A stretch of 64,000 bases of DNA from Pseudanabaena sp. lw0831. Its GTDB lineage: Bacteria; Cyanobacteriota; Cyanobacteriia; Pseudanabaenales; Pseudanabaenaceae. Below the pieces are notes generated by a model, which worked only from the letters and a program-made list of their open reading frames with translations, was not told the DNA's origin and did no database searches. The translations under genes and the position numbers were made by a program. This document shows, piece after piece, positions 1 through 64,000 of the stretch (position 1 is its first letter; the number at the start of each line of letters is the position of its first letter). The stretch is from assembly GCF_016584665.1 (NCBI RefSeq), contig NZ_BBJB01000073.1:1-64000 (forward strand), given 5' to 3'.

Positions 1-41
1 CCCGCCACACCATTTTTTGGCTTTATTTAATTAGCAATCTG

Positions 42-215
42 TTAGTTAAAAAACAAGCGATCAACAATCAAAGCCACGACCGTAGCAAAAGCAGTCACCC
101 CGATCGCTACAAAAATATTTTGACCTTGGCTGACACTAAAACAAGCAACTGCTCCTGCTCCCAAACCTGCTGTAACTGCGGCAACTACAGGATCTTTAGT
201 TGATTTATTATACAT
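42..215 (-). CDS. Small two-helix membrane protein, hypothetical
   Basis: This is an open frame of 57 codons plus stop, read on the minus strand from an ATG at 215-213. The protein starts MYNKSTKDPV and is followed by two hydrophobic stretches: a Gly/Ala/Val-rich one at about residues 10-28, and a second at about 34-52 just before a short VDRLFFN tail. It would sit in a membrane as a helical hairpin. I do not recognise a family. Small membrane proteins of this kind are common in cyanobacteria, and the frame uses HIP1-type codons (GCG ATC GGG). No clear Shine-Dalgarno sequence is visible and nothing upstream suggests an operon, so the call rests on composition alone. Confidence 0.5.
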   Translation of the reverse strand: MYNKSTKDPVVAAVTAGLGAGAVACFSVSQGQNIFVAIGVTAFATVVALIVDRLFFN

Positions 216-375
216 TTTTTAAAATACCGATTATTTAGATAAAAATTTTTGATGCTTAATGATTGCTAGCCTACAGTAGCCACTCAAATCCGTTGATAGT
301 TCTCAATAATTCTTCTTGCTAGCCAGCATTTTCGTAATATTCAGTTACATAACAAATGCCGCGATCTTTCGTAAC

Positions 376-404
376 ACAAAGTCGGCGCTAAGCGCCGACT
401 TTGT
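376..404. repeat. GC-rich palindrome, core GGCGCT-A-AGCGCC
   Basis: Perfect inverted repeat with 14-bp arms (ACAAAGTCGGCGCT and its complement) around one base, followed by CTTTTC. It lies in the 313-bp gap before ycf39. The gap otherwise holds AT-rich sequence and no gene that I can see. It is one of the palindromes described in the findings. Confidence 0.85.
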
Positions 405-528
405 CTTTTCGGTTAGGTTACTGTCTACAGATAGATATCGCGATCGCTAGTATCGCTTACCAAAAGTTGTCACCAAATATCTGTTAGATTTATATATGTT
501 TACAAAGTCAATTTAATAAAAAAATTTT

Positions 529-1482
529 ATGAGCTTACTGATCGTCGGTGCGACAGGTACATTAGGTCGTCAAATCACCCGTCACGCACTGGATCGGGGG
601 CTGAAAGTTAAATGTTTTGTTCGTTATCCTAAAAAAGCAAACTTCCTCAGAGAATGGGGTGCAGATATAGTCGCAGGCAACCTGAACAATGTCCAAAGTT
701 TAGATGACGCGCTAGAAGGGGTCACTGAAGTTATTGACGCAGCCACAACTCGCGCTACGGGATCGATGCGCATTAAAGATGTCGATTGGCTTGGTAAAGT
801 TTCATTGATCCAAGCTGCCGAACGCGCTAAAGTTGAACGTTTCGTCTTTTTCTCGATTCTCAATGCTGAAAAATATCCTAATGTCCCACTGATGGACATC
901 AAGCATTGCACCGAAAAATTTCTAGCATCCACCGATCTTAACTACACCATTCTCAAGCCCTGTGGATTTTTCCAAAACTTGATTGGGGAATATGCGATCC
1001 CCATCCTAGAAAATCAAACAATCTGGATCGGCGGCGAATCTTCACCGATCGCTTACATGAACACTCAAGACATCGCTAAGTTTGCCGTTCGCGCCTTAAC
1101 TGTCAAAGAAACTGAGCGTCAATCCTTTGCGATCGCAGGGTCTAAAGCATGGCAGCCTAGCGAAATCATCAAGCTCTGTGAAAGAATGTCGGGACGTACC
1201 AGAAAAACTGCCAACATGCCCATCGGATTGCTACGATTTGCCCGTAAAGTTGCTCTTGGTTTTGAATTTGGCTGGAGCTTTGCCGAGCGAATGACCTACG
1301 CTGAAGTCCTCGCCAGTGGTATTCCTCTTGATGCAGACATGAAGGAAACCTACAAAATATTCGGTTTGGAAGAAGAAGATATGACTACTCTTGAATCCTA
1401 TATGCAGGATTACTTTAGCCGCATCCTTAAGAAGTTGAAAGAGTTAGATTACAAAGAGCCAAAAATCAAAGCTCCTTTTTAG
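529..1482 (+). CDS. ycf39: Ycf39, NmrA/SDR-type photosystem II assembly factor
   Basis: The 317-residue protein begins MSLLIVGATGTLGRQ, the GxxGxxG dinucleotide-binding loop of atypical short-chain dehydrogenases. It continues with the features of Ycf39/HCF244: an FVFFSIL strand at about residue 107, VPLMDIKHCTEKFL near 118-131, SPIAYMNTQDIAKFAVRA near 180-197, and a C-terminal LKKLKELDY. In cyanobacteria, Ycf39 works with high-light-inducible proteins and chlorophyll synthase to deliver chlorophyll to newly made D1 during photosystem II reaction-centre assembly. Length and motifs agree well with what I remember of Synechocystis Slr0399. It stands alone on the plus strand and is followed by a large palindromic element rather than another gene. 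No good Shine-Dalgarno is visible, but the ATG is followed directly by the Rossmann motif, which fixes the start. Confidence 0.93.
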   Translation: MSLLIVGATGTLGRQITRHALDRGLKVKCFVRYPKKANFLREWGADIVAGNLNNVQSLDDALEGVTEVIDAATTRATGSMRIKDVDWLGKVSLIQAAERAKVERFVFFSILNAEKYPNVPLMDIKHCTEKFLASTDLNYTILKPCGFFQNLIGEYAIPILENQTIWIGGESSPIAYMNTQDIAKFAVRALTVKETERQSFAIAGSKAWQPSEIIKLCERMSGRTRKTANMPIGLLRFARKVALGFEFGWSFAERMTYAEVLASGIPLDADMKETYKIFGLEEEDMTTLESYMQDYFSRILKKLKELDYKEPKIKAPF

Positions 1483-1508
1483 AATCCAGAGCTGTGTGTG
1501 TACCAGCA

Positions 1509-1631
1509 ATTCTCATTATAAAAATAGGTTTTGCTGCAAGTCAGCCAAAGGCTGACTTGCAGCAAAACCTATTTTGGAGTTTTCAGCGCCTACGGCGCTG
1601 GAAACTCCAAAATAGGTTTCATAATGAGAAT
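1509..1631. repeat. Nested multi-hairpin palindromic element
   Basis: The outer arms ATTCTCATTAT (1509-1519) and ATAATGAGAAT (1621-1631) enclose two hairpins. The first has 26-bp perfect arms (from AAAATAGGTTTTGC to its complement). The second has 15-bp arms with the core GGCGC-type sequence around TAC. A third copy of AAAATAGGTTT lies before the right outer arm. The near-identical sequences AGCTGTGTGTG (1490-1500) and AGCTATGTGTG (1632-1642) flank the element as direct repeats. Confidence 0.85.
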
Positions 1632-1767
1632 AGCTATGTGTGTGCTTTGTAAATCCTCTACTTTGAGACTTTGTTGCTATATTTGAAGTAGCAGACATAA
1701 AAACAGCTTACAAGCAACATTCGATTGACGAGTGGTAACAAACCAAATAAACCCAATAATTTAAATC

Positions 1768-2067
1768 ATGAGTAAATCACCATTAGACGCTTTCTTTATT
1801 GGTAGAGCCACTGCTGAGGCTGTAATTGATCGCATTGAAGAAACGGTAACTGATGCCCTAAGTGCCTTAGGTAAATTTGATGCCGAACAACGCGAACAGA
1901 TCCGTACTTTCGTCGAAGCAATCTTAGAAAAAGCCGAAAACCAAAAGGGAACTGTGACAACAGAAGATGGCGATATTGCTCCAGATGAGTTGCAAGAAAC
2001 CATTGATAATCTTCGTGCCGAAATTGCTCAACTAAAGTCTGAATTACAGCAATATCGAGACCAATAA
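1768..2067 (+). CDS. Conserved cyanobacterial small protein, DUF6825-like
   Basis: The 99-residue acidic protein has no signal peptide or membrane helix. An N-terminal helix (about 5-40, containing AFFIGRATAEAVIDRIEE and ALSALGKFDAEQREQ) is followed by an acidic linker and a C-terminal coiled coil (about 70-97, EIAQLKSELQQYRDQ). This pattern matches a small family restricted to cyanobacteria and plastids that I recall as DUF6825, sometimes described as thylakoid-associated. Its molecular function is unknown to me. It is a single gene, ended by an AAAGAG...CTCTTT hairpin at about 2070-2092 and by the GC-rich terminator at 2111-2133. Confidence 0.8.
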   Translation: MSKSPLDAFFIGRATAEAVIDRIEETVTDALSALGKFDAEQREQIRTFVEAILEKAENQKGTVTTEDGDIAPDELQETIDNLRAEIAQLKSELQQYRDQ

Positions 2068-2110
2068 AAAAAGAGCGCTTGGCACTCTTTTCTGTGGATT
2101 CTTTATAATT

Positions 2111-2133
2111 AAAGCCCCGCGATGCGGGGCTTT
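2111..2133. terminator. Bidirectional GC-rich terminator
   Basis: AAAGCCCCGC, loop GAT, GCGGGGCTTT: a perfect 10-bp stem between convergent genes (the DUF6825-like gene and the nucleoside transporter). A-runs and T-runs on both sides allow it to serve both strands. Confidence 0.85.
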
Positions 2134-2140
2134 GATATTT

Positions 2141-3679
2141 TTAACGAGCTGTAGGTAGAGAAGGTGATGCTTTAGGTGATGCAGTGGGCAAAGGACTAAT
2201 ATTATTTGGCGAAGTAGTTGGCGACGCACTTGGCGATGGCTTAACTTGCTCTGGTACAGCTTTTTTCTTTTCCCCCAAAATGCTAGGGTTTCCATTATCA
2301 AATACACCTGCAATGCAGGCAATCATTAAGGTTGCCAATGTACCAGCGAATAGAGCTTTCCAACCCAACTCCGAAATATCCTTACGCCGAGACGGAATTA
2401 ATGCGATCGTGCCACCAACAAATATTCCGACCGATGCAAGGTGAGCAAAACCCGATAGGGCATAACTCACAATAATTACGGTGCGACTACTAAGCTCTCC
2501 TGCTAATGCGGCTCGTCCTAGTTCATTGTAAGGAGGAATAGCTGTTTCTAGTAGTCTTCTACCAATAATTACCGAAGCCTGCCAAGAATCATCGGCAGAA
2601 ATACCTGTAAGCAGAGTTAGTGGATAAAACAGAAACCCCTGAATATTGGGTAAAGTAACAACCTTAAAAACGTCACCAACAGGGGAAGGTAAAGCAGCTA
2701 GCCAGCCAAACATCTGATTTAGTAAATACACCAAACCAACAATTAGAATCAAAACAGCAGCAATTGAGGCACTCATTTTTACGCCATCTAATGCACCTAA
2801 AATAGCTGCATCCATGGGGCTAACGCGCTTCATAACCTCACCACCCGCTGACTTTAATTCATCATCAGCATTATTGTCTGCAACTTGCTGCGCTAACTTG
2901 GATATACCTCCCATCGTCTCAGGCACAGTTGTTTCAGGTACTAATATCTTTGACAATACAAAACATGCAGGTATAGCCATAATCGAAGCCGACACCAAAT
3001 GCCCCAAAATATTTGGAAAAACAGCCTCTAATGCACGAACATAAATAGCCAATACTGAAGAAGCCGCTGTACCAAAGCAACAAGCCAATATTGCACATAA
3101 TTCACTACGGGTCATTGTTGGTAAATACGGCTTTACAACAATAGCAGCCTCAATTCCGACAAAAATATTCGCTGACCCACTCAGAGCTTCTGCTCCACTT
3201 AGCTTCATGGTGCGCTCAAACACCCAACCAAAAAAATCGACAATTACGCGAATAACTCCCAAATTTTCTAATAGAGCCATCAAGCCAGAAAAGAAAATAA
3301 CCGCAGGAAAAGTACTTAATGCAAACATAGTTGTGACTCGGACGGCACATAGACTGCTAGTAATATTTCCTAAACCTCTAGGAAGGGTTGGACAGATACC
3401 GCTTTTAGGGGCAGCAGCCACCATAAATGAATTTCTGCCGAATATAAACTGCGCTCCTTCTTCTGCGGCATCAAAGGCAACATTAAGCAAATTGCTAAAA
3501 GCTTCTAGAGCAGACTTAGTTGGCTCAAACTGAAATACTAGAAATCCCAGCACTAGCTGCAAGCCAATACCCCAGATAATGACGCGCCAAGGGATGATTC
3601 GGCGATCTTCGGAGAAGATCCAAGCCACAAAGCACAAGCCAAAAATGCCAAAGAAAGAAACAAAATTTAGGTAGGTCAT
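2141..3679 (-). CDS. Concentrative nucleoside transporter (NupC/CNT family)
   Basis: Polytopic membrane protein of 512 residues if the ATG at 3679 is used (MTYLNFVSFFGIFG). An upstream TTG at 3718 would add 13 residues, so the start is uncertain. The sequence has the CNT order: N-terminal helices, a gate region with FALSTFPAVIFFSGLMALL, the conserved ALSGSANIFVGIEAAIVVKPYL segment, MTRSEL, and the second repeat with LTGISADDS. Members of this family import nucleosides using a Na+ or H+ gradient across the inner membrane. An unusual C-terminal tail of about 45 residues is rich in Pro/Ser/Thr (PSPSASPTTSP-type repeats) and probably disordered. The gene is convergent with its neighbour and shares its terminator. 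Confidence 0.88.
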   Translation of the reverse strand: MTYLNFVSFFGIFGLCFVAWIFSEDRRIIPWRVIIWGIGLQLVLGFLVFQFEPTKSALEAFSNLLNVAFDAAEEGAQFIFGRNSFMVAAAPKSGICPTLPRGLGNITSSLCAVRVTTMFALSTFPAVIFFSGLMALLENLGVIRVIVDFFGWVFERTMKLSGAEALSGSANIFVGIEAAIVVKPYLPTMTRSELCAILACCFGTAASSVLAIYVRALEAVFPNILGHLVSASIMAIPACFVLSKILVPETTVPETMGGISKLAQQVADNNADDELKSAGGEVMKRVSPMDAAILGALDGVKMSASIAAVLILIVGLVYLLNQMFGWLAALPSPVGDVFKVVTLPNIQGFLFYPLTLLTGISADDSWQASVIIGRRLLETAIPPYNELGRAALAGELSSRTVIIVSYALSGFAHLASVGIFVGGTIALIPSRRKDISELGWKALFAGTLATLMIACIAGVFDNGNPSILGEKKKAVPEQVKPSPSASPTTSPNNISPLPTASPKASPSLPTAR

Positions 3680-3827
3680 GGGCGTTTGAGGGTGAGATTC
3701 GTCAACATAGAGAGCCAAAGCAAAAAAGCAATCAGAAGGCTAATTAAAAAGTAAATTGGTTTTACGGTTGCAAAATCTAATCAAAATGTTATGATAATGA
3801 ACGCTTCAAACCATGTCATTTAGCTAA

Positions 3828-4133
<306 letters not shown>

Positions 4134-4225
4134 CACTATTTAACTAGTTACAGAGGAGCGTTTTCCGAACGGTATTAACTAAGAGTATTTAGGTATCTCA
4201 TAGCACTGCTGGTTTTGCTTGTCTT

Positions 4226-4234
4226 TGCTATAAT
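4226..4234 (+). promoter_or_regulatory. Extended -10 promoter
   Basis: TGCTATAAT is an exact extended -10 element (TGn-TATAAT). No good -35 hexamer lies 16-18 bp upstream, as expected for extended -10 promoters. Predicted transcription would start at about 4241, well ahead of the ATG at 4416. Confidence 0.55.
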
Positions 4235-4240
4235 TCGGTT

Positions 4241-4415
4241 CGGACAACAATCAATATAGGATTCGTTACTTTGGGGTTGCGGTCTTACGGTATTTTGTCG
4301 GAAGTCCGAAACAGTCGGGCAGGTTGCAGGATAATCGCTTTTCCCTACAGTTCTACGTCTGCGATCTTTGAGCTTTTCTCAACCTGTCCAGCTTATAGCT
4401 GCGAGTTACATCTAG
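4241..4415 (+). ncRNA. Candidate structured RNA or long 5' leader
   Basis: About 175 nt between the predicted start site and the DUF7219-like ATG can form strong structure. GGGCAGGTTG (4318-4327) pairs with CAACCTGTCC (4380-4389) over ten positions with one G-U pair. ATCGC and GCGAT pair inside this stem, and CAGCT-TAT-AGCTG (4389-4401) follows. I could not match it to 6S, SRP, tmRNA, RNase P or the Yfr RNAs that I know. It may be an independent small RNA or a regulatory leader. Confidence 0.35.
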
Positions 4416-4649
4416 ATGTCTAATCCTGATAAAGATAGATTCTTGAACCCTATATCTAATTTTAGAGGCGAATTTTCGCCACAAAATTTAGCGTTTAATG
4501 CTAACCTGCAAGAGTTTACTAATCGTATTTCGATCATCTGTGCCTTAGAAACTGGTGGTAAGATTTCTTCAAATGAAGCTTATCAACAGATCAAGGAACT
4601 CTGGAACAAGTTGGATACATCCAGACAAAATCTTTTGGGCGACGACTAA
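4416..4649 (+). CDS. Small conserved cyanobacterial protein, DUF7219-like
   Basis: The 77-residue soluble protein has a conserved central part (GEFSPQNLAFNANLQEF, then ICALETGGKISSNEAYQQIKELW). This recalls a short cyanobacterial family I remember as DUF7219, with members of 70-80 residues whose function I do not know. The ATG at 4416 is preceded by only a weak GAG Shine-Dalgarno, so translation may depend on the structured leader upstream. The gene is followed by 340 bp without a gene, then by crhR in the same orientation. No membrane segment or catalytic motif is evident. Confidence 0.7.
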   Translation: MSNPDKDRFLNPISNFRGEFSPQNLAFNANLQEFTNRISIICALETGGKISSNEAYQQIKELWNKLDTSRQNLLGDD

Positions 4650-4991
4650 TTTATCTTAAGATTTTATCTTGGAAGGCTATCTCAGAGTAGACTATCAACT
4701 TTTTTCCCCCATACCATAGTCATAAATCTACTAAAAGATTGTTTACAATCTTTAACAAAGGTTTATACTAGAAATAATTAACTTCATTTTGCTGATTTCT
4801 CCCATTGCATGACTATCCAAAGCAATCTAATCTTTGGAAGCTGAGGTTTTCATCGAAAAACTCTTTTTAAACCGCTTAAAATTTAGGGCAGAGATGTCCT
4901 TCGGCTTTGTTAGTGATTGTTTATCCCGTGCGATTGGCAGAATAGGCGAACTGTTCTTAGAACAAATTTGCTGCAAATCTTAGGATCATCC
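4650..4991 (+). other. Gene-free leader region of the RNA helicase gene
   Basis: There is no convincing gene here. A hairpin AAAGATTG-TTTA-CAATCTTT lies at 4734-4753. CrhR mRNAs of other cyanobacteria have long, cold-responsive 5' untranslated regions. By analogy this stretch may hold the promoter and leader, but I cannot identify the promoter with confidence. Confidence 0.35.
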
Positions 4992-6530
4992 ATGCCCTCA
5001 TCTTTTCTTTCTCTCGGTATTTCTGAAGCACGAGTTGCTAAGCTCGAATCCATCGGCTTTACAGAGCCTACTGCTATTCAAGAGCAGGCTATTCCTCAAC
5101 TGCTCGCAGGAGCAGATGTACTAGGTCAAGCGCAGACTGGTACTGGTAAAACAGCAGCTTTTGCCCTGCCAATTTTGGAGCGGTTGGATCTTAATAGTGA
5201 TTCATTGCAAGCACTAATTTTGACTCCAACTCGCGAATTGGCTATTCAAGTTGGTCAGGCTATTCGTAGTTTTAACACCAAGCCAGGTGCAAAAATCCTG
5301 ACTGTGTATGGTGGATCTGACATCAGTCGCCAAATGATTCAATTGGAGCGCGGTGTTCATGTGGTTGTCGGTACTCCTGGCCGAGTAATCGATTTAATGG
5401 AGCGCGGCAAACTCAAATTAGAAAACCTTTCTTGGTTTGTTCTTGATGAAGCTGATGAAATGCTCAATATGGGTTTCATTCAAGATGTAGAGAGGATTTT
5501 GGTTACGACTCCTTCTACTAAGCAGAGTACTTTCTTCTCAGCTACCATGCCACCTGCAGTCAAACGCTTGGTGAAGAACTTCTTGAAATCACCTGTTACT
5601 GTCAAGGTTGAGAGTCAAGACTCTACGCCTACTCGCATTGACCAACAGATTTATCTAGTTCCCTATCACCTCACTAAAGAAGAAGCTCTGTTGCCTATTC
5701 TGGAATATGAAGCGCCAACCTCAGCACTCATCTTTGTGCGTACTAAGGATTCAGCTAGCCGATTGACTGAAGTTCTACAGTCTTGTGGGCATAGTGTCGA
5801 TGAGTATCATGGCAACCTTTCCCAGTCTCAGCGCGAAGCTCTGTTACGTCGCTTCCGCAATCAACAAGTTCGTTGGGTTGTTGCAACTGACATTGCTGCG
5901 CGTGGTCTAGATATTGATGGGTTGACTCACGTATTTAACCTCGATATTCCTGATGATCCTGAGCGTTATGTTCATCGTATTGGTCGGACTGGTCGCGCTG
6001 GTAAGAAAGGTATTGCGATCACCTTGATTTCTGGAAAAGAGCGTTACAAGTTGCGTCAATTAGAGCAGCAAGTTGGTATGCCTCTTCCTCCTCAGCCATT
6101 GCCTAATGTCGCTCAAATTCAAGAGCGCCGCATTGGTCGCTTCACGGAACAAATCTTAGAAGCATTGACAGGTGAGCGTTTGGCTTCTTTCTTACCTTTG
6201 GTATCGCAATTGGTTGAGGATTATGACCCTCAAGCGATCGCTGCTGCGGCTTTGCAACTGGCTTATACCCAACTGCAATCTGATAAATCTGAACAAGCTG
6301 CATTGCAAGTGTTGGCTAAGCAACCTCACAACCCTGAGGGTGGTCGTGGTCGCGATCGCGATGGCGGCGGCGGTGGTTCTTACAGTGGTAGACCCATCAA
6401 GCGCGGTCAAGGCGGAAATGGGGCTCGCTCTGGTCGTGATGGCGGTGGTCGTGATGGTGGCGGATATGACTCGCGCCGTTCTTCTGCTGGACGCGATCGC
6501 GCACCTATTCCTGCTCCTGTTAAGTACTAA
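4992..6530 (+). CDS. crhR: DEAD-box RNA helicase, CrhR-like
   Basis: The 512-residue protein starts at ATG 4992, with AGGA at 4982-4985 as ribosome-binding site. A longer frame from a TTG at 4917 is rejected because its extra 25 residues are not family-like. All DEAD-box motifs are present in order: AQTGTGKTA, PTRELA, GTPGR, DEAD, SAT, ATDIAARGLDI and HRIGRTGRAG. The segment after the core (EALTGERLASFLPLV and DYDPQAIAAAALQLAY) matches Synechocystis CrhR, the redox- and cold-regulated helicase that unwinds and anneals RNA. The last roughly 50 residues are Gly/Arg/Asp-rich RGG-type sequence, typical of RNA-binding tails. The gene is followed by two hairpin terminators. Confidence 0.92.
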   Translation: MPSSFLSLGISEARVAKLESIGFTEPTAIQEQAIPQLLAGADVLGQAQTGTGKTAAFALPILERLDLNSDSLQALILTPTRELAIQVGQAIRSFNTKPGAKILTVYGGSDISRQMIQLERGVHVVVGTPGRVIDLMERGKLKLENLSWFVLDEADEMLNMGFIQDVERILVTTPSTKQSTFFSATMPPAVKRLVKNFLKSPVTVKVESQDSTPTRIDQQIYLVPYHLTKEEALLPILEYEAPTSALIFVRTKDSASRLTEVLQSCGHSVDEYHGNLSQSQREALLRRFRNQQVRWVVATDIAARGLDIDGLTHVFNLDIPDDPERYVHRIGRTGRAGKKGIAITLISGKERYKLRQLEQQVGMPLPPQPLPNVAQIQERRIGRFTEQILEALTGERLASFLPLVSQLVEDYDPQAIAAAALQLAYTQLQSDKSEQAALQVLAKQPHNPEGGRGRDRDGGGGGSYSGRPIKRGQGGNGARSGRDGGGRDGGGYDSRRSSAGRDRAPIPAPVKY

Positions 6531-6541
6531 TTTATCAACTC

Positions 6542-6574
6542 CATTTAAAGTGTCGCTTTGCAGCACTTTAAATG
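6542..6574 (+). terminator. Hairpin after crhR
   Basis: CATTTAAAGTG and CACTTTAAATG form a perfect 11-bp stem with an 11-nt loop containing GCTTTGC, twelve bases after the crhR stop codon. Confidence 0.7.
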
Positions 6575-6578
6575 AGAT

Positions 6579-6625
6579 ATCTATATAGAAAAAACTTTAA
6601 TTCTTAACGTTTTTTCTATATAGAT
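6579..6625. terminator. Second long AT-rich hairpin
   Basis: ATCTATATAGAAAAAAC (6579-6595) pairs perfectly with GTTTTTTCTATATAGAT (6609-6625): a 17-bp stem with a 13-nt loop. It lies immediately after the previous hairpin, giving a tandem arrangement. It may stop readthrough on both strands or be part of an RNA element. Confidence 0.7.
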
Positions 6626-6803
6626 GAAAGGGATTCACCCGATCGCTTGATATCTATAATCTGTAACTTAAAAGACAATCTTAAATAAGTAATCGCAGCC
6701 CAAGCCATTTGTAGAAGGTTCTTTAACAAAGAATTCTCTCAGACGGCTTGGGTTGTATATTTTATTGCTCATTCATTGGTCATTTATTGGTCATATTGGA
6801 GTC

Positions 6804-8066
6804 ATGCAGTCCTTAACTACCTTCTCAAACCTTGATACGCACCTTCGCAAAAATCTGACTGCGGTTTTTTGGGCTGGTCTATTTTTCTGGTCGAGCATGG
6901 CATCACAGTTGCCGACCTTACCGCTTTATATCCGCAGTTTGACACAGTCATTTGATCAAATCGGGATCATCATGGGTTCTTTTGCGATTGGGTTGCTCGT
7001 ATGTCGTTCCTACCTTGGCAAGCTTTCTGATCGCAAAGGTAGACGCTACACAATGAGAATTGGGTTGATCGTGGCGGCAATAGTTCCCTTATGCTATGCC
7101 TTATTACCATCTATCCCTTTATTGATATTATTTCGCGCAATTCATGGAATTAGTATTGCGGCGTTTGCGGTGAGCTATAGTGCCTTAGTCTCAGACCTTG
7201 CGCCAATTGAGCAACGTGGCGAAATAATTGGCTATATGAGCTTAGTAAATCCTTTGGGTTTGGCTTTTGGCCCTGCGATCGGTGGCTTGATGCAAGAGAC
7301 TTGGGGATATCAACCTCTATTTATTACTGCCTCTTTGCTTGCGTTTGCGGGATTGTTGTTGACAACTCTAATTGAAGACGAAGGTAGTGAACGCGATCGC
7401 AAAATCGCCACAGCATCTATAGTAAAGCCAAAATTTTGGCAGACTTTCCTTAATCCTAGAGTGAGAATTCCTTCTACAGTTTTGTTGCTGGTTGGCTTAT
7501 CCTTTGGGACACTCAGTGCTTTTATGCCAATTTTGATGCAGCAGAAGCATATTGCCCTGAATGCAGGTTTATTCTATATGGCCGCAGCTTTGTCTGGATT
7601 TATCATTCGCTTCCCTGTTGGAAGGCTAAGTGATGAGTGGGGTCGTGGTATCTTCATTTCGATTGGCATCTTCTTTTACGGATTATCGATGGCGATCATC
7701 TATTTTGCTAGCCATGATTATGAATTTTTACTATCAGGAATTGCGGAAGGAATCGGTTCAGGAATTGTGATTCCTGCGATCGTGGCATTGCTTGCCGATC
7801 GCACGGTTCCACAAGAGCGCGGCTATGTATTTGGCATGACATGGATCGGCTTTGATGTGGGGATCGCTGTTGCTGGACCAATTATGGGCAAGATGATTAG
7901 CTTTGTAGGCATCACCAATATCTTCGCGATCGCTACTGGGCTTTGCATTGTAGGACTGGTTGTTTTTGCTACGCAGTCTAACAAAACCGTACATGAGTCG
8001 TTTAGATTTGCGATCGGTAAGTCAAGCGATCGCTATGCGATCAAGTCAGCAACAGTTTCCTCTTAA
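6804..8066 (+). CDS. Major facilitator superfamily transporter
   Basis: The 420-residue protein has twelve predicted membrane helices. The MFS loop motif lies between helices 2 and 3 (GKLSDRKGRRYTM, near residue 75), with a related GRLSDEWGRG in the second half. The ATG at 6804 (MQSLTTFSNLD) is preferred over an in-frame TTG at 6753. GGAG lies very close upstream at 6798-6801. The sequence resembles drug or multi-substrate efflux members (DHA1-type), but no substrate can be inferred. The TAA stop overlaps the left arm of a long GC-rich palindrome that probably ends transcription. Confidence 0.85.
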   Translation: MQSLTTFSNLDTHLRKNLTAVFWAGLFFWSSMASQLPTLPLYIRSLTQSFDQIGIIMGSFAIGLLVCRSYLGKLSDRKGRRYTMRIGLIVAAIVPLCYALLPSIPLLILFRAIHGISIAAFAVSYSALVSDLAPIEQRGEIIGYMSLVNPLGLAFGPAIGGLMQETWGYQPLFITASLLAFAGLLLTTLIEDEGSERDRKIATASIVKPKFWQTFLNPRVRIPSTVLLLVGLSFGTLSAFMPILMQQKHIALNAGLFYMAAALSGFIIRFPVGRLSDEWGRGIFISIGIFFYGLSMAIIYFASHDYEFLLSGIAEGIGSGIVIPAIVALLADRTVPQERGYVFGMTWIGFDVGIAVAGPIMGKMISFVGITNIFAIATGLCIVGLVVFATQSNKTVHESFRFAIGKSSDRYAIKSATVSS

Positions 8067-8103
8067 AGATGAGAGGCGGCGCTTCGCGCCGCCTCTCATC
8101 TTT
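8065..8103. terminator. Long palindrome between convergent genes
   Basis: An 18-bp perfect stem, AAAGATGAGAGGCGGCGC with its complement, closed by a TTC loop and followed by TTTTT. It starts within the MFS stop codon and lies downstream of fbp on the other strand. It carries the recurrent GGCGC-TTC-GCGCC core. Confidence 0.9.
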
Positions 8104-8131
8104 TTGGTTTTAAGAACTTTTTTGAAAGCTC

Positions 8132-8162
8132 TTGGTTCGGGTTTGAGCGTAAAGCGCTGTAA
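8132..8162 (+). repeat. 31-bp dispersed repeat, copy 1
   Basis: The sequence reads TTGGTTCGGGTTTGAGCG, then TAAAGCGCTG and TAA. An inverted second copy at 10807-10837 has the same pattern with four substitutions (consensus TTGGTTCGGnnTTGAGCG followed by YAAAGCGCTG). It sits in the gap between the MFS gene and fbp. Confidence 0.6.
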
Positions 8163-8175
8163 GAAAGCAATGTCC

Positions 8176-9204
8176 TTATGCCTTTAGAAAAGATTCTACT
8201 ACTTTTACATTTTCAGAACTGCCGATAATTAACGGGGTGCGACTGTGTAATTTTTTGGGAACGACATCGAGAATCTCTTGAGTTCCAGTAGTTGCGCGAC
8301 CACCTGCTTGCTCAATTAGAAAGGCTAAAGGAGCGGACTCATAAAGTAAGCGCAATTTCCCATCAGCATGACCAACTGTACCAGGATAAAGAAACACACC
8401 ACCTTGAAAGAGAATACGATGAATGTCAGCTACTAACGCTCCAGAATAACGTGCTGTATTACCTTCTTGGCGATGAATATATCTTACATATTCACGCATT
8501 GCTTCTTCCCATTGCCAGAAGTTTCCTTCATTCACACTATAGATAGAACCTTTAGCAGGAATACGGATATTCTCTTGGAAGAGAATGAATTCACCAATAC
8601 TAGGATCGAGGGTAAAAGCATGAACTCCATTACCTAGAGAATAAACCAGCATTGTGCTTGTGCCATAGAGAATATAACCTGCACCGATTTGTTTGCGACC
8701 TGACTGCAATAAATCTAGAGCTTCTCCAGACTCATCATCTCCTTCTTGTTGACGGATCGAGAAGATCGAACCGATCGCTAAATTTACGTCAATATTACTG
8801 GAGCCATCGATAGGATCATAGAGCAGCGTATATCGACCAATTGGGCAGTTTTCGGGAATGTAGTAAGGCTTCTCCATTTCTTCGGAGGCAAGTCGACAAA
8901 CTAAGCCACTCTGTTCAAAGGCTCGGAGAAAAACACGATTGGCATAGCGATCCATGTTTTTGACCGCTTCGCCTTGGACATTTACTTCGCCTGTGCCCCC
9001 CAGTACATTTTCTACTAAACCTGCGCGGCTAAGATGGCGAGCGATCGTTTTGCCAGCTAAACCAATCCGTCCCATTAATGCACTCAGATCGTATGCCTCA
9101 GCCGAAAATGTCCCAAACGTTGATAAAACATGCTGAGAAAGCGTCATAAAGTCTCGTCCAAGGACGATCTCTTCAGCGGGATTGAGTCTGGTAGAATCAG
9201 TCAT
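8176..9204 (-). CDS. fbp: Class I fructose-1,6-bisphosphatase
   Basis: The 342-residue soluble enzyme has class I signatures: an EE metal-ligand pair (ASEEME, near 107), [21 protein letters not shown] (near 130) and the substrate-binding [22 protein letters not shown] near 270. It hydrolyses fructose-1,6-bisphosphate to fructose-6-phosphate in gluconeogenesis and possibly the Calvin cycle. Cyanobacteria usually do the latter with a separate bifunctional FBP/SBPase, and this class I enzyme corresponds to Synechocystis Slr0952. It is transcribed alone and diverges from the PP2C gene, with 75 bp between the two starts that must hold both promoters. Confidence 0.95.
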
Positions 9205-9279
9205 GGGTGCGATTACCTTAAAGTCTTCTTCTCTATTATTAGCCTAAATTTATAGCATTGTGCCAACGCAATAATTATT

Positions 9280-10440
9280 ATGAGCATCTGTCCTAGTTGT
9301 AAAGCTGCAAATCCTGATAGCCACCAATTTTGTCAATTTTGCGGCGCTAAAATTGCTATGGATACACTTCTAAATATTCTTGGAGAAGAGGCTCTACAAC
9401 CTTCTTCAGTTCCAACAAGACCATTAAATTTAGAGTCTGTATTAGAAACAATCAAAATTCAGGTAAAAGATTTAGCATCTTCTCAATTAGTGAGCGACAT
9501 TGAGACATCACGGGATGGATCAGAGTCGGAGCCCCTACCACCAGAATTCAATTTAGAAGACTTTGCGGATGTTGAATCAGAAACATCGATGGTTGTATCT
9601 TCCACAGTGCAGTTACAGGATATAACCTATGCTGGCAAGACCGATGTGGGAATGCAGCGAGATCGCAATGAGGATGATTTTGTTGCGGTTTTTCAAACTC
9701 GCAGCATTAATGGCAAAAGCCAAATTAGCGATCGCAGCCGTCGCGGTTTATTTGTGTTGTGTGATGGTATGGGTGGGCATGATGGTGGCGAAGTTGCGAG
9801 TGCGATCGCGGTTAATTCTATTACCGATCAATTTCGTCCATTTTGGATCGACACCTTACCAGGAGAGAAGATGCTTAATGAGATTATCTGCAAGGCAAAT
9901 CAAGTAATTTTCACCAAGAATGAAAATGAAAAGCGGAAATCTCTGGGTAGAATGGGAACAACTTTGGTCGTTTTAGGAATTCATGATCTGGATGTTGTAA
10001 TTGCTCATGTCGGGGACAGTCGTATATATAAAGTTACTAATAGCCCTAATCTCGAATCAATATTAGAACCAAAATTAGAACAAATCACTCGCGATCATGA
10101 AGTTCTCAATCAATTACTAGATCTTGGTGTTGAGCCTGAAGTAGCGCAGTCTAGACCTGATGCTCATCAGCTTACTCAAGCGCTTGGGCCTAATCCTAGC
10201 GATCGCCTTGAGCCTTCGATTGAGTTTTTTGCGCTGACAGAGACAACTTTATTTCTGTTGTGTTCTGATGGCATGTGTGACAATGACGCGATCGACGATA
10301 ATTGGCGATCTCATTTATTACCAATTTTAAATAAGGAGGTCGATCTGCAAACTGGTTTAGACAGACTCATTGAGTTAGGAAATAACGTCAATGGTCATGA
10401 CAATCTCACTGCGATTTTGGTTATGTGTGAGATGGCATAG
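9280..10440 (+). CDS. Zinc-ribbon PP2C-type Ser/Thr phosphatase
   Basis: The 386-residue protein has an N-terminal zinc ribbon (CPSCKAANPDSHQFCQFCG; Cys pairs at 4/7 and 19/22). An acidic linker follows, then a complete PP2C domain from about residue 110: MQRDRNEDDF, LCDGMGGHDGGEVAS, MGTTLVVLGI, HVGDSRIYK, TRDHEVLNQLLDLG, LTQALG and LLCSDGMCDN. The Asp residues in DGMGG, GDSR and SDGM are the expected Mn/Mg ligands. Such enzymes reverse Ser/Thr kinase phosphorylation in the cytoplasm. The target is unknown because no kinase is encoded nearby. The zinc ribbon probably mediates partner binding. The start is divergent from fbp. Confidence 0.9.
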   Translation: MSICPSCKAANPDSHQFCQFCGAKIAMDTLLNILGEEALQPSSVPTRPLNLESVLETIKIQVKDLASSQLVSDIETSRDGSESEPLPPEFNLEDFADVESETSMVVSSTVQLQDITYAGKTDVGMQRDRNEDDFVAVFQTRSINGKSQISDRSRRGLFVLCDGMGGHDGGEVASAIAVNSITDQFRPFWIDTLPGEKMLNEIICKANQVIFTKNENEKRKSLGRMGTTLVVLGIHDLDVVIAHVGDSRIYKVTNSPNLESILEPKLEQITRDHEVLNQLLDLGVEPEVAQSRPDAHQLTQALGPNPSDRLEPSIEFFALTETTLFLLCSDGMCDNDAIDDNWRSHLLPILNKEVDLQTGLDRLIELGNNVNGHDNLTAILVMCEMA

Positions 10441-10445
10441 CTAAA

Positions 10446-10680
10446 TAGGGCTTACTAGGAAAACAAGAAAGATTTGAAATTTGGGGTATTCAAGGAATAA
10501 AAAACTGATAAAGTGCAGGCATTTGTTATGTTTTGCGCGCAACTCTTTGTTCTTCCTTCTCTGAAACCGCACTTTAGCTTTAATTCTCTTTCTTGGCAAT
10601 TTCCTAGTAGACAGGCAAAGAGTTTTTCTCTTCGTCTTTGCCTCTTACTTTCCGCTTAGTCTCTTTTTCAGCAAGCCCTA
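10446..10680. repeat. Nested imperfect inverted repeat, MITE-like or RNA
   Basis: Complementary blocks occur in mirror order: TAGGGCTT (10446-10453) with AAGCCCTA (10673-10680), TACTAGGAAA (10453-10462) with TTTCCTAGTA (10600-10609), AAGAAAGA with TCTTTCTT, and AAAGTGC with GCACTTT. A 9-bp hairpin (AGGCAAAGA/TCTTTGCCT) lies inside the right side. No open frame explains it. The 560-bp gap between the phosphatase and the permease holds this structure and the AT-rich hairpin at 10835-10885. Confidence 0.5.
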
Positions 10681-10806
10681 ATTATCCATCCGTCTTTTTT
10701 AAGAGCACGGCGCAGGGGGAAATGCAAATCATCTCGTTTAGACATTATTGTTTTCTGTTCGGTAAAAGTTTATTCACATAACCTTTTTGCTTTTCAAATT
10801 CATCTA

Positions 10807-10837
10807 TTGCAGCGCTTTGCGCTCAACTCCGAACCAA
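10807..10837 (-). repeat. 31-bp dispersed repeat, copy 2
   Basis: Reverse-oriented counterpart of 8132-8162, containing CAGCGCTTTGCGCTCAA and CCGAACCAA. It abuts and partly overlaps the AT-rich hairpin at 10835-10885. Confidence 0.6.
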
Positions 10838-10885
10838 TAAATTTTTTAAAAGTGTTGCTTAGCAATAATTTTAAAAAATTTATTG
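10835..10885. repeat. Long AT-rich hairpin with TTGC-TTA-GCAA tip
   Basis: The 17-bp stem CAATAAATTTTTTAAAA plus one further pair closes around a loop whose tip is itself TTGC-TTA-GCAA. The two stems share one axis of symmetry at position 10860. Confidence 0.65.
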
Positions 10886-11001
10886 TGGTTCGTTTGATCG
10901 GAAATTGATGTGATTTCGCATTTTTACCTGATATCCCACCAAATGTACCCTTCAAAAAAACGATACTATGAATAGCAATCAAGTTCTATCAAATTTTCTT
11001 A

Positions 11002-11913
11002 ATGCTGGAAATCTTACAATCAATCCTGCAATCAACTGTTGATGGGATTGCTGTTGGAAGTATTATTGCGCTTGCCGCAGTCGGTTTAACGCTTACCTAT
11101 GGCATCTTGCGCCTTGCTAACTTTGCGCATGGTGACATTCTCACCTTAGGCGCATACCTTGCATTTCTTGCCAATACTACCCTCAAGCTCAATATTGTCG
11201 TATCGATCGCCTTTGGCAGTATTATCTCCATCGGCTTAGTCTTAATTTGCGAAAAAATCCTCTGGCAACCGTTACGCGCTAAAAAAGCCACCTCAACTAC
11301 GATGATGATTGTCTCGATTGGTCTGGCGTTGGTAATTCGTAATGCGATCGTTCTGGTTTGGGGCGCAAAACCACAGAAATATGATTTGCCAACTTTTCCA
11401 GCGATCAAGATTTTCGACTTAGCAATCACTCAAAACAAAATGGTGGTTATCGTGGCAGCGATAGCGATCATCGCTGGGCTTTACTATTTATTGCAAAATA
11501 CTAAAATTGGCAAAGCTATGCGTGCAGTTGCCGATAATCCCGAACTAGCGAAAGTCGCAGGAATCAACGTCAATGCTGTGATCATCTCAACATGGGTAAT
11601 TGCTGGCGGCATGACTGCTTTTGGGGGCAGTATGTATGGCTTGATTACCAACTTACGCCCAAATATGGGCTGGTTCTTGATTTTGCCCATGTTTGCGGCA
11701 GTGATTCTGGGGGGGATTGGGAATCCCTATGGGGCGATCGCTGGTGCGCTAATTGTTGGTATTTCCCAAGAAGTTGCTACCACTTGTCCTGCGGCACTAG
11801 GAGAATTACAGAAATACTGCATTGGCACAGAATATAAACTGGGCGTGGGTTTGGTAATTATGATTTTGGTATTGCTCTTTAAACCGCAAGGTTTATTTAA
11901 AGGCACAATATGA
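11002..11913 (+). CDS. natD: Branched-chain/neutral amino-acid ABC permease, LivH/NatD type
   Basis: The 303-residue integral membrane protein has about eight helices. It carries the LivH signature TYGILRLANFAHGDILTLGAYLA near residue 33 and the coupling segment TKIGKAMRAVADNPELAKVAGI near 170-190, which contacts the ATPase. GGIGNPYGAIAGALIVG lies near 240. In cyanobacteria, this permease forms the N-I neutral amino-acid uptake system with NatC, the binding protein NatB and the ATPases NatA/NatE. None of those partners is in the window, so the system is encoded at scattered loci, as in Synechocystis. The symbol natD is assigned by family resemblance. A short palindrome terminates it. Confidence 0.82.
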   Translation: MLEILQSILQSTVDGIAVGSIIALAAVGLTLTYGILRLANFAHGDILTLGAYLAFLANTTLKLNIVVSIAFGSIISIGLVLICEKILWQPLRAKKATSTTMMIVSIGLALVIRNAIVLVWGAKPQKYDLPTFPAIKIFDLAITQNKMVVIVAAIAIIAGLYYLLQNTKIGKAMRAVADNPELAKVAGINVNAVIISTWVIAGGMTAFGGSMYGLITNLRPNMGWFLILPMFAAVILGGIGNPYGAIAGALIVGISQEVATTCPAALGELQKYCIGTEYKLGVGLVIMILVLLFKPQGLFKGTI

Positions 11914-11916
11914 ACT

Positions 11917-11949
11917 TTTTATTGGCGCGTCTTCGCCGCGCCAATAAAA
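11917..11949. terminator. Palindromic terminator after natD
   Basis: TTTTATTGGCGCG and CGCGCCAATAAAA form a perfect 13-bp stem around TCTTCGC, four bases after the natD stop. Confidence 0.8.
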
Positions 11950-12207
11950 TTAGTGGACTAATTGACCCAGACATTCGATCAATTCTCCGACCACAATTGG
12001 TTTGCTGAGATATCCACTAGCGCCGAGGCTGATGGCTTTCTGCCGATGCCGATCGCCTGTGCGCGAAGTCAACATCACCACGGGGATCGTATACCAGAGA
12101 TCGTGGGTACGAATAGCTTGTAGCAGATTAAATCCATTAACTCTCGGCATTTATACATCAGAAATCACCATCGTAACTTTTCCTTGAATGCGATTAAGTG
12201 TTGCCAT
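11950..12207 (-). pseudogene. Decayed CheA receiver-domain tail
   Basis: The minus-strand translation gives ...RIQGKVTMVISDV, a stop codon, then MPRVNGFNLLQAIRTHDLWY and the ending GASGYLSKPIVVGELIE. This is the second half of a response-regulator receiver of the kind found at the C-terminus of Pil/Pix-type CheA kinases. The expected VISDVEMPR is broken by TAA where Glu (GAA) would be, a single-base nonsense change. The T/S switch region (VVMLTSR) and the conserved Lys (SKP) remain. The kinase core upstream is absent, so this is a remnant, not a standalone regulator. Confidence 0.75.
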
Positions 12208-12451
12208 CTATCTTTGCTAAACCTGACAATAAAGCTCTAGAACGTTTAGGTAGTTTATCTGGGACAGGAAACAACTTCTGTGTGTCAAGGGTAATAATTT
12301 CTTCAAGCGCCATTACTACACAGGCGAGGCGGCGTATTCCTGCATCTGGCATCACAGCCCGCAAGGCGATCGTAATAATTGGTTTTGCCAAAGGCATCGA
12401 TTGAATGCCAAAAAACTTCTCCAAGTGCAAAACCCATAGCAAACTTCCCCG
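12194..12451 (-). pseudogene. N-terminally truncated CheW fragment
   Basis: The minus-strand frame reads RGSLLWVLHLEKFFG, then ACVVMALEEIITLDTQKLFPVPDKL and ...GLAKIDGNT. This resembles the C-terminal half of cyanobacterial CheW proteins (WRGE-LLW-V-DLE pattern, then a hydrophobic strand and EEI-LDTQ). The N-terminal half is missing: the fragment starts directly at the stop codon of the CheY fragment. It ends by running into the receiver remnant, overlapping it by 14 bp in another frame. Confidence 0.65.
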
Positions 12452-12565
12452 TTAATTAACATGTTGATAAACCGTTTCTAGTAGTTGTTTTGGAGCAAAA
12501 GGCTTCGTCAAATAAGCATTCCCTCCTTGTCGTAAAGCCCAAAACTTATCAAATCCAGCATCAGC
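12452..12565 (-). pseudogene. PilH/CheY-type response regulator C-terminal fragment
   Basis: The frame ADAGFDKFWALRQGGNAYLTKPFAPKQLLETVYQHVN then stops. GGNAYLTKPF is the conserved end of a receiver (Lys-Pro switch) and DKFWALRQG is typical of the PilH/PixH type. The N-terminal half with the phosphorylated Asp is absent, and a stop codon precedes the fragment in frame. It is the first piece of the three-part operon relic. Confidence 0.7.
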
Positions 12566-12590
12566 TTAGTTAAACAATAAAAATAGGGCT

Positions 12591-12634
12591 TGCTCCGCCC
12601 GCTGCGCGGGCGGAGCATTATGCATAGCTACTTA
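12591..12634. repeat. Palindrome with TAAGTAGCTA outer end after cheA
   Basis: TGCTCCGCCCGC, loop TGC, GCGGGCGGAGCA (12591-12617) is followed on the minus strand side by TAAGTAGCTATGCATAAT. The first triplet of that end (12634-12632) is the stop codon of cheA. It is related to the palindromes at 38600 and 39508. Confidence 0.75.
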
Positions 12635-15600
12635 CCACGAAATAACTTGGTGCAATTTTTCAACGAGTTCTTGTTCTCGATATGGTTTACAGAAATATGC
12701 CTTCGCCCCCAGATCTAAAGCTAACTTCCGATCATTTTCATTATTCTTTGCAGTGAGTACAATGATCGGTAAATTTTGCAGATCATTATCAACAAGGACA
12801 CTCGATAAGAGCTTGAATCCATCCATCTGAGGCATCTCTAAATCGGTGATTACCACATCAACTTTTAGCTTTCTCTCTAAGCAGTTTTTGAGAAACGCGA
12901 TCGCCTCTTTTCCATCCTGAACTTGCTCAGTCAAAAAACCAGACTTGGTGAGAGTCATCGCTAGATAGCGCCGCACATTAGCCGAAGACTCCACAATTAA
13001 TACTCTAGGCTGCGATCGCCTTGCCTGAGATTTTACTAGCTCACTGGTAAATAGTCCTGAGCTTTCTAGATTTTCAGGTTCAGGGGATCGAACCAAGTCA
13101 CGGGCTGAGTTACTATCTGTTGGTGCAGATGAGATAGAAAGAGAAAGTGCCGAATCTCCTGCACTAAAAAAGTCAGATAGACTACTCAGATTATCTAAAT
13201 TTGAGTGGCTCTCCTCAGAGATCAAAACATGATCATCTGAGTGTAGGCTTTGGCTAACTAATTCAGCAGGATTGAGCAAAGCCACAGCCTGATTACTTCC
13301 CAAAACAACTGTACCGAGAAAAAATTGTGGAAGGAGAATGTTACCTTCAATCTGATGAAATGTGGCTTCCTGATCGTGCCAGCAACCATCAGTTTGCAAA
13401 GCAAATAGATCGTTCTCGTAATGGATGACTAAAAGCGAAGGTACGGCATGGGAAGGCTTCTGGCTTTCAGGTAAATTTGTTGATTGTAGAGATTGGTTCG
13501 ATTGAAGAACTGATTGGCTCAAGCTATGGCGACAATTGAGCTTTAGCATAGAATTGAGGCGAACTATAGGCAGTACGCGATCGCGCCATAGTAAGGTCTC
13601 TTGCGCATTAGCATCAATAACTTGGGAATCGCAGGGAATTACTTCCAATATTATCTTGCTGGGAATGGCTAGGCACATTTGATTAATATCAATTAGCAGT
13701 ACGCGAATTAAGGAGAGTACATTCGGCAAAACTAGGGTAAATTGGGTGCCTTTCCCTTTTTGTGACTGCACCGAAATATTGCCACCAAACTTTCGCAGAT
13801 TCTTTTTTACATCACTTAATTTAGCTCCAGCATCCGAATTACTATGTACGGGATTGAAGTTTGGCTCAAAAATTAAATTGATTAATTGCTCATCACTCAT
13901 ATCCATTGTTGAAAAACCTGACATACCTGCGATCGCTGCCGATTGTTCAACCTGATGACGGATCTTTTCTATATCAATGCCGCAACCATCATCACAAACC
14001 TTAATGATCGTACTTTCATCGGTTTGAGTTGCTATAAACTCAATTTTGCCTTGCGGTGCTTTCCCATGTTGCTGGCGATCATGGGGAGATTCAATTCCAT
14101 GTTTAAAAGCATTTCGTAGTAATAGCTCAAGTGGCTCAGCGATTATTTCAGAAATTAATCTCTCAACTTCTACTCCAGCGCCTTGGACAACTAACTCTAC
14201 TTGTTTGCCATACTGTAGTGACAGATCGCGCAAAATACGCGGGAACCTTCTCACGAGACTAGAGATTGGATGTTTGAGAACTTGGCGTAGATTTTTCCTT
14301 AAATGATTAACATCCTGACTCATCGCGTAGGTTTGCTGTTCACTGAGCGCAAGTACATTCACAATCTGCTCAACTGCATTTTGCAATCCCGCGATCACAG
14401 TTTGGTTATGGTCAGATGAGTTAGTCTCTAATAACTGCAAATGGCTTTGAGCTTGTCCCGACAACGTTTTGATTTCACCTAAATAAATATCTAAACTTCC
14501 CTTACGCACTAATAATTCTTCTGACAAATCCCCCAACATTTCTAAATGATTTAAAGGAATGCGAATAGTCGCATCATTATCATTTCCCCTTGTATCAGGT
14601 TGAATGTCTACTGGACTGTTACTAATAGCACCCATATCTAAATCCAAATCAGGTTTTGCCTCTAGGGATAAGGACGCGAAGTCTGCATAGGAAATTTCTG
14701 TATCTCCAAAATTTATTAGCGATAAGTCATGCCAAGAAGAACTGACATCGTCAACATTATTCTGATAAATTGGAGATTCTTCTATAGCTGTGTCAATATC
14801 TGAAGCAGGAAAATCTTCTTTAAGCATTTCCGCTAGCATTGTGCTGCTGTCTGGATCTGACTGACTCTGACTTGTAGATTTATTGGGCTGGGAATAATGC
14901 TCAGAATCTAGACTAGATGTACTGTGATCTAATGACTCAAAAAAATTGTCAGGAGTCATATCCTCAGAAATACAATTATTAGACTCACTATTAGACAGAT
15001 CAAAATCGGATAAGTCAAAAGCAGGTATCAGTTCCTCGTCATTTGATTTTGTCCAAGACTCCATTGCTGTAAATTTAGTCCAAACATCTTCAATGCCACC
15101 CATATCTTCAATAGCTACTTCGCGATCGTTCCACTTCACACTTTGAATTTCAGTTTTGTCATCATTGTCTAGTAGTGGCTCAGCGGATGTTGCTGAAAAT
15201 ATTTCTGCAAACAACGCTGGCATTGGCAATCTTTCTTCATTACTAATTCGATCAGACTCCTGTAGATCCCCAGTCAATTCGTCTAAATCACCTGTAAATG
15301 AATCTGTTAATAAACCAGGAAATAAAGTAGTCAATTCATCATAAGAATTATCTGATACTTCTTGAAACAGTTTGTTGGAATCCAAATCCTCCTCCCGATC
15401 TATCTGAATCATTAGAAAACCTTCTGAATTGTCTAATTTCTCTATTTGCGATACATAGGAGTCTGCCAAGTTTGTTGTCTCAAAATCTATGTCAAACAAA
15501 TGTAAACCTTCTGATGTATCCTCTAAGTTAAAAGGTTCATTTGCGATATCATAAAATTCCAATTTCTTTTGGGATGCAATTTCATTTGTTCCAAATTGTA

Positions 15601-16015
15601 AATGTACGTTTATTTGGGCAAATAAGCTGTGCTGTAATTCTATCCAGTCTTTAGCTAAATCCATTCCCAAACAATATTCATTAATTACTTGACTGGACAT
15701 ATTGATTACTTCAATCAACAATTCTTTGGTAATCCAATCAATCTCGGCTTGGCGATCGCGCAATAGATTAATTGAAGATTCAAGGTTGTAAATTATTTCT
15801 GCAAAAGGAGAGTTAGGAATATAAAAATTGGCGTTAGTTGCCGCATTCTGAACTAACTGGATCATAGAAATTATGCTATCAAGTTGTTGGTGAAAACTTG
15901 GCAGACTTACATCTAGCTCTAAAATTTTATTTTTCAACTCATGCATCAAAGCTTGAGCTTCCTTAGAAAAGATTTTTTTGGTTTGTGGCTCTATTTCAAT
16001 CATGGGGAAATCCAT
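12632..16015 (-). CDS. Hybrid CheA-type histidine kinase with receiver (Pil/Pix type)
   Basis: The protein is 1127 residues from the ATG at 16015; a TTG at 16027 would add four. A long acidic N-terminal region (about 1-480) precedes the kinase core. The core has a dimerisation helix (LEMLGDLSEELLVRKGSLDIYL), an N box (LLRNAFKHGIESPHDR, about 630), a G box (CDDGCGID, about 675), and GKGTQFTLVLP. A CheW-like domain (about 770-950) and a C-terminal receiver with Asp in VVITDLEMPQMDGF (about residue 1058) follow. It should phosphorylate regulators controlling type IV pilus motility or phototaxis. No HPt motif of the HxxKG type is visible in the N-terminal region. The gene lies 38 bp after the MCP gene, in one operon. 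Confidence 0.85.
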   Translation of the reverse strand: MDFPMIEIEPQTKKIFSKEAQALMHELKNKILELDVSLPSFHQQLDSIISMIQLVQNAATNANFYIPNSPFAEIIYNLESSINLLRDRQAEIDWITKELLIEVINMSSQVINEYCLGMDLAKDWIELQHSLFAQINVHLQFGTNEIASQKKLEFYDIANEPFNLEDTSEGLHLFDIDFETTNLADSYVSQIEKLDNSEGFLMIQIDREEDLDSNKLFQEVSDNSYDELTTLFPGLLTDSFTGDLDELTGDLQESDRISNEERLPMPALFAEIFSATSAEPLLDNDDKTEIQSVKWNDREVAIEDMGGIEDVWTKFTAMESWTKSNDEELIPAFDLSDFDLSNSESNNCISEDMTPDNFFESLDHSTSSLDSEHYSQPNKSTSQSQSDPDSSTMLAEMLKEDFPASDIDTAIEESPIYQNNVDDVSSSWHDLSLINFGDTEISYADFASLSLEAKPDLDLDMGAISNSPVDIQPDTRGNDNDATIRIPLNHLEMLGDLSEELLVRKGSLDIYLGEIKTLSGQAQSHLQLLETNSSDHNQTVIAGLQNAVEQIVNVLALSEQQTYAMSQDVNHLRKNLRQVLKHPISSLVRRFPRILRDLSLQYGKQVELVVQGAGVEVERLISEIIAEPLELLLRNAFKHGIESPHDRQQHGKAPQGKIEFIATQTDESTIIKVCDDGCGIDIEKIRHQVEQSAAIAGMSGFSTMDMSDEQLINLIFEPNFNPVHSNSDAGAKLSDVKKNLRKFGGNISVQSQKGKGTQFTLVLPNVLSLIRVLLIDINQMCLAIPSKIILEVIPCDSQVIDANAQETLLWRDRVLPIVRLNSMLKLNCRHSLSQSVLQSNQSLQSTNLPESQKPSHAVPSLLVIHYENDLFALQTDGCWHDQEATFHQIEGNILLPQFFLGTVVLGSNQAVALLNPAELVSQSLHSDDHVLISEESHSNLDNLSSLSDFFSAGDSALSLSISSAPTDSNSARDLVRSPEPENLESSGLFTSELVKSQARRSQPRVLIVESSANVRRYLAMTLTKSGFLTEQVQDGKEAIAFLKNCLERKLKVDVVITDLEMPQMDGFKLLSSVLVDNDLQNLPIIVLTAKNNENDRKLALDLGAKAYFCKPYREQELVEKLHQVISW

Positions 16016-16065
16016 TATATATATCAAGTAAACTTCTATCTTGAAATTAGCAATACTTGGCTATT

Positions 16066-19000
16066 TTAGCGAGTTTTGAAATGAGTCAAGGATTGTTGAA
16101 GTTCTCCAGAATATCCTCTGGTTGCTTGAATTAATTTGGAAGCTTCTGAAGAAGAAGCAAGTGTTCTTTTAGCCATATGCGAAATATCATTCATCAAGTT
16201 TGCAACCCCTTCAGATGTTTGGGCTTGTGAAGTTGTTGCTTCGGAGATTGTCACCATTAATCCATCAATTTGTTGTGAGATTTGAGCAATTTGTTGTAGG
16301 CTATCCTTAGCCGCGATCGCTAAGGTATTGCTTTCTGAGAGTTGATTGCTGCCAGACTCAACAGCTGTCATCACTGCGTTAGTCTCGCTCTGAATATTTC
16401 TGAGTAGGCATTCTACTTCCTTCGTCGCCGTAACTGAACGCGCAGCTAGTTCTCCAACCTCTTCTGCAATCAACACAAATCCACTACTGACATTGCTTGA
16501 CCGAGATGCTTCAAGCGTGGCATTGATCGCCAGAAAGTTAGTCTTAATCGCAATTTCATTAATTGAAGAAATAGCCTTAGCAATTTTTTGAGAGACAACC
16601 CCCAAATGTTTGACTCTCTTAGCAGTTGTCGTAACCGTATTTTGCAATTCCCCGACCTTGGACATCACCGCATCAATAGAGCGATCGCTATCAGACAGTT
16701 TTTCTACTACTAGTTGCGATGATTGCAACACTTGCTGGCTGTTATTAACAATTCGCGTTGCTGAGAGCTTAGACATCTGCATTGTGTTTAGCGATCGTGT
16801 CACTGTGTCTACCTGCCTTTGCGAAACACTTGTAAGATTAGCGATCGCCTGTTCGTTTTGCCCAAGGGAGAAATTAACTTGGTTTGCCGAAGATTTAACT
16901 TGACCGACAATATTTTGTAATCCCCGAATGACATCATCAAAAAATATAGCGACATTCGGTAAACTGCCGTCAACCGATTGAGTGGAAACCGTAAGATCCC
17001 CATCAGCTAAGGCTTGGACATCTTTAAGCATTTGCATCAAATGCTCCTGAAGTTTTTCCTTTTGGAGGCGATAGCTTTCAACTTCCGCATAGCGCTGGAC
17101 TATCTCTGATCGCACTTTCTTACCTAGACGTAATACATTCTCATCAGACAAATCTGCATCTTGAGCTTCGCGTTTTTCTTCTCTAGCAAGTTTTGCTAAG
17201 ACGTTAAATAGCTTCACTACTTGCAACTGCAGGTTTTGTTTTTCCTGCTCTTGCTTTTGCATCATCGTCTGGAATTGTTCAGACATTTTATTAATACTTA
17301 AGGAAATATCTGATAGCTCATCATTTCCATCTATACTCAAAGCTCCAAGACTAAGATTACTAGTTCCTTGTCTAATATCTCGTAGAGCGGCGCGAATATC
17401 TTTCAGCCTTGAGCTAAGTTTGCGAGATAGCGCATAGGCGATTGTCGCTACTAGCAATGGTGTAGCAGCAATGCCAATCCCTATCACCAACAGTAGACTT
17501 TGATTACCAGCGATCGCTTTAGTTTTATCTATTGTCGTTAATATATCCCAAGTCAACATGTCATATGTCTGCATATTCGGGACGGGGGCATAAGCAAGCA
17601 ATAGTCCATTGCGATCGCTCTTGACCATATCTCCTAGACGAGATGATTGTGAAGTCCGCAAATCAGGAATTAATGCGAAATTTGTTGACGCATCTTCACC
17701 AACCTTGACAATCTGCGAGCTAGTAATATATTTGTTAGAGCTGTCAATCACATAAAAATCGCTATTCCCATTGGCATCTTTACTGGCTTTGGTTAAATCA
17801 TTTTCTAATTTTTTTACAGGAATTTCAACCTGCAAAATCATGTTGACTTTTTGTGAAACAGAACTCTTGATTGACCTAGCTGCGTAAAGATATACCCCAT
17901 CTTTCTCAACTACAGGGTTACTAAGCAAGACATTATCCACAGCACTGACTTTACTGAGGATATTAGGGTTAAGAATTTGTAAGGTTTTCGATTTACTTGA
18001 CTGAGCGAGTAGCTCGCCATTTGTGCTAAACAGCGCAATGCTATTGTACTCAGGATAAGCTTGACCATAGAGATTCAACCGATTAGTCAACTGTTGCTTA
18101 TATTGACGTTGCTGAGCAATAGGCAATGCGTTGAGAGGATTAGTTGCTTTGTCCGTTGATGGAGAGGCTGGGAGCTTTTGCAAGTTATTCTGTCCTATTT
18201 CGGTTGAGCCTAGTAATTTTTGCAACACTTCCACATCATTAATCTGCTGCTTTAAAAAATTTCTGGTCACGTTTGCTAAAGCGATCGCCTCCGATTGCTG
18301 TGCTTGTTTAGCCTTATTTAATAGCAACCCATCTCCCACTTGGTATGCTGCGATACCCAATGCAATCGCAGGAATAGTCGCTACCAAAGCCCCCCATAAA
18401 GTAATCTTTTGACTGACACTAGAGAATTTAAACATGTCCTCTAATGCGATCGCGGAAGCATCATTTCTCGCAGGAACATTGCCCTGAAAAGCGTCACGAT
18501 CTTCACTAAGGTCACTGTTTTGAGTGTTTTCAGTGTTTTGAGAATCTATTCCCCAACCCAAAAATACAGATTCTACAGGTGGAAATTCAATTTTTTGTTT
18601 GTTATTTTGACTTGCTTCTTGGATATTGGCGATCGTATCGCTAAAAATTGATACAGGAGCCTTATCTGTTATATCTTCTAGATCTCCAATCATTATATTT
18701 CCCACATCTTCAACCATCAGAGTCTCATCATCTGCAAATGATGGTTCTTGGGCAAATGATGGTTCTTGGGCAGTAGTTATATCTTCCTGCTCCTGTACCT
18801 CTTGCTGGTTCTTAAATTTTGCTGCGATCGCAGGTGGCGGTGGTACTATTCCATTCCCGTTAACCCGAGCACTTACAGCAACTTTTGGCTTAATAGCTAC
18901 ATTAACAGAAGCTGGGTTAGCTAATATGGCAAGGTCGCCCATTGTCGAGTCGTCATGGTCAAGAATATAGGAAATACTCCTATTGCTAGATACGCTATTT

Positions 19001-19419
19001 ATCTTTGAGCCAACATTTTGCGTAACCTCTGGCTGCAAGGCTCTATAGTTAGCTTCTTGAGCTTTATCTGCATCGCTAGCTTCTTTAACCTTTGGACTAT
19101 CGAGTGATTCTATATCTTTCTGAAGAACCTTTCGAGGATTATTTTTCTGAGAAATATTAGCTAGCTTATTTTGGATCTGAGCAAGCGAAGTACTGGCAAG
19201 ATCAAGCAAATCTGGATCGTCTGTAAGGGTCAACACTTGTTGATACTGTACCTTAGCATACTCAATTTTACCTGCCTTACGAAAGGTTGCGCCTAACCAA
19301 ATATGCAGCTTGGGATTGCGAGGATCTTCATGCAACAATTCTGAGAACTGCTGCATCGCCTCTTCATACCGACCCTCTGCATAGGACTGTAGAGCCGCCT
19401 GATACTGCGCTGTCATCAT
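16066..19419 (-). CDS. Methyl-accepting chemotaxis protein with TPR N-terminus, PilJ/PixJ-like
   Basis: The 1117-residue receptor begins with two TPR-like helical repeats (about 1-75: AEGRYEEAMQQFSELLHEDPRNPKLHIWLGATF). A Ser/Glu-rich linker follows, then a membrane helix at about 342-362, a periplasmic dCache-like sensor (about 363-640) and a second membrane helix (about 645-665). A HAMP domain and coiled coils lead to the MCP signalling tip (FLAINATLEASRSSNVSSGFVLIAEEVGELAARS, about 960-993). It would sense a ligand or light-related cue and control the adjacent CheA. An AQEPSF repeat in the linker stems from an 18-bp tandem duplication near 18737-18772. The chromophore-binding GAF domains of PixJ are absent. 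Confidence 0.88.
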   Translation of the reverse strand: MMTAQYQAALQSYAEGRYEEAMQQFSELLHEDPRNPKLHIWLGATFRKAGKIEYAKVQYQQVLTLTDDPDLLDLASTSLAQIQNKLANISQKNNPRKVLQKDIESLDSPKVKEASDADKAQEANYRALQPEVTQNVGSKINSVSSNRSISYILDHDDSTMGDLAILANPASVNVAIKPKVAVSARVNGNGIVPPPPAIAAKFKNQQEVQEQEDITTAQEPSFAQEPSFADDETLMVEDVGNIMIGDLEDITDKAPVSIFSDTIANIQEASQNNKQKIEFPPVESVFLGWGIDSQNTENTQNSDLSEDRDAFQGNVPARNDASAIALEDMFKFSSVSQKITLWGALVATIPAIALGIAAYQVGDGLLLNKAKQAQQSEAIALANVTRNFLKQQINDVEVLQKLLGSTEIGQNNLQKLPASPSTDKATNPLNALPIAQQRQYKQQLTNRLNLYGQAYPEYNSIALFSTNGELLAQSSKSKTLQILNPNILSKVSAVDNVLLSNPVVEKDGVYLYAARSIKSSVSQKVNMILQVEIPVKKLENDLTKASKDANGNSDFYVIDSSNKYITSSQIVKVGEDASTNFALIPDLRTSQSSRLGDMVKSDRNGLLLAYAPVPNMQTYDMLTWDILTTIDKTKAIAGNQSLLLVIGIGIAATPLLVATIAYALSRKLSSRLKDIRAALRDIRQGTSNLSLGALSIDGNDELSDISLSINKMSEQFQTMMQKQEQEKQNLQLQVVKLFNVLAKLAREEKREAQDADLSDENVLRLGKKVRSEIVQRYAEVESYRLQKEKLQEHLMQMLKDVQALADGDLTVSTQSVDGSLPNVAIFFDDVIRGLQNIVGQVKSSANQVNFSLGQNEQAIANLTSVSQRQVDTVTRSLNTMQMSKLSATRIVNNSQQVLQSSQLVVEKLSDSDRSIDAVMSKVGELQNTVTTTAKRVKHLGVVSQKIAKAISSINEIAIKTNFLAINATLEASRSSNVSSGFVLIAEEVGELAARSVTATKEVECLLRNIQSETNAVMTAVESGSNQLSESNTLAIAAKDSLQQIAQISQQIDGLMVTISEATTSQAQTSEGVANLMNDISHMAKRTLASSSEASKLIQATRGYSGELQQSLTHFKTR

Positions 19420-19530
19420 GATCGCCCCTGTATGAAAATACGTCTTTGTTTCAAAGAGAAAGCTTAAGTCTCTACAAGCTTCCTTAATACATAATTAAAC
19501 GAATTTACATGCAAATTCTCTAGCGCCATT

Positions 19531-19562
19531 TTGCTTGTATTTACCAAAAAAAGTGCTATCAT
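19531..19562 (+). promoter_or_regulatory. Possible promoter in the 630-bp gap
   Basis: TTGCTT (19531-19536) and TGC-TATCAT (19554-19562) form a -35/extended -10 pair with a 20-bp spacer, longer than ideal. It faces a short frame and a hairpin before the deoxyhypusine-synthase-like gene. Confidence 0.3.
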
Positions 19563-19596
19563 AGACAAGGATGTATTGCACTCAGCTAAATAAAAA

Positions 19597-19731
19597 TTGA
19601 AAAAACTGGTTTTATTGCTTGGATGTGATTGGCTCCTCAACCTGAAGTTGGATGAAAGACGCGAGTCTGACCCCACTCTTTCTTGGGATGATGCCTGTGA
19701 AGGACCTAGTATGTTCCGATCGACCTTCTAA
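19597..19731 (+). CDS. Possible 44-residue small protein
   Basis: An open frame from TTG 19597 encodes MKKLVLLLGCDWLLNLKLDE and then an acidic half with two Trp and two Cys residues in all (SDPTLSWDDACEGPSMF), ending at TAA 19729-19731. There is no ATG and no clear ribosome-binding site. The final codons fall within the left arm of the hairpin at 19717-19772. I do not recognise it. It could be a leader peptide or chance. Confidence 0.25.
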   Translation: MKKLVLLLGCDWLLNLKLDERRESDPTLSWDDACEGPSMFRSTF

Positions 19732-19772
19732 CTATCAGGGTTGTAACCACTGTTAACAACCTCGGTCGATCG
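19717..19772 (+). ncRNA. Two-tier hairpin, candidate RNA element
   Basis: CGATCGACC (19717-19725) pairs with GGTCGATCG (19764-19772). Inside, GGTTGT (19739-19744) pairs with ACAACC (19756-19761). A smaller CTTCTC/GAGAAG hairpin follows at 19773-19790. There is no U-tract, so a simple terminator is unlikely. The rest of the 19420-20051 gap is AT-rich and I see no further gene in it. Confidence 0.4.
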
Positions 19773-20051
19773 CTTCTCATAGTGGAGAAGACTAAATATT
19801 TCCCGAAACTTAATAAGCCGTAGAAAAGACGCTTGGGGCGATAAGTTTTTTTACGTACAGATTTTAAAACTGTCAGTATCTATCTATGATCATATGATTG
19901 ATTGGTTAGATAGTGACGTTTATGATCGTGCGCCGTAAAGAAAAGTTATTGTCATTAAGATGTTTAGTTTCGCTTGTTTTGTTATGGAATTTTGCTCGAA
20001 TTTTTTCTCGCATACATTTACAACACATAGCATCTAGGACAAAACAGAATC

Positions 20052-21110
20052 ATGAAACGCGAACTACTTAAACAGACTGTTGAACACATCGACATCAAAG
20101 CTTTTGATGTGGTCGGATTGGTTGATGCAATGGCTAACACCGCTTTTCAAGGTAGAAACCTTGGTCGTGCGGCCCATATCTATGACGATATGATCAAGGA
20201 CAAAGATTGCGCAATCATCTTGTGTTTGGCAGGTTCTTTATTTAGTGCGGGACTTAAGGGAGTTGTCTACGATTTGATCGCCAACAACATGGTAGACATG
20301 ATTGTCTCTACAGGCGCAAACATCGTTGATCAAGACTTCTTTGAAGCTCTCGGATTTCGTCACTATGTCGGCGATACATTTGCTGATGACACAGTACTCC
20401 GCGAAAATGCGATCGATCGCATCTATGACACCTACATTGACGAAGATGAACTGCGTATTTGCGACATGACGATCGCTAAAATCGCTAATTCACTTCCTCC
20501 TCGTCCCTATTCTTCCCGTGAGTTCATTTATGAAATGGGCGCATATCTTGACAAGAATGCTAAAAATCGTCACTCGGTTGTCTTGGCAGCTTACGAGCAT
20601 CAAGTTCCCATCTTTGTTCCTGCTTTCAGCGACTGTTCCGCAGGTTTTGGCTTAGTTCATCATCAGTGGTTCTCTCCTGAAGAGCATGTCAGCATCGACT
20701 CTGTCCGCGATTTCCGCGAATTGACTCAGTGCAAATTGGCAAGCCCTCACACTGGTCTATTTATGATCGGTGGTGGTGTTCCTAAGAACTTTGCTCAAGA
20801 CACTGTGGTTGCGGCTGAGTTGCTTGGATTTGAGGCTGCAATGCACAAGTATGCAGTGCAGATCACTGTTGCTGACGAACGCGATGGCGCTCTATCTGGT
20901 TCGACTTTGAAGGAAGCACATTCTTGGGGCAAGGTTGATATTGTCCAAGAACAAATGGTTTACTCCGAAGCAACCGTGGCATTGCCTCTAATCGCTGGTT
21001 ATGTCTACGGCAAGAAGAACTGGTGCGATCGCGCTCCTCGTCAATTGGCTCAAGTATTCAACAAGCCATCTATTGCGTTCAGTAGTATTCCTACACCTGT
21101 AGGCGTATAG
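20052..21110 (+). CDS. Deoxyhypusine-synthase-like polyamine enzyme
   Basis: The 352-residue protein clearly belongs to the deoxyhypusine synthase fold family: ILCLAGSLFSAGLKGVV, MIVSTGANIVDQDFFEALG, GGGVPKNFAQD and STLKEAHSWGKVD. The Lys in SWGK (residue 294) aligns with the catalytic enzyme-imine lysine of eukaryotic DHS (EAVSWGK). Bacteria lack the eIF5A substrate, so the enzyme more likely transfers the spermidine aminobutyl group to a small amine (homospermidine-synthase-type chemistry) or acts on another polyamine. The exact reaction cannot be read from sequence. It starts at ATG 20052 with AGGA just upstream and ends before a very long palindromic terminator. It is transcribed alone. 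Confidence 0.85.
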   Translation: MKRELLKQTVEHIDIKAFDVVGLVDAMANTAFQGRNLGRAAHIYDDMIKDKDCAIILCLAGSLFSAGLKGVVYDLIANNMVDMIVSTGANIVDQDFFEALGFRHYVGDTFADDTVLRENAIDRIYDTYIDEDELRICDMTIAKIANSLPPRPYSSREFIYEMGAYLDKNAKNRHSVVLAAYEHQVPIFVPAFSDCSAGFGLVHHQWFSPEEHVSIDSVRDFRELTQCKLASPHTGLFMIGGGVPKNFAQDTVVAAELLGFEAAMHKYAVQITVADERDGALSGSTLKEAHSWGKVDIVQEQMVYSEATVALPLIAGYVYGKKNWCDRAPRQLAQVFNKPSIAFSSIPTPVGV

Positions 21111-21120
21111 ATTAGTCCTG

Positions 21121-21177
21121 CTTTCATCAAAAAATAAATGGGTGCGCAAAGCGCACCCATTTATTTTTTGATGAAAG
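21121..21177. terminator. 27-bp perfect palindrome
   Basis: The arms 21121-21147 and 21151-21177 are perfectly complementary over 27 bp, around AAA. The tip reads GGGTGCGC-AAA-GCGCACCC and the outer part CTTTCATC. It lies ten bases after the previous stop and about 55 bp before sbcD. Confidence 0.92.
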
Positions 21178-21231
21178 ATATATAATCACAGACAATATTA
21201 GCTCTGGGCTGTCATTTATGAGAGGAATCTG

Positions 21232-22518
21232 ATGACTATTAAAGTTTTACACCTCTCCGATATTCATCTTGGTAGTACTACTCATGGAAAGGTTAATCCG
21301 CAAACAGGATTGAATACTCGCCTAGAGGACTTTGTGGCGGCCTTGACGATCTGTATAGATCGCGCAATTAACGAGCCAGCCGATATCGTTCTATTTGGTG
21401 GTGATGCTTTTCCTGATGCTACGCCGCCGCCACTAGTGCAACAGGCTTTTGCCAAGCAATTTCGCCGCCTTGCGGATGCTGGGATTCCTACGGTGTTATT
21501 AGTGGGAAATCATGACCAACATTCACAGGGAGTTGGTGGCGCGAGTCTGGCTATTTATCGCAGTCTTGCTGTGCCGAACTTCACCGTGGGCGACACGATC
21601 GCCACGCATCGGATTTCCACAAAGGCAGGGGATATTCAGATTATTACCTTGCCTTGGATTACGCGATCGACTTTGCTGACTAAAGCTGAGACAGAAGGCT
21701 TCTCGATGGCTGAGGTAAGCCAGTTTCTGATAGATCGCTTGCAGGTAGTGATCGAAGGCGAAATCCGCCAACTCGATCCACAATTGCCGACGATTATGCT
21801 GGCTCATGTGATGGTCGATACAGCTACCTATGGAGCAGAGAGGTTTCTAGCGGCTGGCAAAGGTTTTACGATTCCTCTATCGATGCTAACCCGTGAAGCC
21901 TTTGACTATGTGGCGCTCGGTCATGTGCATCGCCATCAGATCTTGGCGACGCAACCACTTGTGGTTTATCCAGGTAGTATTGAGCGCGTTGATTTTGGTG
22001 AAGAGAATGAAGCGAAGGGATATTGCTGGTTAGAAGTTGAGAAGGGGAATGTAAAGTTTGATTTCTGCCCAATTCCTACCCGTGTTTTTCGGACAATGGA
22101 AGTGGATGTAACCCAATCTGATGATCCACAAGCGAAGTTACTTAAGGCGATCGCAAAAGGGAAAATCGATCAGGCGATCGCAAGATTAATTTACAAAGTT
22201 AAAGCCGAGCAGTTAGCATTAATTGATGATCGCCTATTACATGAAGCAATGGCGATCGCCCATAACTATGCATTGATCCCTGAAGTTGTCAGTCAAAATC
22301 CTCGTAGTAGGATGCCAGAACTCAGCACTGCTGAGGCACTCGATCCGATGACTGCTCTCAAGACCTATCTCAGCACTCGCGAAGACCTTAAAAATCTTGA
22401 ACCTGAAATGCTGGTTGCGGCGCAAGAATTACTCAGTGAGATTGGGTTAGGAATGGATGAACTTGATGCTGTTGATGATTCAGCTCAGTCTAGTCAATTG
22501 GTGATAAGTTTCAATTAG
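21232..22518 (+). CDS. sbcD: SbcD/Mre11-type DNA repair exonuclease
   Basis: The 428-residue protein carries the five calcineurin-like phosphoesterase motifs: LHLSDIHLG (residues 6-14), LFGGDAF, VGNHDQH, LAHVMVD and ALGHVHRH. These ligate two Mn ions. This arrangement is that of SbcD/Mre11, which with the ATPase SbcC/Rad50 cuts hairpins and DNA ends during repair. SbcC is not encoded in the window. Its location in a genome region full of long perfect palindromes is noteworthy, because SbcCD cleaves such structures in E. coli. The last 39 bp overlap the convergent tatD gene. Confidence 0.88.
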   Translation: MTIKVLHLSDIHLGSTTHGKVNPQTGLNTRLEDFVAALTICIDRAINEPADIVLFGGDAFPDATPPPLVQQAFAKQFRRLADAGIPTVLLVGNHDQHSQGVGGASLAIYRSLAVPNFTVGDTIATHRISTKAGDIQIITLPWITRSTLLTKAETEGFSMAEVSQFLIDRLQVVIEGEIRQLDPQLPTIMLAHVMVDTATYGAERFLAAGKGFTIPLSMLTREAFDYVALGHVHRHQILATQPLVVYPGSIERVDFGEENEAKGYCWLEVEKGNVKFDFCPIPTRVFRTMEVDVTQSDDPQAKLLKAIAKGKIDQAIARLIYKVKAEQLALIDDRLLHEAMAIAHNYALIPEVVSQNPRSRMPELSTAEALDPMTALKTYLSTREDLKNLEPEMLVAAQELLSEIGLGMDELDAVDDSAQSSQLVISFN

Positions 22519-23142
22519 TTGAGTTTGCAGAGTTTCTAGAGAAACATGACGCAATGCGGCGGCACGATCATAAATTTGCTTGATGCTAATATCAGTGCGA
22601 TCGTCTGTTTCCAAGAGAAATCTGCCATTTGGTATTGTAGTGATCGCTTGCAGAATAGGAGAGCGATCGCTTAAAATTGCGCCGCCAAAGGAGAAATAAA
22701 AATCATGCTTGAGCAGCTGTTGAAAGACTTCTTCTTTCTTATTGAAGCCATGAATAATCCAAGGAACCGTAGATTTAGTATCTTTCTTAAGAGCAATTAA
22801 TTCTGAAAAAGCTCTGACACAATGAATTACAAGCGGTTTCTGTAATGATTCCGCAAGTTCTATATGTCTTTGAAAAATAGAAATTTGCGTTTCTAAAGAC
22901 AAATCAATATTTCGATCTAATCCACATTCACCGATCGCTACAATCTGTGATAATTTCGCTAAATTCACAAGATTTGACCATGCAGCTTCCCATGTTTCTA
23001 ATTGGATAAACCAAGGATGCAAACCAAGACTACAGATGTTCGGTAGTTCTTCTGCTTGCAATTCTGGCGTAACATGGAGGGTTTGCAAATTGATTAGATC
23101 TGGGGATTTGAGATCGTGATGTGTATGAAAATCAATAAACAT
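22480..23142 (-). CDS. TatD-family metal-dependent hydrolase
   Basis: The protein is 220 residues from ATG 23142 (MFIDFHTHHD); an in-frame GTG at 23154 would add four. The amidohydrolase/TIM-barrel motifs are present: an HxH pair (FHTHHD), VAIGECGLDR, LVIHCVRAF and WIIHGF. Members of the TatD family act as deoxyribonucleases or related phosphodiesterases. This one is somewhat short and divergent, so the substrate is uncertain. It lies downstream of lpxD but is separated from it by a hairpin. Its 3' end overlaps the sbcD 3' end on the other strand. Confidence 0.8.
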   Translation of the reverse strand: MFIDFHTHHDLKSPDLINLQTLHVTPELQAEELPNICSLGLHPWFIQLETWEAAWSNLVNLAKLSQIVAIGECGLDRNIDLSLETQISIFQRHIELAESLQKPLVIHCVRAFSELIALKKDTKSTVPWIIHGFNKKEEVFQQLLKHDFYFSFGGAILSDRSPILQAITTIPNGRFLLETDDRTDISIKQIYDRAAALRHVSLETLQTQLIETYHQLTRLS

Positions 23143-23155
23143 ATTCAGACCCACA

Positions 23156-23190
23156 AATTAGAGAGAGGCGCTTTGCGCCCCTCTCTAATT
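23156..23190. terminator. Palindrome between lpxD and tatD
   Basis: AATTAGAGAGAGGCGC, loop TTT, GCGCCCCTCTCTAATT: 16-bp arms with one A-C mismatch. It directly follows the lpxD stop and would limit readthrough into tatD. Confidence 0.85.
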
Positions 23191-24252
23191 CTATTCAACA
23201 AGTTTTGCTTCTAGTTCCTCAATCCGCCTCTCTAACTTACGAACTGTACGCAGTAGATCGGGAAGTTGACGCTCGGCGATGACGATCCGCTTCCAATCTT
23301 TTTCGGGAACGACAGGATAGCCCATCATCGTAACACCTGCGAGAACATCGCTAGGAATACCCGACTTTGCACCAATGATTGCGCCATCGCCGATGTGAAT
23401 GTGATTAGCTGCACCGACCTGCCCTGCCATGACAACATGATGACCAAGAGTGACACCACCCGCTAAGCCCACCTGTGAAGCGAGAACCGAGTGTGCTCCA
23501 ACTTCGACTCCATGTCCGATCTGGACAAAGTTATCCAGTTTTGCGCCTTTGCGAATGACAGTAACCCCAACAGCAGGACGGTCAACAGCACAGGAGCAGC
23601 CCAGTTCGACATTATCTTCGATGATTACATGACCAATTTGAGGGACTTTGTACCATGTACCATTGGGCGATATCTCGAAGCCAAAGCCGTCGCCGCCTAA
23701 AACCGTGCTGGGATGGAACAGACAATTTGCGCCGATTTGAGTGCGATCGCTAATTACACAATTGGCATGAATGGTCGTATTTGCGCCAATCTCGACATCG
23801 TTATAAATGGTGACATGGGGATAAATCGTGACATTATCGCCAATTTTGACGCGATCGCTAATGACAACATAGGGTGCGATCGCGACATTTGTCCCTAGCT
23901 GCACGCCTTCACCCAAAATTGCGGTGGGATGAATACCTTGTGGCGGCGTGGGCGGTTGATAAAACTTTTCGAGAACCTTAGCAAATAGGATGCGGGGATG
24001 GGCGGTGCGGATACAGGGCAAAGGTGACGGAGTTTTGAGATCGAGGATGACAGCACTAGCTTGAGTATCCTTGAGACGAGCGACAAATTTTGACGAGGAC
24101 ACAAAGGTAATTTCTCCAGATTGCGCCTTATCGATCGCAGCGACTCCTATGATGATGGGATCGTCCCCATTGGATTCAAATCGACAATCGGGTAGGGTCG
24201 CGACAAACTCGGCGGCGAGTTCGGAGAGTTTGAAAGAAATTGGTTGTGTCAT
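23191..24252 (-). CDS. lpxD: UDP-3-O-acylglucosamine N-acyltransferase (LpxD)
   Basis: The 353-residue protein has an N-terminal uridine-binding domain (about 1-100) and then a left-handed beta-helix of hexapeptide repeats (about 110-310, with TNVAIAPYVVI- and IGDNVTIYPHV-type turns). A C-terminal helical tail follows. KLDNFVQIGHGVEVG contains the catalytic His expected for LpxD. The enzyme adds the second acyl chain to UDP-acylglucosamine in lipid A assembly on the cytoplasmic side. Other lpx genes are not in the window, although cyanobacteria often cluster lpxC-fabZ-lpxA elsewhere. Confidence 0.93.
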   Translation of the reverse strand: MTQPISFKLSELAAEFVATLPDCRFESNGDDPIIIGVAAIDKAQSGEITFVSSSKFVARLKDTQASAVILDLKTPSPLPCIRTAHPRILFAKVLEKFYQPPTPPQGIHPTAILGEGVQLGTNVAIAPYVVISDRVKIGDNVTIYPHVTIYNDVEIGANTTIHANCVISDRTQIGANCLFHPSTVLGGDGFGFEISPNGTWYKVPQIGHVIIEDNVELGCSCAVDRPAVGVTVIRKGAKLDNFVQIGHGVEVGAHSVLASQVGLAGGVTLGHHVVMAGQVGAANHIHIGDGAIIGAKSGIPSDVLAGVTMMGYPVVPEKDWKRIVIAERQLPDLLRTVRKLERRIEELEAKLVE

Positions 24253-24342
24253 GGATCTGATGTCATATCAAGAATGCGCGATTACCATAATACTTAATTG
24301 TGCCAATTCTGTTCGTAATAAGTAGCTACTCATTTCTTGTAT

Positions 24343-24726
24343 CTATATGCCTATTTCTTTAGTGGGAAGGGAGTAGGCAAAAGAAAAATTAAAACCCAAA
24401 CATGTAAAGCGTGCGCGTTGCGGGAGCTTTACATGTTTGGGTTTTAATTTTTTGTTACGCTGAGGTACGTATTCATAATGTGACCAAACAGAAACAACTC
24501 TAATCGTTTTAGTTTGCTCATTAACTGAATAGACGCAACGGTGCTTGATATTAATACGGCTGGAAAGATATCCCTTTAGATTACCTGAGAGTTTTTCATA
24601 GAGAGGCTCGTATGGATTCTGCTTAATGATTTCTAGCAATGATTTAAGGTTGCTTTCATGATTGGCAACTTTTAGTTTTTTGGCATCCTTAACAACACTT
24701 CGACTAAACTCAATCTTCCAGTCCAT
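24343..24726 (-). CDS. YoeB/Txe-type mRNA interferase with palindrome-derived tail
   Basis: The first 85 residues (MDWKIEFSRSVVKDAKKLK..., YEKLSGNLKGYLSSRINIKHRCVYSV, VVSVWSHYE) match the complete YoeB/Txe toxin fold, whose members normally end at about this HY. These are ribosome-dependent RNases. Here the frame continues for another 42 residues. Most of that tail is encoded by a 27-bp-arm palindrome (24384-24452), both arms being translated. The start overlaps the antitoxin gene by 17 bp, the usual TA arrangement. The basic/hydrophobic tail may abolish or alter activity, because the YoeB C-terminal residues form the active site. The toxin is possibly inactive. Confidence 0.75.
   Translation of the reverse strand: MDWKIEFSRSVVKDAKKLKVANHESNLKSLLEIIKQNPYEPLYEKLSGNLKGYLSSRINIKHRCVYSVNEQTKTIRVVSVWSHYEYVPQRNKKLKPKHVKLPQRARFTCLGFNFSFAYSLPTKEIGI
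24384..24452. repeat. 27-bp-arm palindrome inside a coding frame
   Basis: The arms 24384-24410 and 24426-24452 are perfectly complementary (outer AAAAATTAAAACCC, inner CATGTAAAGC) around a 15-nt GC-rich loop. The outer AATTAAAACCC matches the ends of the palindromes at 38600 and 39508. Confidence 0.92.
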
Positions 24727-24910
24727 TCAAGGCTCTCAGAAATTTATCCTCAAAAACCCAATCATCTGTTCGTTCGGCTTCTCTAATTGATTTTACTAAA
24801 TTGGGGATAGATTGCAGATAAAGAGTTTCTTGGATGCCTTCCAGATCAGCTTTAGATAACTGTACCACTTTTTGATCGTTGATTGTTAAAGCGATCGCCT
24901 CAAATCTCAA
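24710..24910 (-). pseudogene. Truncated YefM/Phd-like antitoxin
   Basis: The 66 residues from a TTG at 24910 correspond to the C-terminal two-thirds of a YefM/Phd antitoxin (AIALTINDQKVVQLSKADLEGIQETLYLQSIPNLVKSIREA). The N-terminal DNA-binding helix expected in front of this (about 20-25 residues) is missing, and a TGA lies directly upstream in frame. A second frame just upstream contains another copy of EAIAL. The neutralising tail is preserved, so the remnant may still bind the toxin. Autoregulation is probably lost. Confidence 0.6.
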
Positions 24911-25072
24911 TCACAAAGCGATCGCTTCTAACATAACCATCAACATCAAAACAGCGATAACACCCTAATCTCAATCAAATATAGATAGATCTTTATTTAA
25001 TCTGCTATTTACTAGTTGTTTGCAGTTGCGATATGCAAAGTATTATCCACTCGTTACATTATTTAGTAGTAG

Positions 25073-25228
25073 AAAAGCATCGAACTATTTCGATTGCGAC
25101 GCGGTAAGGTTGGTTACTACCTAGTCAATTTGCGTGACAAGAAATATCACTGCTGTGGCTCTAACTGGCAAGACGTTCAAGAGAATTTACTAAATCTTGG
25201 TATTGGTAAACGCGAGGTAAAAAGATAA
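25073..25228 (+). pseudogene. Truncated remnant of a small hypothetical gene
   Basis: A frame bounded by TAG (25070-25072) and TAA (25226-25228) encodes RRGKVGYYLVNLRDKKYHCC, then WQDVQENLLNLGIGKREVKR, without a start codon. The composition looks like real protein, and I faintly recall similar short cyanobacterial proteins, but I cannot name a family. The rest of 24911-25477 holds no gene. GCTTCTTTACTCACGAG is repeated in tandem with two changes at about 25327-25360. Confidence 0.35.
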
Positions 25229-25407
25229 CCTATGGCACTTCCAAAAAAGAAAGGGCATTAAGTTTGTTCTTGAGAATGAGATCTTGCCTTCATTGACAAA
25301 TGCTAAGATAGGATGCATCATTACAATGCTTCTTTACTCACGAGGCTTCTTTACTTACGTGGCTTTCGGTTGCTTTTTAGGGTTGGACTACCAAAATATA
25401 AATCAAG

Positions 25408-25426
25408 CTTAATCCAAAGTTAAATC
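25408..25426 (+). promoter_or_regulatory. Weak Pho-box-like direct repeat
   Basis: CTTAATCC, spacer AAA, GTTAAATC: two TTAA-centred octamers spaced by 11 bp, as in cyanobacterial PhoB boxes (two copies of YTTAAYYW separated by 3 bp). Each octamer departs from the consensus at one to three positions. The site is 52 bp before the porin that opens the phosphonate cluster. Confidence 0.35.
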
Positions 25427-25477
25427 ATGGATGCAAACTGAAAAGTATGATGATTTTCAGTGTGAGAAAAAGGCATC

Positions 25478-27166
25478 ATGTTTTATTTTCAAAAGTTTTC
25501 GGTTCAACCATTTTTAGTTGCTTCAGTTCTGTTATTACCATTCGCCGCTGGAACCGCCAGTGCAAATGAAGTAATATCGATTTCAACCTCTCAAAATAGC
25601 GCGAAGGTACATAACACTTTACAAAAAATCGAGAAGGATACTCTAACTGAGTCTTCTATTCAAGAGCCAGAAAAAGCCTCCCAAAATGTTACTTCAGTAT
25701 CGCAGCTCTCTGATATAAAACCAACAGACTGGGCATTTACATCATTGCAGTCCCTAGTGGAAAGATATGGATGTATTGCTGGATTTCCTGATCGTACTTA
25801 CCGAGGAAAGCAAGCCTTATCGCGTTATGAATTTGCGGCTGGTTTAAATGCTTGTTTGGATAAGATCAACGAAATTATTTCTGCTGGTTTAGCAGATAAA
25901 GTCAGCAAGGAAGACCTTGCCACGCTAAAGAAACTTCAAGAAGAGTTTGCCGCAGAACTTGCAACACTAAGAGGTCGAGTTGACGCGCTTGATGCCAAAG
26001 TCACTAAGCTAGAAGCCCAACAGTTTTCCACCACTACTAAACTAAGTGGCACATTGATTTTTGCTCTTGCCGATACCTTTGGCGGCGTAGGAACAGGAAC
26101 AGCGATTCAAAACCCTCAAAAAACCACCGATTCTACGAATCTGAACTTTTCATATCGCACAAGAATTAACTTTGATACGAGCTTTACTGGCAAAGATTTT
26201 CTTCGTATTCGTTTGCAAGCAGGCAATACGCCCAATATTGGGAGTGCTACAGGCACTAATATGGCTCGTTTGGCTTTTACTCAAGACACAGCAAACACTT
26301 TTGAGATGGAGAAGCTATTTTACAGGTTCCCAATTGGGAGTAATTTCTCCGCCTATGTAGCAGCCAACAATCTTGATCCAGATGATGTCGCTGACACTTT
26401 AAATCCATATTTTGACAGTAGTGATAGAGGTGCGCTATCAAGATTTGGGCGTTACGATCCGCTAACATTCCGTGGGCCATCAGGTATTGGCATTGGGTTT
26501 AATTACAAAATCGATCCACAATTTTCTATAGCTGCTAGTTACTTTGGTAAGTCTGCTAGTAGTGCAGGTGGCGCTAATGTCCCGACAGGACAGAATGGTT
26601 TATTCAACGGTGCATACATCGCAAACTTGCAGTTTGTTTTTGCTCCTGCGAAAAACTTTAAAATCGGAGCGATGTATGCTCGTAGCTTTGAGCCAGCTAA
26701 AGATGTCAACCTATCTTCAAGCACGGGTAGTAACTTCGGAAATCAACCGTTTGGAGCCTCTGATACCTCAGCCGATCGCTATGGTGCTCAGTTTGAATGG
26801 TTGGTTACAAAAGGATTCAACTTTGGTGGTTGGGTTGGTTTTGCCAATGCCCGACAAGAGTCAGGAACAAATGTTGGCAGAACTGCTAACTTGTTTAACT
26901 GGAGCGTTAACCTAGCATTCCCCGATCTCTTTGCTGAAGGCAATAGAGGTGGAATCATTTTTGGAATGCCCCCAAAAGTCACTTCAAATAGTGACCCCAC
27001 AAGAGTTGATCCAGACACTGCATATCTTCTTGAACTCCAATATTCTTTTCGCGTCAGCAAGAATATATCAGTTACTCCTGGTGTAATTGCTATCTTCAAT
27101 CCCAACCACAATGCATTGAACCCTACAACTTGGGTGGCAACGATTAGAACACTATTCACTTTCTAG
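25478..27166 (+). CDS. OprB/SomA-type outer-membrane porin with SLH domain
   Basis: The 562-residue protein has a signal peptide (hydrophobic core to about residue 30, with ASA-NE as likely cleavage). An SLH-like domain follows (about 82-140: DIKPTDWAFTSLQSLVERYG and GFPDRTYRGKQALSRYEFAAGLN), then a coiled coil (about 150-185, DALDAKVTKLEAQ) that spans the periplasm and peptidoglycan. A C-terminal beta-barrel (about 190-562) ends in a terminal Phe, as expected for outer-membrane insertion. Cyanobacterial relatives are general or iron-uptake porins. Its position directly before a phosphonate ABC transporter suggests that it lets phosphonates or phosphate esters through the outer membrane. A palindromic terminator separates it from the transporter. 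Confidence 0.88.
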   Translation: MFYFQKFSVQPFLVASVLLLPFAAGTASANEVISISTSQNSAKVHNTLQKIEKDTLTESSIQEPEKASQNVTSVSQLSDIKPTDWAFTSLQSLVERYGCIAGFPDRTYRGKQALSRYEFAAGLNACLDKINEIISAGLADKVSKEDLATLKKLQEEFAAELATLRGRVDALDAKVTKLEAQQFSTTTKLSGTLIFALADTFGGVGTGTAIQNPQKTTDSTNLNFSYRTRINFDTSFTGKDFLRIRLQAGNTPNIGSATGTNMARLAFTQDTANTFEMEKLFYRFPIGSNFSAYVAANNLDPDDVADTLNPYFDSSDRGALSRFGRYDPLTFRGPSGIGIGFNYKIDPQFSIAASYFGKSASSAGGANVPTGQNGLFNGAYIANLQFVFAPAKNFKIGAMYARSFEPAKDVNLSSSTGSNFGNQPFGASDTSADRYGAQFEWLVTKGFNFGGWVGFANARQESGTNVGRTANLFNWSVNLAFPDLFAEGNRGGIIFGMPPKVTSNSDPTRVDPDTAYLLELQYSFRVSKNISVTPGVIAIFNPNHNALNPTTWVATIRTLFTF

Positions 27167-27180
27167 AAGGTAGTCCTAAA

Positions 27181-27223
27181 TAGGTAAGGATGGTCGGCGC
27201 TTCGCGCCGACCATCCTTACCTA
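27181..27223. terminator. Palindrome, 20-bp arms, twin of 42199-42249
   Basis: TAGGTAAGGATGGTCGGCGC, loop TTC, and the perfect complement. The aligned copy at 42199-42249 differs at two positions of each arm, with compensating changes. Confidence 0.92.
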
Positions 27224-27289
27224 ACTTCTAAAATTGATTGGGAGATTTTGAAGTGAATATTTTTACTGTTTTATAAGGAGTAATTAATT

Positions 27290-28414
27290 ATGTTTATCAA
27301 TAAAAAGTGGCTTCGCTTTTCCTTAAGTCTACTGTCAGCTTTTCTTCTAACCGTATTTGTAACAGCCTGCGTCCAGACACAGACTCCCGAAAACAAAGCT
27401 CAAACAAATACTAGCGCTAACACAGCTAAGTCAACCGAAGCGGCTAAACCTACTACTGGCGGTATTACGATTTATACTGCTCTCGAAGACGATCAATTAT
27501 CAGAATATTTGCCTTTATTCCAGAAGCAATATCCTGACATCAAGGTTAACAAGGTTCGCGACTCTACTGGCGTAGTTACTGCCAAACTTCTTGCTGAGAA
27601 AGACAACCCTAATGCCGATGTAGTTTGGGGGCTTGCTGCCTCAAGTTTACTTGTTGCCGATAAGCAAGGGATGTTAGAACCTTATGCACCAAAAGGACTC
27701 GATGCAGTTCAGCCTCAATTTAGAGATAGTCAAAACCCACCCCATTGGGTTGGAATTGATGCATGGGAATCGGCTTTTTGTGTTAATACCGTAGAAGCTG
27801 GCAAAAAGAACTTGCCAATTCCTCAATCTTGGGCTGATCTAATTAAACCTGAGTACAAAGGTCAGATTGTAATGTCCAATCCTGCATCTTCGGGAACTGG
27901 TTTTCTCTCTGTATCCGCTATCTTGCAAATGATGGGAGATGCTGAGGGTTGGAAGTACTTAGATGCCCTACATGAGAACATCGCTCAATATGTCCATTCT
28001 GGTTCTAAACCTTGCAAACTTGCTGGCTCTGGAGAATATGCGATCGGTATTTCCTTTGGATATCGTGCTGTAAAGCAAAAAAATGCTGGTGAACCGATCC
28101 AGCCAGTTTTCCCTAAGGAAGGGTCTGGCTGGGATGTTGAGGCTAATGCGTTGGTTAAGAAAGCTAATATTAATCCTGCCGCTAAGACTTTCTTGGATTG
28201 GGCAATTTCTCCAGAAATTTCCAAAAAGTATGCCAAGAACTTCCCCTTAACTGCCGTTAAGACCGATGTTCCAATTCCTGCTGGCTTCCCTGAAGACCCT
28301 GTTAAGCAGCTATTTCCTAAGAATGATTTGAAATGGGCAGCTGCTAATCGCGACACTATTTTAGCGGAATGGACTAAGCGTTACGATTCCAAGTCTGAAG
28401 CTAAGAAGAAGTAA
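27290..28414 (+). CDS. Phosphonate ABC transporter substrate-binding lipoprotein (PhnS2-like)
   Basis: The 374-residue protein has a lipoprotein signal peptide (lipobox VTAC, Cys27), so it is anchored in the periplasm. The rest is a class II periplasmic-binding fold of the Fe3+/2-aminoethylphosphonate group: [55 protein letters not shown] and [10 protein letters not shown]. The downstream order (ATPase, double permease, PhnX-like hydrolase) matches the TIGR03261 PhnS2 system rather than an iron system, so 2-aminoethylphosphonate or a relative is the likely ligand. AAGGAG (27275-27280) is a strong ribosome-binding site. A hairpin follows the stop. Confidence 0.83.
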
Positions 28415-28420
28415 ATAAAA

Positions 28421-28455
28421 TTTCGAGAAAGATTGTAAAGCAATCTTTCTCGAAA
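28421..28455 (+). terminator. Intra-operon hairpin
   Basis: TTTCGAGAAAGATTG, loop TAAAG, CAATCTTTCTCGAAA: a 15-bp perfect stem between the binding-protein and ATPase genes. Such a stem can stabilise the upstream message and reduce expression of the downstream genes. Confidence 0.75.
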
Positions 28456-28491
28456 ACAATCATTTAAAAACTGCTAAAGCACCCGAAAATC

Positions 28492-29697
28492 ATGACAAAT
28501 CCTCCAGATGGGACAGACGAGATCGCAAATCCAGCTAGCTCACAGGTTGAATTTGTTGACGTTCAGCAAAACCAAGAGCAAAATGCTTCTTTTGCTTCCT
28601 CAATGCATCAAATAGATCTAGGGCAGCCATATCTCCAAATTGAGAAAATCCATAAGTCATTTGGACAATTTATTGCTCTTAATGATATTAATCTCAATGT
28701 TTATGCTGGAGAATTTGTCTGTTTATTGGGTCCTAGTGGTTGCGGAAAAACAACATTATTAAGAATCATCGCTGGTTTAGAACAGCAAACCACTGGACGT
28801 GTAATTCAGGGAGGTAAGGATGTTTCTCATTTACCACCTGCAAAACGAGACTTTGGAATAGTCTTTCAATCATATGCATTATTTCCTAATCTTACGGCTT
28901 CGCAAAATATCGCCTATGGATTGCAGAATACACCTATGCCTAAGGGGCAGATCGAGCAACGTGTAAAGGAATTACTTGAGACAGTTGGCTTAGAAGGTTT
29001 TGGGAAGAAATATCCCGCGCAAATGTCTGGAGGACAGCAACAGAGGATTGCCCTAGCGAGAGCTTTAGCACTATCTCCGAGCTTGTTACTTTTAGACGAA
29101 CCATTATCAGCATTGGATGCAAAAGTCAGAGGTCGTCTGCGTGTTGAAATCACTCAATTGCAAAAGCGTTTGGGTGTAACGACTGTTATGGTAACTCACG
29201 ATCAAGAGGAAGCCTTGACGATGGCAGATCGCGTTGTGGTTATGGATAAAGGTGTAATCGCTCAAGTTGGAACGCCTCGTGTAGTTTACCAAAATCCCAA
29301 GACTCCTTTTGTCGCAAACTTCATTGGTTCCACAAACCTTTTGACTGGCGAAGTTATTTCTTCTACTCAGGTTCGATGTGGCAATATTTTGCTGGATGCA
29401 AATATTGGAGAATTAGAAGTAAATAGCCAGATTGAGATTGCAATTCGTCCTGAATCAATTCAGTTATTAGATAGTGGCAATCAAAATGAGGATTTAGTTA
29501 ACGTGGTAACTGCTGATATCGAAGGTATAGAATTTCTTGGCTCTGTGTACCACATTACATTGCGTCCAGATGGTAATTCTAAAGCAGCTATAACGATTGA
29601 GGTGTCGATTCATCAGGCAAGACAGATCGATTTAAGTTTAGGAACAACATTAAAAATCCAAATCCCTACCGAGCATTTGCAAATTTTCCCTAAATAA
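28492..29697 (+). CDS. Phosphonate ABC transporter ATP-binding protein (PhnT2-like)
   Basis: The 401-residue cytoplasmic ATPase has a polar N-terminal extension of about 42 residues that is not part of the fold. The nucleotide-binding domain follows: Walker A GPSGCGKTT (about 79-87), Q-loop FQSYALFP, signature SGGQQQRIALARAL (about 180), Walker B LLLLDEPLSALDAK and H-loop VTHDQEEA. The last roughly 110 residues form a TOBE-type regulatory domain. The family is that of Fe3+, polyamine and 2-aminoethylphosphonate importers (compare TIGR03265). The neighbours identify it as the motor of the phosphonate importer. A degenerate hairpin at 29705-29741 follows. Confidence 0.87.
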   Translation: MTNPPDGTDEIANPASSQVEFVDVQQNQEQNASFASSMHQIDLGQPYLQIEKIHKSFGQFIALNDINLNVYAGEFVCLLGPSGCGKTTLLRIIAGLEQQTTGRVIQGGKDVSHLPPAKRDFGIVFQSYALFPNLTASQNIAYGLQNTPMPKGQIEQRVKELLETVGLEGFGKKYPAQMSGGQQQRIALARALALSPSLLLLDEPLSALDAKVRGRLRVEITQLQKRLGVTTVMVTHDQEEALTMADRVVVMDKGVIAQVGTPRVVYQNPKTPFVANFIGSTNLLTGEVISSTQVRCGNILLDANIGELEVNSQIEIAIRPESIQLLDSGNQNEDLVNVVTADIEGIEFLGSVYHITLRPDGNSKAAITIEVSIHQARQIDLSLGTTLKIQIPTEHLQIFPK

Positions 29698-29704
29698 TCA
29701 ATGG

Positions 29705-29741
29705 GTTAGGATATGTGGCTCAAAGCGCCGCCTATCCTAAC
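29705..29741 (+). terminator. Degenerate palindrome between ATPase and permease genes
   Basis: GTTAGGATA (29705-29713) and TATCCTAAC (29733-29741) pair over 9 bp. The loop GTGGCTCAAAGCGCCGCC retains part of the recurrent GGCGC-type core but no longer pairs fully. Confidence 0.6.
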
Positions 29742-29795
29742 TGTAAAGTTTACCTGCCATCATTAGCACTTTCTCATTTTTAAGTAAGCCGTCCT

Positions 29796-31568
29796 ATGAC
29801 ATTAGCACCAGCAAAAAAACGCATCTTTCCATTTCAGCCTCAAGCCCAAGTTCAGCAAACCCTTACTAAAGAAGATTGGATCTTGAGGGGTTTGATCATT
29901 TTAAGTACATTATGGCTGTTGGTTGGAGTTTTACTTCCGCTATATCCAATGTTAATCCGCAGCTTTCAGGATACGGATGGACAATGGATCGGGCTAGATA
30001 ATTACATTCGCTATTTTCAAACTCCAGCGCTTTCGGTTTCGATATTTAACACCTTTTATATCGCGATCGCTAGTGCAACGATCTCAGTCGTTTTAGGTTT
30101 TATATATGCCTATGCTCTAACTCGAACTGCGATGTTTGGCAAGCCTTTCTTTCGCATTGTTGGTCTACTACCTTTGTTTATCCCACCTCTTGCTCATAGC
30201 ATTGGATTAGTTTATCTGTTTGGGAATAAGGGCTTAATAACTACTGGCTTTTTTTCGCTAATTGCAGGATTTGATATTAACCTCTATGGTTCTAATGGCA
30301 TCATTATTGGTGAGGTGCTGTATTGTTTTCCACAAGCTGTGATTTTGCTAATGACAGCTTTAAATATTACTGATGCCAGACTTTATGAAGCAGCATCAGC
30401 TCTGCGTACTCCCGCTCATCGAGTATTTTTTACGGTGACTTTACCGAGCGTGAAGTATGGATTAATGAGTGCAATTTTTGTTTGTTTTACGCTAGCTTTT
30501 ACTGACTTTGGTGTACCTAAAGTAGTTGGCGGTGGATTTAACGTTCTTGCGACTGATATTTATAAGCAGGTAATTGGTCAGCAGAACTTCTCGATGGGTG
30601 CAACAATTGGCGTATTTTTACTGCTTCCAACTGCGATCGCTTATATTCTTGATCGCATTTTCCAAAGTCGCCAAACCGCTTTAGTAAGCAGTCGATCTGT
30701 TCCTTTTCAACCCAGCCCTAATCGAAAATTAGACTGGCTAATGTTTGCTTTTTGTAGCTTTATTGTTAGTTTTATTCTGTTAGTATTTGGCACAATTATT
30801 CTTGCCTCTCTGGTTAAAGTATGGCCCTATAATTTCACTCTCACCACTAAGCATTACGACTTTAATACAGTTGGTGGCGGCGGACTAGATGCCTATTGGA
30901 ATAGTATTCAGGTTTCTCTTTATACTGCTTTTTTTGGAACGATCGCGGTATTTTTGGGAGCGTACCTAGTCGAGAAAGGTAAAGGATTTAAACTGATGAG
31001 ATCGTTTAACTATTTCTTATCGACAATTCCCCTAGCCTTACCTGGTCTAGTACTAGGACTATCGTATGTCTTTTTCTTTAACAAGCCATTATGGAATATT
31101 CCATATACAAATCTGGCGTTAGTAAATCCTTTTAACGGACTTTATGGAACGATCGCTCTGTTAGTCATCTGTAATATCATCCACTTTTATACTGTTGGCT
31201 TCTTAACAGCAAGCACGGCACTCAAGCAAATCGATCCAGAATTTGAGTCAGTCTCTGCTTCTATGGGCGTGCCATTTTACAAAACTTTTTGGCAGGTGAC
31301 GATTCCTTTAACTATTCCTGCAATCTTAGAATTAGGCAGTTACTTTTTTGTCAATTCGATGGTGACTATTTCCGCAATTATCTTCTTATATCCCCCAAAT
31401 GCACCTCTAGCTGCCGTGGCGATCGTCAATATGGATGACGCGGGTGATGTTGCTCCCGCAGCGGCGATGTCTACGGCTCTAGTTTTGACAAGTATTGCGG
31501 TGAGGATTCTCTATTGGTTGTTAACAAAAGGTTTATCAAAAAGCACACAGACTTGGCTAAAACGATAA
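29796..31568 (+). CDS. Phosphonate ABC transporter double permease (PhnU2-like)
   Basis: The 590-residue membrane protein is made of two fused permease units, each with about six helices and an EAA coupling loop: LYEAASALRTPAHRVFFTVTLP near residue 198, and FESVSASMGVPFYKTFWQVTIP near 490. This two-in-one arrangement is typical of the Fe3+/AEP permeases (TIGR03262, PhnU2) and removes the need for a second permease gene. It forms the channel of the importer with the adjacent ATPase and binding protein. The start ATG 29796 is followed by a polar stretch of about 30 residues before helix 1. An imperfect hairpin, GTTTCGCG-TAAA-GCGCAAAAC, lies at about 31572-31592. Confidence 0.87.
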   Translation: MTLAPAKKRIFPFQPQAQVQQTLTKEDWILRGLIILSTLWLLVGVLLPLYPMLIRSFQDTDGQWIGLDNYIRYFQTPALSVSIFNTFYIAIASATISVVLGFIYAYALTRTAMFGKPFFRIVGLLPLFIPPLAHSIGLVYLFGNKGLITTGFFSLIAGFDINLYGSNGIIIGEVLYCFPQAVILLMTALNITDARLYEAASALRTPAHRVFFTVTLPSVKYGLMSAIFVCFTLAFTDFGVPKVVGGGFNVLATDIYKQVIGQQNFSMGATIGVFLLLPTAIAYILDRIFQSRQTALVSSRSVPFQPSPNRKLDWLMFAFCSFIVSFILLVFGTIILASLVKVWPYNFTLTTKHYDFNTVGGGGLDAYWNSIQVSLYTAFFGTIAVFLGAYLVEKGKGFKLMRSFNYFLSTIPLALPGLVLGLSYVFFFNKPLWNIPYTNLALVNPFNGLYGTIALLVICNIIHFYTVGFLTASTALKQIDPEFESVSASMGVPFYKTFWQVTIPLTIPAILELGSYFFVNSMVTISAIIFLYPPNAPLAAVAIVNMDDAGDVAPAAAMSTALVLTSIAVRILYWLLTKGLSKSTQTWLKR

Positions 31569-31642
31569 AAGAGTTTCGCGTAAAGCGCAAAACCATATCT
31601 TTCAATATCGCAAATAATAGAAATTAAGAAAAGTTGAAAATC

Positions 31643-32368
31643 ATGACTGCAATAAAATTAGTCGTTTTTGATATGGCTGGTACGACCGTCAAAGACGATC
31701 GCGAAGTTGAAGAATGTTTCATGCAAGCAGCCGCAAAGACTGGGCTAGAAGCTCAGCCCGACAGAGTGATTGCGATGATGGGGATTTCTAAAAAGCTGGT
31801 TTTTCAAACTCTCTGGGCGGAACAGATAGACAAAGATGATCCCAGCTATACGTCAAAAGTAGAAGCTTCCTTTGTCGAGTTTAAACAAATTTTAGAAGCC
31901 CACTATCGTACTCAACCAGTTGAGCCGACTGAGGGATGTTTAGAGTTGTTTGGCTGGCTGCGATCGCATCAAATTAAAGTTGCCTTGACCACTGGCTTTT
32001 ATCGCGAAGTAACAAATATTATTCTCAGTCGCCTCGGTTGGGATCAAGGACTGAATGCTAATTATGTCGGCTCTGATGACTCGTTGATTCAAGCCTCGAT
32101 CACTCCATCTGAGATCTATAACCAAGAAGGTCGTCCAGCCCCATATATGATTCAAAAGGCAATGTATCATTTGGGAATCACCAGCCCGCAACAAGTGATT
32201 TGTATTGGCGATACTCCTTCCGATCTTTTGGCTGGCTGCAATGCAAATTGTCTTTATACTTTTGGAGTCACCAATGGGACTCATACTCATGAGCAATTAG
32301 CCATTTATCCCAACGATGGCTTAGTTGTATCCTTGACAGAATTCCAAAATAAATTATCCAGTTTATAA
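31643..32368 (+). CDS. PhnX-like HAD hydrolase (phosphonatase-like)
   Basis: The protein is 241 residues from ATG 31643; a TTG at 31634 would add three. It is a haloacid-dehalogenase fold with the nucleophile motif VFDMAGTTVKDD, motif II TTGFYRE and motif IV IGDTPSDLLAG. MMGISKKLVFQ aligns with MGLLKIDHV of phosphonoacetaldehyde hydrolase (PhnX), placing a Lys at the position of the Schiff-base lysine that activates phosphonoacetaldehyde. I made this alignment by eye. The family resembles TIGR03351, which is known to sit beside the FAD oxidoreductase family found next here. It would release phosphate from a phosphonate aldehyde. It is six bases from the next gene, in one operon. Confidence 0.8.
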   Translation: MTAIKLVVFDMAGTTVKDDREVEECFMQAAAKTGLEAQPDRVIAMMGISKKLVFQTLWAEQIDKDDPSYTSKVEASFVEFKQILEAHYRTQPVEPTEGCLELFGWLRSHQIKVALTTGFYREVTNIILSRLGWDQGLNANYVGSDDSLIQASITPSEIYNQEGRPAPYMIQKAMYHLGITSPQQVICIGDTPSDLLAGCNANCLYTFGVTNGTHTHEQLAIYPNDGLVVSLTEFQNKLSSL

Positions 32369-32374
32369 ACAAAA

Positions 32375-33508
32375 ATGAGTCAGATAAATCATACAGAAGT
32401 TGCGATCGTAGGTGCAGGCATTGTTGGACTTGCCCATGCTCTGGCTGCTGTCAAACGCGGTTACAAAGTAACAGTTTTTGAACGAAATCTTGCGGCTGTT
32501 GGGGCTTCTATCCGTAATTTTGGGATGGTTTGGCCAATAGGTCAACCAACTGGAAAATTACGCGATCGCGCAATCAGGTCTAGGGAGATCTGGATTGAAA
32601 TCGCTGAGAAAGCAGAACTATATCACGATCCCAGTGGTTCATTATTACTTGCCTATCGCCAAGACGAACTTGACGTTCTTGAAGAATTTATGGCTTTTAA
32701 TAAAAACAATAGTGAGATCGCCTTGTTGAATGCAGACGAAGTCGCAAAAAAAAGCAATGCTGCGGTGACGGAAAGTTTGCTAGGTGCGCTCTGGAGTAGA
32801 ACAGAAATGACTGTAGACCCCAGAGAAGCAATTCAGAAACTACCAACTTTTTTGGCAAATAACTATCCGATTAAATTTCAATTTGGAAAGACAGTAAACG
32901 CGATTTCGTATCCAAATCTACAGGTAGGCAATGAATCTTGGACTGCCGATCGCATTTTTGTTTGTAGTGGTGCTGATATAGAGACGCTCTATCCTGATGT
33001 TTATGCAGAAAGCAACATAACTAAGGTCAAATTACAAATGATGAGAACTAAACCTCAGCCAGAAAAATGGCGGTTAGGTCCTTCTCTCTGTGCGGGGCTG
33101 ACCTTAACTCACTATGGCTCCTTTAATAACTGTCAATCTCTTGATGCCTTGAAGCGAAGAGTCGAAATAGAAACTCCGCATTTCCTTGAGTGGGGAATAC
33201 ATGTTATGGCTTCTCAAAATGGCTTGGGAGAATTGATCCTCGGTGATTCCCACGAATATGGATTAAATCCTGAACCCTTTGATCGCGCAGAAATCAACGA
33301 CTACGTTCTCGATTACTTACAAAAATTTGCTAAGTTTCCGTCGATAGCGATCGCGGAAACATGGCATGGAGTTTATGCAAAGCTCCCAGGCAAGACTGAG
33401 TTTATCGCAGAGCCAGAACCTAACGTCATCTTGGTTAACGCCCTCAGTGGTGCTGGTATGACCCTCTCTTTTGGCTTAGCTGAAGAGAATATATCAGCTT
33501 TTATATAA
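32375..33508 (+). CDS. FAD-dependent oxidoreductase of phosphonate clusters (TIGR03364-like)
   Basis: The 377-residue DAO/glycine-oxidase-fold flavoprotein has the dinucleotide-binding motif VAIVGAGIVGLAHALAAVKRGYKVTVFER at residues 8-36 and a C-terminal ALSGAGMTLSFGLAEE that closes over FAD. The conserved SIRNFGMVWPIGQP follows the first motif. The pairing with a PhnX-like hydrolase is the known genomic signature of TIGR03364. By family chemistry it should oxidise an amine next to the carbon bearing the phosphonate, perhaps an N-substituted aminoalkylphosphonate, to an aldehyde that the upstream hydrolase could use. The substrate is inferred from context. Confidence 0.8.
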   Translation: MSQINHTEVAIVGAGIVGLAHALAAVKRGYKVTVFERNLAAVGASIRNFGMVWPIGQPTGKLRDRAIRSREIWIEIAEKAELYHDPSGSLLLAYRQDELDVLEEFMAFNKNNSEIALLNADEVAKKSNAAVTESLLGALWSRTEMTVDPREAIQKLPTFLANNYPIKFQFGKTVNAISYPNLQVGNESWTADRIFVCSGADIETLYPDVYAESNITKVKLQMMRTKPQPEKWRLGPSLCAGLTLTHYGSFNNCQSLDALKRRVEIETPHFLEWGIHVMASQNGLGELILGDSHEYGLNPEPFDRAEINDYVLDYLQKFAKFPSIAIAETWHGVYAKLPGKTEFIAEPEPNVILVNALSGAGMTLSFGLAEENISAFI

Positions 33509-33552
33509 GAAGTGATGATGCGCTTAGCGGAGCATAGCGCATCATCACTTCT
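33508..33552. terminator. Palindrome after the FAD enzyme
   Basis: AGAAGTGATGATGCGCT (33508-33524) and its perfect complement (33536-33552) form a 17-bp stem. The left arm starts at the last base of the stop codon. It divides the phosphonate cluster into two parts. Confidence 0.85.
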
Positions 33553-33604
33553 TTATGACTACCCAAGAGTTTAGTCCCCTATTTCGCAGTTTATAGCGAT
33601 CGTC

Positions 33605-34252
33605 ATGACCATAGATTATCTCAACCCTAATATTCCTTCGGGACTTAAGCGTGTTGTGATGCCCATTATCGAGGCATCAGATTTTGCTTTAAAAGGATAT
33701 GGGTATTTGGTGAACGATCCTATTAAAGTTCAGATTGAAATTGTGCGTTGGCAATCTCAAGGCTGGAGATCTGTTGATCTTGATAGTGGAGATCAAGCTG
33801 GAACTACAGAAGGTGTATTTTTAAGTGAATGGAAAGGCGAAATCCTGTTTGGACATAATGAAGCCGTTGATGGTCATTATATTTTGGCTTATGCGGTTGA
33901 GCCATGTTTTGCGAATCGCGATCGCAATCACACACCACAAAGAATGTTCCTGTGGCACGCCAACTATCATCCTGATGGCGGTCAACTATTCTTTCCCTTA
34001 GAAAACAAGCCATTCTTCATTCCTTTAGCATTGCCTGGAGATGATGTTAAACCTGAAGATTTTATTTGCTTTCGGTTTGATGGAAATTGTGGAATTTATA
34101 TTCACCCTAATGTATGGCACGAAGGCGTGTTTCCGATCGCTGGCAAACAACGTTTTTTTGACAAGCAAGGAGCAGTTCATGCTCGCGTTTCCGTCGATTT
34201 TGTACGGGAATTTGGTTGTTTGCTTGAGGCTCAATTTAATTTGGAGAAATAG
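33605..34252 (+). CDS. Ureidoglycolate-lyase-like (AllA-fold) cupin protein
   Basis: The 215-residue soluble protein resembles the AllA/ureidoglycolate lyase cupin family: QLFFPLENKPFFIPLALPGDD, then IYIHPNVWHEGVFPI with His and Glu, and ARVSVDFVREFGC near the C-terminus. Nothing else in the window belongs to purine or allantoin breakdown. The gene is placed between phosphonate genes and overlaps the ribosome-binding site of phnZ, so it is translated together with it. A role in phosphonate breakdown is inferred. It could process a side product such as an amine or glyoxylate derivative, or supply the hydroxylation step normally done by PhnY. The latter is speculative. Confidence 0.65.
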   Translation: MTIDYLNPNIPSGLKRVVMPIIEASDFALKGYGYLVNDPIKVQIEIVRWQSQGWRSVDLDSGDQAGTTEGVFLSEWKGEILFGHNEAVDGHYILAYAVEPCFANRDRNHTPQRMFLWHANYHPDGGQLFFPLENKPFFIPLALPGDDVKPEDFICFRFDGNCGIYIHPNVWHEGVFPIAGKQRFFDKQGAVHARVSVDFVREFGCLLEAQFNLEK

Positions 34253-34253
34253 A

Positions 34254-34808
34254 ATGAAAGTAAGTCTTTCCGAGATCCTAGATATATTAGCAACTCGCGG
34301 ACATGCACAATATGGCGGTGAGCCAATCAGTCAGTTGGAGCACAGTCTGCAATGCGCTACTCTTGCCCAAAAGCATTCCGCTAATGCGGAACTTATTACT
34401 GCTTGTTTGCTCCATGATTTAGGTCATTTAATTCATGAATTTGGCGAAGATCCTACGGAACAAGCGATCGACGATCGCCACGAGCATGAAGGGGCAAAAC
34501 TGCTGCAAATGTTGTTTTCTGAGGCTGTCACCCAGCCGATCTCATTACATGTAGAGGCAAAGCAATACCTTTGTGTTGTAGATCCTGCCTATTACGAGAA
34601 TTTATCTGCCAATTCTAAAAGCAGTTTGCTTTTGCAAGGAGGAGCTTACTCTAAGGAGGACGCCTCGATTTTTATAGCAAAACCTTACGCAAAAGATGCT
34701 GTAAAACTAAGAATCTGGGATGATCTCGCAAAGGTGGAAAGATTGAGAACTCCAGATTTAAATAGTTTTAGAACTATTGTTGAAAGCTGTCTTTTGGATA
34801 TAGGATAG
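34254..34808 (+). CDS. phnZ: PhnZ-like HD-domain diiron oxygenase
   Basis: The 184-residue protein starts at ATG 34254, two bases after the previous stop, with GGAG inside that gene. It has PhnZ/TmpB features: GHAQYGGEPISQLEHSLQ (Tyr20, Glu23, His30), LLHDLGHL (His54, Asp55), DRHEHEGA (His76), ISLHVEAKQYL (His99) and WDDLAK (Asp156 or 157). The Tyr and Glu of YGGE are the substrate-gating residues known in PhnZ, and the His/Asp set binds two irons. PhnZ cleaves the C-P bond of 2-amino-1-hydroxyethylphosphonate with O2, giving glycine and phosphate. Its usual partner PhnY, which makes the hydroxylated substrate, is not in the window. Confidence 0.87.
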   Translation: MKVSLSEILDILATRGHAQYGGEPISQLEHSLQCATLAQKHSANAELITACLLHDLGHLIHEFGEDPTEQAIDDRHEHEGAKLLQMLFSEAVTQPISLHVEAKQYLCVVDPAYYENLSANSKSSLLLQGGAYSKEDASIFIAKPYAKDAVKLRIWDDLAKVERLRTPDLNSFRTIVESCLLDIG

Positions 34809-34839
34809 GCAAAGCAAAAATCTGACTACGTGGCTCGGC

Positions 34840-35283
34840 ATGATGCAACAGACAAGATTGAGAGTAACGGTCAATGGATTTTTTGTGGATTCAGATGAAG
34901 TTTTATTAATCCACCAAATGACATTGCCAGAGATAGACTGTTGGGATTTACCTGGAGGTGGACTTGAACCATCTGAACCTATTCTAGAGGGGCTACGGCG
35001 AGAAATCCAAGAAGAGACAGGAATAATTAACTTTGAGATCGATCAATTATTAGCGGCAACGGATAGTTTTTTCCCTGATCCAATTATGGAAGATCGATTA
35101 CTCCACAATGTTAATATTATTTATCAATGCTCTGTCAATAGAGCTTCTTGCGTTTTGAGTAGCTCCGATCCAGAAATAGGGGCAAAGGGCATCCAATGGA
35201 TACCAATCAATACAATCACTCCTGAAATTTGTTCGGTACGCTGTTGGCAAGCTCTCAAAGTGTTTATTACTAAAACTAAATGA
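34840..35283 (+). CDS. NUDIX hydrolase
   Basis: The 147-residue protein has a complete NUDIX box, GGGLEPSEPILEGLRREIQEETGI, which fits Gx5Ex7REUxEExGU. The box lies near residues 39-62, after a WDLPGGG strand. It would hydrolyse a nucleoside diphosphate linked to another moiety, using Mg or Mn. The substrate cannot be told from sequence. Two ATG codons (34840, 34843) are possible starts. It lies 31 bp after phnZ in the same direction and is probably the last gene of the operon. Its part in phosphonate use, if any, is unknown. Confidence 0.82.
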   Translation: MMQQTRLRVTVNGFFVDSDEVLLIHQMTLPEIDCWDLPGGGLEPSEPILEGLRREIQEETGIINFEIDQLLAATDSFFPDPIMEDRLLHNVNIIYQCSVNRASCVLSSSDPEIGAKGIQWIPINTITPEICSVRCWQALKVFITKTK

Positions 35284-35330
35284 TGTTAGGTGGAACGTAT
35301 AGCTATAGCCACTTATGTTAGAACAATAAC

Positions 35331-35385
35331 AAACCCCATTTATAGAGTTGCGGCGCGAAGCGCAGCAACTCTATAAATGGGGTTT
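35331..35385. repeat. 21-bp-arm palindrome with nested outer arms
   Basis: AAACCCCATTTATAGAGTTGC (35331-35351) and its perfect complement (35365-35385) enclose GGCGCGAAGCGCA, itself a small GCGC-GAA-GCGC hairpin. Further out, TATAGCCA (35304-35311) pairs with TGGCTATA (35401-35408). Confidence 0.9.
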
Positions 35386-35526
35386 ATGTCTTAACTCACT
35401 TGGCTATATCAAGCAAACGGTAATCCGCGAAACCTTTGAAATTCTGGGGGCATTTTCAGGCAAGATATTAAATTGCTGTAGTTGCCAAGCAAATATCTAA
35501 AAGCTTAAGGTTTGTCAAGTAATAAG

Positions 35527-37188
35527 ATGAGTACCCATCCCTCTTCAGAAATTTATGATGCGATCGTGGTTGGTTCTGGAGCCAATGGCGGCGTTGCGGC
35601 CAAAGAATTGAGCGAACGTGGGCTCAAAGTCCTTGTCTTAGAAGCAGGTCGCACTCCCGATGCCAAGGCAGATCTAGGGCATCAAGTCAGGGATATGGCA
35701 AAGCGCTTTTACAATCTTGCTATTTCTAAACGGCAATCATACCAATCAATGCACCCTGGGTACTGGAAAGCCAACCCAGACTTGTTTATTGATGAAAAAG
35801 ATAATCCCTACACCACACCACCAGATCAACCCTTTTTCTGGATTCGCGGTCGTCAGGTGGGAGGCAAAAGCTTAACGTGGGGCGGAATCACACTGCGGCT
35901 ATCGGATTATGAATTTAAAGCGGCAAGTCGTGATGGGCATGAACAAGACTGGCCGATCGCACATGCCGATCTCGCGCCTTACTACGGTAAATTGGAAAGA
36001 TTTTTTCAGGTGCATGGCAGTCAAGAAGGTTTAGCCCAACTTCCCGACGGTGAATATCAAGCGACACTGCCCCTTACTCCTGCTGAAATGCATTTAAAGC
36101 AAGTTGTAGAAGCAAATTGGTCAGACCGTTGCCTAATCCCTTCACGGGGTTTCGGTCTGCACCGTCCCACTCCAGAGCAGCCATGGCCCTTGTATTCCAG
36201 CCTCGGATCGTCGCTCAAAGCCGCGATCGCAACTGGCAATGTCACTTTGCGATCGGATGCTGTGGTCAGTCATGTCATATTTGATCCAGATACGCGCAAA
36301 GCTCGTGGTGTGGCATATCGCGATCGCAATAGTAAAACCACCCATGAAGTTTTCGGTCGAACAGTTGTTCTCTGTGCTTCCACGATTGAGTCAGTGAGGA
36401 TTCTCTTACATTCCACTGAGCAATACCAACCTGCTGGATTGACCAATCCATCAGGAATGCTCGGTCACTATTTGATGGATCATGTATCCACCTCAACCTT
36501 CTTTTTCTTACCCAATATTAAACAACCAAAAACTTTTGATCTTTCGGGATGTGATAGCTTTTTTATTCCTTGTTTTTGCAACTTAGCATCACAGCAAGAG
36601 AAGTTTTTGCGTGGTTATGGAATCTGGGGTGGAGTACAACGTTTTGATTTACCAAGTATTGTCCGCAAAGTGGGATCGGGTTCTATTGGTTTTCTAATTG
36701 CCCATGGCGAAGTTTTACCTCGCTATAGTAATCAAATTCAATTAAGCAATGAAGTAGTTGATGCATGGGGAATTCCTGTTCCACATATAGAATGTGCATG
36801 GTCAGAGAACGAGCATCTGATGCTAGATCATATGCACAGACAAATTGATGAAATCATCAAACTTGCAGGCGGCAAGAATATGAATTTAACCGATATGTTC
36901 CATGTGCCTATATTCTCGGAATTCGTCAGTCGGATGGAGGAAACAATGGCATTTTCTTCTCCCCCAGGCTATTATATCCATGAAGTTGGCGGCGCAAGAA
37001 TGGGAACCTCGCCCACAAATTCAGTGGTGAATGCTCATAATCAGTTATGGGAAGCTCCTAATCTCTTTGTCACCGATGGAGCTTGTTGGGCTTCTTCTGG
37101 TTGGCAAAGTCCCACTTTGACGGAGATGGCGATCACTGCTCGGGCAAGTGAATTTATTGCCGAAGGAATATGTAAAGGTATTTTTTAA
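35527..37188 (+). CDS. GMC-family FAD oxidoreductase
   Basis: The protein is 553 residues from ATG 35527; TTG 35512 is an alternative start. The N-terminal Rossmann motif IVVGSGANGGVAAKELSERGLKVLVLEAG is followed by the GMC signature region WIRGRQVGGKSLTWGGI. The C-terminal catalytic part has PPGYYIHEVGGARMGTSPTNSVV and the final FAD-binding VTDGACWASSGWQSPTLTEMAITARASEF. Such enzymes oxidise alcohols (sugars, choline, glucose or gluconate types) and pass electrons to an acceptor. There is no Tat signal, so it appears cytoplasmic. It follows the phosphonate cluster in the same direction but beyond a large palindrome, so it may be independent. Confidence 0.85.
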   Translation: MSTHPSSEIYDAIVVGSGANGGVAAKELSERGLKVLVLEAGRTPDAKADLGHQVRDMAKRFYNLAISKRQSYQSMHPGYWKANPDLFIDEKDNPYTTPPDQPFFWIRGRQVGGKSLTWGGITLRLSDYEFKAASRDGHEQDWPIAHADLAPYYGKLERFFQVHGSQEGLAQLPDGEYQATLPLTPAEMHLKQVVEANWSDRCLIPSRGFGLHRPTPEQPWPLYSSLGSSLKAAIATGNVTLRSDAVVSHVIFDPDTRKARGVAYRDRNSKTTHEVFGRTVVLCASTIESVRILLHSTEQYQPAGLTNPSGMLGHYLMDHVSTSTFFFLPNIKQPKTFDLSGCDSFFIPCFCNLASQQEKFLRGYGIWGGVQRFDLPSIVRKVGSGSIGFLIAHGEVLPRYSNQIQLSNEVVDAWGIPVPHIECAWSENEHLMLDHMHRQIDEIIKLAGGKNMNLTDMFHVPIFSEFVSRMEETMAFSSPPGYYIHEVGGARMGTSPTNSVVNAHNQLWEAPNLFVTDGACWASSGWQSPTLTEMAITARASEFIAEGICKGIF

Positions 37189-37227
37189 AAAGCGCGAGTC
37201 AGTGCAAAGTGCCGACTCACGCTTTTT
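37186..37227. terminator. Degenerate palindrome between convergent genes
   Basis: AAAAAGCG/CGCTTTTT and GAGTC/GACTC pair. The centre AGTGCAAAGTGCC has lost complementarity compared with the usual core. It overlaps the GMC stop codon. Confidence 0.7.
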
Positions 37228-37234
37228 GGATTTA

Positions 37235-38551
37235 TTATCGAGCCTGCGAAAATATTCGATATTTTCTGGTGTCAAAAGTAGAAATGCGTGAATCTGATTG
37301 AACGTCATTTTCCTGTGGATTTGACAACTCATATGAATCATATGGATTCATTCTCACAATGTTGTAGCGAGTTTCGCCAGCATAAATGGCAAGGGCGATA
37401 TTAAGCATATCGATAAACGCAATTACCGATTTACACTTGGATTCACTATATTGACTGTAGTACTTAATTATGGAAGCTACACTTAGTTCTAGATACGGGC
37501 GAATAGATTCATTAAGTAATAAAATCTTTAGAAGCAATACGACTAAATTAATCGGGTTTGTATGATGCAGTAAAATATTAAATAACTCTGTTGTTTGCCC
37601 GCGATCGCTGATCGTAATTTCGCCAATTAAATACTTAGTGGTTTTTAAAATCAGGGATATATTAACAGGAGAATCATCATGGTTTGATTTAAATTCCAAT
37701 AAGCCATCTTGTAGTTTAGTTTGTACTGTTTCAGATATTTCGGCATCAGTAACTGAGAAATCAAGATATTTAAGCAAACTAACTTTGAATTCTTGATAAG
37801 ATAAGTCCTTAACATTCTCAAGAAAATTAACAGCTAACTTTTGACAGTTCAGCACACTCTTTTTCGTGAGCATAAGTGTAACAAGGTTAATTACGTTATT
37901 GCTTAAGCTCGTAGGGTTTTTTTGATAATTTTGCAGAGCCGATTGTGTGCCAACACGCGCAGTATACATTGCCAGATCAAACTTAAACTTATCCTTCATC
38001 TTTTGAGCTAATAAATTCGCAGCTTGTCTTTGTTCTAGAGGACTTGTAGGATTAGTATACTGATAAGCTAACAAGTAAGAGGCAAAGCGATCTCCCCATT
38101 TTTGATCGTTGTTGCTATGACCTTCCAGATGCAGCGTAAATAGTTGTAAGGATTGAAAATCTTCACTCTGGATAAACGTCTGCAACCAAATTCTAATCGT
38201 TCTTAATTTAATAGATTTCGGTTTTTTGTGAATTGAAGGATGATTAAAAATATCAATCAATGATTGAATACTTACTCGATTATTACTAACCGTCCAATTG
38301 TTGATGAGAATATAACAGCAACGTCTTAGCGTATAAAAAAACTCTTTTTCATTATATGCAGTCAAGATTTGATCAAGCGCTTGAGTGATTTCGGGATTAT
38401 GACTCTCGCTAAAATTTATGAATAAATTCTTAAAATCAGCTAATACTTCCTCTGGGGATTTACGGCGCACAATTTCTAAAAAGAATTCATAAATTCTTTG
38501 TTGCGCTTGTTCGATTCCTTGAGAGTAAATACGATCTGCTGTCCAGAACAT
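37235..38551 (-). CDS. Conserved hypothetical helical protein
   Basis: The 438-residue protein is not recognised. It is rich in Leu, Ile, Asn and Lys, and looks almost fully alpha-helical, with helical hairpins of about 35-45 residues that suggest a HEAT- or TPR-like solenoid. It has no signal peptide and no obvious membrane helix, although ILLHHTNPINLVVLLLKILLLN is hydrophobic. The C-terminal end is distinctive: NPYDSYELSNPQENDVQSDSR followed by DTRKYRIFSQAR. Such a polar, Tyr/Arg-rich tail after a helical body might bind a partner. It is transcribed alone, with a palindrome upstream. No catalytic motif is evident. Confidence 0.7.
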   Translation of the reverse strand: MFWTADRIYSQGIEQAQQRIYEFFLEIVRRKSPEEVLADFKNLFINFSESHNPEITQALDQILTAYNEKEFFYTLRRCCYILINNWTVSNNRVSIQSLIDIFNHPSIHKKPKSIKLRTIRIWLQTFIQSEDFQSLQLFTLHLEGHSNNDQKWGDRFASYLLAYQYTNPTSPLEQRQAANLLAQKMKDKFKFDLAMYTARVGTQSALQNYQKNPTSLSNNVINLVTLMLTKKSVLNCQKLAVNFLENVKDLSYQEFKVSLLKYLDFSVTDAEISETVQTKLQDGLLEFKSNHDDSPVNISLILKTTKYLIGEITISDRGQTTELFNILLHHTNPINLVVLLLKILLLNESIRPYLELSVASIIKYYSQYSESKCKSVIAFIDMLNIALAIYAGETRYNIVRMNPYDSYELSNPQENDVQSDSRISTFDTRKYRIFSQAR

Positions 38552-38599
38552 AATAATTTCATTCTTTAAAGTATTAACTAAACAATACCTAAAGCTTAT

Positions 38600-38703
38600 A
38601 AGTAACTCGGCATAATTAAAAACCCAGAGTCAGAATCTTTCCCGACTGCTGTGCGGGCGGCAACGATTCTGGGGTTTTATATTTAATTGTGCCTAGCTAC
38701 TTA
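38600..38703. repeat. Palindromic element with conserved outer ends
   Basis: The left end TAAGTAACTCGGCATAATT and the complement of the right end (TAAGTAGCTAGGCACAATT) match. Both are followed inward by AAAACCC and an imperfect palindrome with CAGA...GAATC/GATTCTGGGG arms and a CCCG...CGGG tip. This is the best-preserved copy showing both outer ends. Confidence 0.8.
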
Positions 38704-38870
38704 ATTTCTTGCTGACAAAGCTTAGGAAAGTATTTGTTATAGATATTATTCACTTTTTTAATTATTTAAAAGCGATTCTTAGTATAGTTTTGTTATCAAA
38801 AAGATATATGGAAGTTATGTAAATGTTATATGCAACATTTGCTTAAGCTCAAGAGCCATAATGCTGTACC

Positions 38871-38915
38871 CAAAAAGAGAAAAGGCGGCGCTTCGCGCCA
38901 CCTTTTCTCTTTTTG
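38871..38915. repeat. 21-bp-arm palindrome, GGCGC-TTC-GCGCC core
   Basis: CAAAAAGAGAAAAGGCGGCGC, TTC, and the complement with a single mismatch. It lies in the 640-bp gap 38552-39195, which holds this, a CCCACTG-TTTC-CAGTGGG hairpin (38987-39004), the palindrome at 39118 and no gene that I accept. Confidence 0.85.
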
Positions 38916-38986
38916 ATGTTGTCATATAAATTTCGTTGTCTCACCGCACAAACATTTGTGCAATGATAAAAGTACACAGAAAAAAG

Positions 38987-39004
38987 CCCACTGTTTCCAG
39001 TGGG
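38987..39004 (+). terminator. Short hairpin, possible terminator
   Basis: CCCACTG, loop TTTC, CAGTGGG, with AAAAAAG on the 5' side and ATTTTT six bases downstream. No gene that it would terminate is identified. Confidence 0.45.
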
Positions 39005-39117
39005 ACTAGCATTTTTGTGTTGAGTGCGGATATCTTAAATCATTTTGTGGTCAAAGATATTAAGTTTTTTGCCTGCTTAAGTGATTTTTTTGCGATCGCA
39101 AGTCGCAATATACATTA

Positions 39118-39154
39118 AGGAGAGGTAACGGCAATTATTGCCGTTACCTCTCCT
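39118..39154. repeat. 17-bp-arm palindrome before DUF3082 gene
   Basis: AGGAGAGGTAACGGCAA, loop TTA, and its perfect complement. The core lacks the usual GGCGC motif. Confidence 0.85.
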
Positions 39155-39195
39155 CATCTAGTTACAAAATCTAGTTACAAATTTGCAAACCAGAT

Positions 39196-39510
39196 ATGAC
39201 TGAAGAAGCCCCATCTAAATCTGTACAAGAAACTGCTCCCTCTCCTTTTAAGAATCTTACAGGAGTAGCCATTTCCGCGACTCTCGCCACTGGACTTTAC
39301 TCATTTACCAATATGATGGCGCACAAGCTAGCTTTAGCACCTTTACAGACGACAAATACTCTTGCTAATCGGCTTGCCACGCTAGTTCGTACGTTATTGT
39401 TAGCGATTGGTACTGGCGCAACTATGATTTTTGCCGTGATTGCTATTGGTTTGGTATTGCTAACGGTTAAGCAAGTGTTTACGACTATTTCCAGCAAATC
39501 GCAAACATAA
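39196..39510 (+). CDS. DUF3082-family small membrane protein
   Basis: The 104-residue protein has a polar N-terminus of about 20 residues and two membrane helices (about 24-45, GVAISATLATGLYSFTNMMA, and about 70-92, LAIGTGATMIFAVIAIGLVLL). The middle LALAPLQTTNTLANRLATLVRTLL resembles the cyanobacterial DUF3082 family, whose function is unknown. It probably sits in the thylakoid or plasma membrane. The stop codon TAA (39508-39510) is the first triplet of the palindromic element end TAAGTAGCTA, so the gene's last codon is shared with the repeat. Confidence 0.78.
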   Translation: MTEEAPSKSVQETAPSPFKNLTGVAISATLATGLYSFTNMMAHKLALAPLQTTNTLANRLATLVRTLLLAIGTGATMIFAVIAIGLVLLTVKQVFTTISSKSQT

Positions 39511-39587
39511 GTAGCTACGCAAAATTAAATATAAAAACCAAAAATCTGTACCGTCCGCTTCGCGGACGGTACAGATTTTTGGTTTTT
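39508..39587. repeat. Palindrome with TAAGTAGCTA end, 26-bp arms
   Basis: The outer end TAAGTAGCTACGCAAAATT begins at the DUF3082 stop. The palindrome 39533-39587 follows, with perfect arms of about 26 bp (outer AAAAACCAAAAATCTG, inner GTACCGTCCGC) around TTC. The right outer end is missing. Confidence 0.9.
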
Positions 39588-39653
39588 TTAGCAGTTTTCA
39601 AATGAGTAAGATACAAATAGCTTTTAATTAAAGCGCAAAGCGCTATAGTTATG

Positions 39654-41645
39654 CTAATTTACCCATTCCACTAACATGCCTTGCGCTTTCAGAAGCGCTT
39701 GAAGATCACCAATCCTACCGCGATCAAGAATTGCCTGCGGAGTTAGAGATGGATCGTCTTGTAAGACAATCCAAGCAGCGGCAGCTCCTGCAGCAGCTCC
39801 TGCCGACCATTCTCCCACATGAATGCGAGTTGCCCCATTGACAATGTGACTAACTGCGATCGCCTTACCTCCCATCAGCAAATTATCAATGCGCTGAGGA
39901 ATTAAACTCTCAAATGGCAGAATAATTGGGCGGACTTTATCTTCATTGGCAGGAGCAGAGCTTGGCGCTTTCGATGGTTCCCAATTGCGATAGCGACAAC
40001 CATGCATATCGATCGCATAGTGAGTCAACCCAATCGAAGTAGCATTAAAGCTGCGTCCACCTTCCATATCATTACGAATATCTTGCTCGCGCATGAGAAA
40101 TTCCGATTGACCATAAGCCGATCTCCCCAAAATGCGCCGACCTTCACGAATATATGGATACATACTTAACCCAGACTCGGTGGGCATCGGGCTATCAGAT
40201 CCTGACATTAGCCGTAAGGGAAACTCTGTGGATACGTACTTTTCCATTATCCATTCGGCAAATAACAATGCGTGATTTTCCCCATCCTTAAGAGCGGTGG
40301 TATTCAACCCCCCTAGCCAGTTTTGTTGCTGTCCAGAATCTCGAATTTGTTTATCAGTCAAGATTAAAGGTGGATTCATCAGCCCCCAATCATTACCTCG
40401 ATTCCAGTTAATGACGGTCATATCGCCTTTAGCAGGAATTGCCTTAAATGGGTCATCACGCTTCATGCTGACAATACGGCGATAGTTGAATACGCTGTTG
40501 CCTTCAAACATGGGGAATCTACCCAAGTCATAATCTTTACGATGCTCTTCGCGGGAATATCCTGGCTGCACTTTACGAAGTTCTTTAAGCGATCGCCCTT
40601 CATCATCGGCAATTTTCAGAACAAAGGGAAACGTGAATGCTTGCGTGCATTCTGGATTGTCTGCCACAGCATGAACTTCACCTGTTGTGGCAAAACCTTC
40701 AGCACCTAAACGGTGGGGAAGATTTGCCCAAGCGATCAGTTCGGCAGTATCAGTGGAGTCAATCACGATCATTTGCTTACCTGCGGGAGCTTGTAAACGA
40801 ATAGGCTTCTTGTTAAAAGTTTCGTCAGAGTTCCAATTAAACCAGCTTTTGATTTCGCGAGATAGGCGACCTTGCGGTAAATAATTGGGATCGCGAGGTA
40901 TACGATTTACGGCATGAATGGCGGTAATGCGATCGCCTTTTTCATTAAAACTCGCTCCCTTAAAAGCAATCTGTGTGCCCCATCGACTTTTCGGCGCTGA
41001 GCGCTGGGACTCACGCAAAAACTCTTCAGCCGCGAGTTCTCCCGAATAGGGCGTAAAGCAAAGATTGCCCACCCAGCAACTATTGGTATCCGCAACCACG
41101 GCTCCTGGCTTTAAGTAAGAGTATTTATCTGGTAAGGCTGGCTGGCTGGCAATAATATTTTTAAAATGCGTCCAACTGAGGGGAAATTGTTGACGATAGC
41201 GCATCAATAATGATTCGTCGATCGCACTAACGCCCTGTGAACTCACCTGTCCACCGAGCATCGGCGTAAGCTCGATTAAGCAAGTTGTTGCCCCAGTTTT
41301 CATCGAGTGATACGCTGCGGCTACTCCTCCCAATGAACCACCAACAACGGTCACATCACATTCCCACACTTCGGAATCCGCAGGTGGCTGCGGATTCAAG
41401 ATCGGATACCCATTATTATCAAATAGTTTGATTGGCGAGTTGGGATCTTGGGCGATCGGCTCGATTGATTTTGGTTTACTACTAATTTGCCAAGTTCTTG
41501 CGGCTGCACCACTAACTACGATACCTAAGAACAGCATCACTAAGATATGCCGCAATTTAGGGCGAAAAGATGGCTTTTGTTTTAGATTTTCAGTCTCTTC
41601 AACGCGATCGTTAAAATCTTTTGGCTTTTTTTCTTGCTTGCTCAT
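39654..41645 (-). CDS. Membrane-anchored FAD-dependent oxidoreductase (PF12831-type)
   Basis: The 663-residue protein has a polar N-terminus, one membrane helix (about 31-50, ILVMLFLGIVVSGAAARTW) and then a large flavoprotein domain. The dinucleotide-binding motif is VTVVGGSLGGVAAAYHSMKTGATTCLIE (about residues 98-125). A GGQVSSQGVSAID motif follows, and MIVIDSTDTAELIAWA and LLMGGKAIAVSHIVNGATRIH occur later. This corresponds to the FAD-dependent oxidoreductase family PF12831. The helix suggests secretion or anchoring, with the enzyme facing the periplasm or lumen. Redox partner and substrate are not evident, and no neighbour indicates a pathway. A small AGCGC-AAA-GCGCT hairpin lies at the 3' end. 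Confidence 0.8.
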   Translation of the reverse strand: MSKQEKKPKDFNDRVEETENLKQKPSFRPKLRHILVMLFLGIVVSGAAARTWQISSKPKSIEPIAQDPNSPIKLFDNNGYPILNPQPPADSEVWECDVTVVGGSLGGVAAAYHSMKTGATTCLIELTPMLGGQVSSQGVSAIDESLLMRYRQQFPLSWTHFKNIIASQPALPDKYSYLKPGAVVADTNSCWVGNLCFTPYSGELAAEEFLRESQRSAPKSRWGTQIAFKGASFNEKGDRITAIHAVNRIPRDPNYLPQGRLSREIKSWFNWNSDETFNKKPIRLQAPAGKQMIVIDSTDTAELIAWANLPHRLGAEGFATTGEVHAVADNPECTQAFTFPFVLKIADDEGRSLKELRKVQPGYSREEHRKDYDLGRFPMFEGNSVFNYRRIVSMKRDDPFKAIPAKGDMTVINWNRGNDWGLMNPPLILTDKQIRDSGQQQNWLGGLNTTALKDGENHALLFAEWIMEKYVSTEFPLRLMSGSDSPMPTESGLSMYPYIREGRRILGRSAYGQSEFLMREQDIRNDMEGGRSFNATSIGLTHYAIDMHGCRYRNWEPSKAPSSAPANEDKVRPIILPFESLIPQRIDNLLMGGKAIAVSHIVNGATRIHVGEWSAGAAAGAAAAWIVLQDDPSLTPQAILDRGRIGDLQALLKAQGMLVEWVN

Positions 41646-41812
41646 GACTCACTGACACTAATAAAAATTTGCTTGTCGTAAAACAAGCAGCTACTCTCAC
41701 ATCACACAGTCTTAAGATTAGCTTAAAGAGTTAATAATTTGTCATACTTTAGTGTAAGTAAATTTGCTGATCAAGATAGTTCGCGCTTTACAGAGCTTTC
41801 ATCAATTTTCCT

Positions 41813-42064
41813 CTAGAGAAACCATAGTATTAAGTCGCGATCGCGAATCGGTTCTTTCTCAATTGGGGACAAATCAAATCCACCTATATCTGCAAAGCGC
41901 TGATGGATAGAATATCCAAGATTTTTTGGAGCATCTTCTTGGGCAAGAACATTTTTGAGAATCACCTGCACTTCTTCTTCCATGGAACGCCCTAACCGCG
42001 CCGCCCTAATCCGCAGTTTTGCCTTGAGCGCATCATCTAAATTCTGAATCGTAATGCTAGCCAT
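41813..42064 (-). CDS. FitA/VapB-like ribbon-helix-helix antitoxin, orphan
   Basis: The protein is 83 residues from ATG 42064; a TTG four codons upstream is possible. The first 40 residues (MASITIQNLDDALKAKLRIRAARLGRSMEEEVQVIL) are a typical Arc/FitA ribbon-helix-helix DNA-binding domain. The rest (YSIHQRFADIGGFDLSPIEKEPIRDRD) is the toxin-wrapping tail of FitA-type antitoxins. Normally a PIN-domain toxin (FitB/VapC) starts at or just after the antitoxin stop. Here the frame ends in LILWFL and no PIN gene follows in 41655-41812. It is therefore an orphan, and the unusual end may mark the deletion point. Confidence 0.78.
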   Translation of the reverse strand: MASITIQNLDDALKAKLRIRAARLGRSMEEEVQVILKNVLAQEDAPKNLGYSIHQRFADIGGFDLSPIEKEPIRDRDLILWFL

Positions 42065-42193
42065 CTTTGCAATCAATTAATGATGTCAATGATAACATTT
42101 CGCGATCGCTCTAAAAATATGTCATGAGGGCGATTCGCTTTAACTATGACTGCAAAATTTTTCGCAAGCTGTCAGCGATCGCCTAAACATTTG

Positions 42194-42270
42194 AGTGCTA
42201 AATAGGTAAGAATGGGCGGCGCTTCGCGCCGCCCATTCTTACCTATTTAAATCCTTACCTTTTTAGCACT
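42194..42270. repeat. 24-bp-arm palindrome, twin of 27181-27223
   Basis: TAAATAGGTAAGAATGGGCG (42199-42218) continues into GCGC, TTC and the perfect complement to 42249. Outside lie AGTGCTAA (42194-42201) and TTAGCACT (42263-42270), which also pair, with AATCCTTACCTTT inserted on the right. The 303-bp gap before hsdM holds nothing else that I recognise. Confidence 0.92.
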
Positions 42271-42367
42271 ACCGCCTAACCAATGTATTGATCAAAGAGA
42301 GGCACAGAATGTGGCAATGAGTTAAAGTAGAGCCTTGATCGCCTAAAGATATTAGCCCCCAGCCCGT

Positions 42368-44500
42368 ATGAGTTCAGCCAGTTTTCAGTCACTATCAAAC
42401 TTTATCTGGTCTGTTGCTGACCTGTTGCGAGGTCCTTATCGTCCACCACAATATGAGCGGGTGATGTTGCCGATGACGGTGTTGCGGCGCTTTGATTCGG
42501 TGCTGGAGGCGAGTAAACCCCAAGTGCTGAAGAAATATGCTCAACTTCAGGCTAGTGGCAAAATTACCAATGTGGACTCAACCCTGAACTTTATTGCTAA
42601 GGATAAAAATGGCGAATCCTTGGGTTTTCATAACCATAGTCCCCTTGATTTCCAGATTTTGAAAGGAGATCCTGATAATGTGGGGCGGCATTTGCAGGAT
42701 TACATTAATGGCTTTTCGGAGAATATTCGCAAGATATTCGATCGCTTTGAGTTTGACAAAGAGATCGAGAAAATGGAGGAGTCAAATCGGCTCTATTTAG
42801 TGGTGGCTAAGTTTGCGGAGATGGATTTGCATCCCGATCGCGTGGACAATATCACGATGGGGCTGGTGTTTGAGGATTTGATTCGGCGGTTTAATGAGGC
42901 GGCAAATGAGACGGCGGGGGATCACTTTACGCCCCGTGAGGTGATTCAGCTTATGGTGAATCTGTTGATGGAGCCTGATGGCGATATTTTGACGGGTGGT
43001 AGCCCGATTGTGACGGTGTGCGATCCTGCCTGTGGCACGGGTGGGATGTTGGCGGAGGCGCAAAATTGGATCTTGGCGCATAACCAAAAGGCGATCTTGA
43101 AGGTGTTCGGGCAGGATTACAATCCGCGATCGTTTGCGGTGGCGGCTTCGGATTTGTTGATTAAGGGGCATAAGGATAGTCGAATTGAGTTTGGTAATAC
43201 GCTGACTGCGCCGCCGTTTGCGGAAATTGAGGGTTTCGATTATTTGTTGGCTAATCCGCCGTTTGGGGTGGACTGGAAAGCGGAACAGAAGGAGATTAGT
43301 CGTTGGAAGGATTTCAATGGTTACGGTGGGAAGTTACCACGGGTAAATGATGGGGCGTTGTTGTTTTTGATTTATATGCTGTCGAAGCGGCAGGAGTATT
43401 TGCCCTCGGAGGATCTGCAACAAAATAAGCGGGGTTCGCGAATTGCGATCGTGTTTAATGGTTCGCCGTTGTTTACGGGTGGTGCGGGTTCGGGAGAGAG
43501 TGATATTCGCCGTTGGATTATCGAAAATGATTGGCTTGAGGCGATCGTGGCTTTGCCTGAGCAGATGTTTTATAACACTGGTATCGGTACGTTCATTTGG
43601 GTGGTGACGAACCGCAAGACTGAACAACGCCAAGGCAAAATCCAATTGATCGATAGTCGGGACAGATGGCAACCGATGAAGCGCAGTTTGGGGGATAAGC
43701 GCCGTTATTTGGATAGTGCGACTATTGAGACGCTAACCCGCGAGCATGGGGAGTTTGGGGAGAGCGAGACTTCTAAGATTTTCGATAATGCGGATTTTGG
43801 CTATCGCAGGATTACGGTGGAGCGTCCGTTGCGGTTGCGTTTTCAAATTACGGATGAGGCGAAGGAGGTTTTCTTGAATGCTTTTCCTGAGCTTTACGAT
43901 CCGATTATTGAGATGGAACAGGAATTGGGAGATGAGCTTTATTTGGATTGGAATGAGGTTTGGATAAAGGTGCAGCGTGTTTTTAAGGATTGTGAGGTGG
44001 GTTGGACTGCTGGGGCTAAGGGTGCTAAGCAAAAGCAGTTTTTCCGTAGTTGTTTTACGGTTGTCGATCCTGATGCTGCGCCAGTGATTGCGACGACGGG
44101 CGCGAAGGGGCTTGTCACTGTGGCGGATTTCCCTAATTATGCTCAGTCAGAGTTAGATCACGTGTTTGGTGTGTTTGCAAATCCAACAGAAAAGAAAGCT
44201 AAGCCTGTCACTTATGAACCCAATCCGAGTTTGCGGGATAATGAGAATGTGCCATTAAAGGAAGATATTGTGCCGTTCTTTTTGCGAGAGGTGCGCCCCT
44301 ATGTGAGTGATGCTTGGCTTAATACTGATCGCAAGTTGTGGGATGAGCTTGACGGTGCGATCGGGAAGGTTGGCTATGAGATTAATTTTAATCGAGAGTT
44401 TTTTAAGTATCAGGCTCCAAGGGATTTGAAGGTTATTGATGCTGAGTTGGCAGAAGTTGAAAACCGAATTATGCAGATGCTAAAAGAGGTGACAGAATGA
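42368..44500 (+). CDS. hsdM: Type I restriction-modification methyltransferase subunit (HsdM)
   Basis: The 710-residue protein has an N-terminal HsdM helical domain (RPPQYERVMLPMTVLRRFDSVLE) and then an N6-adenine methylase fold. GDHFTPREVIQLMVNLL leads into motif I DPACGTGGMLAEA (about 218-230), and motif IV is LLANPPFGVDW (about 293-303). With HsdS it methylates adenine in the recognition sequence. A C-terminal extension of about 200 residues makes it longer than E. coli HsdM (529), as seen in a subgroup of type I enzymes. Its ATGA overlap with hsdS (44497-44500) couples translation. Base composition shifts at about 42.7-44 kb to a G-rich, T-rich style compared with the following gene, suggesting separate histories. 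Confidence 0.93.
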   Translation: MSSASFQSLSNFIWSVADLLRGPYRPPQYERVMLPMTVLRRFDSVLEASKPQVLKKYAQLQASGKITNVDSTLNFIAKDKNGESLGFHNHSPLDFQILKGDPDNVGRHLQDYINGFSENIRKIFDRFEFDKEIEKMEESNRLYLVVAKFAEMDLHPDRVDNITMGLVFEDLIRRFNEAANETAGDHFTPREVIQLMVNLLMEPDGDILTGGSPIVTVCDPACGTGGMLAEAQNWILAHNQKAILKVFGQDYNPRSFAVAASDLLIKGHKDSRIEFGNTLTAPPFAEIEGFDYLLANPPFGVDWKAEQKEISRWKDFNGYGGKLPRVNDGALLFLIYMLSKRQEYLPSEDLQQNKRGSRIAIVFNGSPLFTGGAGSGESDIRRWIIENDWLEAIVALPEQMFYNTGIGTFIWVVTNRKTEQRQGKIQLIDSRDRWQPMKRSLGDKRRYLDSATIETLTREHGEFGESETSKIFDNADFGYRRITVERPLRLRFQITDEAKEVFLNAFPELYDPIIEMEQELGDELYLDWNEVWIKVQRVFKDCEVGWTAGAKGAKQKQFFRSCFTVVDPDAAPVIATTGAKGLVTVADFPNYAQSELDHVFGVFANPTEKKAKPVTYEPNPSLRDNENVPLKEDIVPFFLREVRPYVSDAWLNTDRKLWDELDGAIGKVGYEINFNREFFKYQAPRDLKVIDAELAEVENRIMQMLKEVTE

Positions 44501-45792
44501 GTTTCTCTCTTAAAACAAGACAGTTGAGATATCTTGGATGGACAAGTGATATTCCACAGCATTGGAATTTACTGAAACTAAAATTTATTTCTTCTTTGAA
44601 TATGGGGCAATCTGCTGATTCCTCTGATTATAACTACACTGGTATAGGAATACCTTTCCTGCAAGGGAAAGCAGAATTTGGGGCTAGTCATCCCCAACCA
44701 TGTTTATATTCTGAGAGTGCAAAGAAGTTTGCATTGAAAGATGATATTCTTCTTTCGGTTAGAGCGCCTGTTGGAGAGTTAAACTTTGCTGATCAAAAAT
44801 ATGGTATTGGTCGCGGTCTTTGCTCAATTACTCCAATAGAAGAAAAATGTAATAAAGATTTCATTCGGTACTTTTTAGAATTAGCTAAAATCGAGCTGCT
44901 TTCGGTTTCAACTGGGAGTACATATGATGCTGTAACTATTTCTCAGGTCGCAAATGTATTGTGTATTGTGCCGCCAATTCATGAACAGATAATAATTGCA
45001 GACTTTTTAGATCGCGAAACCATACAAATAGACAACCTCATCGCCGCCAAAGAGCAAATGCTCACCCTGCTAGAAGAAAAACGCGAAGCCCTAATTAGCC
45101 ACGCCGTTACTCGCGGACTTGATCCTAATGTTGCTTTTAAGCGATCGGGACTAGACTGGCTAGGAGATATTCCACAACATTGGAATATTGAAAGAGCAAA
45201 AAACCTATTTTCAGTTCGAGATGAAAGATCGGACAGTGGTGATGAAGAATTACTTTCTGTTTCTCATATCACGGGTGTTACATCCCGTGCCGATAAACAA
45301 GTGAATATGTTCAAAGCTGAAGACATGACAGGCTATAAACGCTGTACAAAAGGAGATTTTGTTACAAATACGCTATGGGGATGGATGGGTGCAATGGGAG
45401 TAAGCCCCCTTGATGGTATCGTCAGTCCTGATTATCATGTTTACATTTTTAAAGGCGATCTGTTACCTGAATTTATGGAGTTACTTTGTCGCTCTAAACC
45501 TTTCATTGCTGAAGTTGTACGCTGGTCTAAAGGCGTTTGGTCGTCACGTTTACGCATCTACCCAGAGAATTTCTTTGAAATCCGATTTCCAGTCCCGCCC
45601 AAGTCAGAACAGCTAGAGCTTATTGATAAAGTTGCTAAAGAAGACGAGAAGAACAAAGAGTTAAAAAATGCTCTTACTGATTCGATCGCTCTTCTCAAAG
45701 AACGCCGCTCAGCCTTAATCACCGCCGCCGTCACAGGACAAATCAACATACAAGAAATGAGCAAACACTCACAAAACGAGGTATCTCAATGA
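44497..45792 (+). CDS. hsdS: Type I restriction specificity subunit (HsdS)
   Basis: The 431-residue protein has two target-recognition domains in tandem. Each begins with the same phrase: LGWTSDIPQHWNLLKLKFISS near residue 12 and LGDIPQHWNIERAKNLFS near residue 223. Each is followed by a conserved spacer helix with coiled-coil sequence (IAAKEQMLTLLEEKREALISHAVTRGLDP and NALTDSIALLKERRSALITAAVTGQINI). The two domains read the two halves of a bipartite DNA site. It has a four-base ATGA overlap with both neighbours (44497-44500, 45789-45792). The spacers are similar but the recognition parts differ strongly, as usual. Confidence 0.93.
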   Translation: MSFSLKTRQLRYLGWTSDIPQHWNLLKLKFISSLNMGQSADSSDYNYTGIGIPFLQGKAEFGASHPQPCLYSESAKKFALKDDILLSVRAPVGELNFADQKYGIGRGLCSITPIEEKCNKDFIRYFLELAKIELLSVSTGSTYDAVTISQVANVLCIVPPIHEQIIIADFLDRETIQIDNLIAAKEQMLTLLEEKREALISHAVTRGLDPNVAFKRSGLDWLGDIPQHWNIERAKNLFSVRDERSDSGDEELLSVSHITGVTSRADKQVNMFKAEDMTGYKRCTKGDFVTNTLWGWMGAMGVSPLDGIVSPDYHVYIFKGDLLPEFMELLCRSKPFIAEVVRWSKGVWSSRLRIYPENFFEIRFPVPPKSEQLELIDKVAKEDEKNKELKNALTDSIALLKERRSALITAAVTGQINIQEMSKHSQNEVSQ

Positions 45793-47153
45793 AAATTAAT
45801 CGGATAGAGATCAAAAACTTCAAAAAATTTGCCGACTATGCCCTTGATTTGCACCCACAATTTACCCTGCTAGTGGGTGATAACGGTACAGGCAAAACCT
45901 CAATTCTCGATGCCTTAGCGATCGCCGCAGGAGTTTGGCTCGTAAGATCCCCCGATACTACCCTCAACAATAGCCGCCGTAACATCCTGCGCTCAGAAAT
46001 CCGCCTAGAAGCGATCGTCACCGATACAATCACCCAATTTGTAGAACGCAGACCAACACAAATTAATACGATCGGCACAATTAATAATCAGCCTGTCCAA
46101 TGGCTCAGACAAATTAAACCTAACGGCTCCCGCACATCCAACTTTGAAGCTGAAAAAGCTCTAAAAATTATTTCCACCTTATTTCAACAGGTTGAAGCAG
46201 GAGAGAAAATCTGGTTGCCGATTATCGCCTACTACGGCGCAGGTCGAGTTTGGATAGCCTCCAACCAACGTGATCCAAAAGCTACAACTGTCAGTAGTCC
46301 CACCCGTCGTTGGGATGCCTTCTATGGCTGTTTTGAAGAACGCATCAGAATCGCTGATCTACATACTTGGTTTCAAAAAGAAGCGATCGCCTCTGTCAAG
46401 CGACAGGGAAAAATGCGATCGGGATACAAGGTCGTAAAGTTCGCGATCTTGCGCTGTATTCCTAATGCTAATGATCTTTGGTTTGATAGCGATCGCGGTG
46501 AAATTGTGATCGCTATCGATGGTCAGCCCCAACCCTTTAGCAACCTTAGTGCTGGACAAAAAATGATGGTGGGTCTAATTGCTGACATTGCCATCAAAAT
46601 CGTTACTCAAAATGCTGCTTTCCTAACTGAAGAAATAGATACAGACAATCAAGCATTACCGCAACTCTTGCAGCAAACATCTGGGCTAGTCTTGATTGAT
46701 GAAATTGATGTGCATCTACATCCCAAATGGCAACGTCAAGTCGTCAATGATCTCAAAACCACTTTTCCCGCGATCCAGTTTGTTTGCTCTACCCATTCAC
46801 CATTTATTATCCAATCAATCGAGCAAGGTGAGCTAAGAATTCTCGATCTTGGACTTGAGGACACTCGTTTTTTGGAATATGCCAATCAATCTATTGAGGA
46901 CATTGCCGAAGATATTCAATCAGTCGAAGTACCTCAACAAAGCTTAAAAGCCCATGAACTTGCCAAAGCCACAGAAGAATATATTGATCTGCTTCAAAAC
47001 CCAGAAACTGTAGAATCTGAGGAACTTTTAGAAGCAGAAATAGATTACCGCCTTGCCGCTGCACCTTTTTCCAACAATCCTGGGTTAAGCGCTTTTCTCA
47101 AACTAGAAGCAATGGCAAAGAAACAGGAGAGGCGCAACCATGAGACCCGTTGA
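45789..47153 (+). CDS. AAA/ABC-type ATPase of a Septu-like pair (PtuA-like)
   Basis: The 454-residue protein has a RecF/SMC-style ATPase core: KNFKKFADYALDLHP, Walker A GDNGTGKTS (residues 30-38), signature NLSAGQKMMVGLIADIA (about 255), Walker B GLVLIDEIDVHLHPKWQRQ (about 298-317) and CSTHSPFIIQS. The C-terminal part (about 390-454) is helical. It overlaps the next gene, an HNH nuclease, by 14 bp. ATPase plus HNH is the composition of Septu (PtuA/PtuB) anti-phage systems and of some retron effectors, so a defence role is likely. Its translation is also coupled to hsdS, which places it inside the restriction operon. Confidence 0.82.
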   Translation: MKINRIEIKNFKKFADYALDLHPQFTLLVGDNGTGKTSILDALAIAAGVWLVRSPDTTLNNSRRNILRSEIRLEAIVTDTITQFVERRPTQINTIGTINNQPVQWLRQIKPNGSRTSNFEAEKALKIISTLFQQVEAGEKIWLPIIAYYGAGRVWIASNQRDPKATTVSSPTRRWDAFYGCFEERIRIADLHTWFQKEAIASVKRQGKMRSGYKVVKFAILRCIPNANDLWFDSDRGEIVIAIDGQPQPFSNLSAGQKMMVGLIADIAIKIVTQNAAFLTEEIDTDNQALPQLLQQTSGLVLIDEIDVHLHPKWQRQVVNDLKTTFPAIQFVCSTHSPFIIQSIEQGELRILDLGLEDTRFLEYANQSIEDIAEDIQSVEVPQQSLKAHELAKATEEYIDLLQNPETVESEELLEAEIDYRLAAAPFSNNPGLSAFLKLEAMAKKQERRNHETR

Positions 47154-47826
47154 ACGTGGCACAGCACCTCGAACTTACTCTGAATATAAGTATGCTATTG
47201 GAGATCTAGAGGAAAGATTAGGAACCTATTGCAGCTACTGTGAACGCAGACTACCTGCAAGCCTAGCAGTTGAGCATGTCGTACCGAAAGATTTGCACCC
47301 AGAGTTAAAAACAGAATGGACTAATTTTTTATTGGGTTGCGCTAACTGCAATTCTGTCAAAGGAGACCAATCCGTAGAAGTCGATAACTTTCTCTGGAGC
47401 GATCGCGATAATACTTTTCTGGCTTTTGCTTATTCCAAAGGTGGATTTGTTCAATTAGCAGACAATCTGAATGAAGTACAGAAAAATAAAGCACAAGCAT
47501 TATTAGATTTAGTTGGATTGCAACGTCATAAAGCATCAGGCGGGAATAGACCAGCACCAAGGGATAAGCGTTGGCAAGATCGTGAATTGGCATGGGCTTC
47601 AGCAGAGAGTTGTAGAAATAATTTTGAAATCTTAGAGCAAACAAATGAAGTTAGAGAACTTGTCTTAGAAGTTGCCAAATACTGTGGATTTTTTTCGGTA
47701 TGGATGAATGTATTCAAAGATTACCCAGATGTAAAAAGAGAATTAATCAAAATATTTACAGGTACTGCAACATCATGTTTTGACGCAGATGGAAAACCGA
47801 TAAACCGTCCAAATTCAATCATTTAA
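47140..47826 (+). CDS. HNH endonuclease of a Septu-like pair (PtuB-like)
   Basis: The 228-residue protein has a zinc-stabilised HNH motif in its first 75 residues: CSYC (Cys31, Cys34), AVEHVVPK (His46), then GCANCNSVKG (Cys67, Cys70, Asn71). The order CxxC-EH-CxxCN-xxKG is that of HNH nucleases such as PtuB and McrA-like enzymes. The C-terminal 150 residues are helical and probably contact the ATPase. It overlaps the ATPase gene by 14 bp, so the two form a unit. It should nick or cut DNA when the ATPase senses infection. This mechanism is inferred from family knowledge. Confidence 0.82.
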   Translation: MRPVERGTAPRTYSEYKYAIGDLEERLGTYCSYCERRLPASLAVEHVVPKDLHPELKTEWTNFLLGCANCNSVKGDQSVEVDNFLWSDRDNTFLAFAYSKGGFVQLADNLNEVQKNKAQALLDLVGLQRHKASGGNRPAPRDKRWQDRELAWASAESCRNNFEILEQTNEVRELVLEVAKYCGFFSVWMNVFKDYPDVKRELIKIFTGTATSCFDADGKPINRPNSII

Positions 47827-47849
47827 AAAAATATTCTAAAAATATTCTT

Positions 47850-47945
47850 ATGGCAACTAAATCTACATCTGAACAAGCCTTTGAAAATGCGATCGCCGAT
47901 ATTTTATTAGCATCTGGATATCAGCGTCACCAATCAAAAAACTAA
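47850..47945 (+). pseudogene. Duplicated 5' fragment of hsdR
   Basis: ATG 47850 opens MATKSTSEQAFENAIADILL, continuing through ASGYQRHQSKN to a stop. Residues 6 onward are almost identical to the start of hsdR at 48832 (MNRTSEQDFENAIADVLL). The fragment is 31 codons long. It directly follows the HNH gene by 23 bp, where the full hsdR would originally have started. Confidence 0.88.
47865..47939 (+). repeat. 75-bp direct repeat flanking a TA cassette (copy at 48841-48915)
   Basis: By eye the two 75-bp segments differ at three positions (about 96% identity). They bracket the toxin-antitoxin genes, with a distance of 976 bp between equivalent points. The downstream copy is the working hsdR start. 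Confidence 0.9.
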
Positions 47946-47959
47946 AATACCAATGGTGC

Positions 47960-47991
47960 TTATTTTAGTTTTTAGCGAAAAACTAAAATAA
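47960..47991. repeat. AT-rich palindrome at the cassette junction
   Basis: TTATTTTAGTTTTT, loop AGCG, and the perfect 14-bp complement AAAAACTAAAATAA. Another AAAACTAAAATA lies at 47937-47949, overlapping the end of the hsdR fragment, so the motif occurs three times in two orientations. Confidence 0.85.
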
Positions 47992-48073
47992 GGTCTTTCC
48001 TTATTCTAGATTTTGCTAAATTTTGACATCATCACCCTTGTAATCAGCTTCGCAATTTGCTAAGATTTCATAT

Positions 48074-48385
48074 ATGCACATCATCACGCGATCGCGCCTT
48101 ATTGAATTTTGGGAAAAGCATCCAGACTCAAAAACGAGTTTACTCCTTTGGCATAAAATCGCTATTAATGCCAAATGGCAAAACTTTATCGAAGTGCGTG
48201 AAGTTTTTGCCTCAGCCGATCAAGTAAAAAATCTGACAGTCTTTAATATCGGAGGCAATAAATACCGTTTAATCGCATTCATCGCATTCATTGATTATAA
48301 GTACCAAAAGATTTTTATTCGTAATATTCTCACCCATGCCGAATACGATAGAAACGATTGGAAAAAAGATGACTGGTACGAATGA
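48074..48385 (+). CDS. higB: HigB-type mRNA interferase toxin
   Basis: The 103-residue protein is of the HigB/RelE superfamily in its HigB_toxin form: MHIITRSRLIEFWEKHPDSKTSLLLWHKIA, then VFNIGGNKYRLIAFIAFIDYKYQKIFIRNILTHAEYDR. The HigB-type NIGGNKYRL strand and the terminal HAEYDRNDWKKD are characteristic. It cleaves mRNA on the ribosome when free of antitoxin. The toxin gene precedes the antitoxin, the order typical of higBA. The two overlap by four bases (ATGA). The module is inserted between the duplicated copies of the hsdR 5' end. Confidence 0.9.
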   Translation: MHIITRSRLIEFWEKHPDSKTSLLLWHKIAINAKWQNFIEVREVFASADQVKNLTVFNIGGNKYRLIAFIAFIDYKYQKIFIRNILTHAEYDRNDWKKDDWYE

Positions 48386-48819
48386 AACAATTAGCTATCA
48401 ACAAAAACCTAAAAATCATGATTACAGCCGAACCTAATAATTACATCCAACTCTTACAAAGATTTCCACCACGACCAATCAAATCAGAAAAAGACTTACT
48501 TGCAGTCCAAGAGATGATCGATCGCATAGTCGATGCTGACGAAATAACACTAGAACAACAAGACTACATAAATATTCTGGGAATGCTGATTTATGAATAT
48601 GAAGAAAAGTATGTATCTATCCCCGATTTAAGCGGTGTTGACTTACTCAAGGCACTAATCCATGAGTTTGACCTTCAACAAAAAGACCTAGTTCCTATTT
48701 TCAAAACAGAATCCATTGTGTCAGCAATTCTCAATAAAAAGCGTAAGTTCACAGTAGAACACATCGAAAAACTAGCTAACTTTTTTCACCTCTCCCCTTC
48801 AGTATTTTTCAAGGGATAA
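48382..48819 (+). CDS. higA: HigA-type antitoxin with C-terminal HTH
   Basis: The 145-residue protein has a helical N-terminal part that wraps the toxin (about 1-85, PRPIKSEKDLLAVQEMIDRIVD). A C-terminal XRE-like helix-turn-helix follows (about 95-145: VDLLKALIHEFDLQQKDLVPIF, then SIVSAILNKKRKFTVEHIEKLANFFHLSPSVFF). The HTH would bind the operon promoter upstream of higB. It ends 12 bp before the hsdR start, so readthrough into hsdR is likely. That would put restriction under partial TA-promoter control. A downstream in-frame ATG at 48418 is possible but makes a shorter wrap. Confidence 0.88.
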   Translation: MKQLAINKNLKIMITAEPNNYIQLLQRFPPRPIKSEKDLLAVQEMIDRIVDADEITLEQQDYINILGMLIYEYEEKYVSIPDLSGVDLLKALIHEFDLQQKDLVPIFKTESIVSAILNKKRKFTVEHIEKLANFFHLSPSVFFKG

Positions 48820-48831
48820 TCATAGATTGCC

Positions 48832-51800
48832 ATGAATAGAACATCTGAACAAGACTTTGAAAATGCGATCGCCGATGTTTTATTAGCATCTGGATATCAG
48901 CGTCATCAATCAAAAGAATTCGATCGTGAAAATGCGATTTTTCGAGATGTTGCGCTCAAATTTATCCAAACAACGCAAACAAAAGAATGGGATAAATTAG
49001 CCGCCTTGCATGGTGACAAAACAGGCGATCGCGTTATCACCGCCCTTTGTAAATGGATGGATACCAACGGCTCACTCAGTACCCTAAGACATGGCTTCAA
49101 ATGTTATGGCAAAACTCTCCGAATCGCCTTTTTCAAACCAGCACACGGACTCAACCCAGAACTAGAAGCCCGTTACGCCGCCAACATTTTAGGATTCACC
49201 CGACAACTTTACTTCAGTCCCAAAAATCAACAATCTCTCGATGTTACTCTCAGTATTAACGGCGTACCATTAATCACCGTAGAACTCAAAAATCCTCTCA
49301 GTAATCAAACCGTAGCCGATGCGATCGCTCAATATCGTAGCGATCGCGATCCACGCGAAAAAATATTTGATTTCAAAAAGCGCACCTTAGTTCATTTTGC
49401 TGTCGATACCGAAGAAGTCCACATGACTACTCGACTAGCAGGAACTTCTAGCTATTTTTTGCCATTTAACCAAGGCAGAGACGGCGGCACAGGCAACCCA
49501 GCCGATCCACAAGGTCGCAACTACCGCACCGCCTACCTGTGGGAAGAAGTCCTCCAACCCGATAGCTTGCTAGATCTGCTCTCCCGTTTTCTCCACCTCC
49601 AAGAAGAAGAAAAACTCACCGATGAAGGCAAAAAGGTCAAAAAAGAAACCATGATCTTTCCCCGCTATCATCAACTAAAAGCCGTGCGCGATCTCGTTAA
49701 CGCCGCCGCTACCGAAGGCACAGGACACAACTATCTCATCGAACATTCCGCAGGTAGTGGTAAAAGTAACACCATTGGTTGGTTAGCCCATCGCCTCTCA
49801 TCGCTCCATGATGCCCACGATAAGCGCGTCTTCGATAGCGTCATTGTCGTCACTGATAGATTAGTTCTCGATCAACAATTACAAAACACAATCTATCAAT
49901 TCGATCACCGCCAAGGTGTAGTCCAGAAAATCGAAGAAGATTCGCGCCAACTAGCTGAGGCACTAGAAAATGCCGTTCCCATTATCATCACCACTCTTCA
50001 GAAATTCCCATTTGTCGCACAACAACTAGCCAAACTATCTGAAGCGCGAGGTGAATCAACTAAAAGCCGATTACCAACGCGCAAATGTGCCGTCATTATT
50101 GATGAAGCGCACAGTTCCCAATCTGGTGAAACCGCGACCAAACTGAAAGAGGTACTCGGCGGTGAAGAGCTGCACCAGAAAGCCCAAGAACTTGCCGCAG
50201 AAGAAGGAGAATCAAACTTAGAAGCCTTGTATCGCAGCATGGTCAAGCGCGGCAATCAGCCCAATATTAGCTTTTTTGCCTTCACCGCCACTCCCAAACA
50301 TAAAACCATGAAAATCTTTGGGCGTGATGGCGAACCCTTTAGTAAATACTCCATGCGTCAGGCGATCGAAGAGGGCTTTATTCTTGATGTCCTCCAGAAC
50401 TACATCACCTACAAGACCTACTATCGACTACTAAAAGCCTGTGAAGATGACCCAAATGTTGAGAGCAAAAAAGCCGCCAAAGCCCTAAGTCGTTACATGC
50501 GTCTTCATCCCCATAATATTTCTCAAAAAACGGAAATTATGGTGGAGCATTTTCAAAATTACAGCCGCCATAAAATTGGTGGTCGGGCTAAAGCTATGGT
50601 AGTTACAGGCTCACGTTTAGAAGCAGTTCGCTATAAACAAGCCTTCGATAAATTAATCAAAGAAAAAGGCTATAACATCAAAAGCTTAGTTGCCTTTTCT
50701 GGAACCGTAGTTGATGACAAAATCCCTGAAAAGACCTATACCGAGCCAGAAATGAATGGCGGTATTCGAGAGAAAGATTTACCCGAAGAATTTGCCACTA
50801 GAGACTATCAAGTGTTGCTGGTTGCTGATAAATATCAAACTGGCTTCGATCAACCTTTGCTACACACAATGTATGTGGATAAGAAACTTGGAGGCATACA
50901 GGCAGTCCAAACCCTATCTAGACTCAATCGTACCCATCCTCTCAAAAAAGAAACTTTTATTCTCGATTTTGTCAACGATCCTGAAGAAATTCAAAAAGCC
51001 TTCAAAGTTTATTTTGACGGGGCAACTATGGGCGAAGAAGTCGATCCCGATCGCTTATATCAAATTCAAAATGAGCTAAATGAGGCGGCAATTTATTTAG
51101 ACCCAGAGGTTGACCAGTTTTGTGAAATATTTTTTGCTCCCAAACAACGTCAAAGCCAAGCCGATCACAAAATCATGAATGCCTCGATCGACAAAGCTGT
51201 TAGTCGGTTTCAGGATTGGCTCAAAAATCAAGAGGACGAAGCTGAATTGTGGCGCGGTAAAGTACAGGCTTTCTGCAACCTTTACGCATTCCTGAGTCAA
51301 GTAATTCCCTATCAAGACAGTGACTTAGAAAAGCTATACACCTATCTCAAGCATTTAGCCCTAAAACTACCAAAAAGAACATCAAGTTCAGGCTATCAGT
51401 TTGACGATGAAGTTCAACTCGCCTACTATCGCCTCCAAAAGATTAGCGAAGGCTCCATCAGCCTCCATGAAGGCTATGCATCAAAACTTGATGGGCCAAA
51501 AGAAGTTGGCAGTGGCAAGGTTAGAGAAAGTGATGTTCCTCTCTCCCGTCTTATCGATCTAATTAATGAAAGATTTGGAGAAGATCTAAATGAAGCCGAT
51601 CAGTTATTTTTTGACCAGATTACTGAAGTTGCCGCCCAAGTCGAGGCGATCGCCCAAGCCGCCCAAGCTAATCCCATCGATAAATTTCAACTTGTTTTTA
51701 GCCAAGTACTAGAGTCACTCTTTATCGAGCGTATGGAATTAAATGAAGATCTTTTTGCTCGTTACATGAATGACCCTGAGTTTAAAGAATTAGTATCTCA

Positions 51801-51888
51801 ATGGTTAGGACAACAAGTTTATTCGCGAATCCCTAAAACTATGTCTTATCGACCACAGACAAAATCAAAGAGCAAGGGCAATTCATAA
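48832..51888 (+). CDS. hsdR: Type I restriction endonuclease motor subunit (HsdR)
   Basis: The 1018-residue protein has an N-terminal PD-(D/E)xK nuclease domain (ITVELKNPL with Glu-x-Lys, about 149-152). A superfamily 2 translocase follows: Walker A [14 protein letters not shown] (about 304-317), DEAH in [12 protein letters not shown] (about 422), SFFAFTATP, and later [21 protein letters not shown] with LSRLNRT. A long helical C-terminal domain contacts HsdM. It pumps DNA until translocation stalls, then cuts. The original start region is duplicated upstream, so the intact gene now starts after the HigBA cassette. The reading frame is complete. A perfect hairpin overlaps its stop. Confidence 0.95.
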   Translation: [1018 protein letters not shown]

Positions 51889-51904
51889 ATTGCCCTTGCT
51901 CTTT
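51867..51904 (+). terminator. Hairpin overlapping the end of hsdR
   Basis: AAAGAGCAAGGGCAATT (51867-51883) pairs perfectly with 51888-51904. The left arm codes for the last HsdR residues, and the stop codon lies in the loop and first base of the right arm. Only TTTAATTTAA follows. Confidence 0.85.
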
Positions 51905-51932
51905 AATTTAAGCCAATCGTTTTAACAAAAAA

Positions 51933-54344
51933 CTAACTTCTCAATGTTGCTTGAAACTTCTCTTCGAGTAAATCGCGGACTTTCTGATGAACGGGATTAA
52001 TTTCAGCATCAGTTAAGGTGCGATCGCTAGCTCGATAAATTAGTCTAAATGCTAGACTGCGAAAACCTTCAGGAACGCCTTTACCGATGTATTGATCGAA
52101 GAGAGTTACAGAATCTAGCAACTCGCCGCCCACATGGGTAATCGATCGCTGAATATCGGCAACCGTGAACCTCAATGGTGCAAAGAAGGCAATATCGCGA
52201 TCGCTGCTGGGATAAGTGGAGAAAGGATGGAAAGTAGGAATTGACTTTTGCATCATGGCATCAAGCAATGTGTAGAAATCTAGCTCGAAGGCATAAATTT
52301 CATCGTGCAGTTCTTTTTCAGCGCGTAGCTGAGGATGTAACTGACCGAATGTGCCGAGGCGTTCACCTGAAATCCATAGCGATGCAGTGCGCCCAGGGTG
52401 CAATCTTGTATCCTTTTGATCGGGTTGATACTCGACCGTGACGCAAAGATTATGGAAGACAGAATCTAGCAAGCCTTTGGCTTCATAGAAGTTCATGGGC
52501 TTGGACTCATGTTGCCAAGTGCCAACGGTCAGGTCGCCACCGAAAACACCTGCAATGCGATCGGTTTCATCACTGCCAGCTTCATCGAGCCAGAACACGC
52601 GACCGATTTCAAATCCATTGAGGATTCCATTACCTTGGTTGATATTAAAAGCACATGACTCAATCAAATTAGTGAGTAAATCACCACGCAAAGCTCCATA
52701 TTCGATCGCTACAGGATTATTGATTTTCACCTGATGTGATTCAGCAGGGCTGCATAGGGACATATGCATTACTTCATTCAAGCCCACAGCACGGAATGCT
52801 GCCCGAATCATCCGCCCTCCTTCTTGATCGGCGGAAAGGAAACCAAACTCAGTTCGTGCAGGTAATGTTTCCACAAATTTATCGTAGCCATAGATCCGCG
52901 CAATTTCTTCCACTAAGTCGATTTCGCGCTCAATGTCGGCATAACGATAGGGAGGCACGGTCACTTTCCATGTGGCATAGCTACCCTCTTCGATCGGTTG
53001 CTTTACTAGCTCAAAGGACAGCACTTTGAGAGTTTGTTCGACTTCAGCTTCAGAGAGTAAAGCTAATGTGTCATCATCTTCGCGATCGACTTCTCCAAGG
53101 ACTTGCCACACCTTAGTCAAGCGCAAATCAATCACACGAACTTCCTTGGAACGAGCATCGACGATGCTCTGCTCAACGACTTCACCCCCAGCCATCTCCA
53201 TAATCATCTGCACCGCTTTTGCCGAGGCAGATTCGATCGCAGCTTGATTAACTCCTCGTTCATAGCGAGCCGATGCCTCGGTGCGTAGTCCTTGAGCGCG
53301 AGCCGATCGCCTTGTGGTGACTTGCGTGAATAGAGCTGCTTCTAAAACAATATTTATAGTTTTTTCAGAAACTTCAGTTTCTGCACCACCCATCACGCCT
53401 GCGATCGCGATCAGTTTGTCACCTGATGTAATCAACAAATTTTGACTAGTAAGACTGCGATCGGCATAGTCAAGAGTTTTGATCTTTTCACCAGACTTTG
53501 CAAAGCGCACACCAATCTTGATACCGTCAGCCAAAGTATCCGCATCAAAGGCATGGAGAGGCTGTCCCCATTCCAGCAAAATGTAGTTGGTAATATCGAC
53601 GATATTGTTAATAGAGCGCATTCCCGCCGCTTCAACGCGGCGTTTTAACCATTCGGGCGAAGGTGCAACTTTTACGCCTTTAATCAATGTCCCAATGTAG
53701 GCAGGGCAAGATTTAGAATCTTCTACCGTTACCCAATTTGCGGCTTTTGGCTGAAAATCTGTAGTTGCTATGGGTAATCGCACTTCTTTGCCAAGTAGCG
53801 CTGCTACTTCACGGGCGATCCCCACCATACTCAGGGCATCGGCACGGTTAGCTGTTGAAGTCACATCAAGGATCGCGTCATCAAGTCCGAGCAATGGACG
53901 CACATCTGACCCAACGGTCACGCCTTCAGGAAATTCATGGATGCCACTTGATTCTTTAGCTAGCCCAATTTCTGCAAGTGAACAAATCATCCCCTCAGAT
54001 CGCTCGCCACGCAACTTAGTCGGGCGCAATTTCAGATCAACTGTTGGCAAATAAGTGCCAATCGTAGCTACTGGTACAAACAAACCCTGTCTAGCATTCG
54101 CCGCGCCACAGACGATTTGTAAAGGCTCAGGTGCACCTATGTCTACTTTACATACCTGCAATTTATCGGCATTAGGGTGACGCTCAGCCGTAAGGATATG
54201 TCCAACCACAACTCCCTCAGCCCATGTCCTGCGATCCTCTATTGACTCGACTTCAAAGCCTGCCATAGTCAGTTTTTCATCTAGCTCTTGCGGCGAGAGA
54301 TCGCAGTCTACAAGTTCACGGAGCCAATTCAGAGAGATACGCAT
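51933..54344 (-). CDS. pheT: Phenylalanyl-tRNA synthetase beta subunit
   Basis: The 803-residue protein has the bacterial PheT layout. An N-terminal core begins MRISLNWLRELVDCDLSPQELDEKLTMAGFEVE. An EMAP/tRNA-binding domain follows (about 40-150, VVVGHILTAERHPNADKLQVCKVD), then B3/B4 editing domain segments near 220-380. The B5 domain lies near 395-490 and the catalytic-like core near 500-680. The C-terminal FDX-ACB anticodon-binding domain includes FHPFSTYPSSDRDIAFF and RSLAFRLIYRASDRTLTDAEI. It joins phenylalanine to tRNA-Phe with PheS, which is not in the window. It is convergent with hsdR and divergent from pipY (90 bp apart). Confidence 0.96.
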   Translation of the reverse strand: MRISLNWLRELVDCDLSPQELDEKLTMAGFEVESIEDRRTWAEGVVVGHILTAERHPNADKLQVCKVDIGAPEPLQIVCGAANARQGLFVPVATIGTYLPTVDLKLRPTKLRGERSEGMICSLAEIGLAKESSGIHEFPEGVTVGSDVRPLLGLDDAILDVTSTANRADALSMVGIAREVAALLGKEVRLPIATTDFQPKAANWVTVEDSKSCPAYIGTLIKGVKVAPSPEWLKRRVEAAGMRSINNIVDITNYILLEWGQPLHAFDADTLADGIKIGVRFAKSGEKIKTLDYADRSLTSQNLLITSGDKLIAIAGVMGGAETEVSEKTINIVLEAALFTQVTTRRSARAQGLRTEASARYERGVNQAAIESASAKAVQMIMEMAGGEVVEQSIVDARSKEVRVIDLRLTKVWQVLGEVDREDDDTLALLSEAEVEQTLKVLSFELVKQPIEEGSYATWKVTVPPYRYADIEREIDLVEEIARIYGYDKFVETLPARTEFGFLSADQEGGRMIRAAFRAVGLNEVMHMSLCSPAESHQVKINNPVAIEYGALRGDLLTNLIESCAFNINQGNGILNGFEIGRVFWLDEAGSDETDRIAGVFGGDLTVGTWQHESKPMNFYEAKGLLDSVFHNLCVTVEYQPDQKDTRLHPGRTASLWISGERLGTFGQLHPQLRAEKELHDEIYAFELDFYTLLDAMMQKSIPTFHPFSTYPSSDRDIAFFAPLRFTVADIQRSITHVGGELLDSVTLFDQYIGKGVPEGFRSLAFRLIYRASDRTLTDAEINPVHQKVRDLLEEKFQATLRS

Positions 54345-54433
54345 TGGGAAATTCTGGAGAAAAGAGTATTAAGAAATATTCAGGCTATAGTAGTTTAGCA
54401 AAATCCGCACTCCAAACTTGACAACTGCATTTC

Positions 54434-55123
54434 ATGTCTGAAGTCAATCCTGATTCGCTAAGTCAAATAATCTCCGATCGCCTAAATCAAATTCGCGCCA
54501 AAATTCCGCCGCAGGTAAAACTCGTTGCTGTCAGCAAATATACGACTACTGAGGCGATACGTGCTGCCTATGCCGCAGATGTGCGCGACTTTGCGGAATC
54601 GCGGGTACAGGATGCAAAAATTAAGCAAGAAGAATTAGCGGATTTAACCGATATCACTTGGCACATGATTGGTTCTTTGCAAAGTAATAAGGCTAGAGCC
54701 GCGATCGCCCAATTTGACTGGATACATTCTATTGATCGTTTTAGTCTCGCGGAGCAATGCGATCGCCTAATCATCGAACTTGGTAAATCGCCTAAGCTTT
54801 TATTACAGGTTAAGCTTGCCGAAGACCCTCACAAATCGGGTTGGTCAGAATCAGAACTCTTAGCTGATTTACCAAGGCTAGAAAAATTACAAAATCTCAA
54901 TATCGTGGGACTAATGACAATCTTGCCACTTGGCTTAGACGAGTCTCAAGCCTATGAAGTATTTCATCGAGCGGCAAACTTAGCCGAGAAGCTGCGATCG
55001 CTCGGTTGGAATAATATTCAGGAGCTATCAATGGGGATGTCGGCGGACTATGCGATCGCGGTCAAAGCAGGTGCTTCGATCATTCGTGTTGGCAGCCAGA
55101 TTTTTGCACCAAATAATCGGTGA
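54434..55123 (+). CDS. pipY: PLP-homeostasis protein PipY (YggS/PLPBP family)
   Basis: The 229-residue single-domain TIM-barrel protein has Lys35 in VKLVAVSKYTT, which binds PLP. WHMIGSLQSNKARAAI, LLQVKLAEDPHKSGW, GLMTILPLG and LSMGMSADYAIAVKAGASIIRVGSQIF are all family features. In Synechococcus, PipY is co-transcribed with the nitrogen regulator PipX. Here no pipX precedes it; the next gene upstream is the divergent pheT. The order pipY-sepF-proC is retained across a 780-bp gap. The last codons are inside the left arm of a strong terminator. Confidence 0.93.
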   Translation: MSEVNPDSLSQIISDRLNQIRAKIPPQVKLVAVSKYTTTEAIRAAYAADVRDFAESRVQDAKIKQEELADLTDITWHMIGSLQSNKARAAIAQFDWIHSIDRFSLAEQCDRLIIELGKSPKLLLQVKLAEDPHKSGWSESELLADLPRLEKLQNLNIVGLMTILPLGLDESQAYEVFHRAANLAEKLRSLGWNNIQELSMGMSADYAIAVKAGASIIRVGSQIFAPNNR

Positions 55124-55153
55124 GACTTGCTGTGCCAGTCTCACCGATTATTT
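55111..55153 (+). terminator. Rho-independent terminator of pipY
   Basis: AAATAATCGGTGAGACT (55111-55127), a 9-nt loop, and the perfect complement (55137-55153), followed by GTTTTTTATT. The pipY stop TGA is part of the left arm. Confidence 0.93.
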
Positions 55154-55904
55154 GTTTTTTATTGCTTGCCAGATATGCACAAACCTGCTATAAGTTTAGC
55201 GTTCTAAGCCAAACAGTTTTTCCTCATTTACGTTGAGGGTTTTACCAATCCTGACAATGAACATTTGAGTTTTCTGATGGCTGAACAATAAATCGCCGCA
55301 GTTTTTGTATCCTAGAATACTTTAATTGCAGGTAAAAATAATGGTATTCCAAAGTCAGAAATCATCCAAGAGATTGCCAATCATTTTGATGTTATGGCTC
55401 TTAATCTTTTGCGATGACTAATACAAAAAGTTTTAGGAATGACTATATCTAACTAAGTTTTTATAGTGATATCACATTGTCCAATTATCATCATTTAGAC
55501 TCACATAGACGCTCTTAGCAAGAACAAATTGATTTTGCTAAGTCCTTACTAGAATGCAAGTTTATCTGATTATTAAGAACATGTTAAATATCAATAAAGA
55601 CTTCTTCACAGATAACTAGTTTGCTTAAGTGGTTAAGTCCTAAGTGCTACTGGACTTTATAAACTAAAAGTCGTATTTAGTCATATTAAAAAAACTTAAC
55701 AGGCATATCTAGCTTTTTTTCCTGTTATCGGTTACAGTCTGCGGATAAACATATTGTCAATACTGTTTTAGACAGTTGTGATAATTCTATCAGTCTAGAC
55801 AAAGTATTTTTTTCTTGATGAGATTGCATACCTCATCCTGTCTAGAAATACATGTTTCGGTTTCCAAGCCAAAACTGAGGAGCAAACACTAGGAGTTAAT
55901 TACG
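55154..55904 (+). other. Long gene-free region upstream of sepF
   Basis: The 750 bp contain no acceptable gene. Two short frames look like protein debris: YVEGFTNPDNEHLSFLMAEQ ending at about 55291, and NGIPKSEIIQEIANHFDVMA at about 55341-55400. Neither has a start codon. A TGT-GATAAT extended -10 element at 55777-55785, with TTGTCA 20 bp upstream, could be the sepF promoter. An AAGTCC/GGACTT hairpin lies near 55634-55660. AGGAG at 55891 is the sepF ribosome-binding site. Confidence 0.4.
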
Positions 55905-56489
55905 ATGGGAATTTTTACTAAGCTCAAGGATTTTGTTGGTCTGTCTGAAGCTCAAGAGTACGAATATGAGTACGATGAAGCTTCTGGGCGTGAATACCAA
56001 GACATTTATCAAGAAGACAATGGCGCGATCGCACCAGAACCTGAAGAGCCTCAAGCTCGCCGCACCCGTGAACGTCCCACCGCTTTAAGAGCAACTTCTG
56101 AAAACATGAGCAATGTAATTGGTATGCCTGGCGCTGCAAATGGCTTGTCCCAAGTAATGGTGATGGAGCCTCGTAGCTTTGAAGAAATGCCTCAAGCAAT
56201 CCAAGCATTGCGCGAACGCAAATCGGTTGTACTGAACTTGACAATGATGGACCCCGATCAAGCTCAACGTGCAGTTGACTTTGTTGCTGGTGGTACTTAC
56301 GCCCTTGATGGTCATCAAGAACGCATTGGCGACAGCATCTTCCTGTTTGCACCTTCCTGTGTTCAAGTTTCATCACAATCTTCAGTATTGAACGAAGCGC
56401 CAATGACTCAGCCTCGCGTAGTACGTCCTACCGCAGCACCTGCTCCAGCATGGGCATCTGAAGCTCCCGTTAGCCGTTTCGCTCAATAA
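55905..56489 (+). CDS. sepF: Cell division protein SepF (Cdv2)
   Basis: The 194-residue protein has an N-terminal amphipathic helix ([13 protein letters not shown]) that binds the membrane. An acidic, disordered linker (about 20-70) precedes the SepF core (about 78-160: [72 protein letters not shown]). A Pro/Ala-rich tail follows. In cyanobacteria, SepF/Cdv2 tethers FtsZ to the membrane and is essential for septation. The AGGAG upstream and the conserved N-terminus fix the start. proC follows after 22 bp and is probably co-transcribed. Confidence 0.95.
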
Positions 56490-56511
56490 TATCTAGGTTA
56501 TTGGTGAATCA

Positions 56512-57309
56512 TTGAAAGCTCAACTCAGTATTATCGGTGGCGGTGTAATGGGTGAGGCAATTTTGTCTCGCCTTGTCGCTAGTAATATTTACCTGCCATC
56601 CGATGTCTGCGTCAGTGACCCGATGCCAGAGCGTCGTGCGCTCTTAGAAAAAAAGTATGGCGTGCAAGTTACGCCAAATAATTTAGTGGCTGCCGATGCA
56701 GAGATTATGCTGCTAGCGGTTAAGCCGCAATCGCTAAATGCGGCGGCAATAGGACTCGCAAATGCTCCTGCACCTTGTATTGTGTCAATTTTAGCTGGTG
56801 TAACTTTGGCTCAGTTAGAGGGAATGTTTCCTTCTAAGTCAATTATCCGAGCCATGCCAAATACACCAGCGCAGGTAGGTGCGGGGGTAACCGCGATCTC
56901 AGCTAATGCATTAGTAACTACAGCGCAGCTAGATGCTGTGCGAAAAATTTTTGGAGCGGTCGGTACGGTTGTTGAAGTTGCCGAGTCGCTAATGAATGCC
57001 GTGACAGGTTTGTCTGGTTCTGGTCCCGCTTACGTTGCGCTCATGATCGAATCAATGGCAGATGGTGGTGTGGCGGCGGGATTGCCGAGGGCGATCGCGA
57101 TGCAGCTTGCCACCCAAACAGTTTTAGGGACAGCACAATTATTAAGTGAAACTAAGCTACATCCTGCTCAGCTAAAGGATCAAGTCACTAGTCCCGCAGG
57201 TACAACCATTGCTGCGATCGCTCAGTTAGAAAAAGCAGGCTTGCGTTCCGCTATGATAGAAGCCGTGCTTGCTGCAACCCGTCGCGCTGAGGAATTGGGC
57301 AAGCAATAA
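56512..57309 (+). CDS. proC: Pyrroline-5-carboxylate reductase
   Basis: The 265-residue protein starts at TTG (56512) and goes straight into the Rossmann motif LSIIGGGVMGEAI. Other signatures are ILAGVTLAQLE, IRAMPNTPAQVGAGVTAIS and the catalytic-domain motif VTGLSGSGPAYVALMIESMADGGVAAGL. QVTSPAGTTIAAIAQLEKAGLRSAMIEAV follows near the end. It reduces P5C to proline with NAD(P)H. The link with sepF is a common cyanobacterial gene order. A short hairpin (57315-57343) lies after the stop. Confidence 0.95.
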   Translation: MKAQLSIIGGGVMGEAILSRLVASNIYLPSDVCVSDPMPERRALLEKKYGVQVTPNNLVAADAEIMLLAVKPQSLNAAAIGLANAPAPCIVSILAGVTLAQLEGMFPSKSIIRAMPNTPAQVGAGVTAISANALVTTAQLDAVRKIFGAVGTVVEVAESLMNAVTGLSGSGPAYVALMIESMADGGVAAGLPRAIAMQLATQTVLGTAQLLSETKLHPAQLKDQVTSPAGTTIAAIAQLEKAGLRSAMIEAVLAATRRAEELGKQ

Positions 57310-57314
57310 GTTTT

Positions 57315-57343
57315 TTTAGCTTTGGGCTTTGCCCGAAGCTAAA
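57315..57343 (+). terminator. Short palindrome after proC
   Basis: TTTAGCTTTGGGC, loop TTT, GCCCGAAGCTAAA: a 13-bp stem with one G-T pair and no strong T-run after it. It is located between proC and purM. Confidence 0.65.
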
Positions 57344-57375
57344 CTTGTAATTGAGCAGATTGGGAGTTAGAGGTT

Positions 57376-58407
57376 TTGGATTATCGTCAAGCGGGTGTAG
57401 ACATCGAAGCAGGTCGTACCTTCGTTGAAAAAATTCGCGATTCTGTGGCAAGAACCCATCGTCTAGGCGTACTAGGCGATCTTGGTGGTTTTGGGGGCTG
57501 TTTTGAATTGCCCACAGGTTATCGGCAACCCGTTCTCGTCTCAGGTACAGACGGTGTTGGCACAAAGCTAAAAATTGCTCAGGCAGCCAATAAACACGAC
57601 ACGATCGGCATCGATCTCGTGGCGATGTGCGTGAATGATGTGCTGACCTCTGGCGCAGAGCCTTTATTTTTCTTAGATTATTTAGCCACTGGCAAACTCG
57701 AACCCGATCAACTCGCTGAAGTGGTTAAGGGCATTGCTGATGGTTGTCAGATGGCAGGTTGTGCTTTGCTCGGTGGCGAAACGGCGGAGATGCCAGGTTT
57801 CTATGGTGTGGGCGAGTATGACGCGGCGGGCTTTTGTGTGGCGATCGCAGAAAAGTCGGAAATGCTTAATGGCACTCAGGTAAATATTGGCGATGCGGTA
57901 ATTGGTTTAGCAAGTTCGGGTGTGCATAGCAATGGCTACAGTCTTGTCCGTAAGATTATCGAAAGCAAAGGCTATAGCTGGAGCGATAAGTTAGAAATTT
58001 CAATTGATACGCAGGATTTAACTTTAGCTGAAATATTTCTCACGCCTACTCAGATTTATGTGAAGCCAGTTTTGGCGGCGCTCAAAGCCAATTTCGGTAT
58101 TCACGGACTTGCACATATTACAGGCGGCGGTTTACCCGAAAACTTGCCGCGTTGTCTCGGTGAAGGTCAAGCAGTACAAATTGTCCGCAATAGTTGGCAA
58201 ATTCCTGCTCTGTTTCAGTGGCTCCAGTCTGAGGGTGAAGTTCCCGAACTAGATATGTTTAATACTTTTAATATGGGTATTGGCATGGCGGTAGTCGTTG
58301 ATCCTGTTAAAGCAGATGATGCGATCGCCTATTTTCAATCTCAAGGTTTTGTAACGAATCGCATCGGTGAAGTCATTGCAGCAGAGCGATCGCTGATTTT
58401 TGCTTAG
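57376..58407 (+). CDS. purM: Phosphoribosylformylglycinamidine cyclo-ligase (AIR synthetase)
   Basis: The 343-residue protein starts at TTG 57376 ([20 protein letters not shown]), with AGAGG just upstream. It has the PurM/ThiL fold motifs: [85 protein letters not shown] and [15 protein letters not shown]. It converts FGAM to AIR with ATP in purine synthesis. It is the last core gene before the accessory tract and follows proC on the same strand. Confidence 0.96.
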
Positions 58408-58592
58408 TAGTAGCTTTGACACATTTGACATAGTTTGATCTGACTGAAAGGCGATCTCTTCGCTAACTTACACCGTACTTAATCTAGTGATCTATAATGC
58501 TGTCAAAACCTCTCTCAGTCTAACCTCAATGCATCAGGATTTGGCAGTATAATTCATGATACTTTCGGTCAAAGTCAACAAGAGTAACTGAC

Positions 58593-59195
58593 ATGAATAA
58601 CGATGCGGAAATGGATGAAGTTAGAAATCAAATTAAAAATTGCGAATCAGTATATCAGGAGGGATATCTTGAGCCATCAGAATGGCAAAAAAATTTGAGA
58701 GATATTATTGAAGGATTTGGTCAATCTAGGTCAAACAAAAAAGTGCAAATTTCAGAAATGTTAAGTTGTATCCTTAAAGACATCAACGATAGAAGAGATT
58801 CTAACTCCAAGATTGTTGGCAAGGTAAATTTAATTGTGCAAGAAAATGGTGATGGTGTGATTCTTGCCCAAGCCTTTATAGACAACAAAGCTATTGAGGC
58901 TGTGAGAGAAATCAAAGTTAGTCTTAAAGAATATCCAAATTTAGCAACTGAGTTTCCTATTCTCTTTCTTTTGCATCTACATAAGCATACGCTTCCTTGG
59001 GAAATGATTACCAAACCCGAAGAACGAGGATTCTATTCACGATTTGCTACAGATATATCTCAACTTACTATCTCTAAATTAGTTAATTTTTCTCCTGATG
59101 ACCCAGATGGTGTAATTGTTTGGGGAGATGGTAGAGATTCACTAAAAAGAGTTAACCTTTCTCCAGAACACGAAGTACCGTATATACAAATTTAA
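58593..59195 (+). CDS. Unknown protein paired with a TPR protein
   Basis: The 200-residue soluble protein has no recognised family. The N-terminal half is helical and polar (EWQKNLRDIIEGFGQSRSNKKVQISEMLSCILKDINDRRD). The C-terminal half has mixed strands and helices, including LNLIVQ-like and GDGVILAQAFIDN segments, FPILFLLHLHKHTLPWEMITKP and SPDDPDGVIVWGDGRDSLKRV. There is no membrane helix and no clear catalytic motif. It ends 12 bp before the TPR gene, so the two are probably one operon. The AT-rich codons here (AAT, AAA, TTT favoured) differ from the flanking core genes and fit acquired DNA. Confidence 0.65.
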   Translation: MNNDAEMDEVRNQIKNCESVYQEGYLEPSEWQKNLRDIIEGFGQSRSNKKVQISEMLSCILKDINDRRDSNSKIVGKVNLIVQENGDGVILAQAFIDNKAIEAVREIKVSLKEYPNLATEFPILFLLHLHKHTLPWEMITKPEERGFYSRFATDISQLTISKLVNFSPDDPDGVIVWGDGRDSLKRVNLSPEHEVPYIQI

Positions 59196-59207
59196 TCTGA
59201 ATCTACA

Positions 59208-61559
59208 ATGACTACTTCACAGACAAATATCTTAGAAAATGCAAAAAATGGACAACCTGATGCAATCGCTGCTTTATTAAATCGTAATCTTAAACCCAAA
59301 GGCATTACGGCAAAGGCTTCGGTGAAGAACAACTGTTTCTGGATTATGTTAGAAGCAGCAAAGATTCCACCGCAAAAACAACTGGTTGAATTTGTCCGTC
59401 AAGCCTTTACTAAGCTGGAGGTACATACTTATACGACTGTCAAAATTTACGGTAAATGCGTAAATGAAGAGATCCCAGATTGGCATGAGGATCTCGCAAT
59501 TGTGCCAAAGGTATCTTTAAGCCCTGAGATCTTGGCAAAACAAGGTGATGTGAAAGCGATCACTATGTTGATCAAGCAATGGCTTGATCAACATAGTGAT
59601 ATTGCAGTTAAGGTGAGTAAAAAAGATGATTGTTTACTGATTATGCTTGCATCGGTAGAAGTCCCAGATCAGCAGCAAATATCTACAAAAATTCAAACGG
59701 AATTACAGAACCTTCAGGTTGAGTCTGTAACAAAATTAAAAATTTATGGTAAACAAATTGGACAAGAATTTCCTGATTGGCATTTAGAGATAGATGTTTT
59801 ACCAAGTATAACGGTGCTAAAAAGTACAGTAATAGAAAGTATAGTGAAGCCTGTTTTTATTCCACAATCTTCAAAATTAGAGGGAGCTATATGGTGTAAT
59901 CGCGTTTATGAGGTGTTGAATGAGATTGGATATCAACATCTTTATCATCGCGCTAAGTCGGAAGATGACAATAATATCCACGAGATTGTGAAGTCTTATA
60001 TAGATAATTTAGAAGCGGATCTAGAGCTAGATCTGAATCAAATTATCAGGGAAGTAACTGACTTAAATATAAAATTTAATATTCAAATGGATTTAAAAAG
60101 AATCCAAACATTTGTATCTGATCTAGTTACATCTGATTTTAGTGCTGTAAGATTAGCAATTCGAGATCTTAATAGGGTTAGTAATCAGGTTTTATCATAT
60201 GATCTTCCTGAAGATATTGATCAAGTAGTCACTTTCTTTAAAGAATTTTCCAGAGGTGTGTCTGATGTGCTTAATTCAGAAGCGAAGAACAAATCGGCAC
60301 AAGGAGCCGCTACTGGAGCGGTCATAGGTTCTTTCTTTGGACCAGTAGTCGGTACTTTCATTGGTGCTGCTATTGGTGGATGGATTGGAGGAGAAATGGA
60401 GTCAGAAGATATTCAAAATATTCTGAAAAAATATGATCAATCTAGAAATAAATTGCTTATAGAGTGGGACTTGTTCTTACAAAGAGTTTACAAGAGGTTA
60501 AAAGACCTTATTACCAACTTAGTTCAACTTGAACTATTAACCTATCAGTCTATAGAACAATCGAATAATCTGTTGCATGAAGCAAATGATTATTCAGATA
60601 ATGTAGACACTTTAGAGAAAGCAATCAACTTATATAATCAAGCTATTGAGCTTAATCCATCTCTATTGCCAGCCTTGTTTTGGAGAGGTAGTGTTCTAGA
60701 TGACTTAGGTAGATACGACGAAGCTATAGGTTCTTACGATACAGCATTGGAAGTTGAGCCTGAAAATGCTCAAGTATGGTACTTTCGAGGCATTGCACTA
60801 TATAATTCAAGCAAAGTTGAAGAAGCAATGTCTTCCTATGATAAGGCATTACAGATTAATCCTAATTACCATAAGGTGTGGTATTGCCGAGGGAATATAT
60901 TAGATAGCCTAGAGAAATACGAAGAAGCTATTTTATGTTATGACAAAGCTCTAACTATCGAACCTAATGATTCAGAATCATGGCGTAGTAGAGGTAATTC
61001 CTTATTAAATTTAGAGATGTATGAAGAAGCGATTAATTCTTACACTCAAGCAGTGAAGCATAATTCTGAACTATATCAAGTTTGGTTTTCTCAAGGCTTG
61101 ATTCTAGATGATTTAGAGCGATATGAAGAAGCGCTTATATCTTTCGATAGAGCTTTGCAAATTCATCCTGACTACCACGAAGCCTTTTGCAATCAAGGAA
61201 ACACGCTAATTAGCTTAGAAAGATATGAAGAGTCAATTCTATCTTTTGATAGGGCATTGGAACTCAATTCTAACAATGCTGATATTTGGTTCAATAGAGG
61301 CTTTTCACTACATAGTTTAGGAAGATATGAAGAATCAATCTTATCTTATAATAAGGCATTAGAAATCGCTCCTAACTACCATCTAACTTGGTATAACAAA
61401 GCCTGTATTTATTCTCTTCAAGACCAGATCGAACTTGCCTTAGAGAATCTCCAAAAAGCAATTCAACTCGATCCTGAAAAGTGTTGCGAAATGTCAAAGA
61501 CCGACTCAGATTTTGACAACATTCGCCACGATCCACGCTTTCAAGCCTTGATACAATAG
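59208..61559 (+). CDS. TPR protein with duplicated N-terminal domain and glycine zipper
   Basis: The 783-residue protein has two tandem copies of a domain of about 93 residues (8-100 and 107-199). Each copy has a strand like FWIML or LLIML, a KIYGK motif and a PDWH motif (VKIYGKCVNEEIPDWH and LKIYGKQIGQEFPDWH). Similar repeats occur at the N-terminus of other cyanobacterial proteins, but I know no assigned function. A helical region (200-360) follows. A glycine-zipper hairpin (about 365-397, GAVIGSFFGPVVGTF then GAAIGGWIGGE) could insert into membranes. From about 465 to the end there are eight or so TPR units (ALFWRGSVLDDLGRYDEAIGSYDTALEVEP-type). It may be a membrane-associated scaffold. 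Confidence 0.8.
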   Translation: MTTSQTNILENAKNGQPDAIAALLNRNLKPKGITAKASVKNNCFWIMLEAAKIPPQKQLVEFVRQAFTKLEVHTYTTVKIYGKCVNEEIPDWHEDLAIVPKVSLSPEILAKQGDVKAITMLIKQWLDQHSDIAVKVSKKDDCLLIMLASVEVPDQQQISTKIQTELQNLQVESVTKLKIYGKQIGQEFPDWHLEIDVLPSITVLKSTVIESIVKPVFIPQSSKLEGAIWCNRVYEVLNEIGYQHLYHRAKSEDDNNIHEIVKSYIDNLEADLELDLNQIIREVTDLNIKFNIQMDLKRIQTFVSDLVTSDFSAVRLAIRDLNRVSNQVLSYDLPEDIDQVVTFFKEFSRGVSDVLNSEAKNKSAQGAATGAVIGSFFGPVVGTFIGAAIGGWIGGEMESEDIQNILKKYDQSRNKLLIEWDLFLQRVYKRLKDLITNLVQLELLTYQSIEQSNNLLHEANDYSDNVDTLEKAINLYNQAIELNPSLLPALFWRGSVLDDLGRYDEAIGSYDTALEVEPENAQVWYFRGIALYNSSKVEEAMSSYDKALQINPNYHKVWYCRGNILDSLEKYEEAILCYDKALTIEPNDSESWRSRGNSLLNLEMYEEAINSYTQAVKHNSELYQVWFSQGLILDDLERYEEALISFDRALQIHPDYHEAFCNQGNTLISLERYEESILSFDRALELNSNNADIWFNRGFSLHSLGRYEESILSYNKALEIAPNYHLTWYNKACIYSLQDQIELALENLQKAIQLDPEKCCEMSKTDSDFDNIRHDPRFQALIQ
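59561..59598. repeat. Perfect 17-bp inverted repeat inside a gene
   Basis: CACTATGTTGATCAAGC (59561-59577), loop AATG, and its exact complement (59582-59598). It codes for ITMLIKQWLDQHSD of the second N-terminal domain copy. The first copy has no such DNA symmetry. Confidence 0.9.
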
Positions 61560-61570
61560 GAGAAAACACC

Positions 61571-61795
61571 ATGATTACAACTACAGAAATCCTCCAAACC
61601 ATTCCCAAACTCTCTCAAGAAGACTGCTTCCAAATAGCAGAAATACTTTTACAAAGACTACTAACTCAAACAAAACCCACCCGCACCCAAATCAACCAAC
61701 AGCTAAAAATCGCCGCCTTACTTGCTGTTGACGACTACACCAACGATCCAGAGCTTACAGCCCTAACTGTCCTTGATGGCAAAGACTTTTACTAA
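61571..61795 (+). CDS. Small antitoxin-like protein (MazE/PemI-type tail)
   Basis: The 74-residue acidic protein has an N-terminal amphipathic helix (EILQTIPKLSQEDCFQIAEILLQRLL), a short linker, then LKIAALLAVDDYTNDPELTALTVLDGKDFY. The final DYTNDPELTALT-LDGKDFY pattern recalls the toxin-binding tails of small cyanobacterial antitoxins found before MazF- or PIN-type toxins. I know this by impression only. No MazF gene follows. The next genes are a DUF433/DUF5615 pair 38 bp further on. AGGAG before the ATG supports translation. It may be an orphan antitoxin. Confidence 0.55.
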   Translation: MITTTEILQTIPKLSQEDCFQIAEILLQRLLTQTKPTRTQINQQLKIAALLAVDDYTNDPELTALTVLDGKDFY

Positions 61796-61833
61796 ATTGT
61801 TGTTTTAGATATTTTCCCATAGGAGATAAACCC

Positions 61834-62172
61834 ATGAGCATAGTTTTAGAACGCGAAGCACCACCCTTTCAAGAAGATGCAACAGGAGCAATCCGCATCG
61901 GCAAAACTAGAGTACTTCTAGAACTAGTAATCAGAGCATTTCTAGACGGAGCATCACCCGAAACCATCGTGCAGCAATACTCCACCTTATCCTTATCCGA
62001 CACTTACAGCGCGATCGCCTACTACCTGCGCCATCAACAAGATATAGAAACCTATCTCCAGCAAAGAGAACAAATAGCCGCAAAAGTTCAGCAACGTTTC
62101 CAAGAACTGCAACCTGATATGAGCCTAATGCGATCGCGCCTATTAGCTAGACGCAATAACCAAGAGACTTAA
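61834..62172 (+). CDS. DUF433 antitoxin (VapB45-like)
   Basis: The 112-residue protein carries the DUF433 winged helix-turn-helix pattern: PPFQEDATGAIRIGKTRVLLELVIRAFLDGASPETIVQQYSTLSLSDTYSAIAYYLRHQQDIETYL, with GxIRIGxTRVxL and a GASPETIVQQYP-like core. DUF433 proteins are antitoxins of DUF5615 PIN-like toxins, and the next gene is exactly that. The gap is five bases. AGGAGAT upstream of ATG 61834 gives a good ribosome-binding site. The C-terminal helical tail (VQQRFQELQPDMSLMRSRLLARR) likely binds the toxin. Confidence 0.88.
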   Translation: MSIVLEREAPPFQEDATGAIRIGKTRVLLELVIRAFLDGASPETIVQQYSTLSLSDTYSAIAYYLRHQQDIETYLQQREQIAAKVQQRFQELQPDMSLMRSRLLARRNNQET

Positions 62173-62177
62173 TTGTA

Positions 62178-62528
62178 ATGCGGTTATTAAGTGACGAAAA
62201 CTTTAACGGAAATATTGTGCGTGGATTATTTTTGCGCCAACCAAGCCTAGACTTGCTAAGAGTTCAAGATGTCAATTTACTGCACGTTGATGACCCAGAA
62301 ATCCTAGAATGGGCAGCAAATAACAATAGGATTCTCCTAACCCATGATCGCGCCACAATGCCAGACTTTGCCTATGAGAGACTTTTCAAAAATCAAGAAA
62401 TGGCTGGGATGTTTGTAGTCAGCGATCGAATGTCAATTAGACAAGCAATTGATGAATTATTGTTAATCATTGAAGTTACCGAACAATCAGAGTGGGATAC
62501 GAAAGTGCTGTATTTGCCATTGGATTAG
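62178..62528 (+). CDS. DUF5615 PIN-like toxin
   Basis: The 116-residue protein starts MRLLSDENFNG, with the first conserved acidic residues of DUF5615 (LSDENF). NNRILLTHDRATMPDFA follows with an Asp in the second acidic site, and later VVSDRMSIRQAIDELLLIIE. It belongs to the PIN-like (Mut7-C-type) nuclease superfamily and would cleave RNA. It pairs with the DUF433 antitoxin directly upstream, a recognised type II combination. Both frames look intact, so the module may be functional. Confidence 0.88.
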   Translation: MRLLSDENFNGNIVRGLFLRQPSLDLLRVQDVNLLHVDDPEILEWAANNNRILLTHDRATMPDFAYERLFKNQEMAGMFVVSDRMSIRQAIDELLLIIEVTEQSEWDTKVLYLPLD

Positions 62529-62626
62529 GATAGCTAAGATTTTGACAACATTCACCGCGATCCACGCTTTCAAGACTTGATACAATAAGATCAGTAAACT
62601 CCATTCATTTAACTCCGTGAGAACCA

Positions 62627-62791
62627 ATGGAAACCTACAAGACCTACATCACCATAGAAAATCCAGAGCGAGTTGCAATTAGCCAAAAGCTCAAAGCCTT
62701 ATTTAAAAAGACTCAAGCCCTACCCGAAATCAGCACAATTACAGACGCAGATATCGAAGCAGAAGTTAGTACCTATCGACAAGGACATTAA
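62627..62791 (+). CDS. 54-residue antitoxin-like protein
   Basis: ATG 62627 opens METYKTYITIENPERVAISQ, continuing to ...TDADIEAEVSTYRQGH and a stop. The ending DADIEAEVSTYR is like those of short antitoxins preceding PIN toxins (pattern DxxIxxEVxxYR). It ends four bases before the next ATG (62796), so the two would be co-translated, but the next gene is not a PIN toxin. The sequence 62535-62585 just upstream resembles the end of the TPR gene (FDNIRHDPRFQ, then IQ and TAG at about 61510-61559), a small duplication. Confidence 0.5.
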   Translation: METYKTYITIENPERVAISQKLKALFKKTQALPEISTITDADIEAEVSTYRQGH

Positions 62792-62795
62792 AGTT

Positions 62796-63440
62796 ATGGT
62801 TCAACTTCTCCGAATTTCTGAAGAAACAAGCCTTGAAAAACTAGAACAAGACTTTCTTTTACAACGTAACGACGATCGCAACTTCTTTTTAGAATGGCAA
62901 CAGGATCTACCAAATCTGACCGAAAGCGATCGCGAAAACTTGCAACGGATCACAGAACTTTATGAACGCATTAGTCGGCGGTCGGTGGTTTCAGAAAACA
63001 TCATCAAAATGGCGATATTGTCTCCATTGCTGGATCTCGCGGGCTTTTATAGCTCCCAATTTGCGATCGCTGACGAAGAATCCATCGAAATAACCACCAA
63101 TGACGGTGAAACCATCTATCGAGGACGTATTGATATTCTCGTAATTCAACAAAGTTTGTGGGTACTAGTCATTGAGTCCAAAAGTAGCAGCTTCTCCTTA
63201 CACAAAGCATTACCCCAAGCCCTTGCCTATATGCTGGCTAGCCCCAACTCAACCAAAACCACCTTTGGTTTAATCACTAATGGCGGTGAATATCGCTTTT
63301 TGAAACTAAATCATCCTAATTTACCTACAGAATCACCACAATACTCCCCATCTTCTCTGTTTTCGATTTCACCCCCAGACAATCATCTTCCCACTGTATT
63401 ACAAATTTTGCGTCGCATTGCCCAAATAATTGCTCCTTAA
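62796..63440 (+). CDS. HsdR N-terminal-like nuclease-fold protein
   Basis: The protein is 214 residues from ATG 62796. A longer frame back to 62673 overlaps the 54-residue gene and is not used. The core SENIIKMAILSPLLDLAGFY, then YRGRIDILVIQQSLWVLVIESKSSSFSLHKALPQALAYM, is the PD-(D/E)xK arrangement of the HSDR_N_2 family (Asp in RIDIL, Glu and Lys in VIESK). TKTTFGLITNGGEYRFLKL follows. In cyanobacteria, many small proteins like this are annotated as restriction enzyme R subunits but stand alone. There is no helicase, so it is not a complete restriction enzyme. Function is unclear. Confidence 0.75.
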   Translation: MVQLLRISEETSLEKLEQDFLLQRNDDRNFFLEWQQDLPNLTESDRENLQRITELYERISRRSVVSENIIKMAILSPLLDLAGFYSSQFAIADEESIEITTNDGETIYRGRIDILVIQQSLWVLVIESKSSSFSLHKALPQALAYMLASPNSTKTTFGLITNGGEYRFLKLNHPNLPTESPQYSPSSLFSISPPDNHLPTVLQILRRIAQIIAP

Positions 63441-63454
63441 ATTAGAATATTTCC

Positions 63455-64000
63455 ATGATTGAGATTGCTGTGTTTGTTTTTCTGGGATGGATATTGTCAT
63501 TGTGTTTGCATGAGTTTGGACATGCGATCGCAGCCTATTATGGGGGAGATACTTCGGTAAAAGCAAAAGGATATTTGACACTCAATCCACTCAAATATGT
63601 CGATCCTGTGGTGACATTGATTATGCCCATGATTTTTCTGTTGATGGGAGGGATTGGACTACCAGGAGCGGCGGTATACATTAATTCTAGTCAGATTCGT
63701 AACCGCATGTGGTTGAGCCTGACTTCGATCGCGGGGCCATTTGCCAGCTTGGTATCGGCGCTAATTCTAGTTGTCATCTATAAATTTAGTATTAGTCAAC
63801 TATCTCAAGACAGCCTTGCAGAGCTTACTGAACTGAAATATACATCTCAGTTGTCTACTGACTTGCTTTTCAATTTATCCATGCCAGAAATCTCAAAATA
63901 CTGGTTCATCTTTGGCTTGTCAATACTTATTTATTTGGAAGTATTTTCGGTAATTCTTAATCTTCTACCCATTCCTTCTCTAGATGGGTATGGCGCGATC
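63455..64000 (+). CDS. Site-2-protease-family membrane metalloprotease (partial)
   Basis: The gene starts at ATG 63455 and runs off the window. The 182 visible codons encode MIEIAVFVFLGWILSLCLHEFGHAIAAYYGGD, with the zinc-binding HEFGH (residues 19-23) inside the first membrane helix. LNPLKYVDPVVTLIMP and, near the end, LNLLPIPSLDGYGA follow. The last contains the third metal ligand motif (NxxPxxxxDG). This is the M50/S2P (rseP-like) arrangement in the small multi-helix form common in cyanobacteria. It would cleave membrane proteins within the bilayer. No PDZ domain is seen in the visible part. Confidence 0.85.
   Translation, partial: MIEIAVFVFLGWILSLCLHEFGHAIAAYYGGDTSVKAKGYLTLNPLKYVDPVVTLIMPMIFLLMGGIGLPGAAVYINSSQIRNRMWLSLTSIAGPFASLVSALILVVIYKFSISQLSQDSLAELTELKYTSQLSTDLLFNLSMPEISKYWFIFGLSILIYLEVFSVILNLLPIPSLDGYGAI

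Follow-up and report, generated by a model that had tools for sequence, protein, structure and literature searches.

Quasipalindrome correction by template switching is an established source of matched arms in inverted repeats (Ripley 1982; Rosche, Trinh and Sinden 1997; van Noort et al. 2003, as cited in PMC8604942). In yeast, a template-switch mechanism has been described with both of its signatures, homogenisation of the arms and inversion of the spacer (PMC8604942), and template switching has also been put forward to explain how RNA stems acquire compensatory changes (PMC8794818). Compensatory stem changes are nevertheless the standard evidence for conserved RNA structure, and how both sides of a stem come to change is an old question, now directly testable in a cyanobacterium. 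In chloroplast DNA, minute inversions at hairpins were reportedly described by Kelchner and Wendel in 1996. Here, we report twin palindromes in Pseudanabaena sp. lw0831 and compare orthologous hairpins among its relatives. Very probably, the twins are copies of a MITE whose hairpin tips are inverted, and whose arms are rewritten, by template switching in replication.

Results

The window is the whole 64,000-nucleotide stretch of DNA that was analysed. Copy 1 (27181-27223) is intergenic, flanked by genes for an OprB porin and a solute-binding protein, and reads TAGGTAAGGATGGTCGGCGC-TTC-GCGCCGACCATCCTTACCTA, a perfect 20-bp stem with a TTC tip. Copy 2 (42199-42249), upstream of hsdM, reads TAAATAGGTAAGAATGGGCGGCGC-TTC-GCGCCGCCCATTCTTACCTATTTA and has a perfect 24-bp stem with the same tip. 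Over their common 43 bp the copies differ in the left arm by G/A and T/G and in the right arm by the partner changes C/T and A/C, exactly as the first-pass annotation had read them; each of the two altered stem pairs (G-C/A-T and T-A/G-C) is compensated (2/2). The DNA fold energies are -25.2 kcal/mol for copy 1 and -29.2 kcal/mol for copy 2, with z about -12 relative to shuffled sequence. The window harbours 20 hairpins of comparable grade, against 0 in three Markov-shuffled windows, and their density is 0.31/kb as compared to 0.034/kb in E. coli K-12. Across the 5.26 Mb of the genome the core GCGCTTCGCGC has 196 matches and its reversed control 4, and 25 of the 26 Pseudanabaena genomes searched contain the extended core GGCGGCGCTTCGCGCCGCC, as opposed to 0 of 71 other genomes. 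A replication-strand bias of the core was only apparent, being an artefact of listing; the list from a single genome was mixed.

Both palindromes belong to a family of non-autonomous, MITE-like elements of about 83 bp, each made up internally of a long inverted repeat that is nearly perfect. This common origin in one mobile element explains why their sequence identity continues to the left of the stem (AGTNCTAAATAGG). Copies of about 83 bp have the terminal inverted repeats GGTAGTSCTAAA ... TTTAGSACTACC, and 8-bp target-site duplications were exact in four cases (GAGAATGG, CTAATTTT, TGATTTTC and CCATTTTG) and matched at 7/8 in two more, as they did for both window copies. At copy 1, the terminal repeat GGTAGTCCTAAA (27169-27180, plus strand) follows TTCTAGAA (27161-27168, plus strand), a possible left target-site duplication judging from the sequence, whose right partner would be TTCTAAAA (27226-27233, 7/8); the opposite end of this element appears to have been lost. 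Copy 2 sits in a nearly complete element on the minus strand (42190-42273), with an intact end GGTAGTGCTAAA at 42262-42273 (minus strand), a degenerate other end and near-duplicated flanks, GCCTAAAC at 42182-42189 and GCCTAACC at 42274-42281 (read directly). The exact stem pattern is found in the same genome in six two-armed and three one-armed copies. Syntenic stretches of the genomes G002 and G021, about 94% identical, contain occupied as well as empty sites, and many palindromes are therefore insertions.

No autonomous element or insertion sequence with the same ends was found among 14 terminal-repeat matches in the lw0831 genome. Mobilisation as a REP/REPIN by a RAYT was rejected; the sole Y1_Tnp gene (C48) is not flanked by repeats, and its 3.3-kb locus contained no strong hairpin and no terminal repeat. 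Two elements of about 250 bp (L275 and L283, at G000:C40 and G000:C110) have the same GGTAGTCCTAAAAAGGAAAGGAT ends, but a different interior and no evident gene. G002 and G021 also contain a further MITE family (L137-L176), inserted at TA and present in great abundance; its ends AAGTAGCTAGGC...GCCTAGCTACTT flank a long hairpin, and the sister species has clean empty sites.

The stem variant of copy 2, AAGAATGGGC, is present in both of its arms and recurs at a different site in another species (G002, L153), so that the difference between the twins is mostly inherited, from two element subfamilies. Selection on the stem or arm-templated correction had been proposed from the twins in the first-pass annotation, but this pair alone implies neither. 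Replacement of hairpins by re-insertion or gene conversion from dispersed copies, which would import matched arms ready-made, is the likely reason why the twins differ, and of 130 flanked hairpins of G002, 22 were absent and 35 were classed as replaced or overly divergent. Many orthologous sites, on the other hand, change in one or two pairs or in the tip alone while the remaining stem and the flanks stay unchanged, and hairpins of unrelated sequence behave alike; as a general explanation, replacement is quite improbable.

Further copies of the family covary. In an alignment of 14 copies, 9 of 20 pairs are altered on both sides, and the covariation score is 0.276 as compared to 0.108 in shuffled alignments (0/500) and at most 0.088 in slid ones. 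Frequent unpaired changes, which according to the earlier annotation would make the twin pair a coincidence, are not a property of the family: the inner 16 pairs hold 16 cells with a change on both sides and only 3 unpaired cells out of 224, and most unpaired cells of the whole alignment lie in the four outermost pairs.

At the site of copy 1, the orthologue in G019 (Pseudanabaena sp. M085S1 MAG; L061/L033/L210) occupies the same intergenic position between flanks of 98% and 92% identity and differs in 3 of 20 pairs, all of them compensated (3/3). The hairpin is absent from this site in G008 (UWO311), where an insertion of about 1.3 kb carries another gene, a 372-codon reading frame (L062, 8620-9965) with a putative metallophosphatase-like sequence. 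A hairpin at 38871-38915 with the same GCGC-TTC-GCGC tip as the twins has paired orthologues in G008, G019, G010, G005 and G022, with arms that have diverged and still match. Compensated changes are found in the hairpin at 39118-39154 in G008, G017, G019 and G012. One arm mismatch near its tip is common to G008, G017 and G019, and some mismatches therefore escape correction for long; at the orthologous site in G013 (L048), a run of N stands inside the hairpin, as though assembly had failed there. The hairpin at 39533-39587 has a TTC tip in the window, GAA in G017 and GTA in G019, with three to four compensated arm changes. Taken over several species, orthologues of these three hairpins (38871, 39118 and 39533) have the tips TTC, GAA, GTA and TTT, and their diverged arms still pair.

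Other hairpins of the window include one with a GGCGGCGC-TTC-GCGCCGCC core (8065-8103) and one with a GAA tip, the opposite orientation of the core (35331-35385). Two overlapping, long and near-perfect hairpins with 26-bp arms lie at 1521-1619 and have the segment AAACCTATTTT in common. A perfect 27-bp hairpin (21121-21177) is located just upstream of a gene for an SbcD-like nuclease (21241-22017, TIGR00619); SbcD is an enzyme that attacks hairpins. The window also contains a pair of 75-nt repeats, 96% identical, at 47865-47939 and 48841-48915, 976 bases apart.

For a systematic comparison, orthologous hairpins in the assemblies of two genome pairs were matched by both of their 200-bp flanks, with a hairpin finder that favours perfect stems. 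In the close pair (G025/G023), 166 of 180 hairpins in 361 kb were kept, at a flank divergence of 0.0073-0.0095 (about 0.9%), and in the distant pair (G002/G021) 73 hairpins were kept in 620 kb, at 0.066-0.079 (about 7%). Inverted repeats of Pseudanabaena, in this and in unrelated families, invert their tips of one to a few nucleotides very often. In the close pair the tip was exactly inverted in 57 of 149 informative, indel-free hairpins and identical in 92, with arms nearly unchanged; in the distant pair 24 of 43 informative hairpins had inverted and 19 identical tips. Corrected for double flips, the close pair has 0.72 inversions per hairpin, or roughly 80-100 per hairpin per substitution per site. 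Both orientations are also found inside one family in one genome (6 TTC and 4 GAA in G025). GCGAAGC, the conserved reading of the core, which matches a very stable DNA mini-hairpin, was rejected as a requirement for flipping; the tips AAA, TTT, GTA and others flip too. In a comparison of E. coli K-12 with strain 2900 (about 2% divergence), 0 of 18 scored tips were inverted, mostly on shorter stems; with so few long stems, this comparison is not decisive and does not show Pseudanabaena to be special.

Old arm mismatches invert along with the tip. Mismatches present in both genomes at least 4 bases from the centre were flipped in 4 of 4 cases with an inverted tip and in 0 of 36 without, reaching up to 8 bases from the centre; the inner segment is therefore truly inverted, and base changes in the tip are not the cause. 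An artefact of assembly or library, in which the orientation of perfect palindromes is written at random, could be suspected since the data are assemblies only and the inverted fraction is high in the close (38%) and the distant pair (56%) alike. In the close pair, however, inverted tips are associated with longer arms (3/24 at 10-14 bp and 12/20 at 25 bp or more, P=0.003), so that short arms seldom flip, and arms of 15-17 bp, well under the usual word sizes of assembly, do so often (13/33). The accompanying mismatches likewise speak against an artefact, which would leave the paired arm changes wholly unexplained, and we regard it as very unlikely. Flipping at 15-17 bp and the co-inverting mismatches also argue against mixed cultures. 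The speed of inversion between inverted repeats is reminiscent of phase-variation switches, and a dedicated site-specific invertase could be imagined to flip the tips. The arms that flip are of many unrelated sequences, the spacers are mostly a few bases only, and the correction of arms would find no explanation; such an enzyme is extremely improbable.

Changes on both sides of the arms are far more common than independent mutation permits. Counted over the longer of the two stems, 1154 stem pairs in the distant genome pair contained 74 single and 43 paired changes, and within the shared stem there were 47 paired and 27 single changes; both counts are given as the number of single-arm changes depends on how the stem end is defined. 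Independent mutation at d=0.073 predicts about 168 single and about 2 paired changes (d^2/3), an excess of about 20-fold for the paired class. Correction of all missing singles, without preference for one direction, would instead be expected to yield about 47 paired changes. In the close pair, 2 paired and 37 single changes were found in 3100 pairs, against about 11 paired changes predicted by unbiased correction, and both paired changes were in hairpins with inverted tips. This shortfall is real, so something besides unbiased correction must act: a lag in correction, restoration of the old base or selection could each contribute.

Selection on RNA hairpins, as terminators or 3'-end stabilisers, would purge single changes and favour compensating second mutations. 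Consistent with this, of the 179 hairpins found in 620 kb of G002, 174 are outside predicted ORFs; 59 fall into convergent gaps, of which there are 77, and among 84 hairpins in tandem gaps 67 are nearer to the 3' end of the upstream gene. As location favours gene ends, some hairpins probably serve as terminators. Copy 1 itself did not have the GC-rich stem plus T run of an intrinsic terminator, no T run being found, and other hairpins in the window, for example that at 39533-39587, do end in T runs; Rfam gave no family matches in the window. Against RNA selection, it predicts neither the inversion of tips nor the flipping of mismatches, paired changes exceed independent double hits by the factor given above, and among single-arm changes in tandem-gene contexts G-U was not preferred over A-C on the sense strand (7 and 11; small numbers). 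RNA selection is thus unlikely to be the main cause. Of the two forces that had been proposed from the twins, arm-templated correction is borne out in orthologous hairpins by the excess of paired changes, the inversion of tips and the co-inverting mismatches. Selection at the RNA level draws no support from the wobble counts, and the location of the hairpins leaves room for it as a second force.

Discussion

We infer that the cause of these changes is a switch of template by the DNA polymerase, between the arms or onto the sister strand. During replication, a polymerase at the hairpin would switch to the other arm or to the sister strand; a round trip through the tip would leave it inverted, and asymmetric switch points would lead to one arm being rewritten from the other. 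By such rewriting a single mutation would become a matched pair or be erased. The twins would then represent two subfamilies whose paired differences arose earlier by template switching, and the three pairs at which copy 1 and the G019 orthologue differ would show the same process at one fixed site. The observations fit an already known mechanism, correction of quasipalindromes accompanied by inversion of the spacer, which in this bacterial chromosome is unusually active. Of its two signatures, arm homogenisation is evident in the distant pair and paired changes are too few in the close pair for the simplest model, and spacer inversion with the arms kept is evident in both. Homologous recombination between the arms combined with mismatch repair would leave an identical pattern, and selection for 3'-end hairpins may add to their retention.

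Exonuclease I is a suppressor of such template-switch events in E. coli. No homologue of its C-terminal domain was detectable in 26 of 26 cyanobacteria searched, and ExoVII and SbcD were present in 25 of the 26. The absence of exonuclease I was accordingly rejected as a peculiarity of Pseudanabaena, and the relevance of this exonuclease pattern to hairpin behaviour is suggestive only.

In this natural set of hundreds of hairpins, compensatory changes arise with tip inversions, the mark of DNA copying and not of RNA selection. Matched stem changes need not imply a functional RNA, and covariation tests such as R-scape can fire on mobile palindromes, which should serve as a warning. It is conceivable, and we put it forward tentatively, that in Pseudanabaena a DNA copying process, which turns tips over and recopies arms about 100 times as fast as sites mutate, is the main reason why long intergenic palindromes stay perfect, and that their strong covariation does not testify to functional RNA. 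Many other bacterial intergenic hairpins, judged functional by covariation, may be a similar case.

As mobile elements, the palindromes resemble bacterial MITEs in being short, with terminal inverted repeats, target duplications, many copies and empty sites, but differ in that one long hairpin makes up most of the element and that no autonomous partner was found. They share with GTAG-tagged REPs (PMC3733652) the form of small extragenic palindromes, with GTAG inside the terminal repeat, and are set apart by 8-bp target duplications, by two-ended terminal repeats and by having no connection with the genome's sole Y1 transposase gene. With respect to mutation, homogenised arms, exact inversion of the spacer, a preference for stem length and repeated, reversible events are all shared with quasipalindrome correction, where the yeast survey reported 10 spacer inversions in coding sequence (PMC8604942), as compared to 57 of 149 mostly intergenic hairpins in about 360 kb of Pseudanabaena. 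Template switching in RNA hairpins likewise explains compensatory changes by one copying event and includes loop inversions. In that study, however, compensatory change combined with loop inversion was extremely rare (6 cases) and the hairpins were those of conserved rRNA (PMC8794818), whereas in Pseudanabaena inversion is common and the stems are long, perfect and mostly intergenic. The minute inversions of chloroplasts, whose genome is of cyanobacterial ancestry, are similar in that small loops between inverted repeats invert repeatedly; the present case differs in concerning a free-living cyanobacterium and mobile palindromes, and in that the co-evolution of the arms has been measured.
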